A DNA stretch of 29,392 bases, taken from positions 1 through 29,392 of the IMG/VR virus record IMGVR_UViG_3300046491_000093; one strand, 5' to 3'. Of the stretch, positions 1 through 29,392 are shown piece by piece. A model generated the notes under the pieces. That model did not search any database, was not told the origin of the DNA, and saw only the letters and a list, made by a program, of their open reading frames with translations. How positions within the stretch are numbered: the first letter of the stretch is position 1; each line of letters begins with the position of its first letter. The stretch comes from a virus. The position numbers were made by a program, and so were the translations under genes.

Positions 1-30
1 CGCTTCCCTTAAGAGTAAGTGTTTCCGTAT

Positions 31-43
31 GTCTTGTTAAGAC
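31..43. promoter_or_regulatory. Operator-like palindrome downstream of repressor gene
   Basis: GTCTT-GTT-AAGAC is a perfect 5-bp-arm inverted repeat 10 bp beyond the 3' end of the repressor gene. Its 11-base core TCTTGTTAAGA is the exact reverse complement of the core at 693-703 on the other side of that gene. Identical palindromes flanking a repressor gene suggest operators bound by the repressor. This is inference, as no binding data are available. Confidence 0.5.
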
Positions 44-53
44 CGGGCAATGT

Positions 54-659
54 TCATCGAATCAGCTTCATAGCAGAGAAAGGACGGCCGATGACGGTCA
101 GCATTGAGTCTGACACGTCGGCAGGGTCGTACAGGCGGTTATCACACGACAGCCGTACATACCCGTTGTGCAGGTTCTGAACACGGCGCAGCGTTGGCCG
201 ACCGTGAATACTAAGCAGATATAACCCGTCCGTTTCTAAAGCCGTAACAGACGTGTCCACCAGCACAAGATCACCGGGCGCGACGCTCGGCGTCATCGTG
301 CCATCGTCCGCAATCCACGCTACCACTTCGCCATCCGAACCGCCCGCACCTTGGCGCATTCCAGCAAGAAGCGTCGCACTCACGCCCGCAGTAATGGTTT
401 CTTCGCCATACATCGGCACGAACACCAGCCCGGCGCAGTCGTCAGAGCCGAGCAGCAGCCAGTCAAGGGACACGCCGTTTTGCTTGGCAATCTGCTCGCA
501 TTCGGCGTAGGGAGTGCTTCCCCTCGACCGCCAACCGGCGACGACGCGACCGCCACCAAGTACCGCCTCAAGTTCCCCGTCCGTCTCCGCTCCCACGGCC
601 AACTTCATACGGTCGATCACCCCGCGCACGCTAGTTTCTGCCTGTTGTTTTTTCTTCAT
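54..659 (-). CDS. CI-like phage repressor (HTH plus S24-like domain)
   Basis: Likely the lysogeny repressor. An N-terminal helix-turn-helix of the phage CI type is visible (GELEAVLGGGRVVAGWRSRGSTP followed by GVSLDWLLLG, split here only in description: the HTH is about residues 20-70). A C-terminal LexA/CI S24-like fold follows (VFVPMY, then DGTMTPSVAPGDLVLVD). Numbering from the start used here, the position of the catalytic serine is Thr121 (DGTM instead of the usual GxSM) and that of the catalytic lysine is Arg158 (TLRRV instead of TVKRL), so self-cleavage is doubtful. P2's own C repressor lacks an S24 domain altogether. The start at 659 (MKKKQQAET) is preferred because more upstream starts run into the palindrome at 689-707; Met at 671 is an alternative. 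The gene diverges from the RHH gene at 782. Confidence 0.85.
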   Translation of the reverse strand: MKKKQQAETSVRGVIDRMKLAVGAETDGELEAVLGGGRVVAGWRSRGSTPYAECEQIAKQNGVSLDWLLLGSDDCAGLVFVPMYGEETITAGVSATLLAGMRQGAGGSDGEVVAWIADDGTMTPSVAPGDLVLVDTSVTALETDGLYLLSIHGRPTLRRVQNLHNGYVRLSCDNRLYDPADVSDSMLTVIGRPFSAMKLIR

Positions 660-688
660 TCTCCGCCCCATAGCTGAAATAAATACAC

Positions 689-707
689 GCTTTCTTAACA
701 AGAAAGC
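689..707. promoter_or_regulatory. Perfect 19-bp palindrome, probable operator
   Basis: GCTTTCTT-AAC-AAGAAAGC has 8-bp perfect arms and a 3-bp centre. It lies between the divergent repressor and RHH genes, just upstream of the repressor start, where an autoregulatory and early-promoter operator would be expected. It shares an 11-base core with the site at 31-43, in opposite orientation. Confidence 0.6.
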
Positions 708-743
708 TGGACGCAAAGGTTAGCCTTATGTAATATTCAAAGT

Positions 744-761
744 GTTGCAAATTGCTGCAAC
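744..761. repeat. Inverted repeat before RHH gene
   Basis: GTTGCA-AATTGC-TGCAAC has 6-bp arms and a 6-bp spacer, 20 bp upstream of the ATG at 782. It could be an operator for the RHH protein or part of the early promoter region; an AT-rich TAATAT lies at 731-736. Nothing further can be said from sequence. Confidence 0.35.
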
Positions 762-781
762 GTGTAACGAATCTCTACATC

Positions 782-952
782 ATGACAACCAAAAAAAAGA
801 CCGCAGGCCGTGTACCTCTGCCACTCACGCAGGCTGAGCTAGATGAACTAGATGCCTTATCCAGCAAAGAGGGTCGCAGCAAATCAGCGATGGCCCGACG
901 GATATACATCGCTGGTATCAGGAGTGTACGACGTAGTAGCAAAAATGCATAA
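782..952 (+). CDS. Small ribbon-helix-helix protein, possible Cro/Cox analogue
   Basis: A 56-residue basic protein. The segment VPLPLTQAELDELDALSSKE followed by GRSKSAMARRIYIAGI matches the Arc/MetJ/CopG ribbon-helix-helix pattern: a short beta strand, then two helices. The first ATG of the conserved part is at 782; a more upstream TTG at 752 lies inside the inverted repeat and is unlikely. No clear Shine-Dalgarno is seen. It sits back to back with the repressor, the position of Cox or Cro in related phages, so it may antagonise lysogeny. That role is inferred from position only. Confidence 0.65.
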   Translation: MTTKKKTAGRVPLPLTQAELDELDALSSKEGRSKSAMARRIYIAGIRSVRRSSKNA

Positions 953-1005
953 AGCATGTAACACACCCTAACAACTAGGGACTGATGGCAGGCCGGGGGG
1001 CTGAC

Positions 1006-1020
1006 GTGCGAAAGCACACC
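1006..1020 (+). repeat. GAAA-tetraloop hairpin, 15-bp repeat copy 1
   Basis: GTGCGAAAGCACACC folds as GTGC-GAAA-GCAC in RNA and lies just upstream of the ribosome binding site of ogr. The identical 15-mer occurs at 13306-13320 before the major capsid gene. A further weak hairpin, CCCTA-ACAAC-TAGGG, sits at 966-980. Confidence 0.5.
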
Positions 1021-1035
1021 ATCGGAGGTTCACAA

Positions 1036-1308
1036 ATGGCACACGAAGCAATCGGGTTTCGTTTCGGCATTAGCTGTGCTCACTGCGGTTCAAAAACCAC
1101 GGCGCGCACTTCGAGAAGCCTTAGTAAGACGCTGCGAGAAATCGTGTTTGTCTGTAACGACTGGCGTTGCGGTCACACGTTCGCGGCAAACCTCGAAGCG
1201 GTACGGACTCTTAGCCCGAGTGCCACGCCTGACCCTGATGTTCGCTTACCCCTGTCGGCAAATATACGAGAGCGCGTCATGCGCCAACTTTCGCTTATCA
1301 CAGACTAG
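1036..1308 (+). CDS. ogr: Ogr/Delta-type zinc-finger late gene activator
   Basis: A 90-residue transcription activator of the P2 Ogr / P4 Delta family, which binds upstream of late promoters and contacts host RNA polymerase. Four cysteines, C14, C17, C40 and C45, give the CX2CX22CX4C spacing of P2 Ogr, and the ARTSR block plus VRLPL near the C-terminus are also family features. The start at 1036 is fixed by GGAGG seven bases upstream; a longer reading from 985 lacks this. In P2 ogr follows gene D, whereas here it lies beyond the repressor in the early region. Its likely targets are the three GATGTACCGGC elements at 12064, 18460 and 22346. Confidence 0.93.
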   Translation: MAHEAIGFRFGISCAHCGSKTTARTSRSLSKTLREIVFVCNDWRCGHTFAANLEAVRTLSPSATPDPDVRLPLSANIRERVMRQLSLITD

Positions 1309-1316
1309 GACCGGTA

Positions 1317-1745
1317 ATGACTGAACTTAACGACATCGCCCATGTGTTTCTCGCTCACCACAGCGGCAAGATTGCGCAGCCAGAAAAGCTGATCGCAGCA
1401 TGCACGAGCTACCTCACTGAGAAAGAACTGGTAAGCCACCACACCGCCGAAGTGGCAACGCTGCAGGCCTACAGTGAGCGCTATTCGCGTGGCTGCGGCG
1501 CGTACGTGGCAACCGACCTGACCACGAGCAACGCCATTTTCATCCGCGACAGCCGAAACGGCACCATGCGCGTGTTCACCGTAGCGGAGCTTGTCGACCT
1601 CGCCCGAACGCCCGCTATCGCGTCCCTGCCCGTGCCTAGCCGTGCTGCGTTCCTCGCTGGCAACACTGACGCGACGCCATCGCCAGCGGCGCCCAACCGC
1701 GCTGACGCCAACCCCGAGGACATGGCCGCTGTAGCTGGCCTGTAA
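1317..1745 (+). CDS. Hypothetical protein
   Basis: A 142-residue protein I do not recognise. It starts 8 bp after ogr with an AGGA ribosome binding site (TAGGACCGGTA before the ATG), so it is probably co-transcribed with ogr. The first 110 residues are a mixed alpha/beta-looking segment (YVATDLTTSNAIFIRDSRNG resembles two beta strands). The last 40 residues are rich in Ala, Pro, Asn and Asp and probably disordered. No membrane segment, signal peptide or catalytic motif is visible. It is followed by a strong intrinsic terminator. Confidence 0.75.
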   Translation: MTELNDIAHVFLAHHSGKIAQPEKLIAACTSYLTEKELVSHHTAEVATLQAYSERYSRGCGAYVATDLTTSNAIFIRDSRNGTMRVFTVAELVDLARTPAIASLPVPSRAAFLAGNTDATPSPAAPNRADANPEDMAAVAGL

Positions 1746-1760
1746 CGAACAAGCGCTACC

Positions 1761-1785
1761 GCCCCCGCACTTCGGGGGCTTTTCT
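1761..1785 (+). terminator. Intrinsic terminator just before primase gene
   Basis: GCCCCCG-CACTT-CGGGGGC followed by TTTTCT is a 7-bp all-GC stem with a U tract. It lies only about 20 bp before the primase ATG, so it may act as an attenuator on replication-gene expression as well as ending the ogr transcript. Confidence 0.85.
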
Positions 1786-1805
1786 ACTTTCAGACACAAA
1801 GAATA

Positions 1806-4574
1806 ATGGCGACCATCGAAGAATTGAAGGCACGGCTCGACGTGCACGAAGTGGCAGACCGATTGGGGATCAAGCAAGGGGCAGGCGGAGAAAAGGCGAA
1901 CTATCACGACCCGCATTCCAAGGATGCGAAGCCGTCACTGTCGATTTTTCCGCCCAAGCCGAATAAAGGCGTCGGCTTCAAGCTTCACTCAGGCAAGGCG
2001 GGCGGGTCCTGCATCGACCTTGTTATGTACAAGCTGGAATGCAACGCATCGGATGCTATGAAATGGCTTCACGAAACGTTCGCCATTCCATACGACAAGC
2101 CTAACAAGCCGCAGCAACGCCGCACGAAGGGCGTAGTTGACTACATCGCGGAGCGCGCGCTTCAGCACGCGGGCGGTTGCCGGGACTACCTCAAAGGGCG
2201 CGGCATCAGCGATTACGCTATAGATCGCGCCATCAAGTGCCGCACGCTCGGCATGAATAACTGGACAGCCACCGACAAGGCCGAAGGCACGCAAGGCTAC
2301 GGCGGCGACGGCGTATGTTTTCTCGTCTATGACGCAAACGGCGCCCCGCTCGCAGCAGACACCCGCTATTTCGACCCGGAGAAGAACGGCGGTATCAAGA
2401 CGAATTCGCAGGGCACGAAGGATCACGGCTGGACCGCCGACCCGCGACGCCTGAAGTCCGCCAACGTTGTGTACATTGTTGAATCATCCATCAATGCGCT
2501 GTCGGTCGACAGTGCGCTTCCGTACGCAGCAAGCTACGCCATTCGCGGCATCAGCAATATCGATTCAATCGACTTCAGTTTTCTTCGCGGGAAACAGGTG
2601 TATCTGTGCCTCGACAATGACGACCCTATCGAAGAAGGTCCGCGTAAAGGCGAGCGCCCCGGCCCTGATGCAGAAGCGTTGCTGTACGAAAAGCTTACCG
2701 CGATGAACATAGGCTGCATCTGCGTCGACAAGTCGGACTGGCTGTATGACATTGCAGACGGCAAGCAGAAAGCAGAGACCATTAACGATGTTAATGACTA
2801 TCTGCAAGCGCGCGGCGTAGACATGCTTGCGAAGGCGCTGCAAACGTTCGAAACGTCGCTCATTCCCGGTATGCCCGGTAGCGCGGATAAGCGGCGCGGC
2901 AAGCCCCGCGTGTTCCTGCCGTCGCACGACTTTGCGAAATACTGGCTTTACTACACGCGTCCCGACTTCACACATATTGTTACCAAAATGGTGTATGACG
3001 ACGACGACAAACCGCTGACGCCCGAGCTTGCCGACCTTGCAACGTTCCGCGTAGCGAGCTTCAGCCGCGTATCCGTCGCGGGCGCTACGGCCACCACCAC
3101 AGGCGCGGCAGACAACGCCCCTACTACGCAATTCGCCGTGTCAGTCCAGACCGCCCGTAACGGCGCAAAGCTGTCGCGTGCCGTGCTAGCGGATCACGAA
3201 GTGCATAACGCCGCGTCATGGTCACAGTTCGGAACTGTGTTTGATCCGAAGGCGTTCAGCCGCATGGTGAACATACTTGAACGCACTGCGCACCTTGGCG
3301 AGCGCAACGCCGCCAACTTCGTCGGCTTGTGCTGGAAAGACGGCCGGCTGGCGGTCAATGAAGGTAGCGATTGCTATTTTGTCGACCCTCAGCAGCAGTG
3401 CACCTACTGGAACCTGTCTTTCAATTCGGGGCCGCAATCTGACGCGGCACGAGTAATCGACGCGTATCAGGCAACGATGAAAGAGAACGCTGCAACGCTG
3501 CTGTTCGTTTGGGCACTCGGCGCGCATCTGAAATGTATTCTCGGCTTCTGGCCGCATTTCACCCTTCAGGCTGGCAAGAACTCCGGTAAGTCAACGCTTG
3601 TTAAGGCGATGGAACAGACGATTGGATTCACGGTGCTTGGCGGTCAATCACTGAACACCGACTTCCGCCTGCTCACGGCATCGAGCTACACGAGCCACCC
3701 CGTAGGCTTCGAAGAACTGTCGGCGCGAAGCCAGCAGATTATCGATAAGGCAGTGTCGATCCTTCAGGAAAGCTATAACTTCACGGTTACCCGGCGCGGC
3801 TCGGACATGAAGGAATTCGTGCTATGCGCGCCCGTTCTGCTCGCTGGCGAAGACGTGCCCGTGAAAAGTATTCTCGGCAAGCTGGTACGCAGCGACCTGA
3901 CGAACAAGAAAGGCGAACGCATCGACCCGAATCTTCCCGTGTTCCCGGTCAAGCAGTGGCTTCAATACTTGACGACGCTGGACGCTGACGTGATTCGCTC
4001 GAAGCACGCCATGTACGAAACACGTATGCGCGGCCGACTCACTGAAACGACGGAAGGCGGCGGAGACCGTATCGTCAGCAACTATGCCGCGCTGATGACC
4101 GCGTGGGGCTTGCTGTGCGACTTCGCCGGTATCGACAACGCGCAGGGCAACTTCGCTGGCGACCTGATTGCAGAAATGAATCGCCATATTCGCGAAACCG
4201 CTGCGGATCGCAGCCCGTGGACGTGGATCGTTGAAGCGGGCCTTGCCGAAATCGACGCGAAGAACTTCAAGTACCCGCACCTGTTCACGAAGATTGACGG
4301 GCAGGACGCCTTGCTTATCCGCCCGCAACATATCATGGACCAACTGTCCAACACACCGGCATTGCGGGCAAAGTTTGACGCGCTACCTGTCAAGTCGGCG
4401 CATGTATTCCGCAAGCAGATGGACGATGCTGGCGTGCTGATCGGCGGAGAGTATGACCGCGTTATACACAACCGTCGCGTACAGCGCTTGTGCGCTCTTT
4501 CACTCGACAAGCTTTACTCGTTTGGATTGACTGTCGCAGTCGACCTTTGCCACGTGGATGAGAGAAGCGAATGA
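1806..4574 (+). CDS. Phage/plasmid primase-helicase (toprim plus P-loop helicase)
   Basis: A 922-residue replication enzyme. Residues about 10-90 resemble the DnaG CHC2 zinc-binding domain (PSLSIFPP, then GGSCIDLVMY), but most zinc-ligand cysteines are missing; only the Cys of GGSCID remains. A toprim domain follows, with the acidic residue Glu226 (YIVESS) and the DxD at Asp270/Asp272 (CLDNDD). A P-loop helicase occupies the C-terminal half, with Walker A GKNSGKST at 590-597 and a probable Walker B VGFEE at 633-637. P2 uses the rolling-circle protein gpA instead; the primase plus helicase arrangement recalls satellite P4 alpha and plasmid primases. The ribosome binding site is weak (AAAGAAT). 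The stop codon overlaps the next start as ATGA. Confidence 0.88.
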   Translation: MATIEELKARLDVHEVADRLGIKQGAGGEKANYHDPHSKDAKPSLSIFPPKPNKGVGFKLHSGKAGGSCIDLVMYKLECNASDAMKWLHETFAIPYDKPNKPQQRRTKGVVDYIAERALQHAGGCRDYLKGRGISDYAIDRAIKCRTLGMNNWTATDKAEGTQGYGGDGVCFLVYDANGAPLAADTRYFDPEKNGGIKTNSQGTKDHGWTADPRRLKSANVVYIVESSINALSVDSALPYAASYAIRGISNIDSIDFSFLRGKQVYLCLDNDDPIEEGPRKGERPGPDAEALLYEKLTAMNIGCICVDKSDWLYDIADGKQKAETINDVNDYLQARGVDMLAKALQTFETSLIPGMPGSADKRRGKPRVFLPSHDFAKYWLYYTRPDFTHIVTKMVYDDDDKPLTPELADLATFRVASFSRVSVAGATATTTGAADNAPTTQFAVSVQTARNGAKLSRAVLADHEVHNAASWSQFGTVFDPKAFSRMVNILERTAHLGERNAANFVGLCWKDGRLAVNEGSDCYFVDPQQQCTYWNLSFNSGPQSDAARVIDAYQATMKENAATLLFVWALGAHLKCILGFWPHFTLQAGKNSGKSTLVKAMEQTIGFTVLGGQSLNTDFRLLTASSYTSHPVGFEELSARSQQIIDKAVSILQESYNFTVTRRGSDMKEFVLCAPVLLAGEDVPVKSILGKLVRSDLTNKKGERIDPNLPVFPVKQWLQYLTTLDADVIRSKHAMYETRMRGRLTETTEGGGDRIVSNYAALMTAWGLLCDFAGIDNAQGNFAGDLIAEMNRHIRETAADRSPWTWIVEAGLAEIDAKNFKYPHLFTKIDGQDALLIRPQHIMDQLSNTPALRAKFDALPVKSAHVFRKQMDDAGVLIGGEYDRVIHNRRVQRLCALSLDKLYSFGLTVAVDLCHVDERSE

Positions 4575-4807
4575 ACGCCGCTCAACTCGCTGGAATCTTT
4601 TGCAACGACGAAATATTCCGGGTCTGGGTTACGACCTTCACGACCCTTTCAGCCACCGTCACGAAGGAACAGGCGGCGCAGTTTATACGGGAGGTTTGCC
4701 AGGTGGAAAGCCGGGCAGAACTAGCGACGAATAAGGAAGCGGCGCAACGTTTCGAAACGATAATCCGTAAGCTGTTCGTCGCTTGGCGCGATGAATACTT
4801 GCGGTAA
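4571..4807 (+). CDS. Small hypothetical protein coupled to primase
   Basis: A 78-residue protein of unknown function. Its ATG overlaps the primase stop codon (ATGA), which indicates translational coupling and a role tied to replication. It is predicted mostly helical (TKEQAAQFIREVCQVESRAE, then AAQRFETIIRKLF) with two cysteines. It has no membrane segment or recognisable DNA-binding motif. Confidence 0.75.
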   Translation: MNAAQLAGIFCNDEIFRVWVTTFTTLSATVTKEQAAQFIREVCQVESRAELATNKEAAQRFETIIRKLFVAWRDEYLR

Positions 4808-4838
4808 CAATACGGTCTTACCCCCCTGCCTGACCTTA

Positions 4839-4879
4839 GCCCGCTACGCGCAAAGCCGATGCGGGCATTTTTTTATTTT
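4839..4879 (+). terminator. Intrinsic terminator after primase operon
   Basis: GCCCGC and GCGGGC arms (4839-4844 and 4861-4866) are followed by a run of seven T and further AT-rich sequence. The element ends about 14 bp before the next start codon, so it could also attenuate the small gene at 4894. Confidence 0.75.
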
Positions 4880-4893
4880 CAACAGGAGACCAA

Positions 4894-5082
4894 ATGAATA
4901 TTCAGACCGTCAAGGCACGAGCAACGCCTGTCCGCTATGGGAACGGCGGCTATTTCTGGAAAGTCAGGCACCCGTATGCGGCCGGTACGTTCTTGTCGGA
5001 CTTCCCGCATGACTGCGCTGCCCATGTGATTCGGTCAACAGTGCTGCCTAACTCTGTCGCGCGTCGAACAACCCCCGGCTGA
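4894..5082 (+). CDS. Small hypothetical protein
   Basis: A 62-residue protein with a good ribosome binding site (AACAGGAGACCAA before the ATG). It is rich in aromatic and basic residues near the N-terminus (NGGYFWKVRHPYAAGTF) and ends in a basic tail. I do not recognise a family. It lies between two intrinsic terminators, so it is either expressed from readthrough of the first or from a promoter I cannot identify in the short gap. Confidence 0.6.
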   Translation: MNIQTVKARATPVRYGNGGYFWKVRHPYAAGTFLSDFPHDCAAHVIRSTVLPNSVARRTTPG

Positions 5083-5122
5083 TATACTTCGCGCCGGTTC
5101 TGTCAGGGCCAACCTAGTCTTT

Positions 5123-5157
5123 AGCCCGCTTCGCCTTTACGCGAGCGGGCTTTTTTT
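5123..5157 (+). terminator. Intrinsic terminator ending rightward early genes
   Basis: AGCCCGCT and AGCGGGCT arms (5123-5130 and 5144-5151) enclose a 13-base loop and run into a stretch of T residues. It faces the partition operon terminator at 5180-5206; together they separate the converging early and partition units. Confidence 0.88.
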
Positions 5158-5179
5158 CGTCGTCAGTTCAGCCAAGCAA

Positions 5180-5206
5180 TAAAAAAGCCCGCACTTGGCG
5201 GGCATC
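5180..5206 (-). terminator. Intrinsic terminator of the partition operon
   Basis: Read on the minus strand this is GCCCGCC-AAGT-GCGGGC followed by TTTTTTATT. It lies 20 bp beyond the stop codon of the last gene of the leftward par operon. Confidence 0.88.
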
Positions 5207-5224
5207 ATTTGCTTTTCTCTGCTG

Positions 5225-5401
5225 TCAGACTATGCGGTGAATCGCATTTTCGAAATACCACGGCCCGGCGCCCCTCACTTTCTGCGACGCTTCGCTGATT
5301 GCCTCCTGTCGGCTCTCGGACGCAGCAATGATTCGTTGCTTCTCTCCCGTCACACCGTGGTAATAGATGACTTCCCATGTCGGCTGTAGATATGGCTCCA
5401 T
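5225..5401 (-). CDS. 58-residue hypothetical protein, last gene of par operon
   Basis: Reading the minus strand from 5401 gives MEPYLQPTWEVIYYHGVTG, then a helical segment (SESRQEAISEASQKV) and GPWYFENAIHRIV. It is preceded by TAGGAATTAGGC, a usable ribosome binding site, and begins 2 bp after the stop codon of the H-NS-like gene. The pattern looks like a small beta-alpha-beta fold of unknown function. Position right before the operon terminator and tight spacing support a real gene despite its size. Confidence 0.7.
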   Translation of the reverse strand: MEPYLQPTWEVIYYHGVTGEKQRIIAASESRQEAISEASQKVRGAGPWYFENAIHRIV

Positions 5402-5403
5402 GC

Positions 5404-5697
5404 CTAATTCCTATTGAGGTTTGGAATTTCCAGATAAGGCCAGTGAAACGGCGGTGGATCTGATCGTTTTTCCGGCCCTGCAGCGGGCTCTTGCGGGGCG
5501 TCGAATACCAAACCAACCTGACGAGGATCTACCGGCCTTGGCGCCGTAAATTGCTCGCGGTTCCGATCCTTAATCCAGTCCGGTTCGCGCCCCCTACCCG
5601 ACCACGTTCGTCCCGTCGACGGATCGCGGTATTTCGGGTCTACATCCTGTCGCCTGTCCCGCTGTCCGTCGCGCCTGCGAAGGTCACCGGAGCGCAC
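5404..5697 (-). CDS. Minimal H-NS-family DNA-binding protein
   Basis: A 97-residue protein built around the H-NS C-terminal DNA-binding domain: YRDPSTGRTWSGRGREPDWI matches the family signature (Y-R-D-P-x-T-G-x-T-W-x-G-R-G-R-x-P-x-W), with the minor-groove loop SGRGR. The N-terminal coiled-coil oligomerisation domain of H-NS is absent; fewer than 30 Arg/Asp-rich residues precede the motif. A Pro-rich tail of about 45 residues follows. The GTG at 5697 is preferred because GAGGGG lies about 9 bases upstream and it starts just after the RHH stop; an ATG at 5727 would overlap that gene. Being third in the par operon suggests a partner in DNA condensation, silencing or partition. Confidence 0.82.
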   Translation of the reverse strand: MRSGDLRRRDGQRDRRQDVDPKYRDPSTGRTWSGRGREPDWIKDRNREQFTAPRPVDPRQVGLVFDAPQEPAAGPEKRSDPPPFHWPYLEIPNLNRN

Positions 5698-5699
5698 AG

Positions 5700-5990
5700 T
5701 TACGCCCCTCGCTGCTTTGCCACCCACTCACGGCAAGCAGCCTCAATGATGGAAGCACGGCTACGGCCGTCGCGGAGCGAATCAAGCGAGTCGATTAGGT
5801 CTTGAGACATGGTGAGCGTTAGCGGCGTCTTACGCGCGCTCTTGCGCGCCTCAACGGGCGCGGCCTTAACAACCTCAGCATCGGGCGATGAAGGGACAGG
5901 AGCTTGCGCCGGTTCATCGACCTTCGCTTTCGACATGACGGCATCGAGAATGGACGGGTCCATGCGCTTTTTCAAGGTTTTGATTGTCAT
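5700..5990 (-). CDS. Ribbon-helix-helix partition protein (ParB/ParG-like)
   Basis: A 96-residue protein with a basic, then Ala/Pro-rich flexible N-terminal half (residues 1-50) and a C-terminal RHH fold (KTPLTLTMSQDLIDSLDSLR, then GRSRASIIEAACREWVAKQ). This is the architecture of centromere-binding partners of small ParA proteins, such as ParG of TP228, where the mobile tail stimulates ParA and the RHH dimer binds centromere and operator. It lies 34 bp downstream of parA, and that gap holds one of the repeat arrays. There is no strong ribosome binding site. The parB role is inferred from fold and context. Confidence 0.8.
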   Translation of the reverse strand: MTIKTLKKRMDPSILDAVMSKAKVDEPAQAPVPSSPDAEVVKAAPVEARKSARKTPLTLTMSQDLIDSLDSLRDGRSRASIIEAACREWVAKQRGA

Positions 5991-6028
5991 GATGTGCTGT
6001 ACGGTTATGTGATGTTATGTAATGTTAT
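5991..6028. repeat. AT-rich repeat array A between parA and its partner
   Basis: The gap between parA and the RHH gene carries TGTACGGTTAT (5998-6008) and TGTGATGTTA (6008-6017), then TGTAATGTTA. TGTGATGTTA recurs exactly at 6703-6712. The reverse complement of the first motif, ATAACCGTACA, recurs exactly in array C around 6794-6804. This suggests a second binding site for the RHH protein, as internal operator or centromere. Confidence 0.55.
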
Positions 6029-6684
6029 TGCGCCCGAAGTGCGGACAGGAATTGACCTTTCAGCAAATCCACTTCAAGGCATGCCTTTTGATCCCGGCGC
6101 GTCATCTCCTCGACGTGCAGACCCATCCCGCACGCATCGGCAAACGCCTTGCGATTACGCACGCACACGTCCAGAAGATTGAACTGCGGATATTCAGCGA
6201 CAGCCGCTGCAGCATCGCGGTTGTCTGTCCCGCCAACGTCCCCGCGGTTCACGAATGCGAAGGCCTTCAGGCCAGTATTCACGGCCGAAACTTCGTCGTA
6301 AATCTTCGCTATATCAGTCAGCGCCCACACGTCGAAGGAACGCGGCTGGAAAGGAATAAGAATCGCATCAGCAAGTCCCATAGCGCCGCGCAGCGCCTTC
6401 GAGTCACGACCGCCCGCGTCGATTACCACGTAGTCGTATGCGTCCGCCTGCTGGTACACCTGAGCAACAAGCGTCTTGCCGTCGCTGTACGAACTGGCCG
6501 CGATCATCCCCCGCCCCGTGTCCGCGCGCGCCGTAATGGCGTTCGTTGCCGTCTGTTGCTGGTCACCATCAACTAGCCAAACCTTGGCGCCATCCAACCA
6601 TAGGCCAAGGGCCAATTGCACGGCGATAGTTGTCTTGCCTACGCCGCCCTTGCCGTTACCGACCACGAGAATCGATGCACTCAT
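6025..6684 (-). CDS. parA: ParA-family partition ATPase (type Ib)
   Basis: A 219-residue Walker-type partition ATPase. The deviant Walker A motif KGGVGKTT spans residues 12-19 with the signature lysine at position 12; a second conserved block is VWLVDGDQQQTA, and the switch region is YVVIDAGGRDS. The absence of an N-terminal HTH and the short length put it in the small type Ib group, whose partners are RHH proteins, as found directly downstream. A GAGGGG ribosome binding site precedes the ATG. It would segregate the circular prophage, in place of chromosomal integration. Confidence 0.95.
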   Translation of the reverse strand: MSASILVVGNGKGGVGKTTIAVQLALGLWLDGAKVWLVDGDQQQTATNAITARADTGRGMIAASSYSDGKTLVAQVYQQADAYDYVVIDAGGRDSKALRGAMGLADAILIPFQPRSFDVWALTDIAKIYDEVSAVNTGLKAFAFVNRGDVGGTDNRDAAAAVAEYPQFNLLDVCVRNRKAFADACGMGLHVEEMTRRDQKACLEVDLLKGQFLSALRAQ

Positions 6685-6700
6685 TCGATACCCCTCACAC

Positions 6701-6744
6701 GATGTGATGTTACGTTATTTGATGTACTGCAATGTAATGTAATT
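6701..6744. repeat. AT-rich repeat array B upstream of parA
   Basis: Repeated GATGT/AATGT pentamers (6701, 6706, 6721, 6731, 6736) in TGTGATGTTA, TTGATGTACTG and AATGTAATGTAA. It lies between the parA promoter candidate and the parA start, the expected place for an autoregulatory operator and centromere bound by the RHH partner. Confidence 0.6.
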
Positions 6745-6758
6745 CATATGGCACGGCC

Positions 6759-6787
6759 ATAGTATCAGCTTAAATACCATCATGCAA
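6759..6787 (-). promoter_or_regulatory. Candidate parA promoter
   Basis: On the minus strand TTGCAT (6787-6782) and TACTAT (6764-6759) are separated by exactly 17 bp, a fair sigma70 match, about 75 bp upstream of the parA start. It lies between repeat arrays B and C, which would allow autorepression by the partition proteins. Confidence 0.45.
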
Positions 6788-6838
6788 CATCATATAACCG
6801 TACATTACATCATTGTACCGTACATTACCTTACATCGA
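6781..6838. repeat. AT-rich repeat array C, centromere candidate
   Basis: Contains the direct repeat ACCGTACATTAC twice (within 6797-6829) plus ACATCATATA and TTACATCG, so the units are ACATT/ACATC, the inverse of array B. Arrays B and C thus form opposing blocks around the parA promoter candidate. This is a likely parS/parC region. Confidence 0.55.
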
Positions 6839-6839
6839 T

Positions 6840-7017
6840 GCCCGGTCAGCAGCCAGGCGCGCGACAGGCACCACGTCGACGCCAGTCACCGGCCGAACAC
6901 CGGTCGACTGCGGCCGGCCGCCCGCGCTCGGCGGCGGCCCCTACTCGAAGGCGCCGGAGCGATCGGGAGCGAAACCGAACGGCACAGGTGGATACGCCAC
7001 GGAACGACATGCATATC
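6840..7017. other. GC-rich spacer with no supported gene
   Basis: Very GC-rich sequence with short palindromes (such as GGCCGGCC) between the par arrays and the iteron-like region. Open frames exist on the plus strand but lack ribosome binding sites, are Arg/Pro-rich and look like GC-driven artefacts. Confidence 0.5.
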
Positions 7018-7021
7018 TCGT

Positions 7022-7410
7022 GTGAGGGGCTATTTTGCCGTTACAAAACCCGGAAAGCCTTGTCGCAGTAAGGGTTAGCGGTCCCTCACCCCGCAAACCC
7101 TTATGGCACCGTCAAGCCCTTATTCCGCAAGGCTTTGCGGTCCCTCGCGGGTTTACCCCGACTGTATATTTTTCAATCCGCCCCCTCTCTTATATCTCTC
7201 TCTCTAAATTATTGAAAAGAAAGAAGAAATAAGAGCGGAGAAGTAAAAAGAAGTCGCGCGCAAAGTCCCTCACAAAGCCCCTCACCAAATCAAGACCCCT
7301 GAGGGGAAAAAGCAAAGTCCCTCGCCCACCTCAGCACCCCTCACCTACCTCCTAAGGAACAGAAAGCCTTACCGGTATTGGTTTTGCGGCCGGTCCCTCG
7401 ACACCTCACC
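7022..7410. repeat. Iteron-like array and candidate replication origin
   Basis: GTCCCTCAC/GC-type nonamers recur at 7081, 7140, 7265, 7317 and 7393, with close variants (CCCCTCAC) at 7278 and 7337 and inverted at 7022. Three copies follow a (T)GCGG or TTTGCGG block. One copy sits in the loop of a 13-bp inverted repeat (7069-7081 and 7091-7103, 12 of 13 pairs), another directly follows the perfect hairpin CCGCAA-GGCT-TTGCGG (7125-7140). In the middle, 7160-7254 is AT-rich and strand-asymmetric: a pyrimidine tract then a nearly pure purine tract, with CTCTTAT and ATAAGAG as opposing arms. Iterons plus an easily melted segment are typical of a plasmid origin. Confidence 0.5.
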
Positions 7411-7651
7411 TGAAAAGCATCCGTCTCCGGGCCAAGCCGCTTTGCCCTCTCCGTTAAACGCTTTTTATTAGGGTCACATCATCGACATTTCCAGCCCTTC
7501 AGGAGCGCATCAAAACGGGGCTGTACGCGCATCAGATCGCATCATGGCCGCGCACGCGTAAAATCGCCCGGAGCCCGCTGCAGGGGCTGTACGCGAGCCG
7601 CAGAGGCATCGGCGGTAAATGCATGAAAAAGAGGGGGCCATGAAGGCGGCA
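7411..7651. other. Non-coding segment before cos with a 13-bp direct repeat
   Basis: No supported gene. GGGGCTGTACGCG occurs twice, at 7517-7529 and 7583-7595, 66 bp apart. Its position just left of the cos-like sequence would fit terminase recognition sites, but this is only positional. Confidence 0.35.
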
Positions 7652-7670
7652 GGCGCGGAGGGGGGACTAC
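7652..7670. other. Candidate cos site (19-base cohesive end)
   Basis: GGCGCGGAGGGGGGACTAC matches the P2 cohesive end as I recall it (GGCGAGGCGGGGAAAGCAC) at 13 of 19 positions, including the GGCG start, the GGGG core and the terminal AC. Orientation is right: in P2 the sequence reads toward the leftward-transcribed gene Q, as here. The distance to Q is longer than in P2 because the rep gene and its leader are inserted between them. The match to P2 comes from memory and should be verified. Confidence 0.6.
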
Positions 7671-7890
7671 TTTTTTCGCCAAACAGACCGGGTGCCAACG
7701 TGGTCGATAGGCGCCCGCTATCTATCACACATCGGCGTTAGCTCGTCCCTATCGTTGCGGGCGACGGCACCCGTTACGAAAACGTAGTGTCTGATACACC
7801 GGTTGGACGTGGCCCCTCCACGCGGTGAACGAAAGGCCGTGAAACATCGTGCTATGAAGTGCGCTATCGGTAGCTGTATCAATGGTTTGA
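7671..7890. other. Non-coding segment right of cos
   Basis: No gene is supported. Perfect inverted arms CGGGTGCC (7689-7696) and GGCACCCG (7766-7773) enclose about 70 bp, and a smaller inverted repeat, GATAG and CTATC, lies near 7706-7722. These might be terminase-binding elements next to cos. Functional assignment is speculative. Confidence 0.35.
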
Positions 7891-7924
7891 GCGGTGCGCG
7901 CCTTCGTACTTGAATGTTTCACGG

Positions 7925-8266
7925 TCGGTTTTGAAGTTGCCGTATATCTTCGAAAGGCGAGCGCAGCGAGTCACGCCGTAGGCACCACGCCGGGGAGCGG
8001 TGCGGCAACTCGCGAACCCGAAGGGCTGTCCACAGCTCATGCTGTGGGCAGGCGAGTTGTCCACGGCGGGCGGGATAATCGCCACCTTCAAAGCTGGCGG
8101 TGTTTTGGTTCGCATGGGCGAGTGGTTTAACCCGCGTCCCTATGCACAAGCCGGGACAAGTCTGCGACTTGCCCCAACTTGCACACAGGGAACCCTCGCG
8201 AAGCTTGCCTACGGCCTGACGCGCTCCGCTTGTCCAAATGAGATATACGGCAACGTCAAAACCGAT
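7925..8266. repeat. Large imperfect inverted repeat upstream of rep
   Basis: Arm 1 (7925-7984) and the reverse complement of arm 2 (8206-8266) share CGGTTTTGA, then GTTGCCGTATATCT with a single mismatch over about 25 bp. They later share a GCCGTAGGCA block after a more divergent middle. The arms enclose about 220 bp with a strong hairpin and DnaA-box-like sequences. Open frames over this region on either strand look non-coding. It may be part of an origin or a copy-control leader, or a degenerate mobile repeat. Confidence 0.6.
8026..8051. repeat. Hairpin with DnaA-box-like sequence
   Basis: CTGTCCACAGC-TCAT-GCTGTGGGCAG has 11-bp arms with one mismatch. TGTCCACA inside the arm, TTGTCCACG at 8057-8065 and TTGTCCAAA at 8230-8238 resemble DnaA boxes (TTATCCACA consensus), though none is perfect. 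It sits inside the large inverted repeat. Confidence 0.4.
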
Positions 8267-8354
8267 AGGGAAGGGCGCATGCGAGCGGTCTGCATGGCGG
8301 CGTATAAAGCAAGAGAGAGAAGGAAATCCCGCAAACCCTTGTCGCGCCGTGGGT

Positions 8355-8396
8355 CGAAAGACAGAATCTGGATCACGAAAGACAGAATCTGGATAA
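8355..8396. repeat. Two tandem 21-bp repeats before rep
   Basis: Two adjacent copies, 8355-8375 and 8376-8396, each beginning CGAAAGACAGAATCTGGAT, differ at one of 21 positions. The first eight bases, CGAAAGAC, are also the inverse of GTCTTTCG at 8423-8430, so a copy could pair with the downstream segment. Confidence 0.7.
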
Positions 8397-8401
8397 CAAC
8401 G

Positions 8402-8425
8402 GACAAAAAACGTTGCTTTTTTGTC
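8402..8425 (+). promoter_or_regulatory. Hairpin in rep leader, possible attenuator
   Basis: GACAAAAAA-CGTTGC-TTTTTTGTC is a perfect 9-bp-arm hairpin ending in an internal T tract, about 50 bp before the rep start. With the tandem repeats it could form alternative structures that limit rep expression. It could instead be a weak bidirectional terminator. Confidence 0.4.
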
Positions 8426-8473
8426 TTTCGGCGCGCACACTGTGTCCCGTACTGGACAATTTGAACCCTAAAA

Positions 8474-9052
8474 ATGTCTCTCGAAAAACAGCCTAACCTC
8501 AGGCGTTTGTCTTACTCGCCCGACGTGAATCCACTGGTCCAAGCGACTACCGTTCCAGTGAAGCGCCGCTACGTCAGCACGGGTCTTAAGACGGACCTGA
8601 TTGACCCGGATGGAGTGGTGCAGGGCGCAAGCGTCATTCGCACACTTGAAGAAAAGGATGATGCGGAATTTGTGAAGGTGTTCGCGGCAGGCATCGCAGC
8701 ATCGTATGACCTATCGAAGACGGCGCAAAAAGTGTTTCAGGCGGTATTGGCGGTTTATCAGGACGCGCCGATGACGGGCGGCTATGCCGATACAGTGCAC
8801 TTGGTATGGTTCAACGAAGGCCTGTCAGGTCACTCCATCGATATGAGTGAGAAGACATTCCAGCGCGGACTCAAAGAACTGCTGTCGCTCGGCTTCCTGT
8901 CGCCAAAAATGCCTAACGTCTACTGGATAAACCCGGCCCTGTTCTTCAAGGGTAACCGTGTGTTGTTCGTGCGTGAGTACCGGCGCAAGGCGAGCGAAGA
9001 TGAAAAGAACCAACTTAAAGAGGCGGTCGACAGCACGGCGAATACTGATTGA
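8474..9052 (+). CDS. repL: RepL-family plasmid replication initiator
   Basis: A 192-residue protein with the pattern of the RepL family (staphylococcal pE194-type plasmids and the lytic replicon of P1): a basic N-terminal region, an EFVKVFAAGIAASYDLSKTA helix block, a winged-helix segment (SIDMSEKTFQRGLKELLSLG followed by FLSPK) and the characteristic strand YWINPALFFKGNRVLFVREY. For P1 RepL it is known that the origin lies within the gene, so an internal origin is possible here. No clear ribosome binding site precedes the ATG, in keeping with tightly limited expression. It lies between cos and portal gene Q, where P2 has no gene, so it looks like an inserted plasmid module. Confidence 0.85.
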   Translation: MSLEKQPNLRRLSYSPDVNPLVQATTVPVKRRYVSTGLKTDLIDPDGVVQGASVIRTLEEKDDAEFVKVFAAGIAASYDLSKTAQKVFQAVLAVYQDAPMTGGYADTVHLVWFNEGLSGHSIDMSEKTFQRGLKELLSLGFLSPKMPNVYWINPALFFKGNRVLFVREYRRKASEDEKNQLKEAVDSTANTD

Positions 9053-9091
9053 AAAAAAGCCCCGCACGGTGCGAGCCATGCGGGGCTTTTA
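9052..9091. terminator. Bidirectional terminator between rep and Q
   Basis: A run of seven A, then GCCCCGCA (9059-9066), a 12-base loop, TGCGGGGC (9079-9086) and TTTT. It serves rightward rep and leftward Q, which converge here. Confidence 0.9.
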
Positions 9092-9103
9092 CTTTCGACC
9101 GGC

Positions 9104-10171
9104 CTATTGTCCGGTATCGCCTTTCGCGGGCAGCACGCGGTACGTGTTGAACCGTACTATTTCCTCGCCAGCCCATTCGTTGAGCGTCTGGAACCGGCGC
9201 TGCAACGGTTCAATCTCGTTCGTGGCAAACACCGCCGCAGCAGTATCGGCCGCACCCATCCCGCCTGATGTTCCCTGTGCTGGCACGATCCCGATTAGCT
9301 GGCCGGGGATACGATGCGCGGCTAACAGGTCATCGCGCGTCACATTCTTGATGTTGAAGAATTCATCTTTCGCGGACGCTTCCGACAGCGGAATGAGCTT
9401 GATCGAATCCTTATTCCCGCCCGGCGCGTACATGAACAGGTTTTTCCATGCGCCGATGCCTTTCCCACTGCGGAACGCCTCGCGTAGCCGGTCAACGTCC
9501 TCCTGAGACTGCGACGCATCGGACATGTAAAAGATGTAGCCTGACGAGCCGCCGCGTTCGTGGTACTTGCGCCGGAATAGCGTAGCCGATTCATTGAGCC
9601 ACGCACTGTTCAACGCGCCAAGGTATTCGGGCAGGCCGTACACCTCCTGATTAATATCCGGCTCAAGCATGTGGTGCAGTTCCGGGAACTCGTATTCAAT
9701 CTGTGTCGCCGCGCTGATCTGAACGAACTTGTTAAGATCGATGGTGCGGCGCACGTACTTAGCGGGAGCGCGTTTGAACCCGAGAATTCCGCCAAGCCTG
9801 TTTCTTCTCGGCTCCATATAGCCGTTTCCGAACACGAGAAAATCAAGCGCCCACTTGTCGAACTCGTCACGCGTCAGCAGCGGATGCGGAATGAACGTAC
9901 TCGACAGCACATTGCGCTTGAAGTAGATCGCGCTGGAGTGGTGGACCCCTGCGCGGAATGACTTGCTCAAGCCAGCGAACGACACGGGCGGTTCGTACCA
10001 CTGGCCGTTGCTCCACGCCTGAACGTAATCCAGTATCTCGGCGCGGTCCATTACCGGAATGGGATCGTCAAACGAGAATACTTCAGCCCGTGCGTTGCTG
10101 TTCATACTTTCGCCTGGCGTCGGTGCGGACATTTCCGGGCGTGCGGTCGAATACTTTCTGCGTTTGCTCAC
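9104..10171 (-). CDS. Q: Portal protein gpQ
   Basis: A 355-residue portal vertex protein of the P2 gpQ / phage_portal_2 type, forming the DNA entry ring of the capsid and the docking site for terminase. Recognisable blocks include FSFDDPIPVMDRAEILDYVQ, LDFLVFGNGYMEPRRNRLGG, HERGGSSGYIFYMSD, and HRIPGQLIGIVP near the C-terminus. Length matches P2 gpQ (344). The GTG start overlaps the gpP stop (GTGA) and has GGAG five bases upstream. It is the last gene of the leftward P-Q operon. Confidence 0.96.
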   Translation of the reverse strand: MSKRRKYSTARPEMSAPTPGESMNSNARAEVFSFDDPIPVMDRAEILDYVQAWSNGQWYEPPVSFAGLSKSFRAGVHHSSAIYFKRNVLSSTFIPHPLLTRDEFDKWALDFLVFGNGYMEPRRNRLGGILGFKRAPAKYVRRTIDLNKFVQISAATQIEYEFPELHHMLEPDINQEVYGLPEYLGALNSAWLNESATLFRRKYHERGGSSGYIFYMSDASQSQEDVDRLREAFRSGKGIGAWKNLFMYAPGGNKDSIKLIPLSEASAKDEFFNIKNVTRDDLLAAHRIPGQLIGIVPAQGTSGGMGAADTAAAVFATNEIEPLQRRFQTLNEWAGEEIVRFNTYRVLPAKGDTGQ

Positions 10172-12018
10172 GAGAACTCCATAATGGAAGCCGGGCGGTG
10201 TTCATGCCCGGCGAACGGTTCGTTATCTAATGCATGCATGACGGCCCAAGCCAAGTCGGCATGCCCAATTTCCTGACTGCGTGCGGCTTCATAAGTGACC
10301 TTGCGCCCGCTCGCGGTCATCGTCTTTTTGATTGCCATGAACGATTGCGCAACGTCAGTCCATCCCGTGTCGAATTCGAGCCGGGCCTTCGAAATGACGT
10401 TGATTGCTTTCAGCACGAGCCGACCCTTCACTTCTGGCGAATAGCTGATAGGCACAACTCGCGGAAAGAACTGCTTAACAATCTGGTGTACGCCGTGACC
10501 TATGCCGGTAACGTCGATGCCGATGTACGTCACGTTGTATTGCAAGGTGATTTGCCGGATGGCCTCGGCTTGTGCCTCGAAGTCCATTCCACGGAACTGC
10601 TGCCGATGCAGAAGGCGGAACTTCCCGCCCGGTACTTCTGGCGGTGCGATAACGGCCAGTGCGGCACTGTCGCCACTCAATGCGGGGTCATAGCCAATCC
10701 ATACCTCTTTATTGGCGAACGGACGCAGGGAAAGCGGCTTGAAGTCATGCGCCCACACGTCCCAACTGTCGACCATGCATCGTTGAAGCTCGGCAAGCGA
10801 GAACAGCGATTCCCCGTCATCGACAAAGAGGCACATGAGCAACTGTGCGAAGTCGTGCGCGTTGTATTCGCGTTTGAGCTTTTCAAGGTCGAACAGGTCG
10901 CATCCGCCCGCAAGGGCATCCATGATGGTTACGACCTGACGCCACATGTCGTCCTCACACAGGCGCCCGTTCTTCAGTGCCTCGGCTGACACGTCGAAGT
11001 TGACATGCTCACTCTGAGGTCGACCGATGTTGTAATGCTTGCCCGTCCAGATAGGGTAGGCCGGATGGCCTAGCGTCGAAGGCGTGGAGAACAGGGTTTT
11101 GCGCCAATGCTTATGAAGCGACATTGCGCCAGCGAGCTTGTACAGTTCGTGGAACTTCGGGACCCAAAATACCTCATCAAGGTACGTGTTACCGCTGCGG
11201 CCCTGCGCTGTGCGGCTGTTCGTGCCCAGAAACGACAGTGCCGCGTCCGTGCCATTCGGACCCGTACCGCCGATGATGATAGGGTCACCCGTCAATTCAA
11301 CGTCACAAACCTCTTTCGCGAAGGCCTGCATGTAATACTTGAACTGGTATGCCTGAGCCTTCGAAGCAGACAGGAATATCTGATTCCGGCCGGTCTGTAG
11401 TGCATCGTCCAGCGCCTCATGCGCAAAGTAATACGTCGCGCCAATCTGTCGGGACTTCAGGAGGAATCGCGAACGCTGGTTGCCGTGCCGATACCAGACC
11501 TTCTGATAGTCGAACATCTTTTCGAGAAACGCATCATGTATCTTGGCGATCTGTTCCTCAGTGAATTCATTGCCGCTCGACTTGCGCGGAGCTTTGCGCG
11601 CCTTCTCCAATCTCTCCGCGACATTCGGGTTAAGGTCGCTTTCTTTCCCCGTTTCGCCGTACTTGTGAACGCGCGCCATACGCTCGACCTGTCGCATTAA
11701 CAGGTCAATCTCTTTATAGTCGCCGCCGGTCTTAACATCCTTCGCAATCAGAACGCACAGCTTCGTTTCCAGTGCGCTTTCGACCTTTGCAATAGGCGAT
11801 GCATCATCCCACTTGTCGCGCTGTTTCCAAGCCTCGACGGTCGGGCGCTTCAAACCAAGATGCTTTGCCACGCTCGACACTCGCCAGCCTTGCCAGTACA
11901 GGGAGCGCGCCATTTTGCGCGGGTCCATATGCATAGGCGTCGACTGATTGCCCGATGAATCGAGCGCGTCTCTAACGTCGTCGTCAATGTCGCTGGCGGT
12001 GGTAGTGGGATTTTGCAT
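10168..12018 (-). CDS. P: Terminase large subunit gpP
   Basis: A 616-residue packaging ATPase/nuclease of the P2 gpP family. Residues about 35-70 form an HTH (YWQGWRVSSVAKHLGLKRPT). The ATPase part has a Walker A-like motif in LLKSRQIGATYY (186-197) and Walker B TYLDEVF (278-284). The nuclease part has acidic residues Asp444 (WIGYDPALSGD) and Asp502 (YIGIDVTG). The start is uncertain: the ATG at 12018 has no ribosome binding site and lies only 1-2 bp from the start point predicted from the GATAAT box at 12026-12031, so translation may be leaderless or begin at Met29 or Met31. Confidence 0.95.
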   Translation of the reverse strand: MQNPTTTASDIDDDVRDALDSSGNQSTPMHMDPRKMARSLYWQGWRVSSVAKHLGLKRPTVEAWKQRDKWDDASPIAKVESALETKLCVLIAKDVKTGGDYKEIDLLMRQVERMARVHKYGETGKESDLNPNVAERLEKARKAPRKSSGNEFTEEQIAKIHDAFLEKMFDYQKVWYRHGNQRSRFLLKSRQIGATYYFAHEALDDALQTGRNQIFLSASKAQAYQFKYYMQAFAKEVCDVELTGDPIIIGGTGPNGTDAALSFLGTNSRTAQGRSGNTYLDEVFWVPKFHELYKLAGAMSLHKHWRKTLFSTPSTLGHPAYPIWTGKHYNIGRPQSEHVNFDVSAEALKNGRLCEDDMWRQVVTIMDALAGGCDLFDLEKLKREYNAHDFAQLLMCLFVDDGESLFSLAELQRCMVDSWDVWAHDFKPLSLRPFANKEVWIGYDPALSGDSAALAVIAPPEVPGGKFRLLHRQQFRGMDFEAQAEAIRQITLQYNVTYIGIDVTGIGHGVHQIVKQFFPRVVPISYSPEVKGRLVLKAINVISKARLEFDTGWTDVAQSFMAIKKTMTASGRKVTYEAARSQEIGHADLAWAVMHALDNEPFAGHEHRPASIMEFS

Positions 12019-12063
12019 GCATTGAATTATCGGGACTCATGCGCGCAAATGTCTGACACGTCA

Positions 12064-12084
12064 GATGTACCGGCGTCGCAGACA
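12064..12084. promoter_or_regulatory. Ogr box 1, shared by divergent P and O promoters
   Basis: GATGTACCGGC-N7-ACA with outer dyad TGT/ACA and centre near 12075. That centre lies 55 bp from the leftward start predicted from GATAAT (12031-12026) and about 55 bp from a rightward start predicted from CATGAT (12119-12124). P2 Ogr acts at about -55, so one site could drive both operons. Two further copies occur at 18460 and 22346. Confidence 0.65.
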
Positions 12085-12172
12085 CATTGCACACATTGAG
12101 CCTTTTCCATGCCTTGCCCATGATGAGGACTCGCGGAATGATCCGTGCCCCTTAACAAATTCTGGAGTGAGT

Positions 12173-13168
12173 ATGTTTCGAAAATTCGGTGTCGCGATGT
12201 TGATCGGCGTCGCTGCTTTGGCGTTCGCCGTATCGGCTGATGCAGCAACGCTTGTGCAGCATGTGGTCAGTTTCGCGTCCATGAGCAACGGCGGATACGA
12301 CTTCGGCGGCGCACTTGGCGCCATCGGTTTCGCCGCGATGGGTGTCGGCAGCGTTGCCGACACGAAGCTGGCAAAGTCGAAAATGTTCCGCGTCGCTGTC
12401 GAAGGTGCGACGGTCGATGGCCGCTTGATCGAACGATCATGGCTGACTCAGGCGGCAGCGAACTACAATCCGACCGTCTACGGCGCCCGCGTCAACATGG
12501 AGCACATCAAGGGTTACTCCGCGTCGTCCGACTTCAGGGCGTATGGCGATGTGCTGGCCCTGTCCGCATCCGAAATTACGGATGGTCCGCTCAAGGGCAA
12601 GATGGCCTTGTACGCGCAAATCCAGCCGACAGCCGATCTTGTGAAGCTGACGGCGGCAATGCAGAAGGTCTACACGTCGTGCGAATTCTCGCCTTCGTTC
12701 GCTGATACGAAGCAGGCCTATCTGGTGGGCCTCGCCGTCACCGATAGCCCGGCAAGCCTCGGAACGGAAATCCTCGCCTTCTCCGCTGCTCACCCGAACG
12801 CGAACCTGTTCAGCGTGGCCGAAGAAACCACTATCGAATTCGAAGAACAGGAACAGCCGTCGCATGTCGCGCAACTGTTCGCGAAGGTCACCGGCCTCCT
12901 GTCGGGCGCGAAGAAGAAGGAAGGCGAAACGGCTGCGCAATTCGCGGACGTTTCGCAAGCCGTCGAAGCGCTTGCGCAGCACGGCGCAGAACAAGCCGAA
13001 GCAATCGAAAACCTGACCGCGCAACTCGCGGCCGCAAACGAAGCCGCGAAGAAGGATCGCGAAGCGTTCGCCGCACTCGTTCAAAAGCTCGGTGCGACGG
13101 ACGCAGGCGCGGCCCGTCCGAATGCGACCGGCGACGCTGGTAACTCGAAGGTGAAGGCGGACTGCTAA
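12173..13168 (+). CDS. O: Capsid scaffold/protease gpO with N-terminal extension
   Basis: P2 gpO scaffolds the procapsid and then cleaves itself and gpN. Family sequence begins around ADTKLAKSKMFRVAVEG (residue 62 on) and includes the serine protease triad Asp82, His111 (NMEHIKG) and Ser169 (VYTSC), equivalent to P2 Asp19, His48 and Ser107. A coiled-coil scaffold domain rich in Glu/Ala/Gln follows, ending in ...KADC as P2 gpO ends in NC. The first 62 residues are foreign to the family: MFRKFGVAMLIGVAALAFAV, then SADA-A, looks like a Sec signal peptide, followed by a Gly/Ala-rich hydrophobic stretch. The ATG at 12173 has GGAG five bases upstream; the family start codon position reads GTT here, so no better internal start is seen. 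Confidence 0.93.
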   Translation: MFRKFGVAMLIGVAALAFAVSADAATLVQHVVSFASMSNGGYDFGGALGAIGFAAMGVGSVADTKLAKSKMFRVAVEGATVDGRLIERSWLTQAAANYNPTVYGARVNMEHIKGYSASSDFRAYGDVLALSASEITDGPLKGKMALYAQIQPTADLVKLTAAMQKVYTSCEFSPSFADTKQAYLVGLAVTDSPASLGTEILAFSAAHPNANLFSVAEETTIEFEEQEQPSHVAQLFAKVTGLLSGAKKKEGETAAQFADVSQAVEALAQHGAEQAEAIENLTAQLAAANEAAKKDREAFAALVQKLGATDAGAARPNATGDAGNSKVKADC

Positions 13169-13194
13169 GCCCAACACTAACCGGAGTAGAGAAG

Positions 13195-13287
13195 ATGACG
13201 CACACGCATTCAATCCAGCAGGTCGAACAAGGCGCGCACTCGCATGGCATGCACTCGCACAGCATCAACCCGGCCGGAAACCTGTAA
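13195..13287 (+). CDS. Candidate 30-residue His-rich microprotein
   Basis: MTHTHSIQQVEQGAHSHGM, then HSHSINPAGNL, has six histidines in 30 residues, arranged as HTH, HSH and HSH pairs. The ATG is preceded by GGAGTAGAGAAG, a plausible if slightly distant ribosome binding site. It lies in the 187-bp gap between O and N. A metal-binding microprotein or a small ornament on the capsid are possible; it could equally be a chance frame. Confidence 0.4.
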   Translation: MTHTHSIQQVEQGAHSHGMHSHSINPAGNL

Positions 13288-13305
13288 CCCGACTCAACCC
13301 GCTTT

Positions 13306-13320
13306 GTGCGAAAGCACACC
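13306..13320 (+). repeat. GAAA-tetraloop hairpin, 15-bp repeat copy 2
   Basis: Identical to 1006-1020 (GTGCGAAAGCACACC). A second GAAA hairpin, GGC-GAAA-GCC, follows at 13334-13343 right before the gpN ribosome binding site. Between them lies CTTTCTTAACAA (13321-13332), a 12-base match to the repressor palindrome at 690-701. Confidence 0.5.
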
Positions 13321-13354
13321 CTTTCTTAACAACGGCGAAAGCCACGGAGTATAA

Positions 13355-14359
13355 ATGCGCAACGAAACCCGCGTTCTGTTTAACGAGTACGTTCAGGACA
13401 TGGCGAAGTTGAACGGCGTGCCGGATGCAACGGTGAAGTTCAATGTCGCGCCGTCGATCCAGCAGAAGATCGAAGCCAAGCAAACGGAAAGCTCGGCGTT
13501 CCTCGCCAAAATCAACATGGTTCCGGTCGATGAACAGCAGGGCGAAAAGCTCGGCCTTGGCGTCGGCTCTCCGATTGCGTCGACCACGGATACCACGGCG
13601 CAGGACCGTGAAACGGCCGATCTGGTCGACATGGACGGCAACGCGTATATCTGTACGCAGACCAACAGCGATACGCATATTGGTTACAACAAGCTCGACA
13701 TGTGGGCGAAGTTCCCGAACTTCCAGACGCTGATTCAGCAAGCCATCGTCAAGCGTCAGGCGCTCGACCGGATTTGCGTCGGCTTCAACGGTACGAAGCG
13801 CTCCGCAACGTCGGACCGTGCCGCTAACCCGCTGCTGCAGGACGTGAACAAGGGCTGGTTGCAGAAGCTGCGCGAACAGGCGGCGGCACGCGTTATGGCG
13901 ACCGGCAAGACGAATGGTCAGGTCACCATCGGCGCGAACGGCGACTACGCGAACCTCGACGCGCTGGTGTACGACATGCTGAATTCGCTGCTGGACGCAT
14001 GGCACGTCGAAAGCCCTGACCTCGTGGTGTTGGTGGGCCGTGGCCTGATGGCGGACAAGTATTTCCCGCTCGTCAACCAAGCCGCACCGGCAACCGAGCA
14101 ACTGGCGAGCGACATCGTCATCAGTCAGAAGCGCATGGGCGGTCTGCCCGCTGCGTCGGTTCCGTTCTTCCCTGCTGGCACCGTGGCAATCACGAGCTAC
14201 GACAACCTGTCCATCTACTTCCAGAACGGCGCACGTCGACGGACCATCGTTGACAACGCGAAGCGCGACCGAATCGAAGATTACAACTCGTCCAACGACG
14301 CGTTCGTGATTGAAGACCTCGGTAAGGCCTGCATGGCCGAAAAGATCGTTCTGGCGTAA
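13355..14359 (+). CDS. N: Major capsid protein gpN
   Basis: A 334-residue HK97-fold major capsid protein of the P2 gpN family. It begins MRNETRVLFNEYVQDMAKLN, contains VPVDEQQGEKLGLGVGSPIA and DVNKGWLQKLRE, and ends with IEDYNSSNDAFVIEDLGKA; length is close to P2 gpN (357 before processing). CGGAG five bases before the ATG supports the start. The N-terminal segment is expected to be trimmed by gpO. It is bracketed by RNA hairpins on both sides, as expected for a very abundant product. Confidence 0.97.
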   Translation: MRNETRVLFNEYVQDMAKLNGVPDATVKFNVAPSIQQKIEAKQTESSAFLAKINMVPVDEQQGEKLGLGVGSPIASTTDTTAQDRETADLVDMDGNAYICTQTNSDTHIGYNKLDMWAKFPNFQTLIQQAIVKRQALDRICVGFNGTKRSATSDRAANPLLQDVNKGWLQKLREQAAARVMATGKTNGQVTIGANGDYANLDALVYDMLNSLLDAWHVESPDLVVLVGRGLMADKYFPLVNQAAPATEQLASDIVISQKRMGGLPAASVPFFPAGTVAITSYDNLSIYFQNGARRRTIVDNAKRDRIEDYNSSNDAFVIEDLGKACMAEKIVLA

Positions 14360-14377
14360 TCGGCCGGCTGATTGAAG

Positions 14378-14397
14378 GGGCGGCTTGTAAAGCGCCC
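14378..14397 (+). repeat. Hairpin after capsid gene
   Basis: GGGCG-g-CTT-GTA-AAG-CGCCC forms an 8-bp stem with a single bulged G, 19 bp beyond the gpN stop and with no U tract. It may stabilise the capsid mRNA or mark a processing point before M. Confidence 0.5.
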
Positions 14398-14427
14398 TGC
14401 CTCTGAATATCTTGTTAAGGATGACTC

Positions 14428-15078
14428 GTGACTAGCCCCGCCCGTCGACACTTCCAGATGATGACCGCGCAACTCGCTGCCGAAAAGTCGGAAGGCCATT
14501 CGGTTATGACCGGTAGCGCCTATGACCTGATGCTTGCGAAGCTCAACACAGACCGCGTGCGCCTCAAGGGCGTTAAGTCGGTAGTCGGAAAGGTCGAAGT
14601 AAAACGCAAGCTGCTGCCCGAATACGTGCCGTACGTTGATGGCGCGCTGGCAGGCGGGCGGGGCGTTCAGGATGACGTGCTTACAACGGTCATGTTGTGG
14701 AGGATCGACATCGGCGATTTTGACGGCGCATTGGCGATTGGCGAGTACGCAGTCAAACACAACATGACACTGCCTGACGCCTTCGCGCGTGATCTGCCGA
14801 CGGCGTTGGTCGAAGAAGTTGCGGACGCTTCCATTTCTTCGCTGAAAGATGGCCCTGTCGTCACGCTAACGCAATTGAAACGGGTCGAATTCCTGACTGC
14901 TGGAAAAGACATGCACGACCCGGTACGCGCCAAGCTTCACAAGGCTTTGGGATACGCGTACATGAACAGCGGTGAAATGCAGACCGCAATTGAATACCTT
15001 CGGCGCGCGCTGGCGCTCGACAAGCGCAGCGGCGTGAAACAGGAAATCGCGAGGCTTGAAAAGAGCCTCGCAAACTGA
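14428..15078 (+). CDS. M: Terminase small/endonuclease subunit gpM
   Basis: A 216-residue protein of the P2 gpM family, which with gpP cuts at cos. Typical features are the N-terminal TSPARRHFQMMTAQLAAEK and the central VLTTVMLWRIDIGDFDGALAI block. The C-terminal part has TPR-like helices (LHKALGYAYMNSGEMQTAIE, then YLRRALALDK), a common addition in beta-proteobacterial members. The start is GTG with AAGGA six bases before it; length is slightly less than P2 gpM (247). Confidence 0.94.
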   Translation: MTSPARRHFQMMTAQLAAEKSEGHSVMTGSAYDLMLAKLNTDRVRLKGVKSVVGKVEVKRKLLPEYVPYVDGALAGGRGVQDDVLTTVMLWRIDIGDFDGALAIGEYAVKHNMTLPDAFARDLPTALVEEVADASISSLKDGPVVTLTQLKRVEFLTAGKDMHDPVRAKLHKALGYAYMNSGEMQTAIEYLRRALALDKRSGVKQEIARLEKSLAN

Positions 15079-15090
15079 GCCCCAACGGCC

Positions 15091-15154
15091 GGGCGGCGCA
15101 AGTCTGATCGTCTGAATACTCCGGTTGCAAGCCGTTCAGACTTGCCCACCGCCC
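15091..15154 (+). repeat. Large intercistronic stem-loop between M and L
   Basis: Arms GGGCGG...AAGTCTGA (15091-15106) and TCAGACTT...CCGCCC (15136-15154) pair over about 14-16 bases with small internal bulges and a 29-base loop. There is no U tract. It would separate M from L in the operon mRNA. Confidence 0.6.
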
Positions 15155-15178
15155 ACTATATAAACGCAGGAATCCGAA

Positions 15179-15655
15179 ATGTCATCGTTCGCAGCAGTGC
15201 AGGCACCTACGTTCGTCGCTGCTTCGTCAGCGGAGGTAATCGCGCAGGAATGGTTCCCATCAGTCGACATAGCGCATGTGCGAAAGGCAGTGAGGCTGAC
15301 AGGCACCGTTACAGACGAGCGTCTTTACGCTGCGCTCGTGCGATCAATGGACGAAGTTAATCGCGCCCTGGCTGCGTGGGCATCGGCCTACACGACAGCC
15401 GGAATCGCGAGCTTCGCAGAAGTGCCAGCGCCAAAGATCGGAGGCGAGTCGATCAACGTACACCACTACCGCGACGCGGTGTACTACCTCGCGCGGGCGG
15501 ACCTCATGGAAACGTACCGGGACATGGACGCGACGCGAGAGGGTGTGCAGAAGGCTGAAGAACTTGAGCCGTCTGTGGACAGTGACAGGCGAGTCGCGCG
15601 CAACGCATTGAACGACATTCGCGGCACCGCCCGTATGTCCGTGGAGCTTGTGTAA
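15179..15655 (+). CDS. L: Head completion protein gpL
   Basis: A 158-residue P2 gpL homologue, which completes the filled head and joins it to the tail. The blocks WFPSVDIAHVRKAVRLTGTV and YRDAVYYLARADLMETYRDM, and the C-terminal RVARNALNDIRG, are typical of the family; P2 gpL is 169 residues. An AGGA ribosome binding site precedes the ATG. The stop overlaps the gpX start (TAATG). Confidence 0.95.
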   Translation: MSSFAAVQAPTFVAASSAEVIAQEWFPSVDIAHVRKAVRLTGTVTDERLYAALVRSMDEVNRALAAWASAYTTAGIASFAEVPAPKIGGESINVHHYRDAVYYLARADLMETYRDMDATREGVQKAEELEPSVDSDRRVARNALNDIRGTARMSVELV

Positions 15656-15864
15656 TGCCGCGCGTATATGCGATGCAGGGGGACACCGTTGATGCGCTGT
15701 GCTATCGGCACCTTGGCGCTACGAAAGGTGTTGTTGAAGTCGTGCTTGAAATGAATATGGGGCTGGCCGCATTGGGTCCGGTCCTTCCGATGGGAACAGC
15801 CGTCGATTTGCCGGAACTGCTGCAAGCGCAAGCCACGGTGCAACTTGTGAATCTTTTTGACTGA
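15655..15864 (+). CDS. X: Tail protein gpX (LysM-like)
   Basis: A 69-residue tail protein X. The pattern YAMQGDTVDALCYRHLGATKG, then EMNMGLAALGPVLPMGTAVDLPEL, is the short LysM-like fold of P2 gpX (67 residues), thought to bind the tail tip or host wall. The start overlaps the gpL stop by one base, indicating translational coupling. Confidence 0.95.
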   Translation: MPRVYAMQGDTVDALCYRHLGATKGVVEVVLEMNMGLAALGPVLPMGTAVDLPELLQAQATVQLVNLFD

Positions 15865-15877
15865 TGGAGTGTTAGCA

Positions 15878-16222
15878 ATGGCAGAGCCAAGCACCGCCAC
15901 TGTGGCGGCTATGTCAGGCGCAGTAGGCTTGGCGAGCGTGTTCCCCGGAATAGATGGGAATGCGTTGATAGGAGCGTTCGCAGGCGCGGCGCTGGTCGTC
16001 GTAACGTCGAAAGACCTGAACGTGTTCCAGCGCATCGCGTACATGATTATTTCCGTTGTCGTCGGTTATCTGGCGCACGCGGACGTTATCAAGTATTCGC
16101 CTATCACAAGCTCAGGAGTCGCCTCTTTCTTCGCTGCGGCTTTGGCTATTGCTGTCGCGCTGCAACTGATTGAGCGTGTGAAGGCATTCGACCTCCTTTC
16201 TTTGATCCGGGGGAAGCAATGA
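15878..16222 (+). CDS. Putative phage holin (first)
   Basis: A 114-residue membrane protein with about three hydrophobic segments (SGAVGLASVFPG to ALVVVTS, IAYMIISVVVGYLA, and VASFFAAALAIAVALQLI). It occupies the place of the P2 holin Y and is common in beta-proteobacterial P2-like phages as a putative holin. The ATG at 15878 has GGAG eight bases upstream; a TTG at 15857 would add only seven residues. Its stop overlaps the next start (ATGA). Which of the two membrane proteins is holin and which antiholin cannot be told. Confidence 0.85.
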   Translation: MAEPSTATVAAMSGAVGLASVFPGIDGNALIGAFAGAALVVVTSKDLNVFQRIAYMIISVVVGYLAHADVIKYSPITSSGVASFFAAALAIAVALQLIERVKAFDLLSLIRGKQ

Positions 16223-16488
16223 ACCTGATGCCAGCATACGTCGCGCTTCTGGCCTACATGTTTTCATCGGCGCGAATCCTGTTCTATCGCCGTGGCGACG
16301 CCACGCACAAGCGGCATATCTCGTGGCTCGCGTGGATGCTGCTGGCCGTATGTGGCGCGTCCGCAATCGACACGGCACTTCACATGCACACAGTGACGAT
16401 GCTCGACGCGTGCCGCGCGTGGGCGCTGTCGATCATCGTAGCGAGCGCGCGCGGTAACGTGGCTCGCATGCTGGGGTGTCTCGAATGA
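16219..16488 (+). CDS. Second holin-like membrane protein (3-TM phage holin)
   Basis: An 89-residue membrane protein of the putative three-transmembrane phage holin family: MPAYVALLAYMFSSARILFY, then ISWLAWMLLAVCGASAI and ACRAWALSIIVASARGNVA. The charged RRGDATHKRH loop is consistent with inside-positive topology. Start and stop overlap both neighbours as ATGA, so holin, second holin and endolysin are translationally coupled. It may act as an antiholin or a co-holin timing lysis. Confidence 0.85.
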   Translation: MNLMPAYVALLAYMFSSARILFYRRGDATHKRHISWLAWMLLAVCGASAIDTALHMHTVTMLDACRAWALSIIVASARGNVARMLGCLE

Positions 16489-17054
16489 ATTACGACAGCG
16501 CAGCTAGGTCATTGGGCGTGGAAGTGGCGCTGATTCACGCAGTGGCAGACGTTGAGAGTCGCGGCGCGGGGTTCAACGAAGACCGCCAGCCCAAAATCCT
16601 TTTTGAGCGTCATGTGTTCTACAGGCGCATCAAGGCAAAGGGACTCGACGCGGACGGCTATGCATCGAAGCTGCCGAACATCTGCAACCCGCAAGCGGGC
16701 GGCTATGAAGGTGGCGCGGCGGAATACACGCGGATGGAACTGGCCGCGTTTATCGACTACGAGTGCGCGTACGAGTCTGCGTCATGGGGCGCATTCCAGA
16801 TTATGGGCTTTCAGTGGAAAGCGCTCGGCTACCTGTCAATTGACGACATGGTGCTTGAGATGCACGAAAGCGAAGACAAGCATCTGGATTGCTTCGTGCG
16901 GTTTATCCGGGCGAACCCGCCGTTGCTGCGCGCATTGAAGGCAAAGAACTTCGCCGCATTCGCGAGCGGATACAACGGCGAGGGATACCAGCGATTCAAG
17001 TACGACACGAAGATGGCTGATGCATACGGGAGGTATCGCAATGTCCCCGCTTGA
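16485..17054 (+). CDS. Endolysin, N-acetylmuramidase family
   Basis: A 189-residue lytic enzyme with the N-acetylmuramidase (DUF3380-type) pattern: VADVESRGAGFNEDRQPKIL with the likely catalytic Glu, then FERHVFYRR, and later YESASWGAFQIMGF, then FIRANPPLLRALKAKNFAAF and GYNGEGYQRF. It would degrade peptidoglycan after holin release; no signal peptide is present. The enzyme class differs from P2 endolysin K. The ATG at 16485 overlaps the preceding stop; a GTG nine bases upstream is less likely. Confidence 0.9.
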   Translation: MNYDSAARSLGVEVALIHAVADVESRGAGFNEDRQPKILFERHVFYRRIKAKGLDADGYASKLPNICNPQAGGYEGGAAEYTRMELAAFIDYECAYESASWGAFQIMGFQWKALGYLSIDDMVLEMHESEDKHLDCFVRFIRANPPLLRALKAKNFAAFASGYNGEGYQRFKYDTKMADAYGRYRNVPA

Positions 17055-17493
17055 ACTCATTCGTCCGTATATCGCGAAGGCAATCGCCGCGCTCGCGCTG
17101 ATCGTTGCCGCTGCCGTGCTGTGGCTCTACGTTCACGGCCTGCAGTCCGATCTGAAGTCGGCACTTGCTGACGTGCAAGTGAAGGCCGAACTCGCTGACG
17201 AACGCGGCGCGACCATCGAGCGCATGCGAGTCGATCAACAGGCGAACGCGGAAGCGATATCGCGCCTGGAGGAATACCGGACATCAATCGACGCAACGCA
17301 GCGCAAAAGGGAATCGACCTTGGAGGGATTGAAACGTGAAAACGAAGACGTGCGCAAGTGGGCTGATGCTGCTGTACCTGCTGGCGTTGTCAGCCTGTAC
17401 GAGCGTCCCGCAATTACCGGCGCAGCGCAGTACGTGGCAATGCGTGCCGGTCGCGCCGTGCAGCCTGCCAGCAGTGTCGGCGCGAACCAATGA
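17041..17493 (+). CDS. Rz-like i-spanin (LysB)
   Basis: A 150-residue inner-membrane spanin: one N-terminal transmembrane segment (IAKAIAALALIVAAAVLWLYV) and a long periplasmic coiled coil (residues about 35-110), the typical Rz shape. It links with the outer-membrane Rz1 encoded in another frame inside it to disrupt the outer membrane. GGGAGG precedes the ATG at 17041, which lies inside the endolysin 3' end. Confidence 0.9.
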   Translation: MSPLELIRPYIAKAIAALALIVAAAVLWLYVHGLQSDLKSALADVQVKAELADERGATIERMRVDQQANAEAISRLEEYRTSIDATQRKRESTLEGLKRENEDVRKWADAAVPAGVVSLYERPAITGAAQYVAMRAGRAVQPASSVGANQ

Positions 17494-17605
17494 CGAGCTA
17501 TTGAAGGCGCTCGGAATCACAGAGAGCGCATGGGCGGACTGTGCTGCTGTCGTGGATGCAGTAGTGGACTGCATGAACCGCGTGCTTGGGAGTGCAAATG
17601 AATAA
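17336..17605 (+). CDS. Rz1-like o-spanin lipoprotein (LysC)
   Basis: An 89-residue lipoprotein starting inside Rz in a different frame and running past its end. The signal sequence has a clear lipobox, LSAC, with Cys21 as lipidation site, followed by a Pro-rich stretch (TSVPQLPAQ) typical of Rz1. The GTG start has GGAGGG seven bases upstream. The stop overlaps the gpR start. Confidence 0.9.
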   Translation: MKTKTCASGLMLLYLLALSACTSVPQLPAQRSTWQCVPVAPCSLPAVSARTNDELLKALGITESAWADCAAVVDAVVDCMNRVLGSANE

Positions 17606-18023
17606 AGTGCAATCAGTACGGCTGGCACTCAATGACGCGATACCCGATCTTGTCGATAACCCGGACAAGCTGCTGGTGTTTGCTGATACGGGCTCGATCA
17701 TCGCGAGCATGGCCGCTACAGCGTCATTTGATTACGCGTTTACGTTGAACGTAATCCTGCAGGACTTCACGGGCGATGCTGACGTGGTGTTTTCGGCAAT
17801 CGTGCGATGGATGCGCGTGAACGAACCGGCCGCGCTTCTGAGCATCGATACGCGCGAACAGGCCATTACGTTTGAAGCCGACTTCACGGACCAGACTACG
17901 GTCGACCTGTCCATCAAGCTGAAGCTTACTGAAAGCGTGGTGGTGAACGACGACGGGACGATGGTGCACGTAGCGGAGCCGCAGCCGAACTACGATCTGC
18001 CGGGCGAGCAATGGACGAACTGA
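17598..18023 (+). CDS. R: Tail completion protein gpR
   Basis: A 141-residue P2 gpR homologue, required with gpS to finish the tail for head joining. Family features are VRLALNDAIPDLVDNPDKLL, ASFDYAFTLNVILQDFTGDA, and WMRVNEPAAL; P2 gpR is 155 residues. GGGAG precedes the ATG, which overlaps the Rz1 stop. It overlaps gpS by 13 bases. Confidence 0.95.
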   Translation: MNKVQSVRLALNDAIPDLVDNPDKLLVFADTGSIIASMAATASFDYAFTLNVILQDFTGDADVVFSAIVRWMRVNEPAALLSIDTREQAITFEADFTDQTTVDLSIKLKLTESVVVNDDGTMVHVAEPQPNYDLPGEQWTN

Positions 18024-18460
18024 AAGCGCTCGACACGTGGGCAGGCTCGCTGCTTTCAAGGCTAGACGGTGTGGGTCGACGGGCTGCGCTGCGTGACATT
18101 GCGAAGTCTCTGCAGGCGTCACAGCGTCAGCGTATCGCGCAGCAGCGCAACCCCGATGGATCGGCGTACGAAAAGCGCAAGCCGCGGTTACGGCAGAAGG
18201 CGGGGCGCATCAAGCGCGGCGCGATGTTCGCGCGGCTTCGCATGGCGAAGTACCTGCGGTCAGAAGTGAGTAACGAAGGCGTAGCCGTCGGCTTCTCCGG
18301 TCGTATCGCGCGCGTGGCACGAGTCCACCAGTACGGATTGACTGATGCAGTGGAAAAGGGAGGCTCGCAGCACAAGTACGCGGAGCGTGTCCTGTTGGGC
18401 TTCACTGAGCAAGATCACGAAATGATTAAGGACGTGTTGCTGAGACACCTTGCCAAGTAG
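18011..18460 (+). CDS. S: Tail completion protein gpS
   Basis: A 149-residue P2 gpS homologue (tail completion; virion morphogenesis family). The basic central block RQRIAQQRNPDGSAYEKRKP, then VAVGFSGRIARVARVHQYG, is diagnostic, and size equals P2 gpS (150). The TAG stop abuts Ogr box 2, which marks the end of this operon. Confidence 0.95.
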   Translation: MDELKALDTWAGSLLSRLDGVGRRAALRDIAKSLQASQRQRIAQQRNPDGSAYEKRKPRLRQKAGRIKRGAMFARLRMAKYLRSEVSNEGVAVGFSGRIARVARVHQYGLTDAVEKGGSQHKYAERVLLGFTEQDHEMIKDVLLRHLAK

Positions 18461-18480
18461 ATGTACCGGCAACCAATACG
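18460..18480. promoter_or_regulatory. Ogr box 2, upstream of gene V
   Basis: GATGTACCGGC-N7-ACG, 11 bases identical to boxes 1 and 3, at the S/V junction where P2 has its PV late promoter. A start 55 bp from its centre would fall on the V ATG, so either the spacing differs or V has a very short leader. Confidence 0.55.
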
Positions 18481-18527
18481 AACAGCAATGCTTTGAGGCG
18501 CATGCACGCACGCGGAGAATTGAACTC

Positions 18528-19175
18528 ATGGATAACGAAGCAAATCGCCAGTTTCTGAATGGCATCCGGGAAGGCTCCGTATTGGAGGTTCGGGGTTCGC
18601 GTTGTCGCGTTGAGAGTGGCGATATTAAGACCGACTATATCCAGTGGTTTGTTCCGATGGCGGGCGAGTCTATTGAATGGTCGGCTCCCTCGGAGGGGGA
18701 GAGCGTTTTACTGATTTGCCCTAGCGGCGATCCAGCGCTAGGGCTGGCGCTTCGCGGTTACTACAGCGACGACTTCCCGGCTCCCACTGAAGACCCGAAT
18801 AAACACCTGCGCGTCTACAAGGACGGCGCAAGCATCGAATACGACATGAGTTCGCACACGTTCACGATAACGCTTCCGGGCGGCGGTAAGGCTGTCGTGA
18901 ACGCACCCGACAGCGCGACGGTGAACACAAAAACCGCAGCCGTGCACGCGGAAACGATCACGCTCGACGGTGACACGACGTGCACGAAGTCATTGACCGT
19001 GCAAGGTCCGTTCGCGTTTCAGTCCGGCATGACCGGCAAGGGCGGTGCGGGCAACACGATGGAGATCGACGGCGCGGCGAATTTCACGAAAGAAGTTACG
19101 TCGCAGGGCATCAGCTTGCCTCACCACACGCACAAGGAACAGGGCGACGGTAACAACGTGAGCGAGCCGAAATGA
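18528..19175 (+). CDS. V: Baseplate spike protein gpV
   Basis: A 215-residue central spike protein of the P2 gpV / phage baseplate assembly V family. The N-terminal OB-fold shows RCRVESGDIKTDYIQWFVPM and WSAPSEGESVLLICPSGD. Next comes a beta-helical middle, and near the C-terminus the metal-binding LPHHTHKEQGDG motif (HTH), where P2 gpV holds iron at its tip. The ATG at 18528 matches the family start; more upstream frame codons would overlap Ogr box 2. Confidence 0.95.
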   Translation: MDNEANRQFLNGIREGSVLEVRGSRCRVESGDIKTDYIQWFVPMAGESIEWSAPSEGESVLLICPSGDPALGLALRGYYSDDFPAPTEDPNKHLRVYKDGASIEYDMSSHTFTITLPGGGKAVVNAPDSATVNTKTAAVHAETITLDGDTTCTKSLTVQGPFAFQSGMTGKGGAGNTMEIDGAANFTKEVTSQGISLPHHTHKEQGDGNNVSEPK

Positions 19176-19519
19176 TCGGAATGAACGCAGAAACGGGGCG
19201 CGGCACCGATGGGATTGACCATCTGTACCAGTCCATTAACAAGATTCTCACTACTCCGGTTGGAAGCCGGGTAGAGCGGCGCGACTTTGGGAGCGAACTC
19301 CCTGAGCTTGTCGACGCGCCTAACAACCCTGCGAACCGGGTCCGCCTTTTCTCCGCTATCGCCACTGCGTTGATGCGATGGGAGCCAAGACTGTCCCTGA
19401 CGCGGGTCACGCTTCAGGCGCCCGGTATCGACGGTACGCAGATGATCGACATTGAAGGCGTCACAACCGAAACAGGCGACAAGGTTAGCGCCGCATTCAA
19501 CATAGGACAGCAGCAATGA
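19172..19519 (+). CDS. W: Baseplate wedge protein gpW
   Basis: A 115-residue gp25/gpW-like wedge protein. DGIDHLYQSINKILTTPVGS and the RRDFGSELPELVDAPN motif with its EPRxxL continuation (RWEPRLSLTRV) are diagnostic. P2 gpW is 115 residues. Its start overlaps the gpV stop (ATGA), as does its stop with gpJ. Confidence 0.96.
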   Translation: MIGMNAETGRGTDGIDHLYQSINKILTTPVGSRVERRDFGSELPELVDAPNNPANRVRLFSAIATALMRWEPRLSLTRVTLQAPGIDGTQMIDIEGVTTETGDKVSAAFNIGQQQ

Positions 19520-20433
19520 GCGCTACACCAATTGACCTTAGCAAGTTACCCGCGCCGGAACTGGTTGAGTCGCTGGACTTCGAAACGATCCTGTTCGAGT
19601 TGAAGGCGAAACACGTTTCGTTGTACCCCGATGCGCAGCAGGCCGAAGTAGCGCAGGCACTGACGCTCGAATCAGAGCCCGTAAATATCACGCTGCAAGG
19701 CGTCGCGTACCGCGAACTGGTTTTGCGTCAGCGCATCAACGACGTGGCGCGGCAATTGATGCTGGCCTTCGCGAAGGGCGGCAATCTTGAACATCTGGCC
19801 GCGCTGTTCGAAGTGTTCCGGCTGACGATCAAACCGGCTGACCCTGAAAATAATCTGCCGGCCGTCATGGAGTCCGATGACGATCTGAAAGAGCGCACGC
19901 AACTTGCGCCGCAGGGCTTTAGCGTAGCCGGTCCTAGTGGCGCATATGTGTCGCACGCGCGCGGTGCGGATGGACAGGTGCTGGACGCGTCGGCAATCAG
20001 TCCCGCTCCGTGTGAGGTTGTGGTGACTGTGCTATCCCGCGCCGGAAACGGAACCGCCGATACGCCGCTGCTCGACAAGGTAAAGGCGGCGCTGTCCGCA
20101 AAGACCGTGCGCCCGCTTACCGACTTTCTGGACGTCCGTAGCGCGTCGATTATCGAATACTCCGTTAGAGCAACGCTCGTGTTTTTCGAGGGGCCGGATA
20201 GGGCGGTTGCACTTGCTGCCGCAAGAACGTCCATTGCGGCGTACGCCCTCACCATGCACAAGCTTGGGCAGGCCGTCACGCTTGATGGCGTACTGGCCGC
20301 GCTGCGCGTGCCTGGCGTCCAGAAGGTCATTCTTGACAGTCCTGCGGCTGACTTGCCGTGCTCGCTTCAGCAAGCGACGTATTGCACGGGAATTGAAGTT
20401 ATCGACGGGGGGCTGTATGTCCCGGCCGAATAG
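19516..20433 (+). CDS. J: Baseplate protein gpJ
   Basis: A 305-residue baseplate J-like protein, which joins the wedge to the tail fibres and initiates sheath contraction. Family segments include PIDLSKLPAPELVESLDFET near the N-terminus, then QGFSVAGPSGAYVSHARGAD, and DVRSASIIEYSVRATL. P2 gpJ is 302 residues. It overlaps gpI by 17 bases. Confidence 0.96.
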   Translation: MSATPIDLSKLPAPELVESLDFETILFELKAKHVSLYPDAQQAEVAQALTLESEPVNITLQGVAYRELVLRQRINDVARQLMLAFAKGGNLEHLAALFEVFRLTIKPADPENNLPAVMESDDDLKERTQLAPQGFSVAGPSGAYVSHARGADGQVLDASAISPAPCEVVVTVLSRAGNGTADTPLLDKVKAALSAKTVRPLTDFLDVRSASIIEYSVRATLVFFEGPDRAVALAAARTSIAAYALTMHKLGQAVTLDGVLAALRVPGVQKVILDSPAADLPCSLQQATYCTGIEVIDGGLYVPAE

Positions 20434-20971
20434 CCTGCTTCCGTCTAATTCGACGGTGCACGAAAGGAACCTAGAAGGCGCTGTATCGCGTATCAGCGAC
20501 GTTCCTGTACCGCTTGATGTGCTGATGAATGCGGACACCATCCCATTGCCGCTGCTGCCGTGGCTGGCGTGGCACCTTGGCGTTGATAGCTGGAATGATG
20601 CATGGCCAGAACAAACCAAGCGTGCGCGCGTGAAGGCGGCGATTCCAATCGCACGCCGTAAGGGCACAGTCGCGGCGGTTGAGGACGTTGTAGCGGCGTT
20701 CGGCGCGAACATCGCTATCCGCGAATGGTGGGAAATGACACCGCGCGGCACGCCGGGAACATTTGACGTAGTGCTGACCGTATCGAGCCGGGACGGCAAT
20801 GCGCCGACGGCTGCGTTAGTTGCCGACATCGTGGCGGAAATCGATCGCGTTAAGCCGCTGTCGCGTCATTACACGTTCACACAGGGCTTTCAGATGCAGG
20901 GATCAATCGGACTCGTCGGGGCTGCGCGGTTCGCCACGTATGCGCGACTCAAACTTACGGAGGCATGGTAA
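20417..20971 (+). CDS. I: Baseplate/tail protein gpI
   Basis: A 184-residue P2 gpI homologue. LLPSNSTVHERNLEGAVSRI, then PLLPWLAWHLGVDSWNDAWP are the classic family blocks. The ATG at 20417 inside the gpJ 3' end has a G-rich ribosome binding site; a longer frame reading upstream is shadow coding. P2 gpI is 176 residues. Its stop overlaps the gpH start by one base. Confidence 0.95.
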   Translation: MSRPNSLLPSNSTVHERNLEGAVSRISDVPVPLDVLMNADTIPLPLLPWLAWHLGVDSWNDAWPEQTKRARVKAAIPIARRKGTVAAVEDVVAAFGANIAIREWWEMTPRGTPGTFDVVLTVSSRDGNAPTAALVADIVAEIDRVKPLSRHYTFTQGFQMQGSIGLVGAARFATYARLKLTEAW

Positions 20972-22347
20972 TGGCTGGCGCGGTAATCAACATCACGGAC
21001 GCAGGGCGCGCGGCGCTGGTTGCGAATGGCAACACGGGTACGAATGCCCATCAGGTCGTATCAATCGGCATCGCAAACGCTCCTTTCAACGCTGCTGACA
21101 AGAGCCTTATAGCACTGCCGAACGAATACAAGCGAATCACCACGTTCGGCGGGAAGAACATTGCGGCCGATATGCTGCATATCACGCTGCAGGACAATAC
21201 GGCCGATCAATACACCATGTTTGGCTTTGGCCTCTATCTGGAGGACGGCACGCTGCTTGGCGTCTACAGTCAGGCCACGGCGATTATGGAGAAGTCGCCG
21301 CTATCGATTCTGCTTCTGTCGACCGACATTCAGGTTGTGTCCATCGACGCGGCGCAAATCAATTTTGGGAATACGGAGTTCATCAATCCGCCCGCGACCG
21401 TCGACGCCCTAGGCGTGGTTCAACTGGCGACGCAGCAGGAAGTCAACGCAGGGACGGATACCGCAAAGGTGTTGACAGCAAAGACCGCTGCAACGCGATA
21501 TGCGGCCCTGAGCGGCGCGCAGTTCACGGGAGATGTTCAGGCCCCGTCTATCACGTCGACCGGTATAGCGCGCGTTCTAACGCCCCCTGCGGCCGATAGT
21601 TCAAATGCAGTAGCGACGACTCAATGGGTAGTCGCCGCGATAGCGTCGGACTCAATCGGCCGCGTCGTATTCGAGCCTCGCACGATGCCTAGAGCCGGAT
21701 ATGCGAAGCTCAACGGCGTATTGCTGCGTCGTTCTGACTATCCGGCCCTATGGGCCTATGCGCAATCTGTCGGCTCTGTTGTTAGCGAGGCGGCATGGAA
21801 TGCGGGGAACTGGGGCTGTTTCTCCTCAGGCGACGGCGCAACGACCTTTCGCTTACCCGATTTGCGCGGCGAATTCATCCGCTGTTGGGATGACGCGCGC
21901 GGCGTCGACGCGAATCGAGGGATCGGCACCTATCAGGCTTCACAGAACCTCTCTCACACGCACGCGGCCACTGTTGCTGCCGGTGGGGACCATTCCCATT
22001 CGGCGTGGACAGACTCGCAAGGCTGGCACGGGCACCACGGCAACACCTATGCCATTGGCGACCACGCGCACATTCTCGATCAAAACGTGCCGCAATGGGC
22101 GAACGACTCTGATCGCGGCGTCGGCAATCCGAGCAACTTCTCAATCGACGGCTGGCGCCAACCCTACACGAGCTTTGCCGGTGCGCACGGACACGGCTTC
22201 GATACCGATGGAGCGGGCACGCACGGGCACAACGTGGGGATGGGCGCAAGTGGCCCGCACACGCACGCGGCAACCATCAGCGCGGATGGCGGAACCGAAA
22301 GCAGGCCGCGCAATGTCTCCTTGCTGGCAATGATCCGGGCTTACTGA
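20971..22347 (+). CDS. H: Tail fibre protein gpH with collar and His-rich tip
   Basis: A 458-residue receptor-binding fibre, shorter than P2 gpH (669). The N-terminal 150 residues match the P2-like fibre attachment region (INITDAGRAALVANGNTGTN). Next is a short shaft (VVQLATQQEVNAGTDTAKV), then a tail-collar domain (GYAKLNGVLLRRSDYPALWA to TTFRLPDLRGEFIRCWDDAR). The C-terminal tip carries seven HxH motifs and ends with ESRPRNVSLLAMIRAY. The ATG at 20971 is preferred over 20965 because GGAGG is seven bases from it and only one from the other. The fibre likely decides host range. Confidence 0.93.
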   Translation: MAGAVINITDAGRAALVANGNTGTNAHQVVSIGIANAPFNAADKSLIALPNEYKRITTFGGKNIAADMLHITLQDNTADQYTMFGFGLYLEDGTLLGVYSQATAIMEKSPLSILLLSTDIQVVSIDAAQINFGNTEFINPPATVDALGVVQLATQQEVNAGTDTAKVLTAKTAATRYAALSGAQFTGDVQAPSITSTGIARVLTPPAADSSNAVATTQWVVAAIASDSIGRVVFEPRTMPRAGYAKLNGVLLRRSDYPALWAYAQSVGSVVSEAAWNAGNWGCFSSGDGATTFRLPDLRGEFIRCWDDARGVDANRGIGTYQASQNLSHTHAATVAAGGDHSHSAWTDSQGWHGHHGNTYAIGDHAHILDQNVPQWANDSDRGVGNPSNFSIDGWRQPYTSFAGAHGHGFDTDGAGTHGHNVGMGASGPHTHAATISADGGTESRPRNVSLLAMIRAY

Positions 22348-22366
22348 TGTACCGGCGACAGTCACA
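22346..22366. promoter_or_regulatory. Ogr box 3, upstream of gene G
   Basis: GATGTACCGGC-N7-ACA, beginning in the gpH stop codon. It is followed by TATAAC (22419-22424) as one possible -10, and TAGCCT (22401-22406) as one at the distance expected for a -55 activator. It would drive G, FI, FII, E, T, U and D. P2 has its PF promoter after G instead. Confidence 0.55.
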
Positions 22367-22440
22367 ACGCAACGCAATTGGCGTGGTTTGCGCGTAGGCG
22401 TAGCCTTGCCGTACCCGATATAACGGAGAAGGAAACAGAC

Positions 22441-23286
22441 ATGCTGATTCACCAGTACGACGCGACGACCGGACAATATATTTCCAGTCGACTCGCTGAC
22501 GCGGACCCGAAGAACATCGGCCGCTGGCTCGTGCCTGCATTCTCGACGGACGCGCCGCTTCCGACTCGCGCGCCGCTGCAATGGCCGTTCTTTGTTGAGT
22601 CGGCATGGACGCTGAAGCCTGATTATCGCGGCGTGCTGCTGTATCGCACAGAGAACGGCGAACCGGCCGAACTGCTTATGGCTGGCGTAACGCCGGAAGA
22701 AACCGGTCTGACATTGACGCCTCGCCCGTCCAGTCAGCATTCGTGGATTGGTGGGAAGTGGGAACTCGACCCGGCAATCGTTGCGGCAAACGTACGCACA
22801 TCGGCTATGGCTGAATTCGATAGGCGCATGGCCCGCGCGCGGGAAGCGAACTCCGGTAAATCCGATGCCTACGCGGCGGGCCTGCTCTCGCGTGAAGAAG
22901 CGTACTACTTCCGGGCATGGTCGAAGTACCAGCTTGATCTGGTTCGCGTTGTGCAGCGTCCTGATTTTCCGGCCTCGGTGGATTGGCCGGCCGATCCCAT
23001 CGACTATGAAACAGCCAGCGCGCCCGCGATGGCTGAATACGCCGCGCGCATCGCCAAGGCTGAGGCGTTCATGGATGGCAAGGCTGACGACTACGCAGAA
23101 GGGAAGCTGTCGGAAGTCGACGCCTACAACTACCGTTCGTGGTCCGATTACGCGGACGTGTGTACGCGCGCCCTCGACAGGGAGACCTTCCCGTTTGATG
23201 TCAAGTGGCCCGATGAGCCTACCGAATTCGTTGACTCGCACCCTGCAGTAAATCAACCGGCGACGGGTAACGCGGCTTCGGAATAA
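22441..23286 (+). CDS. G: Tail fibre assembly chaperone gpG with duplicated domain
   Basis: A 281-residue tail fibre assembly protein (caudoviral tfa family) needed for folding the adjacent fibre. Residues 1-110 include ENGEPAELLMAGVTPEETGL and the family motif QHSWIGGKWELD. The C-terminal half is an internal duplication: residues 122-187 (AMAEFDRRMARAR to DWPADP) and 196-260 (AMAEYAARIAKAE to KWPDEP) align along their length. AGGA seven bases before the ATG fixes the start at 22441. P2 gpG is 175 residues, so the extra length is the second copy. Confidence 0.9.
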   Translation: MLIHQYDATTGQYISSRLADADPKNIGRWLVPAFSTDAPLPTRAPLQWPFFVESAWTLKPDYRGVLLYRTENGEPAELLMAGVTPEETGLTLTPRPSSQHSWIGGKWELDPAIVAANVRTSAMAEFDRRMARAREANSGKSDAYAAGLLSREEAYYFRAWSKYQLDLVRVVQRPDFPASVDWPADPIDYETASAPAMAEYAARIAKAEAFMDGKADDYAEGKLSEVDAYNYRSWSDYADVCTRALDRETFPFDVKWPDEPTEFVDSHPAVNQPATGNAASE

Positions 23287-23337
23287 TCACAACCCCGCTT
23301 CATTCAACGCTTCACTTTTCTATATACAGGAGTCCTA

Positions 23338-24546
23338 ATGCCCGCTGATTACCATCACGGCGTACGTGTCGTTGAAATTCCGGGCGGCGCTCGCCCTATT
23401 CGCACCATTGCAACCGCAATTCTCGGCATGGTGTGCACTGCGGAGGATGCTGACGCGGCGACGTTCCCGCTCAATAAGCCCGTGTTGCTAACCAACGTGC
23501 AAACGGCTATCGGCAAGGCCGGAAAGCTCGGCACGCTCGCCAAGTCGCTTTCCGCCATTGCCGCGCAATCGAAGCCCCTTACGGTCGTGGTGCGCGTTGC
23601 AGAAGGCGAAACATCGGCGGAAACGGACGCTAACGTGATCGGAACCACGTTGCCGGATGGCAGCTATACAGGCCTGCAAGCGCTGCTGTCCGCACAGTCG
23701 TTGCTTGGCGTCACGCCGCGCATTCTCGGCGTGCCGTACATCGATACGAAAGCCGTTGCGGTTGCCCTTGCAACCGTCGCGCAGAAGCTCCGTGCTTTCA
23801 CGTACGTTTCCGCGAACGGCGCACTGGACCCGGTAGGCGGTGAAGGTGCCGTTACCGTGATGACGAAGGAGGCGGCCACGCACTACCGCGACACCTTCAG
23901 CCAGCGTGAAGTCATGGTGCTATGGCCCGACTTCATCGGTTTCGACGTGAACACGAAGGCTACGGTCGACGTGTCGGCGGTTGCTGTCGCGATGGGCCTG
24001 CGCGCGAAGCTCGATAACGATATTGGCTGGCACAAGAATATTTCGAATGTCGGCGTGAACGGCGTAACGGGAATCAGCAAGGCTGTTTCGTGGGCGCTGC
24101 AAGACCCTGACACCGACGCCGGTTATCTGAACTCGAATGAAGTCACGACCATTATCCAGAAAGACGGGTTCCGCTTCTGGGGTTCGCGTACCTGCTCTGA
24201 CGATGTGCTGTTTGCCTTCGAGCAATACACGCGTACGGCGCAAGTGCTGGCCGACACGATGGCCGAAGCGCAGATGCAATACAACGACAAGCCGCTTTCG
24301 CCCGGCTTGGTGCGCGACATGCTGGAAGGCATCAACGCCAAAATCCGATCGATGGTCACGGCCGGTTACCTGATCGGCGGTGAGGCGTGGTACGACGAAG
24401 CGGAGAACGAGGTAACGGACCTCAACGCGGGCAAGCTGGTTCTTTCGTACGCGTACACGGCATGCCCTTCGCTCGAAAACATCGGCCTCAATCAGCGCGT
24501 GACCGACACGTATCTGATGGACTTCGCCGCCAAGGTCAACGCGTAA
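23338..24546 (+). CDS. FI: Tail sheath protein gpFI
   Basis: A 402-residue contractile sheath subunit of the P2 FI family. It opens with PADYHHGVRVVEIPGGARPI and shows SANGALDPVGGEGAV, the WPDFIGFD block and the DGFRFWGSRTCSDD motif, then AKIRSMVTAGYLIGGEAWYD near the C-terminus. P2 FI is 396 residues. AGGAG precedes the ATG. A hairpin follows the gene. Confidence 0.97.
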   Translation: MPADYHHGVRVVEIPGGARPIRTIATAILGMVCTAEDADAATFPLNKPVLLTNVQTAIGKAGKLGTLAKSLSAIAAQSKPLTVVVRVAEGETSAETDANVIGTTLPDGSYTGLQALLSAQSLLGVTPRILGVPYIDTKAVAVALATVAQKLRAFTYVSANGALDPVGGEGAVTVMTKEAATHYRDTFSQREVMVLWPDFIGFDVNTKATVDVSAVAVAMGLRAKLDNDIGWHKNISNVGVNGVTGISKAVSWALQDPDTDAGYLNSNEVTTIIQKDGFRFWGSRTCSDDVLFAFEQYTRTAQVLADTMAEAQMQYNDKPLSPGLVRDMLEGINAKIRSMVTAGYLIGGEAWYDEAENEVTDLNAGKLVLSYAYTACPSLENIGLNQRVTDTYLMDFAAKVNA

Positions 24547-24566
24547 CCCATCGGCACAACCAACAC

Positions 24567-24588
24567 GCGGCCGGAATGATCCGGCCGC
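24567..24588 (+). repeat. Perfect hairpin between FI and FII
   Basis: GCGGCCGGA-ATGA-TCCGGCCGC is a perfect 9-bp GC-rich stem with a tetraloop and no U tract. Likely an mRNA stability or processing element between two abundant tail genes. Confidence 0.65.
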
Positions 24589-24609
24589 AACCGACAGGAG
24601 TATTAAACA

Positions 24610-25119
24610 ATGGCATTGCCAAGCACTCTGAAGAATTTTCTCGTGTTCGCGGACGGCGACAACTACGCGGGCGAAGTGACGGAAATCGCGCTGCCGAAGC
24701 TCACGCGAAAGATGGAAGCGTACCGGGGCGGCGGTATGGGCGGTTCTGTCGAACTGGACCAAGGCAACGAAGTTATCACGCTCGACGCGACGTACGGCGG
24801 CTTCATGCGCGCAATCCTGTCGAAGTACGGCGCACTGACGCACGATGCAACGCAACTGCGGTTCACGGGCGCGTACCGCAACGAAGGCAATACGCGGCAC
24901 GATTCGGTTGAGATCGTGGTACGCGGTCGTCACAAAGAAATCGACTTGGGCACGGCGAAGGCGGGCGATACGACGGCCTTCAAGGTGACCACGACGTGCA
25001 GCTACTACAAGCTGTCGGTCAACGGCGCCGTGCTCGTGGAAATCGACGTGGTGAACATGATTGAAAAGGTCGGGGGCGTCGACCTCATGGCCGATCTGCG
25101 TAGCGCGCTCGGCCTGTAA
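24610..25119 (+). CDS. FII: Tail tube protein gpFII
   Basis: A 169-residue major tail tube protein. MALPSTLKNFLVFADGDNYAG, shortened here to its first 20 residues in most descriptions of the family, EITLPKL-like EIALPKLTRKMEAYRGGGMG and the C-terminal VNMIEKVGGVDLMADLRSAL are family hallmarks. P2 FII is 172 residues. AGGAG nine bases upstream supports the ATG. It is flanked by hairpins on both sides. Confidence 0.97.
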   Translation: MALPSTLKNFLVFADGDNYAGEVTEIALPKLTRKMEAYRGGGMGGSVELDQGNEVITLDATYGGFMRAILSKYGALTHDATQLRFTGAYRNEGNTRHDSVEIVVRGRHKEIDLGTAKAGDTTAFKVTTTCSYYKLSVNGAVLVEIDVVNMIEKVGGVDLMADLRSALGL

Positions 25120-25130
25120 CTCTCAACGAC

Positions 25131-25153
25131 GTGCCTGGCCGGAAGCCGGGCAC
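25131..25153 (+). repeat. Hairpin between FII and E
   Basis: GTGCCTGGC-CGGAA-GCCGGGCAC forms a 9-bp stem with one G-U pair. There is no U tract. It parallels the hairpins after N and FI. Confidence 0.55.
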
Positions 25154-25183
25154 ACACCTTTCTCTCTCTGCTGAGGATCTGAA

Positions 25184-25456
25184 ATGAACACGAACACCGT
25201 TGTACTCGACACGCCCATCGTGCAGGGCGAAACTGAAATCAAGGTACTGACGCTGCGCAAGCCGAATGCGGGCGCGCTTCGCGGTACGTCGATTAACGCG
25301 CTGGTGAACCTCGACGTTGATGCACTCGGCAAAGTGCTGCCGCGCATCTGTACGCCGTCCATCAGCGAACTGGATGTACAGATGATGGACCCGGCTGACC
25401 TCATTCAAGTGGGGGTCGTGTTCGGCGGTTTTTTGCTTCCGAAAGCCGCGAAGTAA
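25184..25456 (+). CDS. E: Tail assembly protein gpE
   Basis: A 90-residue gpE homologue, the short product of the E/E' chaperone pair that acts with the tape measure protein. TVVLDTPIVQGETEIKVLTL, then the RICTPSI and MDPADLIQVG blocks are typical. P2 gpE is 91 residues. The slippery heptamer lies six codons before its stop. Confidence 0.93.
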   Translation: MNTNTVVLDTPIVQGETEIKVLTLRKPNAGALRGTSINALVNLDVDALGKVLPRICTPSISELDVQMMDPADLIQVGVVFGGFLLPKAAK

Positions 25457-25608
25457 AGGGCGGCTTGACGAACCGGGTTGAGGACGCGCTGTGCGATATA
25501 GCGCTGGTGTTTCCGGGATTATTCTCCGCGAACGACATGTATCTGATGACGCTTGCTGAGTTGTCAGAATGGCGCGGCCGTGCGCGCGAACGAAACGAGG
25601 CTGAATAA
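25184..25608 (+). CDS. E': E+E' fusion by -1 frameshift
   Basis: A -1 slip at T-TTT-TTG (25429-25435) in E moves translation into the frame ending at TAA 25606-25608. The result is a protein of about 141 residues, as in P2 E+E' (142). The extension reads ASESREVKGGLTNRVEDALC and then DIALVFPGLFSANDMYLMTL followed by AELSEWRGRARERNEAE, a typical gpE' tail. The stop ends directly before the T start. This is the tail-chaperone frameshift conserved in most long-tailed phages. Confidence 0.9.
25429..25435 (+). promoter_or_regulatory. Slippery heptamer for -1 frameshift
   Basis: TTTTTTG in the frame T-TTT-TTG within GGT-TTT-TTG. It fits X-XXY-YYZ and equals the P2 E/E' slip site. Confidence 0.9.
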
Positions 25609-27792
25609 ATGGCGAGTAATGACCTGAAATTGCAGGTGCTGTTCGATATGGTCGACAAGGTGACGAAGCCACTGCGGGCCATGCTGGACGGAAGTAATAA
25701 CCTTGCCAAAGGCCTTAAAGAGTCGCGCGCCGAACTCTCGAAACTTAACAAGGCGCAAAAGGACGTAGCGGAGTTCCGTTCGCTGCGCACGGGGTTGGTA
25801 GGCTCAAAGCGCGACATGCAGGAAGCGCAAGCGAAGGCGACGGAACTTGGCAAGGCCTTGGCTAACACCGCGAACCCGTCAAAAAAGCTGACCGCAGAGT
25901 TTGAACGCGCGAAGAAAACGGCGGTGGCGCTCGCGGCGGCGCACGACCAGCAAGCGGAGAAGGTAGCAGCCCTGCGCGATAGGCTGTCTCAGGCCGGTAT
26001 CGACACGCGCAATCTGTCCACGCACGAACGTACGCTGCGTACGTCGATCAATTCGACTACCGCCGCAATGAGCGCGCAGCAAGCGAAGCTCGAAGCGCTG
26101 AACGCATCAGCAAAGCGGCATGCGGCCACACGTGAACGTATTGCCAAGGTAAAGGGCTTCGGGAACCGCGCTGGCGAAGTTGGCATGAAAGCGGGTATGG
26201 CGGGCGTTGCCGTGGGCGCTGCTGGCGTTCCAGTCGTCCGGTCGTATGCAGAGCTTGAGAACGCGCGAGCCGATTTGCAGAATGCGACGATGACGAAGGG
26301 CGGGAATATCCCGGCCGAAACGAAGGCGCTTATCGAACAGGCGACGCGGCAGGGTGACCGCCTGCCCGGCTCGACGGCCGACTTTATCAACATGACGGCC
26401 GAACTCAAGCGGCAGGGCTTGAGCAATCAGGCCATTCTAGGCGGCACCGGCGAGGCAACCGCACTTCTCGCGGTTCAACTCAAGATGTTGCCTGCCGACA
26501 TGGCGAAGCAAATCGCGCAGCTACAGGACAGCACGGGCACGAGCGAAAAGGACATGGTTAGCCTTGCCGATCAAATCCAGCGCGGCGCTAACCTTGGCGT
26601 CGACACTGACTTTATGGTCGAAGCGTATTCGAAGGCATCCCCCATCAAGGGCACGATGCATATGCAGGGTATCGACTACGCGAAGGCTATCGCGCCTATC
26701 CTGACGATGGCGAACCAGTCAGGCATGAATGACGGCGGATCGGCGGGTAACGCGTTGCGCAAGATCGTCCAGCAGTCTATCGACCTGAAGCACATCAAGG
26801 GCGCGAACAAGCTTATGCCAAAGGGGCAGGCGCTCGACTTTACGGACGGAAAGGGACACTTCGCGGGGCTCGACAAGATGTTCGTGCAACTTCAGAAGCT
26901 GAAGGCGATCACGAACGACCAGAAGCGCGGCGCGGTCCTGAAGCAACTGTTTGGCGATGACGCGGAAACGATGCAGGTTGTTAATCTGCTGATCGACAAG
27001 GGCAAGGCCGGGTACGACGAAGTAAAGAGAAAGACCGACGAACAGGCGTCGCTTAACGAGCGCGTTGAGAACCAGTTAAAGACGCTTGCGTCCATGTGGG
27101 ACGCAACGACCGGAACGTTCACTAATGCGCTGGCGGCGCTTGGCGAATCTGTATCGCCCGAACTGAAGTCGCTTGTCGACACGCTAGGTCAGGTTAGCGA
27201 AGGCCTGCGCAAGTGGGCAGACGAAAATCCGAACGCGGCGAATACCATCCTGAAGCTAACGGCAATTGTTGGCGGCTTGCTTCTCACCGTTGGCGCTGTC
27301 GGCATCGGATTGAAGCTGCTCGCGCTGCCTATCGCTGGCGCTATGTCAGGCTTCAGCGGGCTTATCTCGGTCGTGAGCATGCTGTCGAAAATATTCATGC
27401 TCAACCCGTGGGGCGCCGCGCTGGCGCTGCTCGTGGCGGGCGCTGTTCTGATCTATGAGAATTGGGACAAGATTCTGGAAAAGATCAAGGCAGTAAAGGA
27501 CGCTATCGCAAACGCGATGAAATCGGCCGGCGAATGGTTCGGAAAGAATCTAGGCGTCGACACAGGCGACGCAATGACGACCGTTGAAGGCGTGCCTATC
27601 ACCGTCGACAATTCACCGCCCGTGCAGGCCCGCCAGTCGGCACCCATGAGTTATTCGAGTCAGGACACCTACCACGTGGAGATCCACGACGCACACGACC
27701 CCAAAGCGGTAGGCGATGAAGTGAAGCGGCAACTCGCGGAGCATGCACGTAACGCGCGCCTGAAGGCGTCGAACAGTTTTTCTGATCATTGA
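25609..27792 (+). CDS. T: Tape measure protein gpT
   Basis: A 727-residue tail length determinant. The N-terminal 200 residues are charged and helical, coiled-coil-like (LAKGLKESRAELSKLNKAQK). A phage tail tape measure domain follows (YAELENARADLQNATMTKGG to GMNDGGSAGNALRKIVQQS). Hydrophobic segments lie around residues 545-620 (ILKLTAIVGGLLLTVGAVGI, then ALALLVAGAVLIYENWDKI). P2 gpT is 815 residues. The start follows the E' stop without a gap. Confidence 0.96.
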   Translation: MASNDLKLQVLFDMVDKVTKPLRAMLDGSNNLAKGLKESRAELSKLNKAQKDVAEFRSLRTGLVGSKRDMQEAQAKATELGKALANTANPSKKLTAEFERAKKTAVALAAAHDQQAEKVAALRDRLSQAGIDTRNLSTHERTLRTSINSTTAAMSAQQAKLEALNASAKRHAATRERIAKVKGFGNRAGEVGMKAGMAGVAVGAAGVPVVRSYAELENARADLQNATMTKGGNIPAETKALIEQATRQGDRLPGSTADFINMTAELKRQGLSNQAILGGTGEATALLAVQLKMLPADMAKQIAQLQDSTGTSEKDMVSLADQIQRGANLGVDTDFMVEAYSKASPIKGTMHMQGIDYAKAIAPILTMANQSGMNDGGSAGNALRKIVQQSIDLKHIKGANKLMPKGQALDFTDGKGHFAGLDKMFVQLQKLKAITNDQKRGAVLKQLFGDDAETMQVVNLLIDKGKAGYDEVKRKTDEQASLNERVENQLKTLASMWDATTGTFTNALAALGESVSPELKSLVDTLGQVSEGLRKWADENPNAANTILKLTAIVGGLLLTVGAVGIGLKLLALPIAGAMSGFSGLISVVSMLSKIFMLNPWGAALALLVAGAVLIYENWDKILEKIKAVKDAIANAMKSAGEWFGKNLGVDTGDAMTTVEGVPITVDNSPPVQARQSAPMSYSSQDTYHVEIHDAHDPKAVGDEVKRQLAEHARNARLKASNSFSDH

Positions 27793-27799
27793 GGCGTAT

Positions 27800-28465
27800 A
27801 TGTTGATGGCATTCGGGCAGTTTGTATTCAGCTTGAACACGCTCGCGTATCAGGAGCTACAGCGGCGCACGGCGTGGAAGCACGCCAGCACGTCACGAGT
27901 CGGCGCACGTAACGGACGGCAGTTCACGGGCCAAGGCGATGACACCATAACGCTGACAGGCTGGTTCATGCCTGACCAATTGGGCGGGCGTACAGCCTCG
28001 CTATCCGATTTGCGGGCGATGGGCGATACCGGCGCATCGTTTGTGCTTGTCGACGGCACAGGGCGCGTGTACGGCGCGTTCATCATGGATGGACTTGACG
28101 AAGGCCATACGCTTATCGGTGCAGACGGCACGGGGCGGCGTATTGAATTCACGATTAACCTCACGCAGGTTGACGCAGACAGCCTTGCGGTGGCGGCGAT
28201 GGACGAAGCGAAGAAGAAACAGGCCTTCAGCCTCAAGTCCATCGTGCCCGCTCAAATCGTTGACGGTGCGACGAAGGCACTAGGCGAAGTGAAAGCCGCG
28301 GTTGCCACTGCGAAGGCTGCGGCGGCGGAGGCTGGCGAAGTGATTGCGCCCATAGTCAACGTGGCGGGCAAGGTGCAAAACACTGTCATGGCACTTAAAA
28401 ACACGTCAGCGAAAGATATTCTGCTCGAAGCGAAGAACATCGCCAAGAACGAGGTCGGGCTATGA
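27800..28465 (+). CDS. U: Tail terminator-region protein gpU, extended C-terminus
   Basis: A 221-residue gpU homologue; FGQFVFSLNTLAYQELQRRT and then GWFMPDQLGGRTASLSDLRA are diagnostic. P2 gpU is only 159 residues; the extra 65 at the C-terminus are Ala-rich and helical (VKAAVATAKAAAAEAGEVIA). GAGG five bases before the ATG supports the start. It overlaps D by four bases. Confidence 0.94.
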   Translation: MLMAFGQFVFSLNTLAYQELQRRTAWKHASTSRVGARNGRQFTGQGDDTITLTGWFMPDQLGGRTASLSDLRAMGDTGASFVLVDGTGRVYGAFIMDGLDEGHTLIGADGTGRRIEFTINLTQVDADSLAVAAMDEAKKKQAFSLKSIVPAQIVDGATKALGEVKAAVATAKAAAAEAGEVIAPIVNVAGKVQNTVMALKNTSAKDILLEAKNIAKNEVGL

Positions 28466-29392
28466 GAACCCCTGTTTATTCGATCACGCTCGACGGCAAG
28501 GAACTGGCGGACGCGCTGAGCCCTTACCTTTCTTCGCTGTCGCTGTCGGAGTCTCGTGAGGACGACGCGGACACGGTTCGCCTGACGCTTGATGACTCGA
28601 AGGGAAAGCTCGCGCTGCCCTCTCGTGGGCAGGTGCTGCGCGTATCGTTCGGATGGTCCGATACCGGCCTGGTGGACAAGGGGACATTCACGGTCACGGA
28701 AGTTGAGCATCGCGGCGCACCTGACGTGCTGACCATTCAGGCGCGCTCTGCATCGATGACGAAGGCAATGGTAGAACGCAAGGAAAAGAGTTGGCACGCG
28801 ACGACATTGGGCGCGATCATCTCGACAATTGCCAAGGCGCACGACCTGAAACCGGCCGTGTCCGCTTCTCTGGCGGCGGTGGCTATTCCCCATATCGACC
28901 AGACGAACGAAGGCGACATGAGCTTTCTACGCCGCCTGTCGAAGCGGCACGATGCAACGATGACCGTTAAGGACGGAAACCTGATTTTCACGGCGATAGG
29001 CAAGGGCACAGCGAGCGGCAAGGAAATTCCGTTCCTGTTTCTTCAGCGCATGGATGGGGACAGCCACAGCTACCACGTCAGCGAGCGGGAGAACTACAAC
29101 GGCGTGCGCGCCCAATACAAGGGAAGCGGCCGGAAGAAGCACATGAGCGTCATCGTAGGTGGCGAAAACAGTACGGGCATGAAGGTTTTGCCCGAGATAT
29201 ACCCGAGCGAAGCAGCGGCGCGCGCTGCGGCCACAGCCGAATTCAACCGCACGCAGCGGTCACAGGCGACGTTCGAGTTCACGCTGGCGGCTGGCGTGCC
29301 AGATGCGATACCGGAGCGTGCCGTGTTCGTTGAAGGGTTCAAGCCTGAGATTAACCAACAGGCGTGGCTTATCCGAAGTGCAAACCACGAAC
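28462..29392 (+). CDS. D: Tail protein gpD, cut by window edge
   Basis: The ATG overlaps the gpU stop (ATGA) and the frame is open through the last base, giving about 310 residues of a protein that is 387 long in P2. It begins MRTPVYSITLDGKELADALS and contains SLSLSESREDDADTVRLTLD, the KEKSWHATTLGAIISTIAKAH block and YHVSERENYNGVRAQYKG, all typical of gpD, the baseplate hub (T4 gp27-like). The last 70-80 residues lie outside the window. Confidence 0.95.
   Translation, partial: MRTPVYSITLDGKELADALSPYLSSLSLSESREDDADTVRLTLDDSKGKLALPSRGQVLRVSFGWSDTGLVDKGTFTVTEVEHRGAPDVLTIQARSASMTKAMVERKEKSWHATTLGAIISTIAKAHDLKPAVSASLAAVAIPHIDQTNEGDMSFLRRLSKRHDATMTVKDGNLIFTAIGKGTASGKEIPFLFLQRMDGDSHSYHVSERENYNGVRAQYKGSGRKKHMSVIVGGENSTGMKVLPEIYPSEAAARAAATAEFNRTQRSQATFEFTLAAGVPDAIPERAVFVEGFKPEINQQAWLIRSANHE

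Follow-up and report, generated by a model that had tools for sequence, protein, structure and literature searches.

The gene at 5404-5697 of the window, by which we mean the whole stretch of 29,392 nucleotides analysed here, encodes an H-NS DNA-binding domain without an oligomerisation domain and lies in the par operon of a P2-like phage-plasmid. The preliminary description of this DNA had proposed both the domain content and the place of the gene between an RHH gene and a gene for a 58-residue protein, and both hold: the coordinates are exact, and only 20 residues precede the domain. The same short form is found in two other phages, with a conserved block of its own after the domain, and it is maintained under strong purifying selection. 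Its product might serve as an antisilencer against host H-NS-family proteins.

Results

Borders of the gene and architecture of the protein

The GTG start at 5697-5695 is separated from the TAA stop of the RHH gene (5702-5700) by the two letters CT. The junction reads TAACTGTG in the window and TAACCGTG in the viral contig L007, which is the same arrangement, and a ribosome-binding sequence stands just 5' of it in both (GAGGGG in the window, GAGGGGG in L007); in a second related contig, L008, the gene starts with ATG. Another GTG in frame, at 5727, sits within the RHH gene; as the 97-residue form is conserved from its residue 5 onwards, this upstream codon is less likely to be the start. The preliminary description had also considered that a frameshift might hide a longer gene with the usual N-terminal domain. 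None was found: L007 and L008 share the short form, and in L007 the RHH stop lies directly upstream. The features of the locus are collected in Table 1.

The sole Pfam match of the protein is Histone_HNS (PF00816, residues 21-44, E 1.9e-10, 40.8 bits for a cut-off of 25.6), and the motif RTWSGRGREPDW is present, in which GRGR is a Q/RGR-type motif of the H-NS family. A PDB profile search with the three homologues matched the isolated DNA-binding domain of Bv3F (2l92, E 1.5e-8) and, more weakly, Ler and another virulence regulator; these are the only PDB relatives found by sequence. A structure model made from three sequences was poor and its fold search was empty. The AlphaFold2 model from 29 sequences reached a pLDDT of about 80 at residues 21-50 and of 48-63 elsewhere, the block after the domain being predicted at low confidence (57-63). 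The structure prediction suggested earlier for the 97-residue protein agrees with the domain assignment: Foldseek ranked the DNA-binding domains of Bv3F, Ler and H-NS as the first three PDB entries for the 29-sequence model (best E-value 0.012, probability 1.00), and the VIA-align superposition on Bv3F was modest (Z 4.2, rmsd 2.7, 44 aligned residues).

The arm before the domain, 20 residues long (MRSGDLRRRDGQRDRRQDVD), is mostly charged or polar, with 12 of 20 charged and 15% hydrophobic, while in full-length H-NS proteins of viral contigs and of Burkholderiaceae plasmids this part measures about 60-65 residues. An arm of about 20 residues is too short to hold a coiled coil, and we conclude from its sequence that it cannot be the coiled coil of H-NS. 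The N-terminal dimerisation and oligomerisation coiled coil, a feature of the H-NS family, is absent in the window, and the arm has about the same length in L007 and L008. The block that follows the domain, APRPVDPRQVGLVFDAP, is carried by no other H-NS protein retrieved. The aromatic ends of the proteins differ, with YTWYGWP(V/I)YGPGIVG in L007 and L008 and FHWPYLEIPNLNRN at residues 84-97 (5404-5448) in the window.

Table 1. Features of the par operon and of the H-NS-domain gene in the window
Feature	Position	Strand	Evidence or remark
Terminator-like hairpin followed by a T run, operon end	5187..5203	-	2 sites of this type against a chance expectation of 1.6 from shuffles
58-aa ORF, last gene of the operon	5225..5401	-	ATG start 2 nt after the stop of the H-NS-domain gene; no family match
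H-NS DNA-binding-domain-only gene	5404..5697	-	97 codons, GTG start; PF00816 E 1.9e-10; orthologues in L007 and L008; dN/dS 0.10 at residues 4-71
Variable C-terminal tail with aromatics and proline, residues 72-97	5407..5484	-	dN/dS 0.70 vs L007
Conserved block after the domain, residues 52-71 (APRPVDPRQVGLVFDAPQEP)	5485..5544	-	Alignment; not found outside these phages
Bv3F-type H-NS DNA-binding domain with RGR minor-groove motif, residues 21-51	5545..5637	-	Pfam, PDB profile match, fold search
N-terminal Arg/Asp-rich arm, residues 1-20	5638..5697	-	Residues 5-20 invariant in three phages (alignment); composition
RHH protein	5700..5990	-	PF01402 E 0.01, 16.2 bits, below the cut-off of 20.5; phrog_18157 E 4e-4
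Repeat array between parA and rhh	5990..6028	.	5/10/20-bp periodicity; candidate RHH site
ParA ATPase, 219 aa	6025..6684	-	phrog_164 E 7e-41; 64-66% identity to KS14, FLC5, FLC10, L007, L008
Repeat array upstream of parA	6700..6838	.	5/10/20-bp periodicity, about 36% G+C; candidate centromere and operator

Conservation of the short form in related phages

The two contigs with orthologues, both of the short form, come from different metagenomes and are phage-plasmid-like, with a Rep3 initiator, a long primase, ParA and RHH. The search for the same gene order in other phage-plasmids, suggested earlier, found it in L007 (ParA-RHH-H-NS domain) and, with one small gene interposed, in L008. This additional gene, between rhh and the H-NS-domain gene (L008, 3768-3950), is a 60-aa ORF of unknown family. 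A hairpin and T run were seen in the sequence directly 3' of the H-NS-domain gene in L007 and L008. In place of the Rep3 initiator of these contigs, the window has a candidate replication protein at 8474-9052 with a weak likeness to RepL (E 2.5e-4), and the replication module seems to have been swapped within this group of relatives.

The window and L007 share 88% identity over residues 4-71, with a dN/dS of 0.10 at a dS of about 1.2, which is near saturation. Over whole genes the same comparison gives 65% for ParA (dN/dS 0.23), 37% for RHH (0.26) and 72% for the primase (0.19), and the tail after residue 71 is 23% identical (0.70); the identity of the core differs from that of ParA at p = 2e-4 and from that of the tail at p = 3e-9. 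For the window and L008, dS of the gene is saturated and permits no estimate. The constrained parts are three, namely the Arg-rich arm, the domain and the block APRPVDPRQVGLVFDAP. Synonymous sites near saturation together with a dN/dS of 0.10 indicate that the gene is old, functional and constrained as a protein in its short form. A DNA-level element, either an RNA or a site, was rejected as the source of the conservation on the same near-saturation of synonymous sites.

The par operon and its phage-plasmid context

The ParA is small and without an N-terminal HTH, as in small-ParA/RHH (type Ib-like) partition systems, and NCBIfam NF041546 matched nearly its whole length at 142 bits, below the cut-off of 180. 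The RHH protein is 33-39% identical to those of KS14, FLC10, L007 and L008 (33% for KS14 and FLC10) and, to judge from its sequence, is likely the centromere-binding partner of ParA, that is, a ParB analogue. The H-NS-domain gene has the RHH gene on one side and the 58-aa ORF on the other. The phage carries P2-like virion genes (gpP-type terminase, portal) and a phage-plasmid primase (phrog_5629, E 0); it is a P2-like phage-plasmid of Burkholderia-type bacteria, in which it is probably kept as a plasmid. KS14 lysogenises as a plasmid (PMC3091744), and we infer by analogy that the window phage does so too.

The par operon of KS14 (Kisquattuordecimvirus), a P2-like plasmid phage, resembles that of the window in its ParA (66% identical), its RHH partner and its repeat arrays, but differs in its third gene, which encodes a 48-aa hydrophobic protein with no H-NS domain. 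The downstream slot of the operon varies among the relatives; KS14, FLC10 and FLC5 all have ParA-RHH and lack the H-NS gene, and their third genes, considered as possible H-NS domains, turned out to encode hydrophobic proteins of 48-49 aa.

Repeat arrays around parA

The preliminary description had proposed that the protein binds the AT-rich arrays A-C, and this is weakened by our results. Arrays equivalent to those upstream of parA and between parA and rhh are present in KS14 and FLC10, both without the H-NS gene; L018 has the same layout, and L026 and L034 have partial repeats. Array sites were located at 6700-6838 in the window, 2760-2988 in L007 and 2590-2821 in L008, and upstream of parA in L001 and L002. 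The dominant period is 5/10/20 bp in the window, 11 in KS14 and FLC10, 6/12/18 in L008 and 13/26 in L007, and these periods of 10, 11, 12 and 13 bp at equivalent sites suggest a rapid evolution of the centromere spacing. Repeat sequence and period differ from relative to relative, and RHH differs with them, whereas the H-NS domain is constant. The simplest reading would be that the arrays, which look like RHH centromere sites, are read by the RHH protein, because they occur without the H-NS gene and change with RHH and not with the H-NS domain. The H-NS domain may bind them as it would any AT-rich stretch, with no specific tie to them; the window has 67 A/T runs of at least 6, most of them outside the arrays, which are not special in this respect.

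Searches for other DNA-binding-domain-only forms

The short form appears to be rare. In a scan of viral contigs for the H-NS domain, the best 80 of 144 confirmed loci were read, and the two orthologues aside, all 78 others among these 80 have the N-terminal half: 73 match the motif pattern with at least 69 residues before RGR, a length counted from the first start codon and in some cases an overestimate, and 5 have a variant motif with a visible N-terminal half. Only L007 and L008 were returned when 2.9 million viral contigs were scanned with a degenerate DNA pattern of the central part of the APRPVDPRQVGLVFDAP block, and the full 97-aa query gave nothing below E 0.01 in 50,697 phage records. 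Among 37 phage records that share the ParA, searched whole, there were five matches, namely the window, the two orthologue records and two full-length H-NS proteins. The latter (L160, 1-363, and L162, 1-330, of the ParA-sharing viral records L024 and L023) are ordinary full-length H-NS near the record end and are possibly host flank.

On the bacterial side, a shallow search of 398 Burkholderiaceae genomes found no DNA-binding-domain-only orthologue among the candidates scored, at most 12 per genome; the single match below 1e-14 was a full-length H-NS and not an orthologue. The scan of genome contigs with two peptide patterns taken from the three-phage alignment gave no orthologue. Longer tblastn matches on plasmids, up to residue 94, were rejected as orthologues, as the five that were read, L165-L169, are without the post-domain block: three of them are ordinary full-length H-NS, L167 is an unannotated full-length one, and L166 has a short unrelated stretch before the domain. 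The loci L179, L181 and L182 of a Paraburkholderia (L072) and a Caballeronia (L078) genome encode host H-NS-family proteins that combine an N-terminal half with two or three DNA-binding domains in tandem and a histone-H1-like tail rich in Ala and Lys.

Discussion

We propose, with a confidence that stops somewhat short of even, that the protein is a monomeric minor-groove competitor of host H-NS-family proteins, thus an antisilencer, co-expressed with the partition genes. The domain might have been acquired by a P2-like phage-plasmid from a Burkholderiaceae-type H-NS gene and then fixed near the end of the parA-rhh operon. The protein would bind AT-rich minor grooves as a monomer, helped by its Arg-rich arm, and would form neither filaments nor bridges. 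It could then outcompete host H-NS-family proteins at AT-rich stretches of the element, such as the par arrays and promoters and other prophage promoters, and, being made with ParA and RHH, would keep the partition and maintenance region of the plasmid prophage from silencing or bridging. Such antisilencing would be a non-cooperative competition, as for Ler. The presence of the domain, the absence of the oligomerisation domain, the position in the operon (with 2-nt gaps on both sides of the gene and a terminator-like hairpin after the 58-aa gene) and the strong purifying selection on the domain and both short flanks are consistent with this proposal. Competition for AT-rich DNA is plausible because the two Burkholderiaceae genomes that we examined each hold many H-NS-domain matches.

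There are precedents for such a protein. Ler, which is H-NS-like only in its DNA-binding domain, displaces H-NS by non-cooperative DNA binding, and RokLS20, the DNA-binding domain of Rok only, encoded on a plasmid, binds DNA and represses in vivo (PMC7074111). The C-terminal domain of Rok, a monomer, contacts DNA with an N-terminal tail rich in Arg (PMC6212790); the arm DLRRRDGQRDRR is like this tail only in composition. The entry 2l92, the folded 50-residue domain of Bv3F alone, is counted as a further precedent for an isolated domain. On the other hand, a single DNA-binding domain is a weaker binder than oligomers and would need high expression, Ler has an oligomerisation region of its own, and the element, with about 58% G+C and few AT-rich stretches, is not an obvious silencing target. 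Antisilencing also leaves the invariant APRPVDPRQVGLVFDAP block unexplained, and this block points to a protein partner or an additional surface. As for the poisoning of host H-NS and the compaction of the plasmid, which had been suggested earlier, competition with H-NS for DNA is open to a monomer, but not poisoning through mixed oligomers, which is unlikely here because the interacting half is missing; compaction by bridging requires two DNA-binding units, which are not seen in the 97-residue protein.

The protein might instead be a third component of the partition complex that binds the AT-rich arrays beside RHH, bends or marks the centromere and contacts RHH or ParA through its C-terminal block. 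Indeed, the H-NS-domain gene lies within the parA-rhh operon in three phages, the invariant block could be a partner-binding motif, and the upstream array of the window is AT-rich (36% G+C vs 58% for the window). We nevertheless hold this role to be rather doubtful, since ParA and RHH, and arrays where these were inspected, occur without the H-NS gene in KS14, FLC5, FLC10 and other relatives, and since coevolution with the arrays or with RHH would predict otherwise than variable arrays (10, 11, 12, 13 bp) and an RHH protein of 37% identity beside an H-NS domain of 88%. It is unlikely, in our view, that the H-NS domain has become a dedicated accessory of the partition cassette, a monomer that together with a new, invariant partner motif (APRPVDPRQVGLVFDAP) gives the centromere its shape or protection or links ParA/RHH to the chromatin of the host; if this were true, the protein would represent a new class of partition accessories.

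We give the same low credence to an independent role in repressing or regulating genes of the host or the phage, in which the protein would occupy particular AT-rich promoters in the lysogen as RokLS20 does at comK. That plasmid protein, also reduced to a DNA-binding domain, does repress comK, but it belongs to the Rok family, has a winged-helix fold and shows a sequence preference of its own, whereas the RGR loop of H-NS recognises AT-rich minor grooves. The APRPVDPRQVGLVFDAP block matches the domain in conservation and occurs in none of the other H-NS proteins retrieved, as would be expected of an adapter in which the H-NS domain brings a protein bound via this block to AT-rich DNA, for instance for a counter-defence or replication function; the block is however predicted at low confidence (pLDDT 57-63), and we consider this reading quite improbable. 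Finally, the missing N-terminal half could point to a broken or decaying full-length H-NS gene without function, but the same short form in three diverged phages, the dN/dS of 0.10 at near-saturated dS and the conserved start region make this extremely improbable.

Compared with known systems, the domain is nearly the same as that of Bv3F and other Burkholderiaceae H-NS-family proteins (PKYRDPxTGxTWSGRGRxPxWI, with the RGR motif). However, these proteins begin with a coiled-coil half of about 60 residues and stop shortly after the domain, whereas the window protein is without the N-terminal half and has a C-terminal extension of 46 residues. It shares its domain type with Ler, the LEE-encoded regulator that competes H-NS off DNA non-cooperatively, but Ler has 123 aa with its own oligomerising N-terminal part and is not on a phage-plasmid par operon, while the window protein has only a 20-residue arm. 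Like RokLS20 of plasmid pLS20, it represents a xenogeneic silencer cut down to its DNA-binding domain and carried by a mobile element; RokLS20 differs in its family (Rok, winged helix), host (Bacillus), fold and genetic context. A full-length H-NS encoded by a phage, EPV1 (EBPR podovirus 1), is already known (PMC3097231); it has both domains and was proposed to add repression. H-NST is also half of H-NS on a mobile element, but the opposite half, with the oligomerisation domain and no DNA-binding domain.

Full-length H-NS in a phage (EPV1) and H-NS halves on mobile elements (H-NST, Ler) are known. In the open literature, as distinct from subscription papers, we found no description of a phage H-NS with the DNA-binding domain only, nor of an H-NS domain in a par operon; what appears to be new is the combination, fixed in the par operon of a phage-plasmid, of an H-NS DNA-binding domain that has no oligomerisation part with a conserved block of its own. 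In natural truncated forms such as H-NST it is the oligomerisation half that is retained, and these act against H-NS via mixed oligomers. A natural form reduced to the DNA-binding half and kept by selection would show that the recognition domain can be of use even where no filament is formed, and would offer a natural test of how far competition alone undoes xenogeneic silencing. Its location in a partition operon links the silencing of foreign DNA to the maintenance of a plasmid prophage.
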